Source: Lobosporangium transversale
Taxonomy: Eukaryota; Mortierellomycota; Mortierellomycetes; Mortierellales; Mortierellaceae
Assembly (NCBI RefSeq): GCF_002105155.1
Contig: NW_019029013.1
Coordinates: forward strand, 1-64,000
Length of the DNA: 64,000 nt
Reading direction: 5' to 3'
Part shown: positions 1 through 64,000 of the stretch, one piece after another
Numbering within the stretch: position 1 is the first letter of the stretch
Layout of the letters: every line of letters starts with the position of its first letter
Position numbers and translations under genes: made by a program
Notes under the pieces: model-generated
What the model saw: the letters and a program-made list of their open reading frames with translations, nothing else
Databases searched by the model: none
What the model was told of the DNA's origin: nothing

Positions 1-2829
1 GGCGATTGAAGAGGTAGAGGGAGTATTAGCTCTTGAAGAATAGGTTTCATAATCCGGCTGGGGTTGGTAGTCACGGCGATAAAGATGACGATGCTCATGA
101 TCATCATCATGCTCGGGGAAGTGTTGCTGATATTGGAGCTGGGATTGCATGCGTGAGGATGAACGCGAGGACGAACTCTGGCGACTCTGCATTTCAAGAG
201 CCACCCGAAGTCTTTCGTTTTCTTCCTCAATCCTACGTGCCTCTTCCTCTGCTCTCGTCAGCTTTTTGGCCATCAGCTCGGCCTGCTCTGTCCACTTGCG
301 CTGCTGTTGCTCAAACGTCTCTACAACACGCGACACTTTCTCCTTCTCCTTCTCTTGATCGTCCTTGCTCTCGTGATCACCATCCTTATCAGCATCAAGG
401 TTCGAAGCGAGGACTGCAGCACTGTCCAGATCCTTCAGGAGGCGTTGCCATTTAGAATTCTGCCGTTCCAATTCCTCAATCCTGTCCTGATTCTCTTGCT
501 CTCTGAGCTGGTAGATCGAGGTCTGTCTCTCCACTGAGCGGCTCGCCCTTTCTAACCTCTCCACGATCTCATCTTTATCTTCCAGGGCTCGTTGCAGTTT
601 AAACACCTGTTCTTCCAACTCTTGATTCAACAACTTTTCTTGTTCCAGCTTCTCTCTCAGCACTCGATCTCGGGCCTTCGCTTCCTGTTGGCCTTGCTCG
701 ACCGATGCTTCCATTTCTTGTCGGATCGACTGTCGAAGTTGCTCTATCCGTTCTTCCATCTCCTTCTGATGCTGTGCTGTCAATTGAGTGATGACATCCT
801 CATGGTCCTGAACCGCCATCATCTTCTCCAAGACGCGATCATGGTCCATGTGGATCTTTTGTAACTCGACCGCATGCTGAGATTCCAGCCTGGCCATCTT
901 GGAGCCCAAACGCTGAACACTATCCTGCAAGGTACGGTATTGGACTGCCTCCTGCTGTAACCTTTCCTGGAACGTCTCCATCTCTCGTTCCATCTTTGTT
1001 CGTTGCTCTTGGTATTCTTGTTTCTCCACAAGGAGCTTCTGGACCTGTTGATCCAGTGTGCTATAACCTTGCATCTGTTCATTCTTGGTCAACTCCAATT
1101 GCGACCGTAACTGAACCAATTCAGATTCTTTGGTCGCCAGCTCTGCTCGAAGGGTCTCTATTTGGGCCGACATCTCGCTTCGGGATCGTTCTTCACGTTC
1201 CTTCATTGCCCCAATAATCGACTCCTTCTCCTCTTGAACTTGCTTCACTGCCCGGTTTAACTCTTGATCATGGAATGATTGGATCGAGGCTCGATCTGCT
1301 TCAGAAAGGTGTTTCAACGACGCTGGTGACATTGGAATGTTGAATGTACGGACGCCCTCTGCAAAAGCTGAAGAGGAAGATGGTCCTGATGGTGATGATG
1401 ACAAGGGTGGCGAGAACATTTGTTGGAGTTTTTTCTCGATATCATGCTCAATAGCCAATGGATCGAACTGGTTCTGGAGCCCCGACCCGTTTTTCTCCAG
1501 TCGGTTCTCCCGTCTCAAGCGCGCTGATGTGGTGGTGGTCGTCGTCGTCGTTTGAGCACCGAGTTCTGGACTTATGGAGGAAGATGGGGTAGGGGTAGGA
1601 AGTTCCGATGACTTTTGGCCATCCCTTTGGCGAGTAGAGCCCTGATCTTTCGTCCCAACAGAACCTTTACGTCCACGAGTTCGTGTCTGGGTCTGTGAAT
1701 CGATTCCGAGTCCATGAACACCAGGACTACTCTCATTGCTTGCAGCTGAGGGAGGCAAGGATGGTAAAGGTGATGAAGGAGGAGGAGGCGTTAGAGTTCG
1801 ATCCAATACTATATTATTAATTGATGCTGAAGATCCCGCTCGTGGTCGAGTTCCTCCCTGTGAGAACGGTAGAAGCAAGTCGTTGCTGTTGGATCGTTTA
1901 CCTGTTGCACTCCTTGGGGAAACCCTTCGGGAGTTGATTGCAGCAGCACCGGCGACTGAGGCAGATGCTGGTGCTGGACCTGGAGGTGGTTTAATACCTC
2001 CCAAAGGTGTACTGGGTCTTGACCTTGGGTTACTATTGGGTGTTGTAGGTCGATTGGGATGATGGTGAGAAAGAGGATGGGGCAGAGAGGTATTGACTTC
2101 GACTTTGATGTTGTTGTTACTGCCTCTTCTAGAAGATGGTACAGGGGAATGGCTTTGAGTCACTCCATGATCGGCTTGTCGTTGGTGTTCAACACTAAGG
2201 TGAGATCTGGTGGATGCAGTTGCCCTGTTGGTGCCTTGCTGCGATAGTCTTTGGGGACGCTGGCGATTCGGGTTCTGCCCATCTTCTCCTGGGAAGGTCA
2301 TATCCTGCCATGATCCTTTTCGCTGCTGTTGTTGTTGTTGCTGCACACTTGCAGACCTTTCATCGGATCCAGGACGCTGCGGGCGACGATGACCGCTCCG
2401 CAACAAATCTTCTCTAGGCGCCACACTCTCATTCTCCCATGAGAATCGCTTCTCTTGACTTGGCGGAAGATGATGAGCGTTCTGGGCTTCAAATGGAGGA
2501 GGAGGTTGAGGAATTTCACGATAAGGAAGGAGGGGGGGCATATCCTCAGTAATCAAGGATGGACCATCGAATGAGCCAGGGGCATTATTGTGTCGTGGAG
2601 AAGTCAATGGGTGTAAACTACTGCCACTACCACGTCGTTGCAGGTTCAAGAATAGGTTGGGTTCAGTCTTGAGTCTACCAGGGAGGCTGCTTCTGCGTTT
2701 CAACCTTCGATCTTCAAATGACTCTCCGGGTGTATTATTGTTGCGAGGCATTCTTGCTCGTGGTTGTGGTAAAGGATCCTCTAGCTGCTCTTGCTGCTGC
2801 TCTGGCTGTCGTGGTTGTTGTTGAGATGC

Positions 2830-2870
<41 letters not shown>

Positions 2871-3939
2871 TCTGTTGTTGTCTTTGACTTTGTCTAGAGG
2901 TCCTATCAGTGCGTGCTTCACGTTCTTGTTGCCTTCGTGCAGCAGCAGCAGATCGAAAGGGATTGTTACTTTGACCCCTAGGTCCTAAAGTGGGCGAGGC
3001 CATTTCCTGCAGCATTGCCTCAAAATCATCTAATGAAGGCTCTGCAGTGACTGGTGTAGATGTTGATGTTGATGTAGATGCTGATGCTGGTGTTGCACGG
3101 GTTGAAGTTGTTGAGCGTGAGGATTCCCTGGCTCCTCTTGGACCTAGAGTGGGAGAGGCCATCTCCTGCAGCATAGCCTCATAATCATCTAAAGAGCGTA
3201 ATTTGGGTTCTTCTCCTGCAGCAGCAGGAGCAGCAGAAGGGTCACGCCTCCGTTGAGCTCTTTGAGAAGTCCGAGGCTGACTGGAGGCGCTGACTTGGCT
3301 CATAAGGCTGTTATGGTTGGAATTGACGTCAGTGTGGTGGTCAGTGATATGTCCCTGTGCGAATTGTTGACGATGACCGTTCAGGCTATGATCATTACGA
3401 TATCGTACTGGGGAGGAAGTTGAGGATGAAGATTCTGTACGATACTGTTGCTGTTGTTGCTGTGGTTGCTGTTGAAGTGAATAGGGTGGAGGAGGGCGAT
3501 TAGTTTTCGGTATTGGGGATTGAGTATCGGAAGTCCAGCTCTGGATCGAACTTGCAGACTCAGTTGACGGCCTCTGTCCAAAGGAAAAGCCAAATAAGAA
3601 AAGAAAAAATAAAGAGGATGAAAGAAAAGAAAAGGTCAGTTCATTGGTTTTCCACAAACTCATTCGTTGAATTGATTCAACGATTTTTTTTTTTTTTTTT
3701 TTTTCCTTAGTGATTGTTGCTGCTATAAAAGAAGAAAAGAAAAGAAAAGAAAAGAAAAGAAAAGAAAAGAAAGAAGAAGAGAGGAGGATAGAATGTACCG
3801 TTGGGTCTCTGTGGCGATTCCAGTCTGAATTATCGGTATATGCAGGGACATGACCGTCTTGGAAATGGTTGTAGGGATTATTGCTGTGATTGCCAGGTTG
3901 GCGAACATGGTGTATGCGAGGGTCGTATTCCTGTGCCAT
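1..3939 (-). CDS. Large coiled-coil protein with Gln-rich N-terminal half, partial (3' end off the window)
   Basis: Two exons: 3799-3939 (start codon 3937-3939) and <1-3573, joined in phase 0 across an intron 3574-3798 with GT and CAG borders and a T-rich 3' part. Exon 2 is open all the way to base 1, so at least 1,238 residues are encoded and the C-terminus is missing. Residues 1-170 are Gln/Asn/His/Ser-rich. A 17-residue motif with core EAMLQEMASPTLGPRG occurs twice (about residues 175-191 and 228-245). A poly-Gln run lies near 280-297, then a disordered Ser/Pro-rich stretch, then a long Glu/Gln/Arg-rich coiled coil (about 795-1170; for example KMEREMETFQERLQQE), ending in a His/Asp-rich tail at the window edge. 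I do not recognise the family. The layout (disordered N-terminus, long coiled coil) suits a cytoskeletal, spindle-pole or polarity scaffold, but that is inference. Confidence 0.85.
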
Positions 3940-4774
3940 GTAGATTCGTTCCATTACTCTTTTCTTTTTTTCTTTTTCCTTTTTCCTCGTATAGACAGAG
4001 AATTAGAATGTAATAATAATGAGGGGTCAAAAATAAGACTAATGATACAAATTAAGATACGAATGAAAAGATGAGAAGGACAAAGAAAGACAAAAGGAGT
4101 AAAGAAAAAGGAAAAAAGAAAGTAAAAGCGAAGAAACAGAAACGGAGAAGTGTAAAAGTGGGCAAGTGTGAAATGTAAGTGTGAAGTGAGTTTAAAAAAA
4201 AAGAATTTAAGACACTTCTGAGACACAAATGATTTGATTACAGGAGACAAACTCTATCTCATTCAAACCCAAACACAAACTCGGCGTCAACCCCATTTCA
4301 AGCATCTCCAGTAAATCTCAAGCAAATCTCAAGCAATTTGAAGCAATTTCAAGGGGGTCTTTGAAAGTAAAACATCCACACATTGCATTCTACACACACG
4401 TTATGCAAATATATATTATAATGTTGGGTCATTAGCATAGAGTGATAGAGGGAATAGAGCCGTAACAAAATACCAACTACTACATACAACAAATAGGCAA
4501 CAATGATGCTATATGCTATGGAGGATCCATACGAATGTATATGTAAAAAGATGATGAGAATGTGCGTCAGAAACACCGCTATGGAGACCTTTATTTTTTT
4601 TTTATTTAGCATTTAGTTTTTTGTGTTCACACTCTTTGTGTTCCATCCAACGTTCAATGTCTAAAAAAAAAAAAAAAAAAAAAAACTTTTTTTTGAACAC
4701 AAAGTAAAAAGCATCATCAAGGGATATTCATGTTCGATACTTGAATAAACATGTTAGACCCTTACTTGATCATC

Positions 4775-4805
<31 letters not shown>

Positions 4806-5467
4806 TCTTTATACTCGCCTTGCTCTGCATAAATGATTCTGAAATGGATGAATGATGACATGATACAACACAACATCACATCACATCACATCACACAACA
4901 TGAAGAAAAGGCGCACGGGGATATTGAGAGCCTTTGTCTTTTAAAACATCTATAAAAAATAATAATACATATATATATAATAATAAAGCACACTCCAAAG
5001 ATTATCGACACATGGAACAAAAAGGTCAAACATGTATATATTTACAACTGATGAGCTTCTGTTTGTTGTTACACTACAGGCCATCATCAACATTCCTTAC
5101 AATCCAGGTATACATATACATATACATTTATATATATATATATATACTCTTTGTAGATGGATACATCCAAGTTGTGTCTGAACCAACAAACAATCTGTCC
5201 TGAGATATATTTGCTCACACATCCGGACAGATAAAAAAATTCAAGATAAGCCAAGGCAAGGTAAGGTAAGGCAAGGCAAGATTTCTTTTTTATATATACA
5301 TCCTGACTAGGTTTCGTAAGCGACCTTGACGAGATCCCATACTTCGCCACCCTAACGGAGAAAAAAGAAATAAAAATATCCGCGGAGAACTATAACATAT
5401 TAAATGTTCATGTATGCTTTTGTATATATTATAAATACACATACATATACTATACATATTTCATAAA

Positions 5468-5502
<35 letters not shown>

Positions 5503-5701
5503 GAAATTCCTCTGGTACGTACACATACACAGCATACAACATGCTCAGTATTCTTTTGCACTTTTTTTTTTTTTTTTTTTTTTTTAATAACATTTATTTG
5601 CGTATGCATAAAGATGTTTGATGTTCTATAATATAAGTGTGTGAATGTTGTTCTCTCTCCAAAAAAAAAAAAAAAAAAATGACTGGTAGAGCATAAGTTC
5701 T
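3940..5701. other. Intergenic: promoter side of the coiled-coil gene and 3' side of UXT
   Basis: No convincing gene. It holds purine/pyrimidine microsatellites, homopolymer runs (about 4660-4685, 4780-4806, 5470-5500, 5562-5585), a CACAT repeat near 4869-4895 and a TA/TATACA-rich tract at 5100-5145. The reverse complement of TTTATT at 5593-5598 gives AATAAA about 105 bases past the UXT stop, a plausible poly(A) signal. A lone acceptor-like site followed by a short open exon at 5306-5354 (minus strand) has no partner exon that I can find. Confidence 0.6.
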
Positions 5702-6753
5702 TTAAATATCCAGATTCCTTGGTGACGGCGTGTTATTCAGTTTCATAATCTCAGCCATGGCTTCCAGGACCTAAAAATAATAATAATAAATAAAATAAAA
5801 AAAAAATAAAAAATAAAAAAAGGAAAGAAAGGAAGGGAGGTAGGAAGGAAGGAAGAAAGAAAGATAAGCCATATATTTCATAATGTCAAACACGTCTTTT
5901 CTGGACCCCAAGACAAGTCTTACGATTTTGATATGAGCACGGATCTGGGCTGCCTTCTCAGTATACTTTTCAGCTTTTCTATATCACGCGCAAGAGGAAA
6001 GAAAAAAAGGTCCTTTGTCAAAATGCTTTTTCTTTCTTTCTTTCTTTTCTTCTTTCTTCCATATGTTGTAGATCAATCAACCAAGACAAAAATTCTTGTC
6101 TTTTTCTTTTTTTTCCTCCTTGTCATTACCCCTGCAAATGTGCCTCTTTCTTGGTGATAAATGTCAACGCCTCGTCCAATGTCAGCTGCGCATGAAATCC
6201 AAATCCGACATTGACATAGATGTACTTTGTGTCTGGACTATTGGAAAAAAAAAAATTATATAAACACATTTATCAGAGAGCTTGCTCATAAAAAAGAAAA
6301 AGAAAAAAGAAAAAAGAAGCACATCTATAAATCCTTACATCTTTGCTTGTACATAGAAGTTTGATCCGAGATCAACCTGAGTCTTCATCTCTGTGAGTCC
6401 ATTGTCCTTGATCACCTCGATATCCTTTGCTAATTTAAGACTATCCACATGTTATAGAAGAAAGAAAAAAAAATAAAAATAAAAAAAGTAGGCATACTCA
6501 GTATTTTTCTTTTCTTTTCTTTTCTTTTCCTCCATGAACAGTTCCACCTAAAAGCAAAAAAGTATATGGAAAAACAAGAGTAACCCGTTAGAGAAGACGG
6601 GAAGGATAAAAAAAAGAAAAGGTGTCATTACTATTCAGAGATCTGGTTATAAATAGCATCTCTTGCATCCAATGCATCCTTGAGATCCTTTCGTAAGCCT
6701 TCATTCACAAATGTCTCGTAACGAGCAATCTTTTGCTGAATCTCCTCTGCCAT
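5702..6753 (-). CDS. UXT: UXT, prefoldin alpha-class-like protein
   Basis: Five exons: 6632-6753, 6339-6440, 6130-6237, 5924-5978 and 5702-5770, all with GT..AG introns and continuous phase, giving 151 residues (human UXT is 157). Matches to the family run along the whole length: ARYETF near residue 10, then RDAIYNQISEYLKL, then QVDLGSNFYV (human QVDLGCNFFV), IYVNVGFGFHAQLTLDEAL, and a final helix with IRAHIKIVLEAMAEI. These are the two helices and central hairpins of an alpha-prefoldin. Known role of the family: subunit of the URI/R2TP-associated prefoldin-like complex and a transcription cofactor. The first intron acceptor at 6441-6442 (ATAG before T) was chosen because it is the only one that keeps frame and restores the conserved Tyr-Leu pair; a nearer AG at 6552 creates a stop. 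An upstream non-coding or short coding exon cannot be ruled out. Confidence 0.93.
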
Positions 6754-7150
6754 TTGAGGGAAAAAAAAAAAATCCTATTCTTCTCTTCTTCTTTTTTTTT
6801 CTTTTTTGCTGCTCCTTTCTTGCCAAGAAAAACGTGTTTGAACTTTGCAGAGTCAAAAAAAGAGAGAGAAAAATGTTTATCCAGAAAGAAGAAAAAAGCT
6901 AATTGAGGATGAGAGTGACTGCTGCGCTGTTAATGGCATACTTTCCTTTTTAGGACGGACCATCCACAAGGCCCGCGTTTCTTCTATTGCATTAACCATT
7001 ACCCCATCGATCGCCTCTCTTGACGCATTCAAGTTATTTAAATATTTCAGACATGCAACACAAGATATGTTGAAGGATAAGGACAAGGACAAGGACAAAG
7101 AAGGGAATAAAAGCAAGTCTGTCTTTTTTTTTTTTTTCGTTCTTTTTCCT

Positions 7151-7186
<36 letters not shown>

Positions 7187-7422
7187 ATTTTTTTTTCCTC
7201 CCATTCTCATTCTCCTTTGTTTCTCACGCTGTTTTCATTCATTTCACTCTTTTCAGTCTCATTCTTTTTTTCTTTAAACATCTCTTCTCCTTCAAAGAGA
7301 TCGTGCCTTTAAAAACCATGATAAGAATAAATAATATTTAGACCTAATATATACTATTAGCACCTTGTAAACCTTTTTTTTTTCTTTCTTGTCCTCTTTC
7401 TCTCACATATACACATACTACC
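6754..7422. other. Divergent promoter region between UXT (-) and the ABC1 kinase gene (+)
   Basis: No gene is supported. The stretch has T-rich runs, a CT repeat at 7153-7180 and an AAGGAC repeat at 7072-7100. Both flanking genes start at its ends, so it must hold both promoters. I see no clear TATA box. A 155-codon open frame here is driven by Phe/Ser/Leu homopolymer sequence and is not believed. Confidence 0.5.
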
Positions 7423-7933
7423 ATGTCAATACCAATATTACAACGCGCATTCACTCATAGAGCCCTGAGGCGGGTTACCATGTTGTCTGCCACAGCCACA
7501 GGACTCTATCTGATCGACACCCATATGAACGCAAAAGCATTCCAACGCACAGCACGCACAGCATGGAACGGGTACTTTATTCTTTTTTAATCATAAACCA
7601 TAATGAATATTTCATGATTAAACCATTACAATCCATGTTTTTTTTTTTTATTTTTTATTTTTTATTAATCCGATCTGATCTTATCTGACATAATATTTTC
7701 TGTAATGGGAAACCTTTTTTTCTTTTTCTTTTTCTTCTTCCTATCTTTGGGTTGATGTAGTGTCTTGGTAGGCTGGGACTACAAGTTCAATTTCACGCCT
7801 GGAAAAGCTGATCAGATCAATGATCTACATCAACGAGTTGCCAATCGGATATTGCATGTCTGTCAAACTAATGGAGGCCTTTATATCAAACTAGGTATTA
7901 GCAATCTTCTTTCTTTGTTTAATCATTTTATTT

Positions 7934-7964
<31 letters not shown>

Positions 7965-8078
7965 AATTTTTCTTTTTTCTTTTTTCTTTTACTTTTACTT
8001 TTACTTTTACCTTTAGGACAAGGAATCGCCACCAATTCTTCTGTCCTTCCTCCTTGTTATTTGACGTAAGTGGACTGT

Positions 8079-8109
<31 letters not shown>

Positions 8110-9822
8110 GAAATTTTACTTGCTGATATCGCACGATCGCGAATGTATCAATATGTAATGTATCGCCTTTTTTCTTTTTTCTTTTTTTTGTAGAACCCTT
8201 CGCGCACTCTACGATGACGCTTCATCGGTCGATTATTCAACCGTAGAAAAGATCATTCATCAAGAACTGGGTCGTCCTATCCATGAAATCTTCTCCTCCT
8301 TCTCTCCCGAACCCGTCGCAGCTGCCTCAATCGCCCAAGTCCACAAGGCTGTCCTACACGATGGCACCGTCGTGGCTGTAAAGGTTCAAAAGCCCGAGAT
8401 CAAGATCCAGATCGAATGGGACCTGAAGGCCTATCGTTGGTTGATCAAGGTCTATGAATATCTCTTTGATCTGCCCATGTCCTTCGCTGTCGACTATACT
8501 TGTAAACACCTACGAGAAGAAACCGACTTTATCAACGAGGCCCGGAACGCGGAAATGTGCAACGATTTCTTACAAACTGATTCCAAATTACGGCAACAGG
8601 TCTATGTTCCCAAAGTCTTGAAGGCATACAGTACTAAACAGGTCATGGTCGCAGAATGGGTCGATGGCTGTCGAGCAACAGATAAACAGGCTATCGAGCA
8701 AATGGGCTTGAGCATCACCAAAGTCATGGAGAGCGTCGTCGATGTGTTTGCTCATCAGATCTTTATCTCTGGATTTGTCCATTGTGATCCACATCCTGGA
8801 AATATCCTCGTCCGAAGACATCCTGATAATCCAAAACGCCATCAACTGGTAAGCAAATGGATCCCTTTTCTCTCTCTCACACTCTCTCACACTTTCTCTC
8901 GTTGTCTCGTTTTCTCTCTCTCTTTCTCTCCCTCTTTCTCTCTCTCTTTCTCTCTCCTTCTCCCCATTCTTTCATTTCATTTTATTCTTTTTTTTTTTAA
9001 CACGTATTATGTACAACGTTTCTCTTTCCCATTTTCCATTGCTAGCTTCTGCTGGATCACGGTCTGTATATGCGTGAATCAGAGGAATTCCGTCAACAGT
9101 ACTGTCTCTTCTGGAAATCCCTTTTCTTACTCGACAAACAAACCATTGCCGACATCTGTCAACTCTGGGGCGTGGGCGATTCTCAGATGATGGCCAATGC
9201 CACCCTCCTTAAACCCTACAACATGGATCGATCCCCCAATATCAAACCCTCGACCAATACCTCTGTCCTGGATGCCTATGAGATCCAGATGAAACTAAAG
9301 ACCAGCCTCAAAGATTTCTTGGTCAACTCTGAACTCCTGCCCAAGGAATTGATCTTCATCGGTCGAAACATGACCATCGTCCGTGCCAACAACAAGACCT
9401 TGGGAAGTCCCGTCAACAGGATCAACCGAATGGCCCGTTGGGCCGTTCGAGGTCTCAGTCACGATTCTAAATTCTGGATCAAGAGATCGTCATTATCATC
9501 ATCGGATCAATTGATAAAAAGCAGAAGCGGTCATCATGATGATGATAACAATAACAACAACAGCCTTTCTTTACGACAACCATCAAGTTTCTGGAAACTA
9601 CTCTCAACCACACTCCAGGCACAATTGGATTATTGGTTCTTTGAGGCTGCCCTGGCTTTGATGTCTCTGACGTATCACTTTGCTCAACTCAAGAGTCTGT
9701 TTGAACGTAAAATCTTGGGACGCAAGTCTGATGGATTCGAGGCTGTGCTTGACGACGCTCTGAAGCAACGTCTGGAACAGGAGTATGGGATCAAGGTCGA
9801 AGGTGATCTCTTTGATGCATAA
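7423..9822 (+). CDS. MCP2: ABC1/ADCK atypical kinase, ADCK1 / Mcp2(Cqd2) type
   Basis: Five exons: 7423-7571, 7761-7894, 8017-8065, 8194-8848 and 9046-9822; GT..AG borders, phases agree, 587 residues. UbiB/COQ8-family hallmarks in order: KLGQ (KxGQ motif) near residue 93, AASIAQVHKA (Ala-rich nucleotide loop) near 168, VAVKVQKPE (lysine of the N-lobe), FLNEARNAE-like (here FINEARNAE), VHCDPHPGNILV (catalytic Asp/Asn) near 310 and LLLDHGL (the metal-binding Asp; DHG in place of DFG) just after the last intron. The match is closest to human ADCK1 and yeast Mcp2/Cqd2, which sit in the mitochondrial inner membrane and affect coenzyme Q and phospholipid distribution. A basic N-terminus followed by a hydrophobic stretch (residues 1-30) fits mitochondrial import. 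A Ser/Asn/Asp-rich insert (about 490-515) is lineage-specific. The symbol is by homology only. Confidence 0.93.
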
Positions 9823-10438
9823 GATATAGACTCATTGCACTGTACAAAAATATTAAATTTAATTACAATTATTAAATTAAAAAAGTAAAAAGATAGAAAA
9901 TAACAGAATTCACTTATGACATTGCTCCATTTTCATTCTTTTTTGCAATTATTTATTTAACAATACTCCCTGGCTTTTTGTATTAACAACAAACGAGCTA
10001 TTCAATACAATACTCTCACATATATCGGACCCATTTCTTTTTCTTTTTCTTTTTCTTTTTCATTTTCTTTTTCTTTTTCTTTTTCTTTTGCTTTTTTTTT
10101 TATGCAAAGGGGAGAGGTGCCATTAGGGAGCAGAGGATGAAGAAAAAAAAAAAAAAAAAAAAAAAAAAAGAAAAAAGAAAAAGAAAAGACTAGAACCAGG
10201 ACTAGGACTAAGCCAAAGATCACGGCTGAATGAGTTTCCTAGATTGTTTAATCCTAAAGTCTCTCTTATCGATATCATTAAACACGAGGCGACGTCCCAT
10301 AGCTGCCTAGTTGGTCGGCTACTTGTTTGATTGATTGATTCATTGATTTGATTCGACTCATTATAATATTGAAGTATTGTGTACAGCGTCCTCCTTTGGC
10401 TCTAACTTTTTTTTTTTTTTTTTTTTTTTTCCTCCATC

Positions 10439-10467
<29 letters not shown>
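9823..10467. other. Intergenic region between convergent genes
   Basis: 3' flanks of the kinase gene (+) and the UBE2Z-like gene (-). It contains TTTTTC repeats at 10030-10100, a poly-A run at 10143-10169, a poly-T run at 10408-10430, and an AATATTAAAT-rich stretch just after the kinase stop. A 26-codon minus-strand open frame near 10223-10310 has no support. Nothing else seen. Confidence 0.5.
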
Positions 10468-10472
<5 letters not shown>

Positions 10473-13463
10473 CGAAATACTCAGTTGAGCGACTAGCGCA
10501 TCGTCGTGCATTCCTATTGTATTCACGACGCTGCTCCTTGGTACCAAAGTGAAGCTTGGCCGCCTATGAAAACCCATGATGAATGACGATGAGACATGGG
10601 AAAATGATAATAATAATAATAATAATAATTTGATCCGTTCTTTTTTTTTTCTTTTTTTCTTCATAATCACAATACCTCCAAATTCACATGAGTCGAAGGG
10701 TTGGTGGAGGGCTCATCTTCAAGGATCAGGCGAGTGATCGCTATTATATGAGTTCTAACATCATCTGGCTTTCCAACAGCATAGAACGGAACACCATCCA
10801 CCGTCACATGAACGTGGTACATCGGTGTCAGGAACTTGACACGCGGCTGGATATCTGGGAACGAGTCGTGGAATACCATCTGAACCTTGAACATGCCTCC
10901 ATCATAGTTACTAAATCAGTACCATACATGTATATTTATATATGTTTAAAGAAAAAAGAAGAAATCAGTTTTCGGGAAAAACAATGATAATGGTGATAAT
11001 AATGATAAAAGAAATACTGAGCAAACAAAACTGATAATGGCTTTACCTCATTGGTTTACCGAAAAGTGTAAATGTCCAGACAAACGGATTATCTTCAACA
11101 AGCTCAACCTCCACACCTCCTGTATTGTTTTCACGATAGTATTCACAGATTTGCTCATATTGACGCCGCAAGTTACTTGACATCCGGGTGGAGTCCTTGA
11201 TCCATTGACTCGACTGTGAAATCCATTCTAATGTCTCCCTCTCGATTGCTGTCTTGATCACCTCTAAACGTTTTGCTAGGGATGCATATCCAAATTTGCC
11301 ATCCATCTTGTTTCCACCGAATTCAAAGGGTGCTCTATAGAAGGGCGTCCCATCAGAAACTACTGCGGATTCCTTTTGTACAGTATGTTGATAAATATCA
11401 TAGTACGCCAAGAATAAACGCTTGGATAGATCACTAAACTCGTCATACGATGTCACGCTATTTGCATATAGAGGCTCAAAAATGGCAGAGGTCGAGGCTG
11501 TAGGTGTCCCTGAAGAGTTTGGTGTGCCCACAGGTGTAACAAGGGTGTTATTGGCTGATGAGCTTTGAGGCGAAGATGGGCTGGAAGAGGAGGAGGAAGA
11601 GGAGGTTGCGGCTGGATCTGTTGTAAATGTGTTGAATAAAGTTGGTTGGTTGATACCGAGGAATCCTTCCAAGCGGTCGCAAATAGAAATGCGAATTGTC
11701 TCTGTTACAATCCATTGGAGAAAAAAAAAAAAACGTTAGTTTTCTGATTATTCAGTCAGGAAATCTTTTTCAAGCTAAAAAATAAATAAAATACATTGGA
11801 TATAGACAAGTAGACGAACCATGACGGATCTTTTGGTTATAAGGTTCTAGTTTAGACATATCCTTCTCAAGGTCATGTCCAGGCTCATTGCGATACTATC
11901 ATGTCAAATCAAAAAAAACAAAAAAAAAAGAAAAAACGAAAAAAAGAAAAAAAAGTAAAATAAAATAAAATAATAATAATAATAATAAATAAATAAATGA
12001 TATCGCCCGACTGACATGAATAGATTCATTTGTCTTCATGTGCAAACAAACGGTCTTGTCAACAGACTTACGGGCATATCGCTCATGAGTGATTGGATGC
12101 TCAACAAAATACTAGTGATTCCATGTGCAGAAGACCCTAATCGTTAAGAAAACATCTCTAGGAACCATTAGAGCTGACGAATTTGGCTTTTTGTTTCTTT
12201 CTTTGATTTGTGCAAATTAAAGATGGATTGTCACTGTCTCACGTGTCCATACATTGTTCACCTGCATTGCCTCTCCATGTGCCAAGGATACTAAGACAGA
12301 CCCTTCCACCAGCGTATATCTACAAATCAATTTTATCATAATGATGAAGGAAAGCAAAAGCAAGCGGATTTCGGTCATTAGTGGCAACGCTAACCAAAAG
12401 AGAAGGAGAAAAAAAAAAAAAAAGAAAAAATACTCCTTACATTGGGATTGAAACGCGTTCGTCCATGGTTGGTAGTCAAAGCAGTTACTGAATGATTCCC
12501 AATGTATCCAAGTTTTTTTTTTTTTTTTTTTAAAAAAACAACAATCATAGTTAGGAATAACTTTAACATGCTGTTACTTTTTCTTGTTCCGATCATTTAA
12601 TACCTTTAGGAGGAGCAGTAGGGTAATCCTTTGGGAACACCAAGCTAAACTCGAATTGACCAAGGCAGTATCTAACAAATCAGAATTAGATCAGATCGTT
12701 CAATCAATTGAGATATAAAAAAAAGAAAAAAAAGAAAGAAAGGAGATACAGAAAGGAGATGTAGAAAGGAGACGAGTCCAGTCAGTCAGATGTGAATGTT
12801 TAGGATGTGTGAAGAAACCGAATTCACATGGCTTCTTTTCCTGTTTCTTTTTCGCCTTGTCCATGCATATGTCTACCATAGTCTAACTGTGAATACCCAA
12901 GAGAGTGGCTCACAGAGTAGGGATTTTATTCCCCTTTGCTTTTCCTCTTTCATCTCCACCTCCTTTTTCCCTCCTTTTTTTTCCTCTGTTGTTCCTGCTC
13001 ACTTTTTTTTCTTTTTTTTTTTTTTTTTTTTTTTCCGGATCTTTCATATGACTCTACTTGCTTGCTTCTTGAAATGAATTTTTTTTTTTTTTTTCTTTGG
13101 ACTTGTTGATAAATCGATTGATTGATTTTGTCTTACGGTGTGTCAGGAGGACCAGTGATCATGGCTTTAATAGTCATGATATTTGATTCATCTACAGTTT
13201 TTTTTTTTTTTTTTTATTATTATTGTTTCGGCAAAGCCCATCCATAGGTAAGGAAAAAAAAAGTATTATTTTGGTTATTAAACACAAAAAAAAAAAAAAA
13301 AAAGATGGCAATGCAATGTAACAATGAAAGAAAAACCATTGATGGCTGGTTTAGAACGTTTAAAGTTAAATTGATTACCATAATGAAGAAACAGTTGATG
13401 ATCAGGATTCTTTGTGAATTCAGACAATTCCTTTGTCAGACGTAATGTCACAGCGTTGGACAT
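10468..13463 (-). CDS. UBE2Z: UBE2Z-type ubiquitin-conjugating enzyme with a second, cysteine-less UBC domain
   Basis: Ten exons: 13379-13463, 13137-13191, 12604-12671, 12441-12487, 12262-12319, 12072-12136, 11820-11895, 11047-11701, 10676-10910 and 10468-10563; every junction is in phase, 479 residues. Domain 1 (about residues 8-155) follows human UBE2Z closely: AMITGPPDTPY, LVFPKDYPTAPPK, TRFNPN, then the active-site segment GGRVCLSILGTW with the catalytic Cys, then SILLSIQSLM, YRNEPG and HETIRISICD. A UBE2Z-like tail (LAYYDIY, near 220) follows. Domain 2 (about 340-470) is a further UBC fold: VWTFTLFGKPM, YDGGMFKVQMVF, FPDIQPRVKFLT, then HVHVTVDGVPFY where HPN and the GxxCL cysteine should be, ending NLEAAKL. 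UBE2Z charges from UBA6 in animals; domain 2 should be unable to carry ubiquitin. Between them is a Ser/Thr-rich linker (about 160-205). The start was chosen from helix 1 (RLTKELSEF). Confidence 0.93.
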
Positions 13464-13655
13464 GATTGGCTTTTTTTGTTGTTGTTGTTATTGTTGTTGT
13501 TGTCGCGTTTTTTTTTTTTTTTTTTTTTTTTTGTGCTGCAGAATACGGTTGCTTCTTATATGACTTGTATGTCTTGTATATCTTGTATAATTTGTATATC
13601 TTGTATATCCTGTGTATATATATACATATATTAGCTCCTTTGTTAACTGAAGGAG

Positions 13656-13687
<32 letters not shown>

Positions 13688-13820
13688 AACGAGAGTGAGA
13701 ATAAAACCTTGTATGCCGAATAGACTGAAGGGAGAAATAGAAATGGAAAAGAGTAAAGAAACAAAGAAACAAAGAAACAAAAAAACAAAGCAAAGAAATC
13801 AAAAAAAGGGGGACGTAGTG

Positions 13821-13851
<31 letters not shown>

Positions 13852-14085
13852 TCGAAAAGAGAGTAGGATCCAAATGTCAAATGTCAAATGGGGTTAAATG
13901 TCATTACACACACTTCATCCACCACATCGACCAAACAAACATGATACTGCGGTGTGTGTGTGAAAATGAAAAATAAAAAATAAAAAAAAGGGACGATAAA
14001 TGAAAATGTGGAAACTGGGCTCATTCTTCTTTCTTCTTTCTTCTTTCTCTTTTTCTTTTTCTTCTTTTACCTTTTGCTTCTTCTA

Positions 14086-14119
<34 letters not shown>

Positions 14120-14135
14120 TTCTTGCCTTTTTTTG

Positions 14136-14169
<34 letters not shown>

Positions 14170-15121
14170 TCCAGCCTTGGATATGGACTGACTATGCCTC
14201 TGCCACAGCGGTGCTTGTCTCGAATCAAACAAAGACGGCGTTCTTTTCTAGGATTATAATGATCAGCAGATTAGGAAGGGCAAAAAAAAAGTTTATTTTG
14301 CGCATTTGCCATGTACACAAGCTATAACCCAATTGGAAAACCTCCCAGGGCGTTTTTATCTGTACATACTGTTACTGTTACATAAAAGTAAAACACTGGA
14401 TGCATTGGAAGCGGAGCTACCTTTACCTGTTTGACTTGGTAATTTTATATACACATTGCAAACAAAAAAACCCTTGAGGTGGTTTTGGAATCAACAGAAA
14501 ATAAAAAAAAAAAAAAAAAAGGAGGATGAGAAGGAGGACGAGAAGGAGGACGAGAAGGAGGCGGGAAGGGAAGGGAAGGAAAGGGATCATACGTTTGAAC
14601 TCCATAGTCGTTTATACAACAGTTTACTTCGCCCAAGTAGGATTAGACTTTTTTTATTACTATTTATGCAGTAACAATCATGTACATGAACATGTATAAT
14701 GCATGTATAATATCAATATGTAGATGTATACGTTGTTTGATGACATGATTCAATGTTCAAACTCATGATGCCACAAAGAAAAAAAAAAAAAAAAAAAAAA
14801 AAAAATGAAAAATGCAATCGCTATTAATTTTATTTAATCTCTTTTTTATTGATTTCTTTTTAATGATTTCTACATGTCGATGTCGACACCTGATGCAATT
14901 TGAAAAAAAAGCTTTTTTTTTTTTGTAAAAGTACAAAGAGAAAAAGAAGGAGAAAGGATAGAGAAAGAGGAAAGAGAAGGAAAAGGAAAAGGGGAGAAAA
15001 GAGAATAAAAAATATATTGTACAAATGACTGTTGGGGCAGCGCAAGAGAGGGACATCTCAAAAACACTAAAAAGGATCAGTTATAATAATAATAAAAATA
15101 ATAAAGGAAAAGCTTTTTTTT
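13464..15121. other. Intergenic low-complexity region
   Basis: Upstream of the UBE2Z-like gene and downstream of the Sec14-like gene (both minus). It is unusually dense in homopolymers: poly-T/A of 18-30 bases near 13509, 13655, 13821, 14091, 14139, 14502 and 14778, with TTGTAT repeats at 13565-13620 and GAGAAGGAG repeats at 14520-14570. All open frames are poly-Phe/Lys artefacts. No gene, tRNA or mobile-element end is supported. Confidence 0.6.
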
Positions 15122-16542
15122 TTAAAGCAACAACTCATCACCCTCTCCAACAACTGTCAAAACCTTGACTGCAGTCGCAGCAATGAGTTGCCACACTTCG
15201 CCTCGAAGCATAATAAGAGCCATGATCCAATACATCAGCGTCCTCATATCCGTTCGCATCATTTTATCCGCACAGGTCTTCACCACCTTCACCATCTTCT
15301 GTCGTACCCCCTGTTGAGTAGCCGCAATCCGCATGAAGACCGAGTTGGGTCGGAGGATCAGCCGATAGAACCGATTTCCACGGGGGTTCTTTGGATCACT
15401 TCCAGAATTACGGCTGATAGTGTTCCTCTCCTTGCGCGAAATCGGATACTGTGTAGGCAAATCTGACTCGATCGAGGGTGTGATCATGAAGGAGGGGATA
15501 TTGGCTGATGATTTCGAATGCCTAAGCAACGTTGCCCTCAGTGGCGTAGATTTGAGACTAGGATTAAAGTGGTGACCAGAACCATGGTGACGTTGATGGT
15601 TATGAGTTGTAGGACTAAGACTATTCAAATCCATAAGGGGGATCGAATTCGAACGTGATCCCAGACCAGGTCGAACAGACAGATTCGTATTGTTGTTATT
15701 ATTGTTGTTGTGGCTGCTATGACCAGAGGAAGGAGGCGCCATTGGCATCATCGGCGTCATCGACAAAAAGCTGAGGCCATCATGGGGTCGCAATTTGGGA
15801 CTGTGATGTGGTGTCGAGATGGCGTCAAAGTAGATAGAGTCGCAAGAGTTGACACGGCTGAGGGATGAAGTCGGTGTTCCTGGCTGGAGACTGAGCATCG
15901 GATAACCAAAGTAGTGGAATGCCTCACATGTCTCAGAGTCATATTGATAAGAGTCTAATCCACCAAAGTCTATTTCGTTAACACATGGAAATAGGGTTGA
16001 TGGGATTAGTTAATAAAAAGTCGGATAAGCTCGCATCAACGTCCATCCCTTACGACCTTAGGAATAACCCGAATCAATAGCCAGCATATGATAAAAAAAA
16101 GGGGAGAGGCAAAGTCTTTTATTTCTTTCTTACCAGTAGAGAGCTCTTCACGATCGAAATGTTCCTGGAGCTCATTAACGGAAGATGGGAAAGAGACCCG
16201 TGCGCGGGCAGTTTCCGGGAGAGCACGCTTAAGCATTTGCCAGATTCCGCCAAACACCCAGCTGTAGTTGAGCACATATACTTTTTTTTTTAAAAATAGA
16301 TAAACAAGCAGTAGGATAAAAAAAAAAAATAAAAAAAAAAAAAAGGATTAATGCTAAATTCACTACAGTGCCTTTAAAGATCGATAAAGAACAATCGGCT
16401 GATCAGGATAGACATGATCTAGCTTGGTCGTTAATTATTCCTTTATGCATGTATTCAAGGGCATGCTCCCGACTGGAGTATAATTAATCCATGCAAATAC
16501 ATTCCACAGCTCAACTTTTTTTTTTTTTTTTTTTTTTTTATT

Positions 16543-16582
<40 letters not shown>

Positions 16583-17267
16583 AAGAAAAAAAAACTGGTC
16601 ATTCATTTGTCATCAACATACCTTGGGCAATGCAACTGGGATAACGATGTTTGAGTAACTCAATTGTGAATGTGATCAGCTGGTGGTCCAGATCTGAGAC
16701 CGAAGCACCCTGGAGGTCAAGGATCAGCGTCGCCTGTAACGCATGATCCTGAGGAGGCTGACGACGACTGGACTCCCACAAGAGCTTGCGGGTGCATTCA
16801 AGAACAAAGATAATATAACGCTTGTACTCAAAAAACCGATCCTTCTCTGCACCAGCATCCGTAACCATCTCTGGGTCATAATCCAGCTGGGGAGCAGAAA
16901 CGTATTTTCCTAGACGAATAGTGATCAAAGGATGACCGTACCGATCCTGTCCTCTGAGTTGCACAAGTCCGTTTATCCATAACGGATTCTCCTCCAGATC
17001 TCGTGGGGTGATGTGGTCACATCCGACCTCTATCCTCCAGGCGATATTGGCTTCGACCAAGTTGTATGCTTCCTTGATGACATAGTTTGCCTTTTTGAGG
17101 AATCGGAAGAGGGTGATACGATCGTTCAAGTAACTTGTGGCGATATCGTATGAGGGGTGTTGTGGTGGATATTGCTGCTGAACAAGATGCTGCAGTTCGG
17201 TGACTTGTTGGATATGCTCTTGATAGAGCTCCAAGAGCTCGATGGTCGTCTTTTCTGCAGTATTCAT
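15122..17267 (-). CDS. Sec14-like CRAL-TRIO lipid-transfer protein with a long C-terminal extension
   Basis: Three exons: 16622-17267, 16134-16280 and 15122-15969, in phase, 546 residues. The CRAL-TRIO N-terminal helices are at about residues 40-85 (LFRFLKKANY, IAWRIEVG). The CRAL-TRIO lipid pocket follows (about 95-265): GQDRYGHPLITIRLGKY, the long helix ECTRKLLWESSRR, ATLILDLQGASVSDLD, LLKHRYP, VYVLNYSWVF, and the closing LPETARARVSF..ELQEHFDREEL..DFGGLDSY, which matches the Sec14 end motif (..Y/F-GG-D). The second intron acceptor follows a poly-A run (AAAAG before TATATG), which is odd but keeps frame and the conserved VYVLN strand. The C-terminal 260 residues are Ser/His/Asn-rich and end in a hydrophobic stretch (YWIMALIMLRGEVW..), possibly a membrane-associated helix. 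Family role: exchange of phosphatidylinositol or phosphatidylcholine between membranes. The exact ligand is unknown. Confidence 0.92.
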
Positions 17268-17860
17268 ATTATTATTTTCTAGAATGTTGTATCTTTTGTT
17301 GTATGTGCGTCAGACGTAGGAGGATTGAAAATATTGTAGAATGATGATATTTGTCCGTGTCTGTGCTACTTTCACTGTTTCGGTGTGTGTGGAGGACAAT
17401 GTGACCCTGTTTTAAAGACAAAATAGAATAAAAAATATAAAAATAAAATAAAAATAAAAATAAAAAAAATTTGCTTGGAAACTGATCGTGCTTATGATGA
17501 CCAGACCAGACCGGACCGGACCAGAACAAACAAGATGAGAGAAAGAAGAGCAATGATCAGAAATGCAAAAGAAATGCAAAAAATAAAAAAATAAATATAA
17601 ATAAAATAGAATAAAAAATAAACTAGGAACAGAGGAGCAAAAGAAGAAGAAGAAGAAGAAGAGATTTTTAGAGTTGAGCAGTTGTGTTATAGGGGTGTTG
17701 AGCTATGGAGGAGCGGAGTGAAAAGTGTGGAGAAAGAAAGAATAAGAGTTCTTTAATTGATTTAGACGGAAAGGGAAGGAAGAGAGGAAAGAGAGAGAGA
17801 GAGAGAGAGAGAGAAGGTGATAAGTGTGGATATTTGGATTTGGAGTCGATATGGCACCGT

Positions 17861-17891
<31 letters not shown>

Positions 17892-19214
17892 TGGAGTGGA
17901 GGAAAAAAAAAAAAAAAAAAAAAGAGATGGAATAAACAAAATAAAGAGAGAACCGATTGATGCGATGCGATGCGATGCAGAGTAGGGGGAAAGGGAGGGA
18001 GGGGATACAAAAAAAAGGGAGATTATAAACAACAACAAACAAGACCAACGAGAAGTAAGGAAAAGGGGATACGAAGCGAAAGGGTAAAGAAAAGGAACAA
18101 AGAGAGAGAAGAAGAAAAAAAAAAAGGTCTTGTCCTTTCAAGCAGGAACATTTAACATGTACATTTCTTAAATATGATGGATAGGACGTCATTCTTTGTG
18201 TATCCATTGTGTCCTTGTGGTTGTTTTTACGGTTTGGCATGTGAAAGCGGGGTAAGATGTCCTTTCTCTCTAAATGACTGTTCTGTCACTGTGAAAAATA
18301 AAAAAGATCCCTTGCCATGCCATCTGAGAGACCAGGGAAATGTACACGTACATATTGCTCTTGTTTAATGTTCAGTAAGTACATTTTTCTTTGTACAACT
18401 CTCCACTCTCCACGGGGAACTCTTCATCTTTTTCATGTTTCCACGTTTTTTTACACTTTGTGTTTGCATGCCTGCTTAGGATAGCAACCATCCCCATGTG
18501 CAAAAAAAAAAAGAAAAAGAAAAAAAAAAACACAACCGAATCCGGCGAATAGATATCCCACTTCTCAGCAGTAATCTGTACATGTATACAATCTGTTCAA
18601 TCTGTACGCCCATTTCTCTTGTGTTCAAGCATTTATAATCACTCTGAACAACTTAATCGGCTCATAGCAATGCCAACTTTTTTTTTTTTTTCTTTAATCC
18701 TGCAATGGTGAACTATTTCTGCCAAACTGAAATAGTTCAGTCTTGTCTTTCTGAGCTTCGTCCCCTACTACTGAGTTTTCTACCCCACTGTTGATAAAAG
18801 ACATTGTTTCAAGCACCTGCCTTCTCAAGCTCATAAATCTGTACTAGAACTCAACCATCTTTCTCCATATCTCATGGACTACGAATAAAAGCTTCGGCTC
18901 CTGAACTATAAAACTACGCAGGGTCACCATGCAAGGTGGCTGTTAATTTCAAATCTCTTTTCTCTATGGGACCCACTTGAGTAGGAGAGGGTTGATCAAT
19001 TAAAAAGTTGAACAGGGAGCATCTACACTAAAATAAATATCTAATTGCAAGTCATCTTGGAGATAGAGACCAGAGTCAATGACGCGTAAACTATGTTGAG
19101 AACTAGTCTATGAACATACTGACTTTCAAAATGCTCGATCAAGAGCTCAAGACAGTTGCACCATGCCAGAGTTAAAGGTCCTTTTAGCACAGTCAGAAAC
19201 AAAATGAGGCACCC

Positions 19215-19247
<33 letters not shown>

Positions 19248-20194
19248 CCGACATTATAACGACACCCGCCTCAAAATGACCCTGCCCCAATTAGCTAATT
19301 ATACATCAAATTATACAAATTATAAAACTTTTGAATGCTATACTCTGATGTCTTGGATCTTATTAAAAATCTGATTCAACTGTGATTCACGTTTAAGACG
19401 CGAGTCTCTCATCCATGTCTAAGACGCGCCTCCCCTCTCCCGTTTTTGTGGCTGTTGGGCTGGGGCCCATGTCTATTTTAGAAGTTTGAAACCTCATACG
19501 ACTCATGTGACACTAGATTACCTTAATAAATCATACGTTACACAACACTTTCAAAAAAAAAAAAAAAAAAAAAAAGTTCCTAGACGTATAGGATCTTGAA
19601 TATTATTCGCGCGTTGTCTGCCCACTTGAGTGCCATCGAACTCCTTCATACCCATACATCTAACTTCCTTATCAACCTACAAGCAGTATCTTTGAACATC
19701 AAGCCATTCATTCTCTTTCCGAGTACCTTTGCTCAGTTTCGTGAGAATATCAATGAGGAATTGTAGAAGGTTGGTAAACATGAAAAACATATATTTCCCT
19801 CCGTCCTGTTGATGGAGCTATATATATATATACATATATGTTTGTATGTATTATATATATATATTTAGAAGGCTTATTAGTGATCCTTTTTTGATTCTTA
19901 TTTCCTTAATGAATCACATGAGGTGAAGAGTCATGATGTCCTGAGCCTTACCATTTTTATTGATAAGCTCAATGCATTTCTTGACAAGGCCCCACCAAAA
20001 AGGGACTGGCATAGCAACGACAATGAGCAACTCTTGATCTCCACTCCCATAAAAGACTTTCTAGATGTCTCTACATCCCTCACAGGCTTGGTCCCAGCTA
20101 GGCTCCTATGACTCAAGGATGGTTGAAGCAACAACCATTGTCTACACTATCCCGTAATCTTGCCTCTCTTGCCGCTAATCAGGCTTGGTGGATT

Positions 20195-20230
<36 letters not shown>

Positions 20231-20370
20231 AGATGCTGGTGGATTTAAAAGTGCAATAATGTTTTAATCTAATCGTATAAGCTTACTTTGTAATATGAAT
20301 CTACAGTTCAAGAAGACAAAGAGAGGAAGTCTTTTTTTCAGGACAGATGACATCTCGTGTACTCTATCCC
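17268..20370. other. Gene-poor region of 3.1 kb
   Basis: No protein gene is supported on either strand. It contains GA repeats (17792-17816), poly-A/T runs near 17860, 17905, 19215, 19552 and 20196, ATTTA/TATA-rich stretches near 19818-19865, and an 11-bp hairpin (TGAACTATTTC, 8-base loop, GAAATAGTTCA) at 18709-18739. The hairpin may be the remains of a mobile-element end, but nothing else supports that. The promoter of the Sec14-like gene should lie at the left edge. Confidence 0.5.
18709..18739. repeat. Short hairpin
   Basis: Inverted repeat with 11-bp arms around an 8-base loop in a gene-free stretch. There is no T-run directly after it that would make it a terminator. Function unknown. 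Confidence 0.4.
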
Positions 20371-20871
20371 TTAAACCGTCAACCTGGCAAATTTGCCAGG
20401 AAGTGATTTTTTTTTTCATGTTTTTTGCGTTTTTCTCATTAAAGTGTTAAGTTACACCCCCCCCCCATCTCTATGCCCAGAAGGAAGTACGCAAGCTGTT
20501 GCACCCTTGGTTGCTACATTGATCAACCCCATTCATAGCTGAATTCCGTTTAAATTGGCCATCAATTACTAATCATTACGCTCATGAGCTTATTCACTTC
20601 ATTCGAGATAGTGGACTTTTCACTCAAGGGAGAAGAAGGGGAGTTTACATCTGTACTTTGCTTTCCACAACATACAGAAGTGGACTTCGAAGCGGACGAA
20701 GAGGTTGATAGTGATCGTGAACCGACACCTGTAGAGGGGAGAAAGGGGGGACGAAAAAAGAAACCCACAAAAGAATTGCCCTCACCCAAACTAAAGTTTA
20801 CACTAATTTTTTAAATGGCTTTAGCACGCAATTTATCATGGCAAATTTGCCAGGAGAGTCTGACGGTTTAA
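20371..20871. mobile_element. piggyBac-like miniature element flanked by TTAA
   Basis: Both ends abut TTAA (20371-20374 and 20868-20871), the piggyBac target signature. Inside them the terminal inverted repeat begins ACCGTCA on both ends. A palindrome built on CTGGCAAATTTGCCAG follows 2 bases further in on the left and 6 bases further in on the right. The 493-bp interior has an open frame (20584-20814, +) encoding an acidic stretch then a basic GRKGGRKKKP segment. That resembles the N-terminal region of piggyBac-type transposases but has no DDE core, so this is probably a deletion derivative that cannot move by itself. Family assignment rests on the TTAA and inverted ends only; fungal piggyBac ends vary. 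Confidence 0.65.
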
Positions 20872-22039
20872 GAGATACTATCGTCCGTACTACGTGAGTA
20901 AGTACTCAAAGTGATCGTATGCTTTGTCAGCTATGTCTGTGTGTATGATTCAGAAAGAAAATATGAAGAGACGAGGCCAGTCTGGGTGGTGCAAAAAAAA
21001 AAAGAGAACATAAAAGTAAAATGACTCCTGAATTGGTCTGTGCAGATTTCCTTTCGTGCTCCGTTCTTATTAATTTCCATCTTGGGATGGAATCCTCACT
21101 GAGATCAATGAACGACAAGACTTGGCAATTTTATCTGGCCATTCATTCGAGTTGTCTTGACGCTTATCAAGATTGAGTTGCAGCAATTTCCAGGGACTTC
21201 CAGGGTGGATTGGCCCTCTACAGAGCGTACGGCAGCATCAAGCCAACCTTTAAGATTTCGAGTGAATGTCGGACATCTCATCTCATGGCATTGCACTATA
21301 TTGTCGTCATGCATATCCTCTCATCCTTTTCATTTTATTTCACTGTCGTGTCTTGAGTATCCCCTCGTCTCATGAGCTTGACTTGTACACAACCTATAAC
21401 CAAATGCTGTGCCTTCTAAATCTATGCTCTGTGCCTGCTAGTTCCTCTGCTGTTGACCATTAGAGAGTCCCATGAAACCGGGGCCGTCTTAATTATAGAA
21501 GTGTAAATGCAGAAATGTAAATGCAGAAGTGTATACAGTATTAGTGTTGCATCTGAATACTATATATACTTTGTTTACACATTTCTATTCTCATTAAACA
21601 CACCTTGCTTTGCCTTAATTCTTTTTTTAAAATAAAAGCACACAGCTGTCTTTGGTCGCCCATGCATTCATGTACCATGACGAGCCGATAATGTATGCGA
21701 TCTAGAAAACTTCCTCATTTGTCCATGCTTTAAATACACGTGCTATTTTAGTCTTCTGGAGCTGAAATGAATAGCATGTGCTGTTTGGCCTAAATGAATT
21801 CAAGATCAGACAGAGTGACCATTGGTCTCCTGTGGTGATGACGACGTTGATGTCAATGGTTATATCCTACCTGTGGATAGAATAATCTTTTTTCATTCAA
21901 CCTCCGCAATTAACATGGTGAATAAAGGCTGACAGTTTTGTCTTTTTTTTTTTTTTTTTTTTTTTTCTTTCTTTCTCTCTTCAATCCTCTTCTCTTCCCC
22001 ACCACTCACACTTCTCCACTCTCCAAACACATTATCATC
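20872..22039. other. Intergenic region upstream of NDUFA4
   Basis: No gene supported. A short tandem pair (TGTAAATGCAGAA, about 21504-21535) and a TATATATAC stretch near 21560 are visible. The promoter of the next gene lies at the right edge, with a 25-base poly-T run ending near 21966 and a CT-rich leader just before its start codon. Confidence 0.45.
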
Positions 22040-22625
22040 ATGTCCGCTGCTGCTGCTGCTCAAGCTGCTAAGAAGGCACCCTCTGTCTTCAAGACCTGGT
22101 TCGTTGTCGAGGCCATCCCCATCTACGCTGTCCTTGGTGCTGCTCTTGGTGGTGCCGGTAAGTCTCTTTTACCACTTACTCTTCCCTCTTTCTGCTCTAT
22201 TTCCACTTTCCACTTTGCTTGATTGTCTTGGTCGATCTGTTCAAACATTTCCCCTGCCTATCTTTTTTTTTTTTTTTTTGTCTCCTCGCTGTCTGTGCAA
22301 AAGTTGCACGACATCATTGTTGTGTTCCTGAATTATTTTTTGTTTTTCCCTCTCCTCCCTCCCAACGGCATTCTACGGAACGAGAATTTTTTCCGATCTA
22401 TTTTCGGCTTGACTAAATAAGAAAGACACACTAACGTCTGATTTTATTTTATTTATGATTTTAGGCTGGTACGTCACTCGCCTTGCTCGTGGTCCCGATG
22501 TCACCTGGGACCGCAAGAACAACCCCCACCCCTGGTTGCACATTGACCAACAGACTCAACTCAAGTTGATGACTGTCAAGGAGGGTCAGGGCTTCACTAA
22601 GTCCTACTCCCGTGATCGTCTGTAA
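22040..22625 (+). CDS. NDUFA4: NDUFA4/MLRQ-type respiratory chain subunit
   Basis: Two exons, 22040-22157 and 22465-22625, intron phase 1, 92 residues. After an Ala-rich start the protein has one membrane helix (about 22-48: FVVEAIPIYAVLGAALGGAG) followed by YVTRLARGPDVTWDRKNNPHPW, the signature of the B12D/MLRQ (NDUFA4) family. This family was first assigned to complex I and later to cytochrome c oxidase in mammals. It is expected in the mitochondrial inner membrane. The ATG at 22040 sits in a good context (ATCATCATG) after a pyrimidine-rich leader. The length matches fungal members. Confidence 0.92.
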
Positions 22626-23338
22626 AAAAAAATAACAGCAATCATAAATTGACAGGAAACAGTCGCAACAAACAGGAAGGATAGAAGAATGGAGGAAAGG
22701 AAAAGAGATGAGGAAGAAAAGAAAAAAAAAACAATCACTACGACCTTGATCAAGCGTTTTTGATTATGAAGTTCTTTTTAATTCCTCAGCAATTATCATT
22801 CCATCATCAGTTTTACTTTCTTTACAATGCGATGCCGACTCTTCACAACTTCAAAAAAAAAAAAAAGAATAGAAAAAAAAAATAACCATCATCATCTCAT
22901 AAAATAGAAAGAAACCTGTATTTTTAACCGGTAATAAACATGCTTACCCTGCAGGAAGCAAAAAAAAAAACAACAACATTCTTTTGTCTTTGTTATTGCT
23001 CGACTAATTAGGCCTGTTATTACCAGAGTTGCAATTGTCACAACAACCAAACTGATGCATTCATTGCAGAATCAGTTTTTTCTCTCTTTAATGATCAATG
23101 TGATGACAATCTTTGTTCATTCCAAAGGTTGGGGTTTTGGTGAATACACTTGCTAATGTCGTTAATATTATTACTATTAATAAAAAATAATAATAAAAAC
23201 TCCTCGACTGAATAACTTCAGACAACAATCCTATCGGATATTGATTTGTGTTTACAAGCACAGGAATCGGTTTTTTTATTCTTTGCTCCTTTGAGAACAG
23301 GCCATGGCCCTCCCATGGGCAGTAAAGTTTCGCAATCA

Positions 23339-23370
<32 letters not shown>

Positions 23371-24616
23371 TCTTTTATTTCCTGTTTTGTTGGGTTGATT
23401 GTATATCATGGTTCCTGCAATAGGACAATAGGACAATAGGACAATAGGACAATGATATTAATCACCGCCAACCCAACGCTTGACCAACGCCGAATTTTTT
23501 TTGCATTTGAATCCCCGAAATGTTTCAATCCAGTCAACTCCTGTTTTTCAATAGTTCTTTCAGTTTGAAGCTTTTCTTTTATCGGAAAGGAATAAAGATA
23601 GAAAAAACTTGACTGTCATCAAAGCCAGTTTCAATCCTGATGTTGGGCGAGGCATTGATCGACCAGATTGGCCTGTTAAGGAGATATTGTATATCAATGT
23701 TCAGTCCCTATCTTGACTAAACATAGCCATAGCTTTTAGGCTTTCCCATAATGTCAGTATATGTTATTTGTAATCATACAAACAGTCGTATATTATAAAT
23801 CTAAACAGACGTATTCGAATACGCAGTACATGTACAGTAACTACATATCTAGATGACGAAGGATGGTTCCTCCAGGGAGAACCCTATAATTTTATTAGAG
23901 AAAGTAATCTTATTTGGTGTAGGAGATGTTGGATATGGCCTGAACCGATTAATTGGTTGTGATGAATAGAATATACCGCTCGATAAGATGAGAGAGTAAG
24001 GGTGCATGATTTCTTTTGAAGAGTCAACTTGAATGAGGATAGTGAAGACGACAGTTAACAAATACATACATTTTCTCTCTTTTGAAGTTTTTTTTTTCTT
24101 TTCAATTGAAAGGTATATACTTGTGAAGCACAAAGACAGAGGAGAGAGAGAGTCCTTGGTCTAAGAACCGAGAAGTAAAAAAAAAATAAAATAAAAAATA
24201 AAAACGTGACTGACAAGAATAAGCCCTTGTACATGCAGATAAAACGAGGATAGAGTCGCGTAAGTTTTGATTCATATTTGAGATAGAAATACATACATTC
24301 AATATTTCCCTTCTTTGTTGTTGTTGTTGCTCTTTTTGTTTTTTTTTAAAGGAAGCAAAAGGTGTAGAATACACAGGAAATGAATGCAAGGATTATGTTG
24401 CGTCCATATCCCGTGTCTGTGCTGTTGTCAGGGATATGTCTGTCAAACATTCTAATCATGTACTTGTACATTACATTTTTACATTTACATTTTACAGATT
24501 GTCTGCACGCGACAGAGCGCACTCACGTCATTCTCTCCCTTAAAAAACTTCATTCTCTTTTTTTTTTTTTTTCTTTTCTTCTCTTTCACATACCTCCCTC
24601 ATAACATATTTACACA
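22626..24616. other. Intergenic region
   Basis: No convincing gene on either strand. It holds an ATT/ATTATT microsatellite (23340-23370), four tandem copies of AATAGGAC (23419-23451) and T-rich runs. Several 70-95-codon minus-strand frames lack family features and have no splice context. The MMS2 promoter must lie at its right end; a CT-rich leader at 24550-24600 precedes the start. Confidence 0.5.
23419..23451. repeat. Short tandem repeat, AATAGGAC x4
   Basis: Four perfect 8-base units in tandem in a non-coding stretch. Confidence 0.85.
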
Positions 24617-25915
24617 ATGGCGAAAAGTAAGTGCTTTTCAAAACAAGAAATCACCAAATGCTCAGGGCAATAAAGCATACTCTGGACTACTCTGGACAAC
24701 ACTCGAAACAAGATATAAAAAAAAAAGTTGGGGGTGATGTGTTTACATATCCAAGCGCGTTCATTGGCGGACCAATTACTTGATTACCATCCATCCACCC
24801 ATCCATCCACGACAAGTTTACAAGAATGATCACAACAAAAACAAACCCCTTTCAATCTCTTCGCTTCATCTCAGAATGAGTCCTTTGTGCAATCAGCTTT
24901 TTATTCTCTTCACACAACAAGGACAAAAAAAAAAAAAAAAAAAAAAAAGAAAAAGAAAAAGAATGAAAGACACCAAAAAGCATGGTTATTAGACAAAGTC
25001 CACATAATGCACACCACCATGAATCCTACTCAAGCTTAATTTTATATGTTCGATATCATAACTGACTTTAATTGATTACATCTCTTTCTCTCTATTCAAT
25101 TCTATTTTTTTTTTTTTTTTTTTTTTTGGTTTTTTTCTTTACTACTCTTGACAATGTATATTGCAATAGTTCCCCGCAACTTCAAGCTGATGGACGAGCT
25201 CGAAAAGGGCGAAAAGGGCATTGGCGATGGCACTTGCAGCTATGGACTCTCAGATGGCGATGATATGACTATGTCAGACTGGAACGGAACTATTCTTGGA
25301 CCTGGACATGTACGTTTTATTTTATCTTTTCGTAGTATGCCTCTGTGTGTGCCCTATGAGAAGTAGCACCCTTTATTACTATTTTTTTTCTTTCTTTCTT
25401 TTATTTTATATAAATGAACAATCGGATGTACCAAAAATATGATATGATTAAAGAGGAGGCGTATCTTTATCCTTTTTTTTTTTTTTTTTTTTTCTTTTTT
25501 TATCATGGAAGAACCAAGGAGAGGGAATTACAATTATGCGAGAAGACGGACTCTGTGGATAATCAAGGAATGATGTGCTGGATATCTCTTTTTTTATCTG
25601 ATCTTTTATGTGTTCCCGATTCTTTCCTTGTATTTCAAACTTAGACCGTCCATGAGAACAGGATTTACAGTCTCAAGCTTCATTGTGGCGACCAATATCC
25701 TGATGTGCCTCCCACAGTATCATTCGTGTCTCGCATTAATCTTCCTTGTGTCAATCAGTCGACAGGACGTGTAAGTGAAGGGGAACTCGGAACTCGGTTT
25801 ACATGCAACTATTATAGGACCGAGGATTGGATGCTACGGATCTATCAGTTCAAAAAACGTTATATCCCACCCTCTTGCAGTCATTAATCAATGGGTTCTT
25901 TTGCTCCAACTATTT

Positions 25916-25949
<34 letters not shown>

Positions 25950-26212
25950 TCCTTATTTAGGTGGATCCCTCAAAACTCACTTGCTTAAGCAACTGGAGGA
26001 GAACTTTTGGCTTGGAAACCATCTTGACTGATCTGCGTCGGTAGGTTATCCATTCTTTTTTTTTAATTATATTTTTTATACACACTCAAGCGCCCATGTT
26101 TATAATAATTTGGACACAGTATTCATCAATCTAAATTTTTTTTTTTTACAGTGAGATGGCCTCACCCAACAATAGGAAGCTCCCTCAACCTGCAGAAGGA
26201 ACCACATTCTAA
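24617..26212 (+). CDS. MMS2: Mms2/UBE2V ubiquitin E2 variant
   Basis: Five exons: 24617-24626 (only 10 nt), 25170-25309, 25645-25770, 25961-26040 and 26152-26212; in phase, 138 residues (yeast Mms2 is 137). The protein opens [20 protein letters not shown] and continues [59 protein letters not shown], and ends [20 protein letters not shown]; this is Mms2/UBE2V nearly word for word. As in the family, the active-site Cys of E2s is absent. Known role: forms a heterodimer with Ubc13 to build Lys63-linked ubiquitin chains in error-free post-replication repair. The minute first exon and a 543-base first intron were accepted because they restore the conserved MAK start. Confidence 0.96.
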
Positions 26213-26343
26213 GAGTAGAACATGTATTGGATTGACAGCAAATACAAAAGAAAAAACGAATAAAGACTATGTAAAGGAGCGTTTTTTTTTTTTTTTTTTT
26301 TTTTTTTCGTCTCTAAATATATTCTCTATTGAACACGTCTAAG

Positions 26344-26375
<32 letters not shown>

Positions 26376-26548
26376 TATAGGCGAATAACAGACCTAAAAA
26401 GCTCTAGTACTTTAATATATTTGAAATGGTGACAAAATGATGGACTTTGACCTGAAGGTCTTGAGATCTTGAAGACTCCCCCTCTCAACTTTCTTCACGA
26501 GCTTGGCTCTGAAGTGATATTTCGTTTCAACATGGAAAAAGAAAAAAA
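26213..26548. other. Intergenic region between convergent genes
   Basis: 3' flanks of MMS2 (+) and the membrane-protein gene (-). It contains a poly-T run at 26281-26307 and a 31-base poly-A run at 26343-26373. Nothing else seen. Confidence 0.5.
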
Positions 26549-28332
26549 TTAAGGCCGAGTAATAGATCCAAGATATGATCTGTCATTGCTGGTGAGCATA
26601 TCAAAGTCATTGACAGCCATGTAGATAATGATCACCACGGCCGCGACAACGCCTCCAATGACATAGGTTTGTAGGATATAATGGCGCCCCAACGAGAACA
26701 ATCCACGTGTAGGCCTCGTCAGGATATACCCACAGACCACCAGGAGCAAAAGAATAACATAAACAATACCCACATAAAGACCTTTTGGATATTGACATGC
26801 AACACCTTTTTTTTAAAAAATATATATATATGTTAGATCATTGTTTGCGAGAAATCAAAAGAAAACAAGACTTTTTTATTTTTTTCCTTTTCCTTACCCG
26901 CAACAATGCCTCCGTAAAGCACACCTGCCAAGATCCAGAGGAACACAAGTCGTTTACTACTCTTGACTGACACATTAGGACCCTGGTTTCTCTTCGTCAA
27001 ATGTCCAACACGTGCCAAATTGACGCCTCTGGGCAAAACCTGTTCGGAATAAGCAATCATCTCACACCACGACATCCCCAAAGCTCCTATAGCATACATG
27101 TAATGAGACGCTTTATGTTCCCATACATCCTGCATCAACAGGTAACCGTCTTTGAGCTTCTGTGCCAATTCCATCGATAGTTGGCCATCTCCTTGAGTCA
27201 ACGGATGGGTCGACAAACCAATCCCTCGAGAATGTTCCTGTAAAAAGAAGGCAACGACGTTTTTGAAAAGCGCTGCTGCTGTATGGATCGCCCCTCCAGT
27301 CGCGTAGAGGATCAAAAAGAACGTGAAAATTAATGAAAGAGTTGTTTTGAACTTTGAAGAATTTTTAAATGATCTCTTGTTGTTGCTGTTGCTGTTGGCT
27401 GCGATTCCAGGCTCAAGTTGCGATTGTGCAAATGAACCAATGTTACTGTTACTGTTGCCATTGCCATTACCATTGTTGTTGGCATTAGCCCTTGCATGGT
27501 GATTCTCAGCCGCAACCGCAGCTGAATTAGCAGAGAATCGTCTTCGGGTCGTCATCGGAATGTCATGCTGTTTATTCGAAACACAATGTTGCTGCTGCCA
27601 GGACAGAGACATAGATTGATGATAGCCCCTTGTTGTCCTCATAAGATCAGAATTATAAAAGAACCAGGTATGGAATAACCCACTGACAAAGGGTTCAATC
27701 AACCGACAGGCATCCTTCCATGAATAGAATTGACCCCACTGGGTAGCTTTCCCTGATTTTACGACTACTGGTAAGACTGTAAATATGATTGTTGAGAGTG
27801 TCGTTAATAATTGGAGTGTAAGGGCCTTTCCTGGAGGTGTTAGGTATAATGATGACGATGATGATAATGAGGGGTCATTGAAATCGTCCACACAGGGGTA
27901 GCGATTATTTAGGTGGGACGAAGAATTAGAAATATCGCGTGGTGCCTCCTCATCAACAAGGACCGGTAACGTCGTTGGATCACCATCTTCTTCAGGCCTA
28001 TACTGATTACGTCCTTGTGGGGGAGTTATATCAAGATTATCAATAATAACATTATTGCCATTGCCACTACCGTTGTTGTTACTGTTGTTCAGGTATTGCC
28101 GTTGATGGGTATAAGTGGGTTCATTTGGGTATTGTTCTATGGATGAATACTGGCCACTATGGTGATTGCTGGTATCATGGACTGGGGTATAGTGCGACAT
28201 AGAAGACAATCCTTCAATAGATGATGACTTTGTATGTTGAAGGAGTGCGTTTTCGCCGTTAAAAGGGCCAGAAGAGAGAGTAGGAACAGGCTGGTAGTTT
28301 GGGTTGGAATGCTTTGAAAGGTGCTTGTCCAT
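26549..28332 (-). CDS. Polytopic membrane protein of unknown function
   Basis: Two exons, 26898-28332 and 26549-26805, phase 1, 563 residues. The N-terminal 165 residues are soluble and Asn/Ser/Gln-rich. About seven hydrophobic segments follow: near 167-188 (TLSTIIFTVLPVVV), 205-225 (PFVSGLFHTWFFY), 330-358 (LIFTFFLILYATGG), 412-428 (YMYAIGALGMSW), 461-479 (LVFLWILAGVLYGG), 485-507 (GIVYVILLLLVVCGYIL) and 523-543 (YVIGGVVAAVVIIIYMAV). An Asn/Gly repeat (NGNGNGNSNSN) interrupts the loop near 285. The intron acceptor follows a poly-A stretch (AAAAAG), as in the Sec14-like gene. I do not recognise the family. Conserved-looking patches are VWEHKASHYMYAIGALGMSW and LPRGVNLARVGHL. Transport or organelle-membrane function is possible but unsupported. 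Confidence 0.85.
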
Positions 28333-28988
28333 GAAAGGGAAAATAAAATAAATAAAAAAAGTATGTAGATGTGCAATGACTATTAAACCACTGCAATGGA
28401 AATGACTAAAGTAGTCAAGTCAGTAAATAAAAAGAGGAAGAGGAAAGCGATGCAAGGAGAGGGGGAAAGGAAGAGCAGAGAGAGGTCTGGGCCTCCAGAT
28501 AGGTAAGGGTTTCTACGAAATGGAAAGAGAGAGAGAATGAGGAAAAAAAAAAAAAAAAAAAAAAAGATGGAGCCAAAATAGTCAAAATAGTGCGTAAAAG
28601 GAGAGCATGCATATTTACACAGCCATGGTGCCACAAGAAAACCACTTGCCCTCCCCAAAAGTCCAACAAACATTGTTTCTAGAATATCCATAGATGCTTT
28701 TTTTAGTATCGTGTCAGAAAAAGACAAAATCCATTGGAGTACACCAACAATGGCAATGAAATGTCTTTTTTTTTTGTAGCAACATATCACTCTGTATGAT
28801 GGGACAGTGCAATAAAAGTAAGAGAGCTATTTAGCTCAGCCGAGAGTGAACTTGATGTTCCCATTCACCAATGGTTTTTATTTTTTTTTGATAGCGGTTT
28901 TATTAAGAAACAATCTACTGAGCGGTAAAGAGGCTTCTAGGCGTGTTGCCACCATCTACCGGTGGGTTTTCTTTAAACACTTTAGATG
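28333..28988. other. Intergenic region, promoter side of the membrane-protein gene
   Basis: Purine-rich leader for the minus-strand gene, poly-A at 28543-28565, and a T-run followed by GATAGC at 28879-28896 that resembles the poly(A)-tail/3'-end junction of the LINEs further right. It may be a tiny 5'-truncated LINE stub. No gene supported. Confidence 0.4.
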
Positions 28989-30287
28989 TTTTTTTTTTTT
29001 TTTTTTTTTTTTTTTTGATAACTGGGACCCACGAGATCGTGAGGATTTATTTGAAATAGACTATAAATGGGTTGCCCTATTACTAGGGGCGCAAATAAAG
29101 CGTTTTTCAATAATCGGTCTTAACCGCATCGTTGAACTGTCACTGTACAACATCCTATCCACAAACCACGTCAGCATGAGTGGTAACTCTTGATCCCTAC
29201 GGAACCTATGACGAACCCTGCTCCCTACTTGACCGGTTGTGCGCGAAAGTCATCTTCTAGCCGCAGTCCTCAATCATCAAAAAGCGACACCCTCCCAGCC
29301 GCTCCATTACTGTCAGTTCTAATTGTTGCCGATAGCTCCCTGCTACTCTTTGGTCAACTTCCGTCCTAATCGCTTTCACGTCAGCTGTTCGTCGTTGTCT
29401 CAGGGTAGGCCCTAAGAAATCACCTCTGCTACGTCTGTGCTGCCCAACACAGGTGCGTCCCCTGGCGCGTTTGTTCACAGAGGTGATGCCTTCAGTTCTT
29501 TCCCAGTCGACGGTGACTTTATACCGTCTGTTCCAGATCTCGGTCCTTCCGATTTCCTCGATAGCTTTGATGAATCTGCAAACCACATATTTTGCAATGG
29601 ATGCGGTTGTCTTGAAAGTATCTTTCCAATTCTTGACCATGTCTTTCGGTACCAATCCATGGTAAAGGTCTTGGACTGTCCTGATGGCTCTCTCGCCGTC
29701 GCCATCTTCATCCTCTCCGTCGTCGTAACACAATTCGCCCGCCTGTGGAATAGCAGCAGCTCCTCTGTACATGGCTTCTAATGACGCTCATATCACCTCT
29801 TCGTTTGCTGGCATGAACGTAGGTCCCTTGCCAACCTGTTTCTGTCCTGGTGCCTGTGCCCGACGCAACTTGTCCTCCCAAAGTTTCCTCTCCTTCGCTA
29901 GGCCCCTTTGTCCGTCGCAATTGATATTCTCAATCGCTCTTGTCCACCCTTCCAACTGTTTGTCGTCTGTGATAGGGCACTTCCAAAGGTGCTCTGTGTC
30001 CTCTCTTTCCAATTCACACATTCTGCAGATGTCTGTGTCATAGAGATCTGGTCTCTGCTGCTTCATGTAAGCAAGCGTTGGGAGCATACCATGTAACTTC
30101 TTGATCCTGTAAGCTCGTCGTTGGCAGTCAGTTGGACTGGTGAATAGCCCTCTTGGGGTGTTACCGTCGTGGATAATGTGCAGAGTCGCCTTCCAATCTC
30201 TTTCCAATCTGTGATGTAACGGCTGGTCCTGTTCTGCACACTCCAGGTTGATGGATCGGAGAAGAGTTTTTTTACAAGCGCCCTCAG
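28989..30287 (-). mobile_element. LINE copy 1, 5'-truncated, with A-tail
   Basis: On the minus strand the element ends in a long A-tail (poly-T at 28989-29016 on the plus strand) preceded by the shared 3'-end sequence (GATAAC..GGGAC on the plus strand, right after the T-run). Two broken coding pieces, 29788-30207 and 29257-29772, read IKKLHGMLPT, then a zinc-knuckle-like C-x2-C..H-x4-C (ICRMCELEREDTEHLWKC), then VQDLYHGLVPK and VERLGG-type ends. These are the C-terminal region of a non-LTR retrotransposon ORF2 that follows its RNase H domain. It aligns with LINE copy 2. Reverse transcriptase is absent, so it is dead. The 5' end stops where the tail of copy 2 begins. Confidence 0.8.
29257..30280 (-). 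pseudogene. LINE ORF2 C-terminal fragment (copy 1)
   Basis: Fragments 29788-30207 and 29257-29772 encode the post-RNase-H C-terminal domain: a basic helix, the CCHC-like knuckle near 30020-30065 and a second globular part with KNWKDTFKTTASIAKYV. A frameshift lies near 30215 and a stop or frame change near 29775-29787. It aligns with 30501-31082 plus 37959-38294 of copy 2. No catalytic domain remains. Confidence 0.75.
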
Positions 30288-30500
30288 TTTATTTTATTTT
30301 TTGATAACAAGGACTCTCAGGGTCATGGGATTTATTTTCTACACTCTATGAACAAAATGCTCCAGAAACTATAGTCAATAAACAGTTATTACTGCACAAA
30401 CGACAAGAGCCGCTGTATCCATGATTTCATAAACCTTGACCGCCGTGGTTGGTACTCAAAGTCCACCTTTCCGACGTGGCCTGTTGCGCAACGCGACAAA

Positions 30501-31082
30501 TTATCCGCTATCCATCGTCATCAAAAACTTCATTCCACCTAGCCGCTCCATCACGTCCAGTTTGGTTTTCCCAAGGTAACTGTCCTGGACTCGGTTATCC
30601 GCGATCTTGTAAATCTCTTTCACATTCAGTTTCTGTCTTTGTCTGAGGGAAGGGACATTGCTACTACGTCTGTGCTCCCCAACACAGTTGCGTCCTCTAG
30701 CGCGTTTGCTCATAGCAGTGATTCCATGAGCCTTTTCCCATTCAACGGTGACTTTACACCGTTTGTTCCAGATTTCTTTACGACCGAATTCTTCTATGGC
30801 CTTGACGAAGCGCCTTGCCATATATGTAGCTATCCTTGTTGTTGTCTTGAAGCCAACTTTCCAACTCTGAGCAATGGACTTGGGCGTAAGTCCATGGTAA
30901 ATGTCCTGCACAGACCAATCTGGTGTGTGCTCTATCTCTTCCTCATCCTCATCATCGCCGTTCCTATCACCATGGCGTCGTACTTCTCGAACACCATTGA
31001 TATGCATCTCCAGAGTCCCCCAAATGTAGTCCTCCTCTGCCGCAGTAAAAGTTGGCTCTTTTGTCCGTGGTGGGTCTACACC
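30501..31082 (-). pseudogene. LINE ORF2 C-terminal end (copy 2), interrupted by the Gypsy element
   Basis: Open from the insertion point to a stop at 30501: VDPPRTKEPTFTAAEEDY, MHINGVREVRR, VQDIYHGLTPKSIAQSW, ending MERLGGMKFLM. It aligns with 29257-29800 of copy 1. It joins 37959-38294 across the 6.9 kb insertion. The ATG of the 168-codon open frame is internal, not a true start. Confidence 0.75.
31078..31082. repeat. Target-site duplication ACACC, left
   Basis: Five bases directly before the 5' LTR; the same five follow the 3' LTR at 37954-37958. Confidence 0.9.
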
Positions 31083-31252
31083 TGTTACGTCCTGAGGCTA
31101 GGGAGTGTACCCAAATGGAGCACTCCCCTTTTTATTCATAGATCAGAGCAATTAGTGACGGCTATGTTGGAGCCTATATAAGGCTCCGACCTAGCTAAAA
31201 TAATAAACAACTTTTGATCTCCTTGACTTCCGATTTACCATAAAACATTTCA
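31083..31252 (+). repeat. 5' LTR
   Basis: TG..CA ends. Contains TATATAAGG (31175-31183) as a likely TATA box and AATAAAC (31201-31207) as a likely poly(A) signal, so the R region probably starts just after the TATA box. Confidence 0.95.
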
Positions 31253-31346
31253 TTTTTTCAAGGATCTACATAGAGTTACATCCATCCATTTTATCAATCC
31301 ATCCAACCATTTTTTTTTCCATAATTTCAATCCCTTTATTTCAATC

Positions 31347-34300
31347 ATGTCTAATATTAATAAAGTACCAATTAACGAAGATGTTGATATGGAAATCTCT
31401 TCACCAGAGAATGGCTCAGGCTTGACACCTGTCGAGCAGTTGAACTTATTGGTGGCTAGCCTGGTCGTAGATACGACGGAGAGTGTAGTCGAGTTCGGCA
31501 GTGATGCTGTTCCCGATATCGAGAATGTTACGATGCTTCTTCGAAGTTATAGACTTCAGAAGGAGGAGACACTCAGAAAGAAGGCATTGCTGTTCCTTAG
31601 GTACAATGATGCCAAATCAAAGTTAAGAAAAATTGACATTGATGAAAAGACACTTACCAAGGCCTTAGGCGATCTCGCTCAACAGAAGGCAGACATCTTG
31701 AAGGTCTTAGTAAGACAAACTGAAGACTTGAATAGTTCTATTGAACATATGGAGGAGGTCAGAAATGGCTTATCTTCAAGCGAGGACATTTCGATTGATA
31801 GATCGAGTGTGTCTGAAGCAGATAGTCACCGTATAACGGTGAAATGGGATCCTGCTAATCCCGAACATGACGCACTTCATCGAATCTCCAAAGAAGAGAA
31901 CATTCCTTTGATGGAAGATTCAGAAGAGGTAGACTATACCAAGGTCAAGAAGAAAACGTTTGCGGATGCGCCTATGCTTGATTTAGACGTGTCCAAGGTT
32001 CCCGGCAAGAATATGGTCAAGGAAATAGCAATCAGGGTTGTCACTTTCCGTGATGACTTTGAGAGGATATTCCGTCGTAACCTTTCTGATGTTCTTTTCG
32101 ACAAACTAGCATGGGATTACTTATCCCTCTGCGTTTCCAAAGTGTCCGGCCTGGCGCGAGACTATGACGATCTCATCAAGAAAGTGCCTCTTCAAGACAG
32201 GACCTGGTCTCGGGCAGTTACATGCTTGAATAAAGCTCTAAAGTTTGACATTCTAGGGGCTTACATCGCTGATATGGCGCTAGTTATGAGGCCTGAGAAG
32301 AATGACACTATTAGGTCGTTCGCGCAACGATTGCTACCTCTGGTTGAGGCAGCTGGAATCCCAGATGATGGCTGCTATATGCTCATCAAAGCTTTATGCA
32401 ATCATCTGTCCGACGTAGGATTTCAGGCTGTCATCAAGGAATTCGGCTCAGTGAAAAGTGTTAGCTCTTTGAAGGAGTTTCTAGAGTCCCTAGAAAAGAC
32501 ACCAGGTGCCTTAGGTGAGAAACGAACCGATGACGCCCATTGGTTTATCCAGAAGTATGGAGGAGACGCTGGAGAACAGTATTTGCGATCCATCAAGTCC
32601 AGATCGGAATACACTCCTAGAGAGGTTCCGAGATCTAGTCATAAAAGATCTCGACCTAATGCCAATCCGTCAAGTGATAGAGAAGCCAAGAAGGCTAAAC
32701 CATTCAAGGTCTGGTGTAAGGGAACGGAGAAGTGTAGGTCGAATCCGTACAAACATGCCCCGGAGGACTGTCGCTATGCTAAGGATCAAGTCAGAGATCA
32801 TTCTAAGGATAAGCCCAAGGACGTCAAGAGAACTGATGTGCGCAAGCCGCTTGCCTCAGTCAGTGCTTTTAAGAGGATTAGTGATAGTGCGCTCATAAGA
32901 GACATAATTCCGAATAAAGAATCCTTCTTTTCCTCGTACTCAATTGTTGAGAAAGCTTGTATCAAGCACCTAGGGGCTTTCAAAGGTCCCGCTCCTGGTG
33001 ATAATAGAATAGCTGTGCCTATATTTATAAACGGGCAACAATATACAGCATTGTTAGATCCAGGCGCCACAACTTCTTTGCTCAGTAAGGAAGTAGCCAT
33101 AGAGCAAGGTATTCGCTATGGTCGAGTACCAGGAGAATCTATAGCAATGATAGAAAAAGGGACTAGCACGGATAATGTCATTACTTGTGATAAAGTCCAA
33201 TTGGTCTGCAACAATAGATCTGGAGAATATCAATTGTCGGTCATGGACATTGAGTATTATGACTTCGTGTTGGGAATGGATCTCTTCGCTAGACTCGGCT
33301 TTTCCATCACGGGAATAGCCATGCCGGAGATACGAGAGGAGGAATCCCTATGGGTCCCATATGATGAAAAACCTCAAGTCATTCCGTCACAAACTCCAGA
33401 AAGAGAAAACAATGCTGAGTTCAAAGCATTGAAAGAAAAGTTCCTGTTAGCACTGGAGCCTTATTTACAGGCGAATGAAGCCATCTCGCCAAATTCATTT
33501 TGCAATCTTGATACAATGAAGGTCCAGCTAAAGGTTAAACCCACCTGTATCATCCAGGAAAGATCTCGCCCATTCCATTCGCAAATTGAAAAAGAAGAAG
33601 TGGAAAAGACCATCCAGAAGTGGCAAGAAACGGGTGTTATCGTTCCAGCACCTAAGGGGTGTCCGTATAATAACTCCCTGACAATGGCAGCACGCCGTGA
33701 CCTGGATGGTAATATTCTGAAATATAGAGTATGCCTTGATCCAAGAACGTTGAATCGTCAACTAGAGGATACTGATGTCTTCCCTCTACCATTAATCACT
33801 GATATCCAGCAGAGGGTAGCAGGGCATCTGTATTTCACCACAATTGATCTGTCTCAGGCGTATCATCGCATGCCTGTAGAGAAATCAAGCCAACCACTAA
33901 CTGCATTTACGTACGGTGGTAAGCAATATATGTTTGCTAGAGCACCTGTTGGTTTAAAACCCCTCACGAGTATCTTCCAAAGAGGAATGTCACAACTCTT
34001 AGATGATCTGCACTTTGCTGACAATTATGTGGATGACATTATTGTCTATTCGCACACAGCAGAGGATCATATTCTTCATGTCAGCATTGTCATAGAAAGG
34101 CTTACAGCTGCAAAGTTGATAATCAATAGAGAAAAGAGTAAATTCCTTAGTACAGAAGTGCTACTACTGGGGTTCATAATCAACAAAGAAGGACGCAAAA
34201 TAGATATCAACAAGGTTGCTAATGTGCATTCATGGACACCACCTACCAATAAGAAGATGGTTCAACGCTATTTAGGCCTCTTCAATTATTTTAGGGAGTA

Positions 34301-35990
34301 TATACCCTTGTACAGCTCGCTCACAGCACCTCTAGATGCCCTGCGCAATGCCAAAGGCACTTTTGATCTTAATAAGGAGCAAATGCGAAGCTTTAACAGC
34401 ATCAGATCGCTTATAGCCCAAGCTCCAGCCTTATCGTTCCCTGATTTTACTCAGCAATTCTTTGTAGCCACAGATGCCTCTAACGTAGGCATAGGAGCTG
34501 TCCTATATCAGCTACCAGGTGGCAAGGAAGATGAAACCAAGGTCAACTACATATCCTTTCAAGCCAGAGCATTGCATAAGCATGAGAAAAATTACCCAGC
34601 TTACAAGAAGGAACTCTTAGCAATTATTTTTGCACTAATGAAATTTCACCATTACCTTTGGGGAAGAAGATTTACATTATATACTGATCACAGACCTCTG
34701 ACGTACATTCATGAACAGAAGGAGTTGCCACAAATAATCCTGAATTGGAAGGCCACTCTGCTCAACTATGATTTTGAATGTATTTATCGTCCAGGCCTGC
34801 TGAACATTATTCCAGACGCATTATCTCGCGCATTTCCTGAGGAATTGTGGAAGTCTCCTAAAGAAGAACAAGTTAAATGTTCTACGAGTCGGCAGATTGC
34901 TTCTATGAGGCGAGGAACAGAGACTACCGAGAATGTTCAGGCAGCTCCACAGTCATCTAATTCGCAGCAGCTGCCTTCCACTCTACAGGTTATTGATATA
35001 ACTGCTCCTTACTCTCATCAACTTCAGTTGGAGGATGCTTCTAGAAAAATCATCCAAGATCCTGAAGAAAAGCTTCAGCATCTTCGCCTAGCACACGAAT
35101 TCGGTCATCCTGGAGGAAATGCCATGGTTACTGCTATCCATGCTAAAGGCTTTACTTGGCCTAAATTGAGAGATGATTGTCTCAAATGGGTTAGCCAATG
35201 CGGACCATGCCAAAGATTCAACATAGCTAGAAAGGGGTATCATCCTTTAACTGCCATACATGCCAGACTCCCAGGGGAACACATAGCATTCGATTTAGCC
35301 TCATTTGAAACCAGTTCCAGGGGTAATAACTACGCTTTAGTAGTGGTTGACATCTGCACAAGATTTGTATTCCTGGAGCCTCTGCCTGATAAGGAAGCCA
35401 TTACGGTGGCCAGCACCCTCTTCAAGCTATTCTGCTCTATTGGATTCCCTAAAATTATCCAAACTGATAATGGCACTGAATTCGTCAATGGAGTGTCACG
35501 TCTCATAACGCAAAAGTTGCAAATAGAGCATAGACTCTCCACGCCATATCATCCACGCTCGAATGGTGTAGCGGAGAGGTTTGTCCGCACATTTAAGGAC
35601 ATCCTCAGAAAACAACTCGAAGGCATACAGAATGATTGGGACATCCATCTTCCAATGGTTCAGCTCCAAATGAATACTAGAGTCGCGAGTCTACATCATT
35701 CAACGCCATTCTCATTATTCTATGGACGCTCATTTGCAGGACTAACGGATTTTTCCTCAGCCGAGTCACATCTCCTGTCTGAAGAAGAATTACAGAACAG
35801 ATTGGAATATCTCACCGCGTTAGTTTTCCCTGCTATCGATGATAAGAGTTCTGACACGCAAAAAAGAATGGTGGAGAAATTCAACAGGACACACAAAATC
35901 CTTCAGTTCCCACCTGGAGCGTTTGTCATGGCGAAAGAAGAATTGCCCAATGGTAAATTAGCACCTAAATACCAAGGCCCATACAAGTAG
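31347..35990 (+). CDS. Gag-Pol polyprotein of the Gypsy element
   Basis: 1,547 residues. Residues 60-145 are a coiled coil; 190-400 a capsid-like helical region; about 455-485 a Cys/His cluster (C-x5-C..H-x4-C). The protease region has LLDPGATTSLL near 569, with DPG where retropepsins have D-S/T-G. Reverse transcriptase spans about 730-910 (VCLDPRTLNRQ, YVDDIIVYS near 893-901). RNase H follows (FVATDASNVGIGAVL; LYTDHRPL). Integrase comes last: zinc-binding H..H..C-x2-C (LAHEFGHPG..CGPCQRF, near 1250-1290), then the DDE core (AFDLASF; TDNGTEF; HPRSNGVAERF). Translation stops at TAG 35988-35990 right after GPYK. An intact frame this long suggests recent activity. Gag and pol are in one frame, as in Tf1-like elements. 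Confidence 0.95.
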   Translation: MSNINKVPINEDVDMEISSPENGSGLTPVEQLNLLVASLVVDTTESVVEFGSDAVPDIENVTMLLRSYRLQKEETLRKKALLFLRYNDAKSKLRKIDIDEKTLTKALGDLAQQKADILKVLVRQTEDLNSSIEHMEEVRNGLSSSEDISIDRSSVSEADSHRITVKWDPANPEHDALHRISKEENIPLMEDSEEVDYTKVKKKTFADAPMLDLDVSKVPGKNMVKEIAIRVVTFRDDFERIFRRNLSDVLFDKLAWDYLSLCVSKVSGLARDYDDLIKKVPLQDRTWSRAVTCLNKALKFDILGAYIADMALVMRPEKNDTIRSFAQRLLPLVEAAGIPDDGCYMLIKALCNHLSDVGFQAVIKEFGSVKSVSSLKEFLESLEKTPGALGEKRTDDAHWFIQKYGGDAGEQYLRSIKSRSEYTPREVPRSSHKRSRPNANPSSDREAKKAKPFKVWCKGTEKCRSNPYKHAPEDCRYAKDQVRDHSKDKPKDVKRTDVRKPLASVSAFKRISDSALIRDIIPNKESFFSSYSIVEKACIKHLGAFKGPAPGDNRIAVPIFINGQQYTALLDPGATTSLLSKEVAIEQGIRYGRVPGESIAMIEKGTSTDNVITCDKVQLVCNNRSGEYQLSVMDIEYYDFVLGMDLFARLGFSITGIAMPEIREEESLWVPYDEKPQVIPSQTPERENNAEFKALKEKFLLALEPYLQANEAISPNSFCNLDTMKVQLKVKPTCIIQERSRPFHSQIEKEEVEKTIQKWQETGVIVPAPKGCPYNNSLTMAARRDLDGNILKYRVCLDPRTLNRQLEDTDVFPLPLITDIQQRVAGHLYFTTIDLSQAYHRMPVEKSSQPLTAFTYGGKQYMFARAPVGLKPLTSIFQRGMSQLLDDLHFADNYVDDIIVYSHTAEDHILHVSIVIERLTAAKLIINREKSKFLSTEVLLLGFIINKEGRKIDINKVANVHSWTPPTNKKMVQRYLGLFNYFREYIPLYSSLTAPLDALRNAKGTFDLNKEQMRSFNSIRSLIAQAPALSFPDFTQQFFVATDASNVGIGAVLYQLPGGKEDETKVNYISFQARALHKHEKNYPAYKKELLAIIFALMKFHHYLWGRRFTLYTDHRPLTYIHEQKELPQIILNWKATLLNYDFECIYRPGLLNIIPDALSRAFPEELWKSPKEEQVKCSTSRQIASMRRGTETTENVQAAPQSSNSQQLPSTLQVIDITAPYSHQLQLEDASRKIIQDPEEKLQHLRLAHEFGHPGGNAMVTAIHAKGFTWPKLRDDCLKWVSQCGPCQRFNIARKGYHPLTAIHARLPGEHIAFDLASFETSSRGNNYALVVVDICTRFVFLEPLPDKEAITVASTLFKLFCSIGFPKIIQTDNGTEFVNGVSRLITQKLQIEHRLSTPYHPRSNGVAERFVRTFKDILRKQLEGIQNDWDIHLPMVQLQMNTRVASLHHSTPFSLFYGRSFAGLTDFSSAESHLLSEEELQNRLEYLTALVFPAIDDKSSDTQKRMVEKFNRTHKILQFPPGAFVMAKEELPNGKLAPKYQGPYK

Positions 35991-36421
35991 TGGCTCGTAC
36001 CGAAAATGGTGCCTACACTCTGCTAGACGCTACCAACCAGAAATTGGCTCGTAATTATGCTCCGAGCCAGCTCAAAATGGTCACTCAAGCTCTTGATGCT
36101 CCCAGTGAAGAGTCGTATGAAATAGAGTCTATCGTTGACCACGAACTCACGGGAAAAGGAATGATGTATACTGTAAAGTGGAAGGGCTATGACTCCTCAT
36201 ACAACGAGCAAATTCCCTATGAGAATTTTGACTCGGACATCATCATTCGTCAATATTGGAAGAACCTAAGACAGCAAAATCCTCATATTAATGACAGAAA
36301 GAGGAAGAAGCAGCAAAAGAATAACGCATCAGAGTCAACAAGACTTCTTAAGAGGAAGCAGAGACAACTCACCCATAACCAGACCAAACGGCACAAGCGT
36401 CATGTAGCGGCAAAGCTGTAA
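35990..36421 (+). CDS. Chromodomain C-terminus of pol, shifted by one base
   Basis: Begins by overlapping the last base of the gag-pol stop. It reads the integrase tail (ENGAYTLLDATNQKLA) and a chromodomain (YEIESIVDHELTGKGMMYTVKWKGYDSSYNEQIPYENF), then a basic tail. In related elements this is continuous with integrase, so either one base was lost at the junction (35985-35992) or a frameshift is used. It has no ATG near its start. Chromodomains steer chromovirus integration to particular chromatin. Confidence 0.85.
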   Translation: MARTENGAYTLLDATNQKLARNYAPSQLKMVTQALDAPSEESYEIESIVDHELTGKGMMYTVKWKGYDSSYNEQIPYENFDSDIIIRQYWKNLRQQNPHINDRKRKKQQKNNASESTRLLKRKQRQLTHNQTKRHKRHVAAKL

Positions 36422-36578
36422 AGTGCAGAGAGCTGTTATATTAGTAGGGTTGAGATAACTGGAGTTTTTGTACAAATAAGTTTTCTCCAGTATGAAGAAA
36501 AGAGAGCACACACTCGTCCTCATTTCAATATTTTTTTTTTTTTTTTTTTTTGCAACGCAACAGTCAACAAATTTCAAT

Positions 36579-37346
36579 TTAGCAACCATCAACTTTATTC
36601 TTTCCCTTGCAGCATTTGCAACTAGCAACTGGATGTGATGGCAACTGAGAGTTAAGAGAATCTACAACTTTCTCTACCCGTATGCGCATAGTCTTATACT
36701 TCTCTGATTGCTTGCGCAACTTAGTATACTTCTTGTAGAGGCGTTCATACCTCTTAGCCCATGCGAATTCTCTTTGGAGGCGGCTCTTCGCGGAATCATC
36801 GCCACTCTCCGCCATCAAACGTCTTCTCTCCCCAAGAGTCGTGCACACTCCACAGCTTGACAATTCTGCTTCACTGCTTTCGCTGCCTGATGACTCTTCA
36901 TCACCAGAGGGCTCCTTTCGCTTCCTGATAGGACGAGGTCCTGGGATTTCCAGAGAGGCTGATCGGCTCCGTGCCTCTGGGTGGTAAAACTGATAGTGTG
37001 CCTTTTTCCAGGCACGAGTCTCCTCGTCACTATCCCACAGATCCTCCTCACCCTCATAATCCTCGTCGTCCTCAGCGTCATAGCTGCTCTCTTCCTCAGT
37101 ATCTCCTTCGAAGTTACTGCGATGAAAGCTCCGTAGGGATAAATTCATAGTCCTCATACTCATGTAGAGTTGAAGAGTCAGACAGGGGGGAAGAGGGAGA
37201 ATTGTTAGAAGGCATATTGATAATTGTCTGCTGATGGCTGTTATAAGGAAAGTAAGTAATGAGTATGTGTCCCTGCAAGAAGGTGTTTGAGTAGCAAAAG
37301 TGAATACTGAGGAATGAAGGAATGAGTGAGCGTTTGAAGTTTCCAA
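36579..37346 (-). CDS. Antisense ORF inside the Gypsy element (unknown protein)
   Basis: 255 codons on the strand opposite to gag-pol, between the chromodomain and the 3' LTR. The confident part is the last 170 residues: an acidic stretch (EGDTEEESSYDAEDDEDYEG), a basic/Ser segment (RPIRKRKEPSGDEESSGSESSE), a C-x2-C pair (SSCGVCTTLGERR), a coiled coil (AKRYERLYKKYTKLRKQSEKY) and a C-x-C-x2-C end (CKCCKGK). The Leu/Thr-rich first 75 residues look non-coding. An ATG in another frame (about 37215) opens MPSNNSPSSPLSDSSTLHEYE and could be the real start through a short intron or a frame change. I do not recognise the family. Confidence 0.5.
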   Translation of the reverse strand: METSNAHSFLHSSVFTFATQTPSCRDTYSLLTFLITAISRQLSICLLTILPLPPCLTLQLYMSMRTMNLSLRSFHRSNFEGDTEEESSYDAEDDEDYEGEEDLWDSDEETRAWKKAHYQFYHPEARSRSASLEIPGPRPIRKRKEPSGDEESSGSESSEAELSSCGVCTTLGERRRLMAESGDDSAKSRLQREFAWAKRYERLYKKYTKLRKQSEKYKTMRIRVEKVVDSLNSQLPSHPVASCKCCKGKNKVDGC

Positions 37347-37364
37347 TCTTCATTCCTTTTGACC

Positions 37365-37565
37365 TTAATCTTCTTCAGTTGCTTCGTGAATCCTGATTCG
37401 TCCTTCTGGGGAAGTGGATGGCGTGATCTTTTTGTGATCCCTGTTTGACAAAGGACCAATGAGATTTCTACATTTTTGACATGCTGAATAATTACTACCC
37501 ACATCTCCTGTATGACACATCCTGATCCAATGGCTGTTATATTTCCATGATCCATTTGCTGACAT
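37365..37565 (-). CDS. Small antisense ORF inside the Gypsy element
   Basis: 66 codons upstream (in antisense sense) of the previous entry; reads HWIRMCHTGDVG..ACQKCRN, with cysteines spaced like a degenerate zinc site. It may be a first exon of the antisense gene or chance. No family match is claimed. Confidence 0.3.
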   Translation of the reverse strand: MSANGSWKYNSHWIRMCHTGDVGSNYSACQKCRNLIGPLSNRDHKKITPSTSPEGRIRIHEATEED

Positions 37566-37783
37566 TACTTTTTGAGATAAAGTCTCTCTCTAATCACAGA
37601 AAAGAAATATCAAAACAAGTTTTAAGAATAGACACTGTGAAGTCTCACGTGAGGTTTAAATTTTTGTCCTCAAGAGGTTTATTTTTTTTCCTCCTACCTT
37701 TCAACAACAAGAGGTTTTTCTTATTTTTCCTCAAGGCCTTTAGACAAGACGCCAAAAACCCTACATAAAATCTGGGGGGGAGT

Positions 37784-37953
37784 TGTTACGTCCTGAGGCT
37801 AGGGAGTGTACCCAAATGGAGCACTCCCCTTTTTATTCATAGATCAGAGCAATTAGTGACGGCTATGTTGGAGCCTATATAAGGCTCCGACCTAGCTAAA
37901 ATAATAAACAACTTTTGATCTCCTTGACTTCCGATTTACCATAAAACATTTCA
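37784..37953 (+). repeat. 3' LTR
   Basis: Same 170 bases as the 5' LTR by direct reading. Preceded by a polypurine tract at 37773-37782; followed by the ACACC duplication (37954-37958). Confidence 0.95.
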
Positions 37954-37958
37954 ACACC
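37954..37958. repeat. Target-site duplication ACACC, right
   Basis: Matches 31078-31082. Confidence 0.9.
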
Positions 37959-38761
37959 TCTCTCCCTGGCCCTTTGTGCTTGCTCCTACACTGCTTTCAA
38001 CTCTTTCCTCCATGTGCTCTCCCCTATCACATTCACATTTTGGATTATCTCCTTCCACTTCTCGGCCTGAGTCTTCATCGTCCTTGGACACTTCCAGATG
38101 TGCGATGTGTCTTCATCCTCTGTCCCACACACTCTGCAGTTGCCGTCGTCATAAAGGTCCGGTCTCCAGTGTCTCATATATGAGTGTGTAGGCAGCATTC
38201 CATGAAGTTTCTTGATTCTGTGCGCTCGCTTTTGACAGTCCGCTGGGCTGGTGAAGAGTCCTTTTGGTAGGTTGCTATCATGAACAATGTTCATAGTAGC
38301 TCGCCAATCAATTTTTGTCCAATCCTTAACATGCTCCTGCGTCCTGTTCTGGGCGATCCAAGTGTGATGTGTACGAGTTGTTGACTGTAACTTAAGGATC
38401 TGCCTTAAGTCATCTTCGCCGGTACACCGTTGAACTTTGCATGGCAGTACATGTCATTATGCTCCGTTATGTTGATATCCCATAGCTCGCCATAATGTCC
38501 ATGTTTTGCTGCTTCGTCCGCTTCTTCGTTCCCTCTGTTGCCGGCATGTCCTTTGACCCATTCAACCGTGACTTCCTATCCTTGTTGAATAAATGCGTTG
38601 TGTATAGCTGCCCACCATACTGCATACGGTGACCTAATACGTTGCCGCATCGTGCTGTCTACTCTGCCTCGGACCAATGTTCGGAATTGAGTCACAACTG
38701 CGCTGTTATCAAGTCGGATTGCCATAGGTCTGTTTCGTGGGCTGATAAGTATTCCTGCCAA
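37959..38761 (-). pseudogene. LINE ORF2 RNase H end and zinc knuckle (copy 2)
   Basis: Minus-strand reading from 38761: AGILISPRNRPMAIRLDNSAV, then EVTVEWVKGHAGNRGNEEADEAA (RNase H), a gap with stops, then NIVHDSNLPKGLFTSPADCQ, RIKKLHGMLPT, CRVCGTEDEDTSHIWKC. It continues into 31082-30501 beyond the Gypsy insertion. Interrupted on the 5' side by the SINE at 38762. Confidence 0.75.
38742..38761. repeat. 20-bp target-site duplication, left
   Basis: CTGATAAGTATTCCTGCCAA; the identical 20 bases occur at 39442-39461. Long duplications of this kind are made by LINE-machinery (target-primed) insertion. Confidence 0.95.
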
Positions 38762-39441
38762 TTTTTTTTTTTTCTTTTTTTTTTTTTCCTGTTAACAAGA
38801 ACCCACAGAGGTGAGGAATTTTATTTCATAATCTCGCTCTAAAGTAATGATATCGCCCTCAACTATGAAACAAGCGAAACTCTCAAAGTTCGCACGGGAT
38901 GGCTGTAAAGAGCCAATTCGTATCCATGTTTTTCTCTACCAATGTACACCGTGATCGGTACTCGAAGTCCATCCTTCCGATGTGGCCTGTTGCGCCCGTG
39001 AAAAGCCGCGGAGGCTGGCGTGCCGACTCTAGCTAAGGACGACTTTTAATTTTTTCTATCAAATCCACTGGCATGTGGACCCAAATCTTGCGGGATTGGT
39101 CTGAAATTTCTACTTTGGGCTCCGTCAAACTTTGTGATCATCGCTGTCCTAGTCAAGTGGGTGGATGGGGGGATGTGCTGCCAGATGTACCGCTGGTTCG
39201 GCTGGGGGGTGGAATATATACCTAAGACATGTGGCCAGCCAGGCGACTTAGGGTAGTGCACCCACGATCTTAGCCTTAGCGGAGAACACTAGGCTGTCTC
39301 GGAGAGAAAGTATAAAAACTCAAGCAAATTCCTGACCTGGCACATGTTTGCTTCACTTTATGTGCCTTAACCAGGACTCGAACCCGGCCCCTGGGCTAGA
39401 CAGGAGGGTGCCCTGACGAGTATACTACTCAGCCATTGGGC
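38762..39441 (-). mobile_element. tRNA-headed SINE with a LINE-like 3' part
   Basis: Read on the minus strand, the element starts GCCCAATGGCTGAG at 39441 with a polymerase III A box (TGGCTGAGTAGT) and a perfect B box (GGTTCGAGTCC, near 39373-39383), i.e. a tRNA-derived head of about 75 bases. It ends in an A-rich tail (T-run at 38762-38788 on the plus strand). The 3' 240 bases resemble the 3' end of LINE copy 2: on the plus strand both have GTTAACAAG/GATAACAAG right after the T-run and later share GTACTC-AAGTCCA and GTGGCCTGTTGCGC (38957-38996 versus 30449-30491). A 20-bp target duplication is perfect. The tRNA of origin could not be named. Confidence 0.88.
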
Positions 39442-39461
39442 CTGATAAGTATTCCTGCCAA
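39442..39461. repeat. 20-bp target-site duplication, right
   Basis: Identical to 38742-38761. Confidence 0.95.
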
Positions 39462-39603
39462 CAAACCAGCGGAAAACTTTTTTTTTCCTAAAAGTTTCTC
39501 AACGTCATGTGACTCATAATTTGGTAATCTACTTTAGATAATTCCTAAAACCGAAGATTTCATCGGATGCCGAGCCAATAGGCTCTCTCCTCCGTGTTAT
39601 TAT

Positions 39604-39675
39604 GGTCTACTGGCCCAATGGAAAGGCGTCTGACTACGAATCAGGAGATTGCAGGTTCGACCCCTGCGTAGATCA
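39604..39675 (+). tRNA. trnR(acg): tRNA-Arg (anticodon ACG)
   Basis: 72 bases folding as a cloverleaf: acceptor GGTCTAC/GTAGATC (one G-U pair), D arm with GCC..GGC, anticodon arm TCTGA-CTACGAA-TCAGG giving anticodon ACG, T arm GCAGG-TTCGACC-CCTGC (perfect), discriminator A. A and B boxes are both good. TTTT at 39681-39684 is a polymerase III terminator. CCA is not encoded, as normal in eukaryotes. No intron. It looks functional although surrounded by mobile elements. Confidence 0.95.
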
Positions 39676-39772
39676 TTCTCTTTTGTATTGAATAGGTGCC
39701 TACACCGTTTTCTTTTCGTGTTTTTGATTGCAATCATTATCCTCGTAGCCATGATCCAGATGTAAGACCTCT

Positions 39773-39781
39773 TTTTATCTC
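39773..39781. repeat. 9-bp target-site duplication TTTTATCTC, left of element A
   Basis: Same nine bases at 40493-40501. Confidence 0.9.
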
Positions 39782-40492
39782 GGATTAATCTATTTGGCAG
39801 CCCAGTTGCTAAATATTATTTGGCAGCCCATACCAAATATAGTAATTTTTGCCTCTATTTGGCAGCCTACTTCTGGGGGCTGCCACTTAACTTCGCACTC
39901 TTGGGTGGCAGCTGGGCTGCCAAATACATTACTTTTTTTTTTTTTTTTTTTTTGATAAACAGGGTCATAACATCAGTGGTAAAACAAGCAGCGTTCTGTG
40001 GATACATTGCCTTGCACAGCTAATGCCGCCGGAGGTACTAAGGGCAGCGGCGATGACATCTTCACAAAACAGCCTTCAATGTACACGGTTAGGGAATGAT
40101 TTATTGAAGACGTCTAGGTAGTAGGTGAGACGCGTTTGCTCCGAGCGAAAACCTCTCATAGGCATTGATCTCCAAATGGCACCTCCAAAACTGTATGAGC
40201 GACCTACTTGAAAAAAAAAGTCATTAGTTTTCTAAATGAGACAAGACAATGTCACTACACATAACTATGACGTAGAAGACGGGAGCTTTATTAATTTGAA
40301 GTATGAGCGTTATAAACATATACGGTTCCTAGGAATGAAAAAAAAAAAAAAAAAAAAAAAAAAATAGTTAGAGGCCAAATAACGCTGGGTAGGCTGCCAA
40401 GTAAATAATGAATGTTATTTGGCAACTGGGCTGCCAAAGAGAGTCTTGAAAGTTGATTATATTTGGCAATGGGCTGCCAAATAGATTAATCC
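39782..40492. mobile_element. MULE-like miniature element A
   Basis: 711 bp with terminal inverted repeats starting GGATTAATCTATTTGGCAGC on both ends (about 23 perfect bases, then imperfect) and perfect 9-bp target duplications (39773-39781, 40493-40501), the length typical of Mutator-like elements. The motif TTTGGCAGCC/GGCTGCCAAA recurs many times near both ends (39793, 39818, 39858, 39914; 40397, 40427, 40470), probably transposase-binding sites. No transposase is encoded. An internal T-run followed by GATAAACAGGG (39933-39966) may be a LINE/SINE tail trapped inside. Confidence 0.85.
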
Positions 40493-40501
40493 TTTTATCT
40501 C
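40493..40501. repeat. 9-bp target-site duplication, right of element A
   Basis: Matches 39773-39781. Confidence 0.9.
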
Positions 40502-40514
40502 TTCTGACCGAGAA

Positions 40515-41023
40515 GAATTAATCTATTTGGCAGCCTATTTTTTGAGGCAGCCACCTAACTTCACACGCTTAGATGGCAGCTGGGCTGCCAAATAATGTTT
40601 TGGAAAACTAATATGGAAAGGTTGATTGGCCACACACTACGCCTTGTTGCACTCATCATGTAATTACAAATATTAGTGTTTATCAGAAAGAGTAAAACCC
40701 ATATGAATAAGTTGCGCTTCGATGCCTGTTAGCGGCTTCGGATGGAGCGACGAAAATTGGACTTGAAATGAGTGACTTTGCTTACAGCACCAAGGTATCA
40801 ACATGTCCATAAAGAAACACTCCGTTATAATTTTTTTTTTTTTTTTTTTATTTCCACGGGAGGAGCAGTGTAAGTAAGGTGTGTATGGGACCGTGCAAAT
40901 ACCTTTTTTTATGAGGGTGCTATTTGGCAGCTGGGCTGCCAAAGAGAGTTTTCAAAACTGATCATATTTGGTAATGGGCTGCTAAATAATATTTGGCATC
41001 TAGACTGCCAAATAGAATAATCC
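40515..41023. mobile_element. MULE-like miniature element B
   Basis: 509 bp, same family as element A: ends GAATTAATCTATTTGGCAGC (left) and, reversed, GGATTATTCTATTTGGCAGT (right), with a different perfect 9-bp target duplication GACCGAGAA at 40506-40514 and 41024-41032. It is more diverged at its ends than A, so probably older. Subterminal GGCTGCCAAA motifs recur. No transposase. Confidence 0.85.
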
Positions 41024-41120
41024 GACCGAGAAAACTAAATAAAATCTAGTGTTCGCTCTGATCCACTCTCTATCTTCTTTTTTCTCACTCAGGAACACAT
41101 CCAGCGTATTGAAGTTCCAA

Positions 41121-41285
41121 ATGAGCGAGTATGACACTTCTAATCCAATTATACACTCTCTCCAGAGCCAGCTGGCTACACTCACCGGCCGGCTTGAGGC
41201 TCTCTCGACTAGCTCTGAATCCAGTCGATCTAACCCCTACTTGATTCCAAAAGAACCAGCGTACGAAATTACACCTGACGACTCC
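41121..41285 (+). pseudogene. N-terminal gag fragment of another Gypsy element
   Basis: ATG at 41121 opens MSEYDTSNPI, then LQSQLATLTGRLEAL (coiled coil), NPYLIPKEPAYEITPDD, the start of a gag type common in fungal Gypsy elements. It is cut at 41285 exactly where an LTR starts (41286), so the host element was broken by a later insertion. The rest of that element is not in this place. Confidence 0.6.
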
Positions 41286-41470
41286 TGTAAGCGAAATTAC
41301 TGTTATGATTTTGTACGACATAGCATTTCGCCCAATTTTCAAGGGCATTCCTTACAACAGGACGTTAGATAGACTCACTTTTCTATCTCGTTCTGCAGCA
41401 CGAATCCTCTGAATAAAGAAACCTTTATTACACCCTTAGAGCCCCCTAGAATATTACCTTGATTTTTGCA
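41286..41470 (+). repeat. LTR (185 bp), direct orientation
   Basis: TGTAAGCG..TTTTTGCA. It aligns over its length with the inverted copy at 44433-44630 (shared runs such as GATTTTGTAC and CATTTCGCCCAATTTTC). It contains AATAAAG near 41414. Confidence 0.85.
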
Positions 41471-41471
41471 T

Positions 41472-41489
41472 TGGTAGCAAAGGACACCA
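41472..41489 (+). promoter_or_regulatory. Primer-binding site, initiator-tRNA-Met-like
   Basis: TGGTAGCAAAGGACACCA starts one base after the LTR. TGGTAGC is the complement of the ..GCTACCA 3' end typical of initiator tRNA-Met, a usual Gypsy/Copia primer. It confirms that this LTR is the 5' LTR. Confidence 0.65.
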
Positions 41490-41888
41490 CGACTACATCC
41501 AGAGAACTACAAGTACCCATTGAGTTCCACCCCCGCCATGGAACACTTGGATAACGCCCTTTCGTCCATTGATCTTCCCTGTGAAAACTTTTGGATAGAC
41601 AAGTAGTAATCAGGAATAGAAGTAAGTGAGAATAAGATGTGGGAACACACATCACATCCATGAGGTATTTATTCAAAATCGTATATATCTAAGTGTAACT
41701 ATAAGTTTGTCTACGGGCACCATACATAGAGTAACCACGGTGCAAACGTGAATTACTACGCCCCCACTATGTTCGCACTGTGCCCCCTGCTTGTTACTAT
41801 TTACACATGGGGCGCGTTTTGATAATCTTGTGTACAAAAACTATATTATCTTTTTACATGAATACACATATTAATTTTTATGTAACAC

Positions 41889-42840
41889 GTGTACTGTGAA
41901 ATATGCAACACCCTGAACATTCGCGAAGCCATAGCCACTGCTTTTAATCAGGCTCTCTCTACTGCCAAAGCCAACGAAGCCGCTGAGAATGACCTAGCCA
42001 GAACCCTTGCCACAATCCTTGAGCCACGGAAGCCTACGCCTTATGAAGGAGCTATTAACGCTGTTGCTGCAATAAACTTTGTCGACAGCCTGGAGGAGCA
42101 TTATACCATTGTCACTCTCACACCATCCAAATGGGTTCGATACGCTGTCCTTAGTCTCAATCGCGAAGCCAAGGCATGGTGGAGAGACTCCGGGTTGAAT
42201 CTCGATACACCTTGGGTTGACTTCCGTAAAGCGTTCCTCCGTCAGTTCACCCCTCCAGACTCTGCGAATGCAGCTCGCCGTGAGTTGGATAAACTTCGCC
42301 AAGGAAGGATGAGTGTGGCAGCGTATACGAGCAAGTTTAGAAGCCACCTACGTCTGGCTACAAATCTCGACAAAGACTCTGCTTTGCAAAAATACATGCT
42401 AGGCCTCGAGCCCGAAACAAGCAAGCAGGTAAGACTTAGACAGCCAGAGACGTTGGACGATGCCATTGAGCAGGCGACCATTATCCATAACATTCTACCT
42501 CCCGTCGATGCCACTCCTGTGTCCGCTGCCCCGAACGCCTTATCACCCATCATGAGAATAATTCTGGCCGTACACCAATGGAGCTTGATAACATGAGAGT
42601 GTTGGTTGCCAACCTTTACACCTCTTTCCATCAGCAACGACCAAACAGAAACCACTCCAGCCAAGCTCGCTACCCAAGCTCATAACAGCTGAACGAGAAC
42701 GCTGCGTCCGTGAGGGACGTTGTTTCAGATGCCGGAACCGAGGCCATAGAGCCGAACAATGCCAACTTACCTCTGTCTTCAATATAGAAAACAATGACCA
42801 TACGCTTTCTGAGTCGGGAAAAGAGGAGGGCGAGCAGTAA
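41889..42840 (+). pseudogene. Gag fragment with zinc knuckle
   Basis: The frame 41889-42596 has a retrotransposon gag core: KPTPYEGAINAVAAINFVDS, WVRYAVLSLNREAKAWW, FRKAFLRQFTPPDSANAARRE, LRQGRMSVAAYTSKFR, LGLEPETSKQVRL. Past a frameshift near 42560-42680, a CCHC knuckle reads CFRCRNRGHRAEQC. The frame closes at TAA 42838-42840. No intact start: the first codons do not look like gag. Confidence 0.8.
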
Positions 42841-42909
42841 GCCAGGCCAGCCTCGCCCCCTCTAACCTCAGCCTTCAAGCCCTGGATAACTCACAGGCAA
42901 GCAAGGTGG

Positions 42910-44430
42910 ATGGAACTGCTTCAAGAGTATGATTTCGTATTCAAGCACAAACCTGGTAAAGATAACGTCTTTCCTGATGCTCTTTCACGAAGACCTGACC
43001 TCAAGGACTTGGAGGCTACCCCTACTACTTTGAACTCGTTGGATATCAATCTGGACCCTGGCATTCGGAAACAACTGGCCAGTTGCTACCTACACGATCT
43101 AATTCTAGGTCCCCTCGTGCATCAGTACAAGGATGCTTCCACCTCGGATCGTTACTTTGTGGTTGATGGTCTACTCTGGATCAACGCTGGACAAGGCCCT
43201 CGCCTCTGCATACCAAGGACGACGGACTCCGTTCACAACTCTTGCATGACGCTCACGACGCTCCTATATCAGGCCACTTGGGATTCGATAAAACGTACAG
43301 TAGCATGCGGCGAACATATTTTTGACCACGCATGGCGAGAGATATAAAAAAATTCATTGCTTCCTGTGAACAACGCCAGCGTAACAAGCCTTCACTAAAG
43401 CCTCCTGCAGGGCTTTTCCAACCTTTGGCAATCCCAAGTCAACGATGGGATACTGTAACAATGGACTTCATTGTCAAGCTTCCGAAGACAACCAGAGGTT
43501 ATGACGCGATCATAGTCTTTGTGGACAAACTGTCCAAGCAAGTTCATTTCTCCGCTAGCTGAACTACCGACACAGCCTCTGACGTTGCACGACTCTTTTT
43601 CGACAATGTTTTTAGACTGCACGACATGCCTCGGACAATTGTATCAGACCGAGATTCGCGCTTCACTGGCAAGTTATGGACAACGTTGATGAAACTCATG
43701 GGCACCAAACTTAACATGTCTACTGCCTTTCATCTACAATCAGACGGACAAACAGAGCGTGCCAACAGAACACTAGAAGAAATGCTCCGCTCTTACATAT
43801 CGTACAAGCAAAACGACTGGGATCTTTTACTGCCTATGATGCAGTTCGCATACAACAACTCTGTTGATCCTACGACAGGTTTCTCTCCGTTCTTTCTGAA
43901 CTATGGCTACCATCCATTAGTCCCTGGATCTCTTTTAAAGCCGCCTGATACCAATGTTCCAGCTGTCAGTGATTTTGTTCGAACCCAGTCGATGAATTTG
44001 GCGCTAGCTCAGGATGGCATCATCGAAGCGCAGAATAGGCAAAAGGCTCAAGCGGACAAAACTCGTCAGGCTGCTACATTTGCTGTGGGTGACATGGTGC
44101 TCTTAAGCTCGGAAAACATCTCTGGCGCCGGACATAAAAACAGATCGTCGCAGAAACTGGAACCTGAATACATAGGCCCTTACAAGATCATTTCCAAGGT
44201 CAACGAAAACGCCTACAGGTTGGAATTACCACCTGACATGCATCAGCATCCGGTTTTTAATGCCGATCTGCTTCGCCCTACATTGAGTTATCTCGTGAAT
44301 TCGGCGGCCGCTCACCACTACGCCCTGCCCCTGAGCTTGTAGAAGGAGAGGAGGAGTATGAAGTCGACAAAATCATTGACTTCAAAATGTTTGGCAAGAC
44401 CTCTAAGCAGCTCGTTCTTTGGAAGGGCTA
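42910..44430 (+). pseudogene. RNase H end, integrase and chromodomain start
   Basis: LLQEYDFVFKHKPGKDNVFPDALSRRPDL is the C-terminal edge of RNase H. Integrase follows with lesions: a frameshift near 43230-43345, then DIKKFIASCEQ, WDTVTMDFIVKLP, a TGA at 43561, VSDRDSRFTGKLW, SDGQTERANRTLEEMLRSYI (catalytic Glu region), IGPYKI and HPVFNADLLRP. After another shift near 44300, the chromodomain start (EEYEVDKIIDFK..LVLWKGY) is cut at 44432. Clearly non-functional. Confidence 0.85.
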
Positions 44431-44432
44431 TC

Positions 44433-44630
44433 TGCAAAAGTCAAATAGTATTCTAGGGGATCTAAGGTTGTAACAAAGGTGTCTTTTATTCAGGGAATTT
44501 CTGCTGCAGGACTAGATAGAAAAGTGAGTCTATTTATACCAGCTAACGTCCTGCTGCAAGGAATGCTCTAGAAAATTGGGCGAAATGCTGTGTCGTACAG
44601 TACAAAATCATAATAGCAATTTCGCTTGCA
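44433..44630 (-). repeat. LTR (198 bp), inverted orientation
   Basis: Reverse complement begins TGCAAGCGAAATTGC and ends CTTTTGCA; same family as 41286-41470 but with a 13-base insertion (GTATAAATAG region) that may be its TATA box. It breaks the chromodomain of the decayed element, so it is a later solo LTR or the edge of a rearrangement. No clear target duplication. Confidence 0.8.
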
Positions 44631-44827
44631 TGCCTGCTGATGTTAATTTCAAATATTGGAAGAGATAAATCCATTGCAGACGACTTTAATTGAACGGGGT
44701 AGTGTAAGCTGTAGATTAGCCCTGTTGCTACGATCAACTGAAATTATAAACACCTCCTATTTATTTCTTTATGTTGCGATGGGCCGTAAGCTTAAGGGAC
44801 AACTATAGTTATAAACACTTAGAATAG
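44631..44827. other. Spacer between the inverted LTR and the zinc-finger gene
   Basis: About 200 bases with no recognisable feature except AATAAAC near 44835, which resembles Gypsy LTR poly(A) regions. The tail of the zinc-finger reading frame overlaps that sequence. Confidence 0.35.
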
Positions 44828-47391
44828 TTAAGAAATAAACAACTTCTTGATTTCTTTAACTTTCGTCATGTTGGCTTTTGGTAATTTTTGGGTCAAGAAA
44901 GTAGCAAGGCTCTCCAGTACAGTGTTGAGCTCAGAGTTTTCAATGATTGGGATTGATTGTACACCAGGTGTGAAGAGTGCATGGATACTTTGTATTAACC
45001 TAAGAACCTCACTGGAGGGCTTGCAATGGGGGAGTGCACGCTTCACATCATCCAGTCTGAGAACAGCACATTCTCCATCGACAATCACCGATTTTCCGAC
45101 TCCATTAAGAATTATACCAGCTGCAAAGCTCGAACCCTTAACATTGCTGTGGTTCGCAAAAGTAAAAACAGTAATTGGCTGGAACAATGTGGAATCAGTG
45201 AGTGGTCCAGAACGCCTTGACAATTGGTAAGTGTCCATCAGGTGAAACTTTGTCCTCACTTGTCGTAGTTGCTCGGTTCCCATCTGTCTGGTGATTTTTT
45301 CGCAAGTCAAGTTTTCCATCTTTTCAACTTGTTGTAGGCGCTCTTTGTCAAGGAAGATCCTGATGTACTTCGATTCGCTCTCAGAAATGTTGAAATTTTG
45401 TGTGATTCCGCCAGCTGAAATTGACTCTACACACTTGATGTCGAGACGCAAACAACTGGTGACTAAGATATCACACTTGAATGTCCCAATTACGAGGTGC
45501 TTCCCACCACTCCTTTCCATTGTAATTGGACGAACGCCAAAGTAATGGTCCTCACCGGTTGTCTTTGGCATGGATGTTTCTTTGGGAACATCCTTCACTA
45601 TCCCTGTTTGTTCATGATGAGAATCATGGAGTCTTCCTCTTCCATAGACCTCCACCTCGTTAATGAGGAGGAGTGTTTCACTCCTTGAGTTAAGGAGTAG
45701 TGTCCCTGATAACAAATGACTTGCAATATGGCAGGCCTGAGGTGTTCGCTCCCATGAAAGGTTTAATTGCTCACTCGTTGAATCTGTCAATTCCGTGAAG
45801 GACCTTTTATTGATAGCTTCCGCAAATGGCGAGTGGCGGAGAATTCCCTCGATCGATGGAGGAACTGCATCGGATCGTTCGTTCTCCTGAATTTTCCATG
45901 GAGGCAGGTATCCAGAGGCATGGACAGATTTATTGACTAAAGCAAGGACAGATGCTGTTGGGAGTGAATGATAAACTGTTTCTGAAACAAGAGCATCAAA
46001 CTCACATCCAGAGATGGATATCCCCATTGGAAATTGTCCCATTCTGTCAGAATAATACAGCATCTTTTGCTTTTCCTGTTCTGATGATGACTCCAGTCCA
46101 CATGCGTGTATCAGAGCTTCGTTAAATGGACGCCAACTCTGAGGTGGCCGAGCCGACTGAAAGGATGGGACAGGGTGGGCGTCTGAATCTCTTTTGGCTT
46201 CATACTGCGTGTAACACGATTGGGACCCGAACAAATGCTTTCGGAAGCCAGATTTCGTCTCGAATGAGGCTTTACACTCCTTGCAGTAAAATTGACCATC
46301 ACCGCTTCTTCTTATAACCAGACACCTCTTTCCCAAGGCAACAACGCCATCAACGGTATGACAATCACCGATATGGACAGTGAGCTTTCGGATAGACTCA
46401 AATGTTCGTATCTTCGAACAATAATCACACACGATCTTCTCGATCTCCTTATCATCAACGACATCATCTTCAGATCCAACATCATTACTCTCTGAAAGTA
46501 CTGTAATTGAGTCATCGTTTCTCCGTTTCTTTGAGCAACGCCTAAAGGGAAAGAAAAGACTGAATATTAGTGCGTGGACAAGCAAAAAAAAAAAAAAAAA
46601 AAAAATCCTGAGTGGACAAGACAAGCAAAATAAAAAATTAATCTTGCATGGACAAACGAAATAAAAAATTAATCTTGCATGGACAAACAAAATAAAAATT
46701 ATTCTTGCATGGACAAGCAAAATAAAAAATTAATCTTGTATGGACAAACAAAATAAAAAATTAATCTTGCATGGACAAACAAAATAAAAAATTAATCTTG
46801 CATGGACAAGCAAATAAAAATTAATCTTGCATGGACAAGCAAATAAAAATTAATCTTGCATGGACAAGCAAAATAAAAATTAATCTTGTATGGACAAACA
46901 AAATAAAAAATTAATCTTGCATGGACAAACGAAATAAAAATTAATCTTGCATGGACAAGCAAAATAAAAATTAATCTTGCTTGGACAAGCAAAATAAAAA
47001 ATTAATCTTGTATGGACAAACAAAATAAAAAATTATTCTTGCATGGACAAACGAAATAAAAAATTAATCTTGCATGGACAAACAAAATAAAAATTATTCT
47101 TGTATGGACAAGCAAAATAAAAAATTAATCTTGCATGGACAAACAAAATAAAAATTATTCTTGTATGGACAAGCAAAATAAAAAATTAATCTTGCATGGA
47201 CAAACAAAATAAAAAATTATTCTTGCATGGACAAACGAAATAAAAAATTATTCTTGCATGGACAAGCAAATAAAAATTATTCTTGCATGGACAAGTAAAA
47301 TAAAAATTATTCTTGCGTGGACAAGCAAAATAAAAAATCCTGCGTGGACAAGCAAATAACAAAGGAGGACTTCTTACATTAAACTAGCCAT
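44828..47391 (-). CDS. Two-zinc-finger protein of unknown function; intron is a minisatellite
   Basis: Two exons: 47378-47391 (14 nt, ATG at 47389-47391) and 44828-46541; intron GTAAGA..CCTTTAG, AT+G restores Met, 575 residues beginning MASLMRCSKKRRNDDS. Two C2H2-like fingers: VCDYCSKIRTFESIRKLTVHIGDCH (about 40-66) and FYCKECKASFETKSGFRKHLFGSQSC (about 85-112). The remaining 460 residues have no motif I know; patches include YYSDRMGQFPMGISISGCEFD and FAAGIILNGVGKSVIVDGECAVLRLDD. A longer single-exon reading into the repeat is rejected (see rejected items). It lies in a mobile-element region, so it could be a captured or element-encoded gene, but its long intact frame suggests it is or recently was functional. 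Confidence 0.65.
46573..47352. repeat. Minisatellite, about 26 units of 28-31 bp
   Basis: Units built on TTGCATGGACAAGCAAAATAAAAAATTAATC with small length and base changes (GCAT/GTAT/GCGT; AAGC/AAAC/AACG; ATTAAT/ATTATT). It fills nearly all of the intron of the zinc-finger gene (46542-47377). On the minus strand it can be read as a repeated short peptide, which is an artefact. Confidence 0.95.
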
Positions 47392-47896
47392 GTCTTAGAC
47401 TGCCGCAACAAGGGGACAACAGTTGTTGCAGAGAAAGCTGAAAATAAAAAGACAGTGGGCAGATTCGAAAATAACAAAAAAATAATAACAATAATATGTG
47501 GGCTAGTGGGCAACAGCTGTAGAAGAGAGTGACAACTGCCGAGAGAGAGAAAAAAAAAAGAGATGGCAGCTAAAATAAGGTAACGCCTGTTGCAGAGAGA
47601 GAAAAAAAAAAGAGACGAGAGGATACACCTGTTGAAGGTAAGGTAACAGCTGCCGCGAAGATAAAACGTGTTGAAGAAATAAGGAATAGAAAAGTGGTGA
47701 GCTGTGGAACAGTGACAAAAAGAAGCACAAACCAAATTTTTTCTCTGGGAGGCGCAGACAATAAACAACGTGAGAAAAAAATGAAATGAAGGACAAACTC
47801 TCAGTTCTGATCTCGGCAGGATGTTTATCCGCAGTAAGTACATGTACACCATGTTCTGCATCTCGTACGTTTACACCAGACCACTGTTGGAAGAAG

Positions 47897-48480
47897 CTGC
47901 TCTGCTGCGATGAAAAAATTTGTTTTTACTCTCGACCGGCCACTTTGAACTGTGACATCTCCTCAAATACTGGGACCTGAGGCCTGGGGCCTAGATCATT
48001 CGAAAGAGGATACTCGGGGCTATCGATCAGTCAAATTCCAAAAAATCGGACACGACGCCCTAAGTGCAAGATCTCTCCAAGTGCAAACCATGATAAGAAC
48101 CGGCTGCTAAGATCATCAAGCACTTAGAGAAAGTAGCTTTACTGAGATGAAAAAAAAAAATTATTGTTTTTACTCTCGACCGGGCACTTTAAGCTTCCAT
48201 AGCTCCTCAAATACTGGGAACTGAGGCCTGGGGTCTGGATCATTCGAAAGAGAATACCCAGAGCTACCGATCCGCCAAATTTCGAAAAATCCGACACGAC
48301 AACCCCCCTTTGCCATTAAATACATCGCTAGAAAAAATCTGAAACAAAAATTTCATCATGTCACCTCTGTATCACATTAATTTACTCATTCAAGATTGGG
48401 ACCTGGGGCCTGAGATTTCAAGCACTTTAAGGGAATACAGAGTTCTCACAGTTAGTGAAAATGCGAAACTGAGTCAATGG
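47897..48480. repeat. Three diverged direct repeats, period about 235 bp
   Basis: Unit 1 (about 47897-48060) and unit 2 (about 48132-48300) share TTTTTACTCTCGACCGG, CTCCTCAAATACTGGGA, CTGAGGCCTGGGG, GGATCATTCGAAAGAG and GACACGAC, in the same order. A weaker third unit (about 48340-48480) keeps GGGACCTGGGGCCTGAG. No coding frame crosses all three. Origin unknown. Confidence 0.75.
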
Positions 48481-50069
48481 TTCATTCCAATGTAAATTTC
48501 TTTTTTTCATTTCTAGAAACCGTATATGCATACAACTCTCATACTTTGCTTTAATAAGCTCTCGTCTACGTCATAGGTTGTGACATTGGCTTGTCTCATT
48601 TGGAAAGCTAATGACTTTTTTGTTCATTGTATCGTTTATTTATTGGCGGATGTAATATAACAGCGATAATATTCGCTGCCGTAGTATCGACTTGAAAGGA
48701 GGGCAATCTGAGTTGATTCAATCTACCGCACCATGGAGCTTGACTAACTTGATCTTTTCCTGTACAGCTCGGCAAGACTTGATTTGTCACATCGTTTGCT
48801 TTCTCGTCTTCTTGCGTTCCCTTAATATATCTGGGTTGGTAAACACTGCTAATAGAGTTTGCTGGGCCTGTTGAAACCAGAGGGAACCACAGCAACATAT
48901 CATACCCAAGGTGATACAAATATCTCTGTTGGAGTGAATGGTGAACTGTGTGTGGTTCAAATGTAGTGGACATAAACGGCGAAAGAATGCATCGAAGGCA
49001 TGCAAACGGTTATGAGAGCAAGGAAGAAGGGGTTGGTATGCCTGTTCAAGTCCTTGGCAACAGAGCATGAGTAGCAGTTATGATCACAAGTTGATTTCGG
49101 TGAGTCAGCATAACAATGGTATAGTTTCAAGACCCTATCATCCACGCACAGCATTGCATTATTGTTGTGTTCAGACCTGGCACCAATCATGCGAGGTATT
49201 TCTTTTTCTAAGGGTTCCTTGTGTAAAACGGCCAGACAAAAAGCTTAAAAGACATACAGACACAACGGTGAAAAAATGAATGTGAGCAAACAGTTGCTAT
49301 GCTTATTTGTTGTCTGCACATGCCTTCTTTCATCGCAGGCTTTTTTTTATTGTTTCGAAAATATTTGGCAAATATTGTTTCCTTTTTTGTTCGTCAATCA
49401 CTGTGTGCACGAACATGCACCAGGTTATTGAAGTGTCTCTTTGGTTTCTGTACATGGATAAACACATTTTGCATCGCGGCGTTTTTTTTTTGTTTTCTGC
49501 AATTCCAAAACATATGCGTTTTCCATTAGTGCCTCCAGAAGAAATAAACAAACTTTATTTTGGCGGCCACTCCACAATCATGCCATGGTTATAATAATCC
49601 CTTGGAAAGGATCAAACGCGTCGGTATTAATCTCGCTTCTGTAATTCTAGATGCATATATTTTGGCGATTGGTATCAACTATCAAATTCAGACCTACACA
49701 CACCAAACGACCGCTAAAAACCACCACTCTCGCTTCTGCTCTCCCTCCATCCACAAGGCGCTGCACAATATCACCATTAACAAGGCACCGTGCACTAAGA
49801 AAGGGTGCTTAGATAGCTTTTACTCCAAGCAATAAGCGCATGCAACTACATCACTCCTATCTCCGCCATTGATGCCGAAGCCTGAGAGCTAACGAATATC
49901 TCTGCTTTAACGCAATAGTGCTGGAGCTGTTGGAGCAAAGAGCGACATCTGAACCCATTCTCTGATAAAAAAGACTTTTTTTTCTCTTGTTGTTACCTTT
50001 GACAAGGATGTAATTACTTGTTCCAAAAAACTATATGAGACAATGTTAAAATTCATCATCAATCCAGGA

Positions 50070-50078
50070 TATAAAAAG
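50070..50078 (+). promoter_or_regulatory. Candidate TATA box of the XPG-TnpB gene
   Basis: TATAAAAAG, 233 bases before the ATG at 50311, followed by a pyrimidine-rich stretch. Position is plausible if the leader is about 200 bases or carries an intron. Confidence 0.35.
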
Positions 50079-50310
50079 AGATCATTGTCTTACTCCTTTC
50101 CCGCTCGCTCACTCCAAAGTCCCATCCCTTTTACCACTGCTACTTGTTCCTGTATCTTTTTCTCAATATTCTTTATCTATTCACTATGGATCTTTAAACC
50201 ATAAAAAGCTCATTCATTTATACCTTTGTCGTTCTTTTTTTTTTCTTTTTCATTTCTTTTCATCACCGCCATTTTTCCTTTTTCCTTTCTCTTTCGCTTA
50301 GATATTGACC

Positions 50311-53300
50311 ATGGGGCTGAAGTCCTTCTTCAAACTGGTTGCGGATCGTGGGATTTTACCTTCGGAGACTGACGTGGGCACTTTCTTGGCGGCAAATCCT
50401 GACCATTCTGTTCATGTAGATCTTCTCAGTACGTTTTATTACGACATCCACCGTAGAGTCGTCCATGCTAAGATGAAAAACAAACCCAACGTTGATGTAG
50501 GAAGGTCCCTGGCTCTCGAGATAAAGGATCCTTTCATAACGGACAATCTGACTATACATATTGATGGGAGACCTTGTACTGAGAAAGAAACAGCAAGGAC
50601 AGAACGGCAAGCCATAAGACAAAAAAATATGGACGTTTTGGAGAACGATATGAGCACTTTCGAGAGAAATTCTCGGAGTGGGGTATGGATTCGCCCTCAA
50701 GTCATGAGGCGCATCCAGAAGGGTCTTTGAGATGTCCACACCCTGAGCGTCCAGGACAAGAATCAGCTGGCAACAGGCCTTGGCTCTGTCTTCGATGGCT
50801 GTCTGTGTGCAGATGAAGCGGATCCATGCATAGGGCGCCATAATGAGGAGAATGATAGGATCGTGATATCCCAAGACTCTAATTTTTTTGCGTACGAACG
50901 AGTCTGCATCCTAGTGCGACCCTTCCACACCGTAGACGGAGGTTTGGGGTTTACGATGTAGACAACGTTATCCAATCACTAAGACTGCCATCACACGAAC
51001 ATCTGGTGCTATTCTGTGCCATCGCAGGCAATGACTACTCAAGGAATCTCGAGATGTTGGGCCCGATTAATAACCTTCGATTAATTCGAAAGGTTGCACG
51101 GAGCAAGCACTACAATAGAATGCTTCGAGACTACCTAAGGGAAGCTAGTAAGGTGTTGGGAAGGGATGCAGCCTCTAAAGAAGGCCGTTTCAGAGTAGCT
51201 TTCCGCGTTTTTACTTCCGGCCATCAAACGTCTGCCCAAGCGTTATCATCGAACAATGAGTTCGATAACTTCAAGCAGCGTCTACTCAATGGAAAGGATC
51301 TTCGCCATAGAATGGCTCAGCAAAGGCGAGCGCAGCGCCGCAGAACGTAAGAAAGCTCAAGCTATAGTTTTTGTCTTGAAACCAAACGTCCCCAATACTA
51401 ATCGTTAGTCCCTTTCTCGGATATTGTAGAGACGCACTATCATTCTATATAGCGGAAGGGTCACATAGAAACCAGCTGCGGCCCATCTTTTCTGACAAGC
51501 CGAGTATATCGAATCGGCGCACAGTTGCTATCAGTAACTGCCGTAAGCACGATAGGCCGGGCCTTAAGCATCCACCACGTCGGAGAAAGGTAAAAAAGAA
51601 GCAACAGAAAAAACAAAAGCGGAAGCACAAAGACAAGAAGCCTCACAGGGCTAAAAAAGAAGGTGCACCAATTAGGAACTTGAAGGATGCTACGAAGGTT
51701 GATCACAGCTACAGCAGTAAGCACCTTATCAAGGCCTTAACAATTGGGTCCCTCAAGGCTTCCATGGCAAGGAAAGGCAGACTGGACGCAGATGAAAGGG
51801 ATAATATTGCAAGCCAGATTCGAGGGGCAGTTGTTGTCTTCAACCGACTACGCCGCTATGCATACTGGACGATTGCCTTGGACATTGAGAGGATCATGCG
51901 GCTACCAGGGGCAGCAAGGTCGAGGAAAAAGGCACTGGACGAGGTCTTGGATAGCACTGACTGTTCCTTCCGTCTCGCCACCCTTCTTTTAAGTGGTCAA
52001 GGTGGCCCCAATTCAGCTTACGCGAGGGCAAAAAACCAAGGAAGGGCGGTAGAAACGCCTCACTATCTCCTCGCTTATGAACATTTCAAGACCACCACTG
52101 AACTTTCCCCAATAAAGGAAATAGACATCACATTGGGGGACGTGCAAGGCTTTGATCCCAAAAAGCACTACAGGAACGCAATTGTATAACCTTGTGTAGG
52201 TATTTTCATGCATATTCTGCAATCAAATCTCTCTATTTAGACTCTTTTATTTTTTTATTTTTATTTTTTTTTCTAGTTTGATGTCGAGAAAACAAACGAG
52301 CGACATTGAGTTTTTTTGCGGGAGAATAAAAAAGTGAAAAAATACTCAGACTTTCCTACGTCCCCCTGCTCACCCGGGTATGTGTATCTGTCTGAACACG
52401 CCCTAGTTGACATCCTTTGGGCGAACGAAGATACCAAGCAGCTGCTGGAGCGTATTCTGCCTCCCAATAATCCCTCCAAGACTGCAATGTTTGAGTGTGT
52501 ACATACAGGGAATAAAAGGGGTTTTGATACAGGCTCTCTTTTGTGACATTGGTTCATGGATATCGAGATAAAGTATCCCTGCAGTCACAGGACAAAGATA
52601 TAACTCGGTTCAAACTCAAAGGAACGATTTCTACCAACGGTCTAGTCCTGAATCTACTTGCCTATGACACAACCCAGACGAAGAGACAGCAGCAGTCTGA
52701 CGTAGATGAAGAAGACGCCAGCCAAGAACTGGAGCTTTCTCAGGGATTTCTCAACACGATGTGTTCAAAGGCAGCCGGTGAAGTCCTGGCAGATGAAGAC
52801 TACGTAAACACAAACTGGAAGAGGAGCTCCAAACTGCTTGAAAATGTTGAGCTCACATTCAACGAGCCAGAGCGATGCCCATCCGCAAACACCACAACTA
52901 TCGTCGGATGCGATCCTGGTATGGTTAACGCCCTTACGTTTTCCTCGCTGGACCCTCACAACCCTAATTTGCGGCAAACGGTAAAGGTGAGGAGCAGGTT
53001 CTTGTACCTCCCCGTCCTCCGCTTCAATCACCTGTTGAACAAAAGGAAGCGTGAAAAAGGAATGATTGAGGTTGAGAGCGCCATCCCTGTGTTTGGAAGG
53101 GATACGTACAATAAGTACTTTCAATGGATGAACGAGGAGTCCCAGACACAGACAGGATCAAAGAATTTGGATGTGCTTCAAGAGTTCTACGAGTCCAGTT
53201 GGCACCTGAAAAAAAAATGGGACCTATGAAAGGCTCAACGAGTTACGTTCAACTACGTGGTGCAGCGAGTGTTGAAGATGCTCGGGGAAAAAGGAGTGCT

Positions 53301-53742
53301 TGTCGTCGGCCTAGGGTCCTTTGAAAGTAGTAAAGGAGTTCCCAGCAAGCACACTGCTATAACGAGACACCTTGCCACACAGGTATGACTTTTTTAAAAA
53401 AAGTAAGAAAAGCTGGAAAGCCATAGAACCCTTGCTAATAAACGACTGCCATTTGAAACGCTTAGGTCAAAGCGCGAGGACACTTCGCTGTAGGGGCGCA
53501 CGAATTTTACACCAGCGCCCACTGTCCCCGACCCCTCTGCGATAGCTTTTTACTTTTTAGAGGCGGTGTACCCTCGCTCTAAATATTGCCGGGCATGTAA
53601 GGCATTCTTCGACCGTGACGCAGTAGGGGCGGAAAACATCGCAAGAATCGGTCTTGCTCAAATTGAGAGGCAAGAGAGACCTGCAAAGTACAAGCCCACG
53701 GAAGAGTCACCTGCTCCGGCTGCAAAGCGCGCACGACGCTAG
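50311..53742 (+). pseudogene. XPG/FEN1-like nuclease joined to a TnpB/Fanzor RuvC nuclease, decayed
   Basis: Proposed exons 50311-51346, 51409-52183, 52277-53382 and 53466-53742, with introns GTAAGA..GTTAG, GTATAA..TTCTAG and GTATGA..CTTAG; about 1,060 residues. N-terminal part, XPG/FEN1-like: MGLKSFFKLV start, VHVDLLSTFYYDI, LTIHIDGRP, CADEADPCIGR, VISQDSNFF and FCAIAGNDYSRN. The second Asp of the usual S-D-S-D step is Asn. A Lys-rich linker (KKKQQKKQKRKHKDKK) follows. C-terminal part, TnpB/Fanzor: FKLKGTISTNGLVLNLL, IVGCDPGMVNAL (RuvC Asp at 52912-52914), VVGLGSF..SKGVPSKHT, AHEFYTSAHC (Glu at 53502-53504), a C-x4-C..C-x2-C zinc finger, and FFDRDAVGAENIARIG (Asp at 53617-53619). Lesions: TGA at 50728, 52307 and 53227; frame changes near 50955, 52543 and 53575. 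Fanzors are eukaryotic RNA-guided DNA nucleases. One gene or two neighbours cannot be settled here. Confidence 0.8.
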
Positions 53743-54138
53743 ACACAAGTATTTGGGTGCCGGCACACCCACAAAAAATTTGTAAGTTCTGTTTATTTTC
53801 GTCTCCTGTATCCATCCTCTCTAATCTTTTGCCCCTAAATTTCTGGACTAACTTTAAAAACCGTACAGATAACAGATAACTAAAACCAAAGTATAAGAGG
53901 ACAAGAATGGAAAAAGTTCGACTTCAACAAATAACCAAAAGCAATATAACATTTACTTTTTTTTGCGTTTACGACATATGGATATCTTTTTGTTCTTTTC
54001 TTTTATAAAAGACCAAGAGTACGTCGTGACAATATATACAAAACGAGTAAAACGATAAGGATACAAATGTAGTAAACTGTCAATGAATACTTGTATGACT
54101 GGTCAGAAGCTTTTTTTTTTCCAAAAAAAAAAAAAAAA
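53743..54138. other. Spacer between the TnpB-like gene and GID4
   Basis: About 400 bases, AT-rich, with no gene. In TnpB/Fanzor systems the guide RNA often covers the end of the nuclease gene and the bases after it, so 53650-53900 is the place to look. I see no clear conserved structure by eye. Confidence 0.4.
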
Positions 54139-55477
54139 TTAACGAAACTCAAAAGATCCAAGTGACGATGGTCGATCTGCAACATGCTTCAACATCAGTC
54201 TTTGGAACCTATTGGTTTTTTTATAGAAGGATATAATACATCTCAATAAACAATTTGGACATAATTCAAGCATTACAAGTTGTTCAGGAGAAAAAAAAAC
54301 TTACTTTTCACTTGATCGATGAAAGTAGTAGCCATCAATCTCCCCTGTAATTTTATTGTAGCAGATATAGTAAAATCCTGCGAAGCTTGCTCCGCTGATG
54401 CCTTGAACACGATGGTCTGGCACTAGGAAATGCTCCTTCCAACGCATAAAAATCACATCCTTGTTATGAAAGTCATATTTGATCTCCTTGTCACCAAAAG
54501 TGTCGATCATTGGTGCAAATGGGCTGAACTTATTCTAATATTGGAAAATGAAATGTTTTGAGTAAATTGTAGATTAAGAGATGGTGGCACAAAGAGAAGG
54601 ATTAAATGAGGAAAGGTCATGTGTGCATTTGAGAAGTTGCTACCGTGAATCCGGGAACAAGAAAGGAGGAATTGAACTCAAAGCCATAATCCATTTCTTT
54701 TTTTTTTTTGTTCTCAAGACGATAGAAGCTGAATTCATTCTGAAGCCTTACCCAATGCTCCTTGTCTGTACTAACGGTGGCATCCCATTTTTCTGTAACA
54801 AAAGAATAATCTGGTCCTACGATCTCGGCATCAAAGAATGTAGTCAATTTTGGGTATTCCTTAGTGAGTCCATTGATATGTAGATATCCACATAATGAGG
54901 AACCTCTCAGATTAACATCCTATAGATTGTCCCAAAAAGCCGTGATATCAGTAAAAGAATAAGGCCATGGTCAATAATGAAAGGAAAAAAAAGGCTTCAG
55001 CAGCCCAACTGATTACTCGGCAATGAAAATATCAAAAAGCTATACCTTAATGTCGACCATGACAACGTAGTTGCTACTTCCAGAAATTTGCTCGCCTTTA
55101 AACTGACTCCCTGGATAGAGATGACAAGACCTTGAGGGTTGTAGACGTACTGGCGCAAAAGGATCGTGCCGCCGAGGGATAGTCGAAACTGGAGGTTTCC
55201 GAAGCAAGGCCAGCCCACCGACCAACTTGAGTTGTGTTTGTTGCTGTTTTAGCTGGGATAGCGCGTTTTTGCCGTTGAGACTACTGAACGCGGACGCGTA
55301 GAGAGCACAGGTTGGGAGGTGACAAACACCGTCAGGGTGAATGAATGATGCATTGTTGTCCTTGCCGATGACATCGTCTGTGTCCATGCACAATTCATCT
55401 CCACAAGTGCAAGCAGCCAGCACAGCTGTTTGGTCTGCAACTGGATTAGCAGAGCATATCTGTGCAAAAACAGGCAT
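54139..55477 (-). CDS. GID4: GID4/Vid24 substrate receptor of the GID/CTLH ubiquitin ligase
   Basis: Four exons: 55046-55477, 54752-54919, 54305-54534 and 54139-54208; in phase, 299 residues. After an unconserved N-terminus (1-110), the Vid24 beta-barrel runs to the end: CHLYPGSQFKGEQISGSSNYVV, LCGYLHINGLTKEYPKLTTFFDAEIVG, EKWDATVSTDKEHW, VIFMRWKEHFLVPDH, ISGASFAGFYYICYNK, GEIDGYYFHRSSEKFQ, final ..SFEFR. It matches human GID4 segment by segment, including the SGASFAGFYYI pocket wall that holds Pro/N-degrons. Known role: selects gluconeogenic enzymes (yeast Fbp1, Pck1) and other Pro-N-terminal proteins for ubiquitination. The N-terminus has paired cysteines (ACTCGDELC) of unknown meaning. Confidence 0.96.
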
Positions 55478-57356
55478 GGTTCTTTCTTGTAACTGCCGGC
55501 TGAGTTGTATTACTTTGAGCTATGGTATGTACTGTTTTTTTTTTTTTTTTTTTTTTTAACGCCTTTTTCTTTTTTTTTTTTACTCTTTGTCGCGCGTCTG
55601 CTTTGTGCTTTTATTTATGGCGGCGATGTCTGTGGTATTAGTGTCCTGTGAGGATTTCAGTAGTTGTTAAACTGGGCTTGTTCTGATGAATGTGTGTTGT
55701 TGGAGAGAAATGAGCGAGTGGTTTTTTGAGTTGCAGGTAATAAAAAGAGAGAAAGAAAGGAGAAAAGAGCTTATTTCTTGGAATATACATGTGCATACAA
55801 TGGTATCAATTGACCTGACCACCAAGCCCAAGCCCAAAACCAGACCAGCTGACAACCTGACAGGGAGACAGATAAAACGCTCTCACAATCATTGTCATTA
55901 CTGAGGATGGTAAAGCAGAAGAGGTGACAATGCATCCACTTTTGTTCGTCTTTTTTTTTTTTTTTTTTTTTTGCTTCATGTTGATTGGCCTTGCTCGTTT
56001 CGATGCGGTATGTGCGCAACGACAGGAGGATGACAAGGGGTAAAGAAAGGGAAGAAAAAAAAAGCCCACACGCTACACAAGTACGACCTGTTCTCAGCTT
56101 ACGGATGTATCTTTTTTTTTTTTTTGTTTATGCATCTTTTTCACCCTTTTATCCCTCAATTCTTTATTCCTCTCTGCCTCTTTCGGTCCACCAATGGAAA
56201 GAAACTTTCAAAAATGAAAAGTTACACATCCTATTCGAGAATGCACAAACACGGGTCTACGCCCGAATATGATACCCCTCCATGGGTTCTTTCTGCAATA
56301 ATCATCGGTCGGTAGCCAAATTCTACTCGTATGTCCTGCTCTATTCATATGAGATTATAAAAAAATTCATCAAGAGCCCGGAAGCAATTCCGGTTCATTG
56401 CTTCGCCCATTTTTTCTTGGCACTCTGGCTCCTTCAAGACTCCTCTGTTTTATGAACTATTCTTAGTAATTTTTTATTCATTCCGATAAGAAATCATCTC
56501 CTGTATGTTTAGCTTTAGTGGCATCGTGGGAAAACATTAGCTGGTGCATGTGTGTCATTGCCATTTCTGGCATGATATCAAAATGCATACAAACCATACA
56601 TACACCCGAGTTCAAAGGAAAAAAAAAATATCATTCAGTCTCAATGCAGATTCAGAATAATCCGTATTCTCGCAAAAGCGTCCGATAAAAAATAAAATGT
56701 AGAGAGACCTTGTACTGTACTATGCACTGATTGCAAAATGCCTGTTATAGTATCTAGCTGGAGACGAAGATTGAAGATCAATTCGATACGCCACCAAAAT
56801 GAGTTTGTTATCGACGTTAAGGAGAAATCCCGTACATTACTGTGTGAACGTTTGTCATGGAAACCATATGTTTGTAATCTCTATTATTTTAATGTCGATC
56901 GATGGACGCAGATGTATCCGATCAATACGTCAATAATATCAAGGTGTCCATGGCACAAGGATGACAGATGGGGATAGATCGATAAAGTTACCAGGGACTG
57001 ATAATTTTTCATTTCCTCTTTGGTTTTGGTGTGTGTGTGGAATGTGACTATCAATCACTTTTCACTCACACACAGTCAGACAAGAGACGGGAAGAGCGAT
57101 ATGATAATGAACACTCACATCTCAGCATCGCAAACCTTACAGCGAAAGTTATCATCGCGTATCAATCGCATCAGGGACAACACATGCGCTGCGGCCCTGG
57201 TATAAATATCTCTTGCTCGATTCTTTTTTTTTTTTTTTTTTTTTTTTTCCTTTTCTTTTCTCCCACACATCAACTCACTTCTCTTTGATTTGCCCTCGCA
57301 TTTACTCATACTTCACTTATCCATTCATATCTATATCCACATTCACATTCACAACA
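55478..57356. other. Divergent intergenic region between GID4 (-) and LYS1 (+)
   Basis: 1.9 kb without a supported gene; frames of 60-95 codons on both strands are short and unlike any family I know. Poly-T/A runs at 55533-55558, 55951-55972, 56112-56125 and 57224-57248. LYS1 promoter features are at the right edge. Confidence 0.5.
57201..57208 (+). promoter_or_regulatory. Candidate TATA box of LYS1
   Basis: TATAAATA 149 bases before the ATG, followed by a pyrimidine-rich stretch (57222-57290) and a CA-rich leader. A plausible core promoter. Confidence 0.5.
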
Positions 57357-58725
57357 ATGGTTTATCTTTGGTTAAGAGCTGAGACTAAGGCTATGGAGCA
57401 CCGAGCTGCTCTGACTCCCTCTACCTGCAAAATACTCCTTGATCGAGGATTCAAGATCACCGTGGAGCGATCCCCGGAGCGCATCTTTGACGATGAGGAA
57501 TATGAAAAGTATGTCCTCAGTTTTTTTCCATGTTATTTTCTTTTTCCCACAGTGATCGTAATCCGATTTGAAGCTTTCATCGCATATTATCCTAACCACG
57601 TTCAACTCCATATTTCTTTAGGGTTGGATGCCATATGGTCCCAATTGGAGAGTGGCGTAAGGCTCCTGAGGATGCATATATTGTCGGACTCAAGGAGTTG
57701 CCCGAAGGCGAGGACGACCCTTTGCGCCATACCCACATTTTCTTCGCTCATTGCTTTAAGAATCAGAGCGGATGGACCGACATTCTCGGGCGATTCGATG
57801 CTGGAAACGGAACCGTCTTGGATCTTGAGTTCTTGAACGATTCTAATGGACGCCGTGTTGCTGCATTTGGATACCATGCTGGATTTGCTGGGGCAGCTAT
57901 TGGAGTTGACAACTGGTGCCATCAAAAGCTACATCCTGGTCAGCCCTTGCCTGGTTACACGCCTTTCCCTAATGATGCCTCTTTGATCAGCTATATCAAA
58001 GAGCGTTTGGAGCATGCAGGTAATAGATAGATTGATTGATATTACTCTTGGCGTTATGAGCTTTCCCACGACTAGACCATTTGTTTGGTTCGGTTGAGTG
58101 TGTTTGATTTTTTCCTAGCCAGTGACTAACTTTTTTCTGCGTGGTGTACGTAACCACTTACATAGTTGCCTTGAATCATGGTAAAGTCCCTGAGGTCATG
58201 GTGATGGGAGCATTGGGTCGCTGCGGAACAGGAGCCTGCGATTTGGCTCGTGCCGTGGGCATTCCTGAGGAGAAGATCATCAAGTGGGACTTGGAAGAGA
58301 CTAAAGATGGCGGTCCTTTCCCTCGTATTCTCGAGTCAGAGATCTTTGTCAACTGCATCTACTTGAACAAGCCCATCCCTCCTTTCTTCACTCCTGCTAT
58401 GCTTGACGGAGAACGCAACCTGTCGGTCATTGTTGACGTTTCATGCGATACTACCAATCCCCATAACCCTATCCCTGTTTACAGTATCAACACCACATTC
58501 GACAGTCCCGTCGTGCCAGTCTCCACCAAGAACCCCTTGCCTTTGGATGTCTGCTCGATTGATCACTTGCCCACACTGTTGCCGAGGGAATCCAGTGAGG
58601 CCTTCTCAAAAGATCTCTTGCCCACCATCATTGATTTAGAGCGTCGTGAGGAAAGCACTGTCTGGGGTGGCGCTGAGGCTCTCTTTAAAGAGAAGGTCCA
58701 AGCCATGAAGTCTCTCAAGCAGTAA
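57357..58725 (+). CDS. LYS1: Saccharopine dehydrogenase (NAD+, L-lysine-forming)
   Basis: Three exons: 57357-57508, 57622-58019 and 58166-58725; in phase, 369 residues (yeast Lys1 is 373). Last step of the fungal alpha-aminoadipate lysine pathway: saccharopine + NAD+ to lysine + 2-oxoglutarate. Family segments: LWLRAETKAMEHRAALTP (start), SPERIFDDEEYE, GLKELPE, THIFFAHCFKNQSGWTDILGRF, LDLEFLNDSNGRRVAAFGYHAGFAGAA, VMVMGALGRCGTGACDLAR (dinucleotide-binding loop), WDLEETKDGGPFPRI, IFVNCIYLNKPIPPF, IVDVSCDTTNPHNPIPVY, IDHLPTLLPRESSEAFS. Catalytic Lys and His (KELPE and THIFFAH regions) are present. Cytosolic or peroxisomal in fungi; the C-terminus (SLKQ) is not a clear PTS1 signal. Confidence 0.97.
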
Positions 58726-59117
58726 AATATGGGATTTTGTCATCATAAAGAACCCCATTGATCTGTTCTCTCTTGTATCATACACATCTAAATCCATTCT
58801 TCCTCTAAATAAAAAAAAAAGTATAAAAATGAAATATTCATCTTGGATAAAACATTCGCTTCTGTTGGTCGATGATTCTGATTCGTAGAGCCAATAGGCA
58901 GCAACTCCATAAATGGATTGTTCACTTCCTGTCTGCCGGTTCCGATCATCGTCACATGACACCACTATTTTCCCCGCTACATTTTCTTTGGCCGTTCACT
59001 TTATTGACCCATTCGTTTCGTTTCGTTTCTGTCTCATTTTCTTCTTTACTCTTCCCATCGTTAACACTTGGTCTGTCCATTAACAACTGCGGCTAAATCC
59101 CATACCAACAGGATCCG
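58726..59117. other. Spacer between LYS1 and PEX14
   Basis: 392 bases; AATAAAAAAAAAAG at 58806-58819 is a likely LYS1 poly(A) region. A TTTCGTTTCG repeat (59010-59024) lies in the PEX14 leader. Nothing else. Confidence 0.5.
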
Positions 59118-60761
59118 ATGAGCGACAACAACAGCAGCAACGAAAATAGCAACAGCACTGCAGAGCAGACAGTTGACCCAGTCCACCAGCTCTTGCAAAG
59201 CAATGGTGGTAACAGTGTTCCAGGACAGGCTTTGACAGCCGAACAAAGAAATGAACGTCGTGAAGCGCTTTTGAAGCGTCAACGGGAGTCGAGGGAAAAA
59301 GCTCAGCAGATTTCTCAGGCTGCGAGAGCTAATGCTGCCACTGGAAATGGAAATGCATCCATTTCAACCAGTGGTGCAGCCTCAGTGGCTACAGCATCTA
59401 CACCTGCCAATGCACCAGCACCGGCACCAGTACCAGCAGCCATCCCGCCAGCCATTTCAGCGCCTGTCCCTGAAGCGCCTGTACGGGAAAACATGATCCA
59501 ACAGGCTGTTGCTTTCCTATCTTCTCCGAATGTTCAGTCAGCGGAAGAATCCAAGAAGATTCAATTTTTGGAGAAAAAGGGTTTGACGGCCAAAGAGATC
59601 GAGCTTGCTAAAGCCCGAGTTGCCGCTGGAAAGACCACTGCTACTGTAAGTGCACAACTTTTGTTTATTTTGCTGTTCAAGTATATATGAATATTTGTAT
59701 ATCAATAATAATCATTTATGCTATCACATCCTCAGACCACGGCCAACGTCGCTCCTCATTCACAGCAACAGCAACAGTCCTCGTATCAGCCGTCATCTGC
59801 ACCCGCATCACCACCAAGCAGCCTAACCCCGCCTCCAGTCCCACCTCGTACCTATACCACAGCACCAATGCATCCTCAACCCGTTCTCATCCCATCCCAA
59901 CAAGTTGCGCCTGTTGATCCAAATGCCTTCAAGAGAAAGCTAGTCATTGCGATGATTCTCTCTGGAGGTATTACTGTTTTGGCGACTGTCCTTATTCAGG
60001 TAAATGATGATGATAATACTAATAGCTTGAATACTGCGAAACGACCTTTTATTTAACGTGACAATTTTTCTCTTAACTGGCTACTATAGAAATTGTTGTA
60101 TCCCATGGTTCGTGGTATCACGAATGCACGCCAAAAGCTTGCGATCTCACAGACAGAATTACTCAGCAAACTTAAGGAGAAATTGCAGGGATACAAGGGT
60201 TACTTACTAGGACTTCAACTGGGAAGCAATCGCTTTACGCCTAATGTTAAGAAGATCAAAGACACCAAGACCACTGTGGAAGACGAGGAGCACGAGGTTG
60301 AATCAAAGGATGGTGATAAGAGGGTTACTACCACTAGCGTTACTACTACAACAACATTAAAAGCAGCAGCAATACCATCGACCGTTAAACAGCTTGATAC
60401 GTTCTCACAGAAATTGGAGGCGCACGCTAATAGCCTAAACTTTGAGCAATTGAAGGCAACGCGGGCCGTGACTCAAGACTTGGCAGAGTATATCACCAAG
60501 GAGACATATGCACTGACAAGCTCCATTGCTTACCCCACCTCACGGTACTACGGCTATAACACCGCAGGCGCAGCAGCCTCTGGAAAGGGCGGTTTATCAG
60601 ACCCTACATCACCCGAGTCTGCACTGAAGAGTGAGATCCGTTCCTTGAAGGGCTTGCTTCTAAACTGGAGAAATTTTCCTACAGCAAAAGAAACAGGAAC
60701 TGGCGTGGTACAGGGAGCAAATGGAGTTAATACATTGCCCAACCTCGTCCAACAGCAATAA
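59118..60761 (+). CDS. PEX14: Peroxin PEX14, docking component of the peroxisomal importer
   Basis: Three exons: 59118-59645, 59736-59999 and 60090-60761; phase 0 throughout, 487 residues. After a variable Asn/Ser/Ala-rich N-terminus, the conserved Pex14 domain is at about 123-168: VRENMIQQAVAFLSSPNVQSAEES, KIQFLEKKGLTAKEIELAKAR. It forms the three-helix fold that binds the WxxxF/Y motifs of PEX5 and PEX19. A Pro-rich stretch with SH3-type PPPVPPRTY (about 205-215) could bind PEX13 as in yeast. A single hydrophobic segment follows (about 247-263, LVIAMILSGGITVLATVLI), then coiled coil (LAISQTELLSKLKEKLQGY) and a C-terminal helical region. The domain sits about 120 residues in, later than in most PEX14 proteins, because of the extended N-terminus. 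Confidence 0.94.
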
Positions 60762-62663
60762 ACTGGGGGATGCACCGTTAGATAAAAAAAAAAATGTATA
60801 GACTAGGTATTATTTACTATAAGTAAAAAGAGCATGTTACATCGCACGACTCGTAACCGTTTTCTTTAGCTTGGAATATATTGAAAAGAATGAAATAATC
60901 AACATATTTTAGCAACATGAACTACAGCAGTACAGTATCTGAAGCATAATTTCGCCTTCACATCAGGAAATGCTCAATAAATCTGGGTTTGATCAAAAAA
61001 ATGAAGGCCAACTAAAAAGATGATAATAATTATAATAATAAACGCTACCGCGATACATAAAGTCTATCCTGTAAGGTAAAGAGTGATCCCATAATGTTTG
61101 TGGATATCCTTGATAGGTGAGTTAACATCGATATCGGGACTGGTGACCATCCAAAGAAAAATAAACTACCATAACTATTAAAAGTGCAAGCAACCCAATA
61201 ACATTTGATGGCCTCAAGCAAATAAGTGTTTCAGTTTGACCCAATATCAACGAATGAAGCACGGTAACGAGAGCGAGATGGTGATCTCGGAGCTCCATCA
61301 TTATCAATGATCTATGGGATCCATGTTGGACCGCGAAAGATGACAACGGGTCAATTTGCTCCTCTACTCGAAATCCGATATGATAACGCTCTTGTAAGCT
61401 TCCGATAGACTCTTTCAACATGAAATAATTGCATGAATAAAAGTCGACTCAATGGTGAAGAATCATATATTAGAAGATAAAAATATGTATCTATATATAA
61501 AAAGAAAAAGATTATGGGGAGACGTGTTTAAAACGTAATGTATACTGGTTGCAAAAACAAGCCGTTGTAAGTGTTTTTCTGCCTATCTGCCAGTCTCACT
61601 CTATAATGTTCACCGACCTACCCTTTACCAACAGGTAGCCTTTTTGTTGAGTCCCATGGCTTTGTCTCCGCAGAGCTCTCAGTGTATATAGGTCGATTGA
61701 AAGAGAAGATGTATGGGAGTATAAACAAGAATAGACTATTCATGGCAAAAAACTAGGCCCTAAATAAAATTAACGAATGCATCGTTCTTTTTTTATCTAT
61801 GCCAGTCTTCCTCAACTTTTTTCTCTCTTTCTTTCTTTTCTCGACTCGCTTATATCATTTAAATAAAATTGTAAGTGTATGTCATGTTTACATAGGATAC
61901 AGCGCCGTGTCTATCTGTCTGTCTGTTTGTTTGTTTATAGATATATCAATCTGTTTGTCTGTCATTGCTACCTGCTTGTCCCTGGTAGCCTTTGGCTTAG
62001 ACCATGTACTTAGAAGTCTAGATGTCTAGAGGTCAAGAGGTGAAAAGAGAGGAAAACAAAAAGGTTGCGTCTGTTTTTCGAGATTTGTAGGATGCGCCTC
62101 GGAGCATAAGATTCAATTGGCCCCTGCTCCTCCGATACGATATTGTACGACCCAACTCAAAGATATGAGATAATACATAGAATTGGGCTAATTCATTTAA
62201 ATACAAAGATTAATAAAAGCAATATACTTACGCGTGTACTTTGGAAGTCAGCTTTTTTTTTTTCCTTCTCCCCTTTTTCCATCTTTAAAAAAAAGGTGGA
62301 GGGAATTATTTTATAGCTTGTTGCTTGCTGTAAAGCAATAATCCCACTCACGTTGTGGTTCATTCACTTTTGCTAGGCTGATAATGGATATTCCTTACTC
62401 CCTATAATCACATTACCTTTTAATCACACATTCTAGCAAAACGTTTACTCTCGCGCACATTCCCATTTACACACACCCCTCTCTCCCTCACTCTCGCTCT
62501 CGCTCTCGTTCTCGTTCTCGTTCTCGTTCTCGTTCTCACTCTTACTCTCACCCTCAATCTTATATCCCGTCTTTCTTCTTTGTTTCTTCACACTTTCTAA
62601 TTCTCTCTCAGCTCTTCATCTTTCTTTTCCCTTCTTTCTCCACGAACCCCTTTCAATAAAACC
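60762..62663. other. Intergenic region
   Basis: 1.9 kb. It contains a 100-codon minus-strand frame (separate entry), a CTGTCTGTCTGTTTGTTTG tract (61915-61937) and a CTCGCTCTCGTTCTCG tract (62489-62535) in the leader of the next gene. No other gene is supported. Confidence 0.45.
61122..61421 (-). CDS. Hypothetical small protein with a C-terminal hydrophobic segment
   Basis: 99 residues, no intron. The last 25 residues hold one membrane-type helix (VIGLLALLIVMVVYFSL) followed by DGHQSRYRC, as in tail-anchored proteins. No family recognised and no clear promoter; could be a last exon of a gene whose other exons I did not find, or chance. Confidence 0.25.
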   Translation of the reverse strand: MLKESIGSLQERYHIGFRVEEQIDPLSSFAVQHGSHRSLIMMELRDHHLALVTVLHSLILGQTETLICLRPSNVIGLLALLIVMVVYFSLDGHQSRYRC

Positions 62664-64000
62664 ATGGCACAGCAGCTAAAGCCTCTTGATGACCTCAATA
62701 TCAACAGCAGCACAGTAGAGCCTGGCTGCGAAGCGACACCAAGCAAACGCAGCAACAACGATAAGGACCCCATTTCCGACAACATACCAATAGCCATGTC
62801 TGGAAATCCATCATCTTCCTCCTCCTCTGCCTCGACTTCAAATGAATGTCCTTTGCCCTCTTCAACAGATTCATCTCTTTTTCATGATAATCGCCTATCC
62901 TCCAACATCAATAAAAACCACATCAACTACAAAAACCATAATAGTAGCAGTAACATCATCTTTATCAGCGATAGTGATCGTTATACCAATAAACGCCGTG
63001 GTAGTGATAGCAGTAGTATCAGTAGTGCAAGTATTGGAAGTAGTACAAGTAGTGGAAGCAGTCCTAGACGTGGTAGCAGCAGCAGGCGTTTAAGAACCAT
63101 TAGCCATCAATCGATCCATGTACGCCTACTGCGATTGGTGTGGTCTATGGTGTTGCTGATGGGTGAACACGGTGTATACTGGGTTTTGATACATCGGTGC
63201 TCTTGGCCAGAGAACTCGTCATGGGTAAGTTTATTATTTAATACTTTCCCTTACCCAAATCCCCATCTCCATATTCTATTTCATCAGTTCTTTCCAATGC
63301 GCACTGGCTTTTTTTTTTTTTTTTTTTTTTTTTTTTTCATTCATAGCTGACATGAAAAGATATCCTTGAGTTACGAGTGATCCCTTTTTTTATTTTCCGA
63401 ATTGAAGAGGACTTTATTTAACCTCGAAGCCTGTGACCCCTTTTGGATGATGTGAATCGTGTCAGAGCAAAGTGTATATTATACTATCCTACTAAAAAAA
63501 AAAAAAACGTTCATTCATATTCAAACTGAGAGAAACCAGGCCAATATCACATGGAGATAATGAAGGGGTGTGTGTGTGAAAGAATACTTGGTGTGGTCTC
63601 TTTAAAGCCATTCACATGATCCTTCCAAAACAGTCCCACTTGTTCCTACAGTCGCGTTCCGTAAACATGACGTGAATACCAAAGCAAGCATAGATTTATC
63701 TAACTTCTCTCCGACATTATCGGATGGGTATGCAATTATCGATTATCTCTTTCAATAGGATCAGAGCTCTGAGACTCGAAAGGAACATTATAGGATTGCG
63801 TTAATTGCAGACCCACAGCTCACAGACTGGATGTCATATCATCAATCTGGGCTGCTGCTGGCCCTAGTCGAGATCTATACTGATATTTTTATGCGACGTA
63901 GTTTCAAGCGGTTACATGCCTCTTTACGGCCTGATGCTGTCATATTCTTGGGTGATTTACTAGATGGGGGGCGAACGACTTTTGGAAAGACCTTTGATAA
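62664..64000 (+). CDS. Cdc1/Ted1/MPPE1-type metallophosphoesterase, partial (3' end off the window)
   Basis: Exon 1 62664-63224 and exon 2 from 63759 to the window edge, joined in phase 0 across GTAAGT..AATAG. The N-terminal 145 residues are Ser/Asn-rich and disordered. A hydrophobic segment (about 152-180: VRLLRLVWSMVLLMGEHGVYW) is followed by CSWPENSSW and, after the intron, YRIALIADPQLTDW (first metal-binding motif, D-x-Q), ALVEIYTDIFMRRSFKRL, LRPDAVIFLGDLLDGGR (second motif, GDxxDGG). These are the hallmarks of the Cdc1/Ted1 (PGAP5/MPPE1) family, Mn-dependent enzymes that trim ethanolamine-phosphate from GPI anchors in the ER. The remaining metal ligands lie outside the window. A small extra exon within the 534-base intron is possible. 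Which paralogue (Cdc1 or Ted1) cannot be told. Confidence 0.88.

Follow-up and report, generated by a model that had tools for sequence, protein, structure and literature searches.

The stretch of DNA analysed here, referred to as the window, comprises 64,000 nucleotides of Lobosporangium transversale (positions 1-64000 of contig C57, in a searched genome of 42.7 Mb and 127 contigs) and contains on its plus strand a copy of a dispersed element, family 1, whose parts are collected in Table 1. As had been proposed in a preliminary description of the sequence, the plus strand between 50311 and 53742 carries, in this order, XPG-type motifs, a linker rich in Lys, and a RuvC site in three parts that comes with zinc-finger cysteines. 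FEN1-type enzymes cleave 5' flaps and recessed 5' ends, and Fanzors cut DNA under the guidance of RNA from the end of their own element.

Table 1. Family-1 element copy in the window and its parts
Feature	Position	Strand	Ends	Basis
Family-1 element copy	48622-53878	+	Left end truncated; right end 53878	blastn against 20 fetched copies
Exon 1, XPG/FEN1-type nuclease domain (345 aa if unbroken)	50311-51346	+		
Intron 1, GTAAGA...TGTAG, phase 2, XPG-to-linker joint	51347-51429	+		
Exon 2, Lys-rich linker and N-terminal portion of Fanzor half	51430-52183	+		
Intron 2, phase 0	52184-52276	+		
Exon 3, RuvC-I (DPG codons 52912-52920) and RuvC-II region	52277-53382	+		
Intron 3, phase 0	53383-53465	+		
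Exon 4, alternative glutamate (GAA 53502-53504, HEFYTS), zinc finger, RuvC-III (FDRD 53608-53619)	53466-53742	+		
3' noncoding end, candidate guide-RNA scaffold; hairpin 53755-53770	53743-53878	+		

Alignment by blastn with 20 fetched copies places the start of the shared stretch at 48622-48625 in most copies that reach that far, and its stop at approximately 53878. The right border of family 1 is sharp, the right flanks being unlike between copies save for the pairs L011/L015 and L022/L023. Family-1 copies in which the left end was read extend roughly 200 nt beyond the window copy, to a similar terminus near TATCCCTTAAACCG; the window copy is therefore considered to be left-truncated.

The contiguous reading initially attributed to the window copy does not survive comparison with the 20 other copies, against which it shows two in-frame stop codons and six indels that shift the frame. 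The stops are TGA codons at 50728-50730 (exon 1) and 53227-53229 (exon 3). The exons carry seven indels: a 1-nt deletion near 50920 in exon 1; a 60-nt deletion near 52163 in exon 2, the only one that is in frame; indels of 8 nt (52297), 1 nt (52310), 4 nt (52500) and 14 nt (52549) in exon 3; and a 7-nt insertion near 53547 in exon 4 (measurement against L017 also flags 1 nt near 53209, a gap that belongs to L017). The window copy is a dead pseudogene. Its relatives are numerous, as a protein search of the genome with one exon returned 153 matches, 23 of which, besides the window, are nearly full-length with 89-93% identity. Of the 21 family-1 copies read, the window included, none is open across all four exons, and several are truncated; L011 runs for 984 residues before its first stop, and ten genome matches are open over all 345 residues of the XPG exon, which in an unbroken copy forms one stop-to-stop frame of 349 codons continuing into intron 1. 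The breaks mostly differ from copy to copy, as is expected if the source of the copies was intact. Since Pfam and NCBIfam scans of the broken pieces of the window copy gave family matches that were all sub-threshold, unbroken copies and homologues were needed for the domain calls.

Of the three introns first proposed, the second and third stand, and intron 1 does join the XPG part to the linker in frame; its acceptor, however, had been placed wrongly and lies at 51429, not at 51408. The acceptor at 51408 was rejected because it is followed a few codons on by an in-frame TAA in 16 of the 18 other copies (no such TAA is present in the window, L022 or L028); the next AG, at 51429, joins the two parts in frame wherever a copy has no other damage. 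Intron 1 measures 82, 83 or 84 nt in family 1 (19 copies, window included), and in a second family of the same genome, family 2, its length ranges from 83 to 108 nt owing to a poly-A run (15 copies). The family-2 lengths fall into the three residue classes modulo 3 in 8, 4 and 3 copies, with exon flanks that are nearly unchanged. A length that drifts through all three frames while the flanking codons are still joined is predicted for a spliced intron within one coding sequence. It has also to be considered that the gene might give two products, where retention of intron 1 would yield an XPG-only protein, the GTAA of the donor supplying the stop, and a downstream start would yield the Fanzor part alone. 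The unspliced frame does stop at the intron 1 donor in both families and one Lobosporangium gene model, P0003, begins inside exon 2; yet the exon 2 frame in family 1 reaches its first Met about 100 residues in, beyond conserved sequence, and five gene models (P0001, P0002, P0004, P0005 and P0008) cross the XPG/linker joint, so that a pair of products appears very improbable.

In family 2, represented by L029, the XPG, linker and RuvC exons are ordered as in family 1, and the introns match in position and in phase (2, 0 and 0 in both families), which backs the single protein proposed at the outset. The two families are 37% identical over 981 family-1 residues, a comparison that leaves out exon 4, and their alignment is continuous through the joint. 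When matches of approximately 60% identity or more are counted among the best-scoring search candidates, a Fanzor exon lies downstream on the same strand in 38 of 43 family-1 XPG clusters and 22 of 25 family-2 XPG clusters, and an upstream XPG match is lacking in 11 of 49 Fanzor clusters of family 1 and 17 of 39 of family 2. Approximately 12 further, more diverged loci have an XPG match and then a Fanzor zinc-ribbon match downstream (by eye). One of these, L064, represents a third, decayed family in which both halves are present, with the seven acidic residues discussed below and a canonical CX2C finger seen by eye, scattered over broken frames. At L065 the roughly 0.9 kb separating a host gene from the Fanzor exons holds no XPG ORF, and this locus may be truncated; several zinc-ribbon matches without a nearby XPG match are either XPG-free Fanzors or truncated copies. 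Contigs C33, C36, C53, C59, C85 and C87 carry short derivatives of family 2 whose internal deletions match and which have no XPG match; these occur in several near-identical copies and were likely moved in trans.

A check for single-gene homologues with both domains, which the preliminary description had called for, found three spanning proteins in other Mortierellaceae: P0005 of Podila verticillata (1260 aa, complete), P0002 of Benniella sp. (1160 aa, stopping before the zinc ribbon) and P0008 of Mortierella antarctica (1136 aa, partial at both ends and stopping before the zinc ribbon). M. alpina provides P0009, a partial protein of 758 aa with the Fanzor half only, and a further Benniella protein, P0006, has both ends and no middle, which reflects either an error in the gene model or decay of the copy. 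P0002, P0005 and the Lobosporangium models were found in a search with an alignment of both families, and P0008 and P0009 when the RuvC part of P0005 served as query. Pairwise identity among four fused sequences is 30-41% for the XPG halves and 33-42% for the Fanzor halves, while that between P0005 and P0008 is 79% across 1146 aligned columns covering both halves. With fused proteins in Podila, Benniella and M. antarctica, the two halves are evidently not always separate genes, and it is almost certain that the XPG-type and Fanzor-type halves form one fused protein. Nesting of family-1 and family-2 elements does occur at one locus, which could be taken to favour an artefact of two unrelated repeats lying side by side or nested, but the same order, introns and phases are found in two families approximately 37% identical, and this explanation is refuted because homologues in other genera, as single proteins in three of them, span both halves; the probability left to it is negligible. 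The closeness of the Podila and M. antarctica proteins, each found as a single cluster on a single contig, could also indicate that some Mortierellaceae hosts have taken over the protein, which then no longer serves the transposon; in Lobosporangium, however, it is plainly part of a dispersed repeat, and such a takeover is judged improbable. No homologues beyond the Mortierellaceae were present among the best ~8000 or the 1106 candidates, which were picked by shared words and length, and the true spread may be wider.

The XPG/FEN1-like character ascribed to the first half is borne out in unbroken relatives by sequence and profile matches in the PDB and by a match to the FEN1 fold. The half matched yeast RAD2 in a phmmer search of the PDB (E 1.3e-4), and its profile matched archaeal FEN-1 (E 5.4e-6) together with RAD2 and EXO1. 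An AlphaFold model of the family-2 XPG half (pLDDT 86.4) matched human FEN1 (E 2e-9, TM 0.66), and the best 50 of 334 structure matches to this model are all FEN1, EXO1, XPG or RAD2, identity to solved family members being 12-17% among the matches listed. Seven FEN1-like acidic residues are invariant in the aligned proteins (6/6 and 7/7); the sixth position is N in L011 and in the window copy, neither of which is within the 6- or 7-protein alignments. We take these positions, matched by motif and not by superposition, to be D34, D86, E158, E160, D179, D181 and D233 of FEN1. Pfam XPG_I remains below its cut-off of 24.9 bits in unbroken sequences (15.9 and 13.0 bits) and gives no match in P0002. 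In comparing the fusion to the 5' nucleases of the XPG/RAD2 family (FEN1, EXO1 and XPG/RAD2), the fold and the invariant acidic residues are held in common, as is an N-terminal Met-Gly in the complete sequences of the fusion; the difference is that the nuclease here lies within a mobile-element protein and is fused to a predicted RNA-guided nuclease.

For the second half, the TnpB/Fanzor assignment is supported by Cas12f1-like_TNB (Pfam PF07282), which reaches 33.2 bits in Podila P0005 against a cut-off of 26.3, and by the Fanzor fold match of a structural model. PF07282 has 69 matches in the genome, 3 of them flagged below the cut-off, and copies of both families, among those listed, score approximately 26-33 bits. 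Single exons or models fall short in L011 (23.9), P0003 (25.3), P0006 (14.2) and the window copy (13.3), and there is no match in P0002, which ends earlier. A PDB sequence search with the RuvC exon alone gave chance matches only, and a profile of the TnpB half matched PDB sequences weakly (SpuFz, E 0.52); the fold search was clearer, as the AlphaFold model of the Fanzor half matched Fanzor structures at E 1.2e-9, with SpuFz, PpFz and GtFz making up the seven best Foldseek matches. The match is to the fold of the entire Fanzor1 protein (WED, REC, RuvC and TNB) and aligns 410-444 residues within positions 72-749 of 758, the model having a pLDDT of 60 and low TM-scores. Fold prediction of each half, a check suggested beforehand, has accordingly led from the first half to FEN1/EXO1 and from the second to solved Fanzors.

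Motifs were examined in six sequences (P0005, P0009, L029, L010, L012 and L013); P0002 and P0008 end before the region. Two hallmarks of Fanzors are DPG at RuvC-I and an alternative glutamate six residues before the zinc finger (PMC10711439). DPG is present in all six sequences (by eye) and the glutamate in five, in the contexts HEFYTSAR-C, HEYYTSAK-C, NEFWTSAK-C and HEYFTSAK-C; the combined relaxed pattern of DPG and glutamate is likewise found in five, failing in L013, where the glutamate is replaced. The Fanzor motif of Bao and Jurka, D-X(125,275)-[TS]-[TS]-X-X-[C4 zinc finger]-X(5,50)-RD, is matched by five of the six (L013 fails) if the first knuckle may be CX4C and by none with CX2C, and the whole published Fanzor search pattern (gap 120-160, CX2C) matches none of the six. 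The second half of the protein is very probably a Fanzor. It resembles Fanzor1 (SpuFz1, PpFz1 and GtFz1) in its RuvC with DPG, the glutamate preceding the zinc finger, the zinc ribbon and RD, in a fold match that extends across most of the C-terminal half, and in carriage by transposable elements (PMC10711439, PMC3627910). Most Fanzor1 proteins are 600-700 aa long, one having a 100-aa insertion (FRI) in RuvC (PMC11423790), whereas here a second nuclease of ~345 aa is fused N-terminally; a further difference is the CX4C first zinc knuckle in families 1 and 2, Podila and M. alpina. In the TnpB OMEGA systems of IS200/IS605 and IS607, too, the 3' end of the mobile element carries a nuclease of the TnpB type, but here no TnpA was seen by eye, an XPG domain is fused, and the gene is eukaryotic and has introns.

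The element of family 2 corresponds to L029:1537-7893, with many copies sharing both start and end points, and its termini are imperfect inverted repeats (GTATAGCCCGTTCCATT; right side, reversed, GTATAGTCCGTCCCATT). Both ends are readable in eight of ten copies, in which no target-site duplication was seen by eye; of the other two, one is cut short on the right and in the other a family-1 element occupies that end. At one locus on C37 (L055 and L014), a family-2 element carries a family-1 insertion at its right terminus. Inspection by eye of the ORFs of at least 90 aa inside L029:1537-7893 revealed nothing transposase-like. Such ends and the ORF content would fit the XPG half being the element's own transposition nuclease, which would cut branched or flap-like ends for excision and insertion while the Fanzor half picks or re-cuts sites, with no separate transposase needed. 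The missing transposase is not telling, however, because published Fanzor elements can be without one, riding on transposons of other families (PMC3627910). XPG-less family-2 derivatives also spread (the 17 of 39 Fanzor clusters above), though they could be moved in trans; a transposition role of this kind is regarded as rather unlikely.

The 3' noncoding end is of interest in relation to the guide RNA. In many copies of family 2 the left arm carries an inverted relic of the 3' end of another element (L029:1930-2965, minus strand), in which the 3' noncoding end has stayed nearly unchanged over about 60 nt and the coding part is ~58% like family 1. A noncoding block kept while the coding part diverged would suit a guide-RNA scaffold. 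The predicted 3'-end folds of families 1 and 2 are alike, each with an outer ACAA/UUGU stem and an inner hairpin; a common 3' RNA structure is not significant, with z of -0.78 for 53743-53805, 0.37 for the whole 136 nt and -1.22 for family 2.

The one protein that the transposon encodes, of approximately 1080-1300 aa, starts with a 5' nuclease of the XPG/FEN1 family, continues through a basic linker and finishes with a RuvC nuclease of the Fanzor1 type. This architecture is conserved between families and genera, the element is dispersed in multiple copies, and the catalytic signatures of both nucleases are conserved. In the mechanism we propose, RNA read from the right end of the element into the flank would guide the Fanzor half, which would open and cut a matching site, for example an empty site or the other allele; the XPG half, held beside the cut, would trim 5' ends, flaps or the displaced strand, and repair would then copy the element into the break. 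This division of labour, in which the Fanzor half cuts and the XPG half trims, is offered tentatively. Taken as one statement, a decayed copy of a Mortierellaceae single-gene transposon whose XPG-Fanzor1 protein makes a Fanzor cut followed by XPG trimming is the reading towards which we lean. That this is a eukaryotic single-gene transposon whose only protein is both an RNA-guided and a structure-specific flap nuclease, and that it moves through RNA-directed cutting and subsequent end processing of its own, using no transposase, seems unlikely.

In searches of the open-licence PMC literature no paper naming Fanzor together with XPG or a PIN domain turned up, and none of the titles and abstracts listed describes a fusion of this kind; subscription papers or bioRxiv preprints may differ. 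In the parts of the published descriptions consulted, Fanzors are single RNA-guided nucleases, the sole extra domain met there being the FRI insertion of PpFz1 (PMC10711439, PMC10432273, PMC3627910, PMC11423790, PMC6338049); the terms "Fanzor" and "flap endonuclease" both occur in PMC11071296 and PMC12719977. The 5' flap nuclease has stayed fused in four genera and in several diverged families, suggesting that the task includes processing the cut; this bears on the open question of how Fanzors serve their transposons. As a natural RNA-guided cutter, the fusion would come with an end-trimming nuclease already built in.

Elsewhere in the window, an unbroken ORF of 1587 codons at 31227-35990 (plus strand) is Ty3/gypsy polyprotein-like, with protease, reverse transcriptase and integrase motifs seen by eye, and fragments of another, decayed gypsy-like element lie at 41886-44342 (plus strand, by eye). 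Positions 46620-47338 are occupied by a 31-bp tandem array of 23.6 copies with 91% matches, which overlaps the start of a 633-codon minus-strand ORF with zinc-finger-like spacing (by eye).
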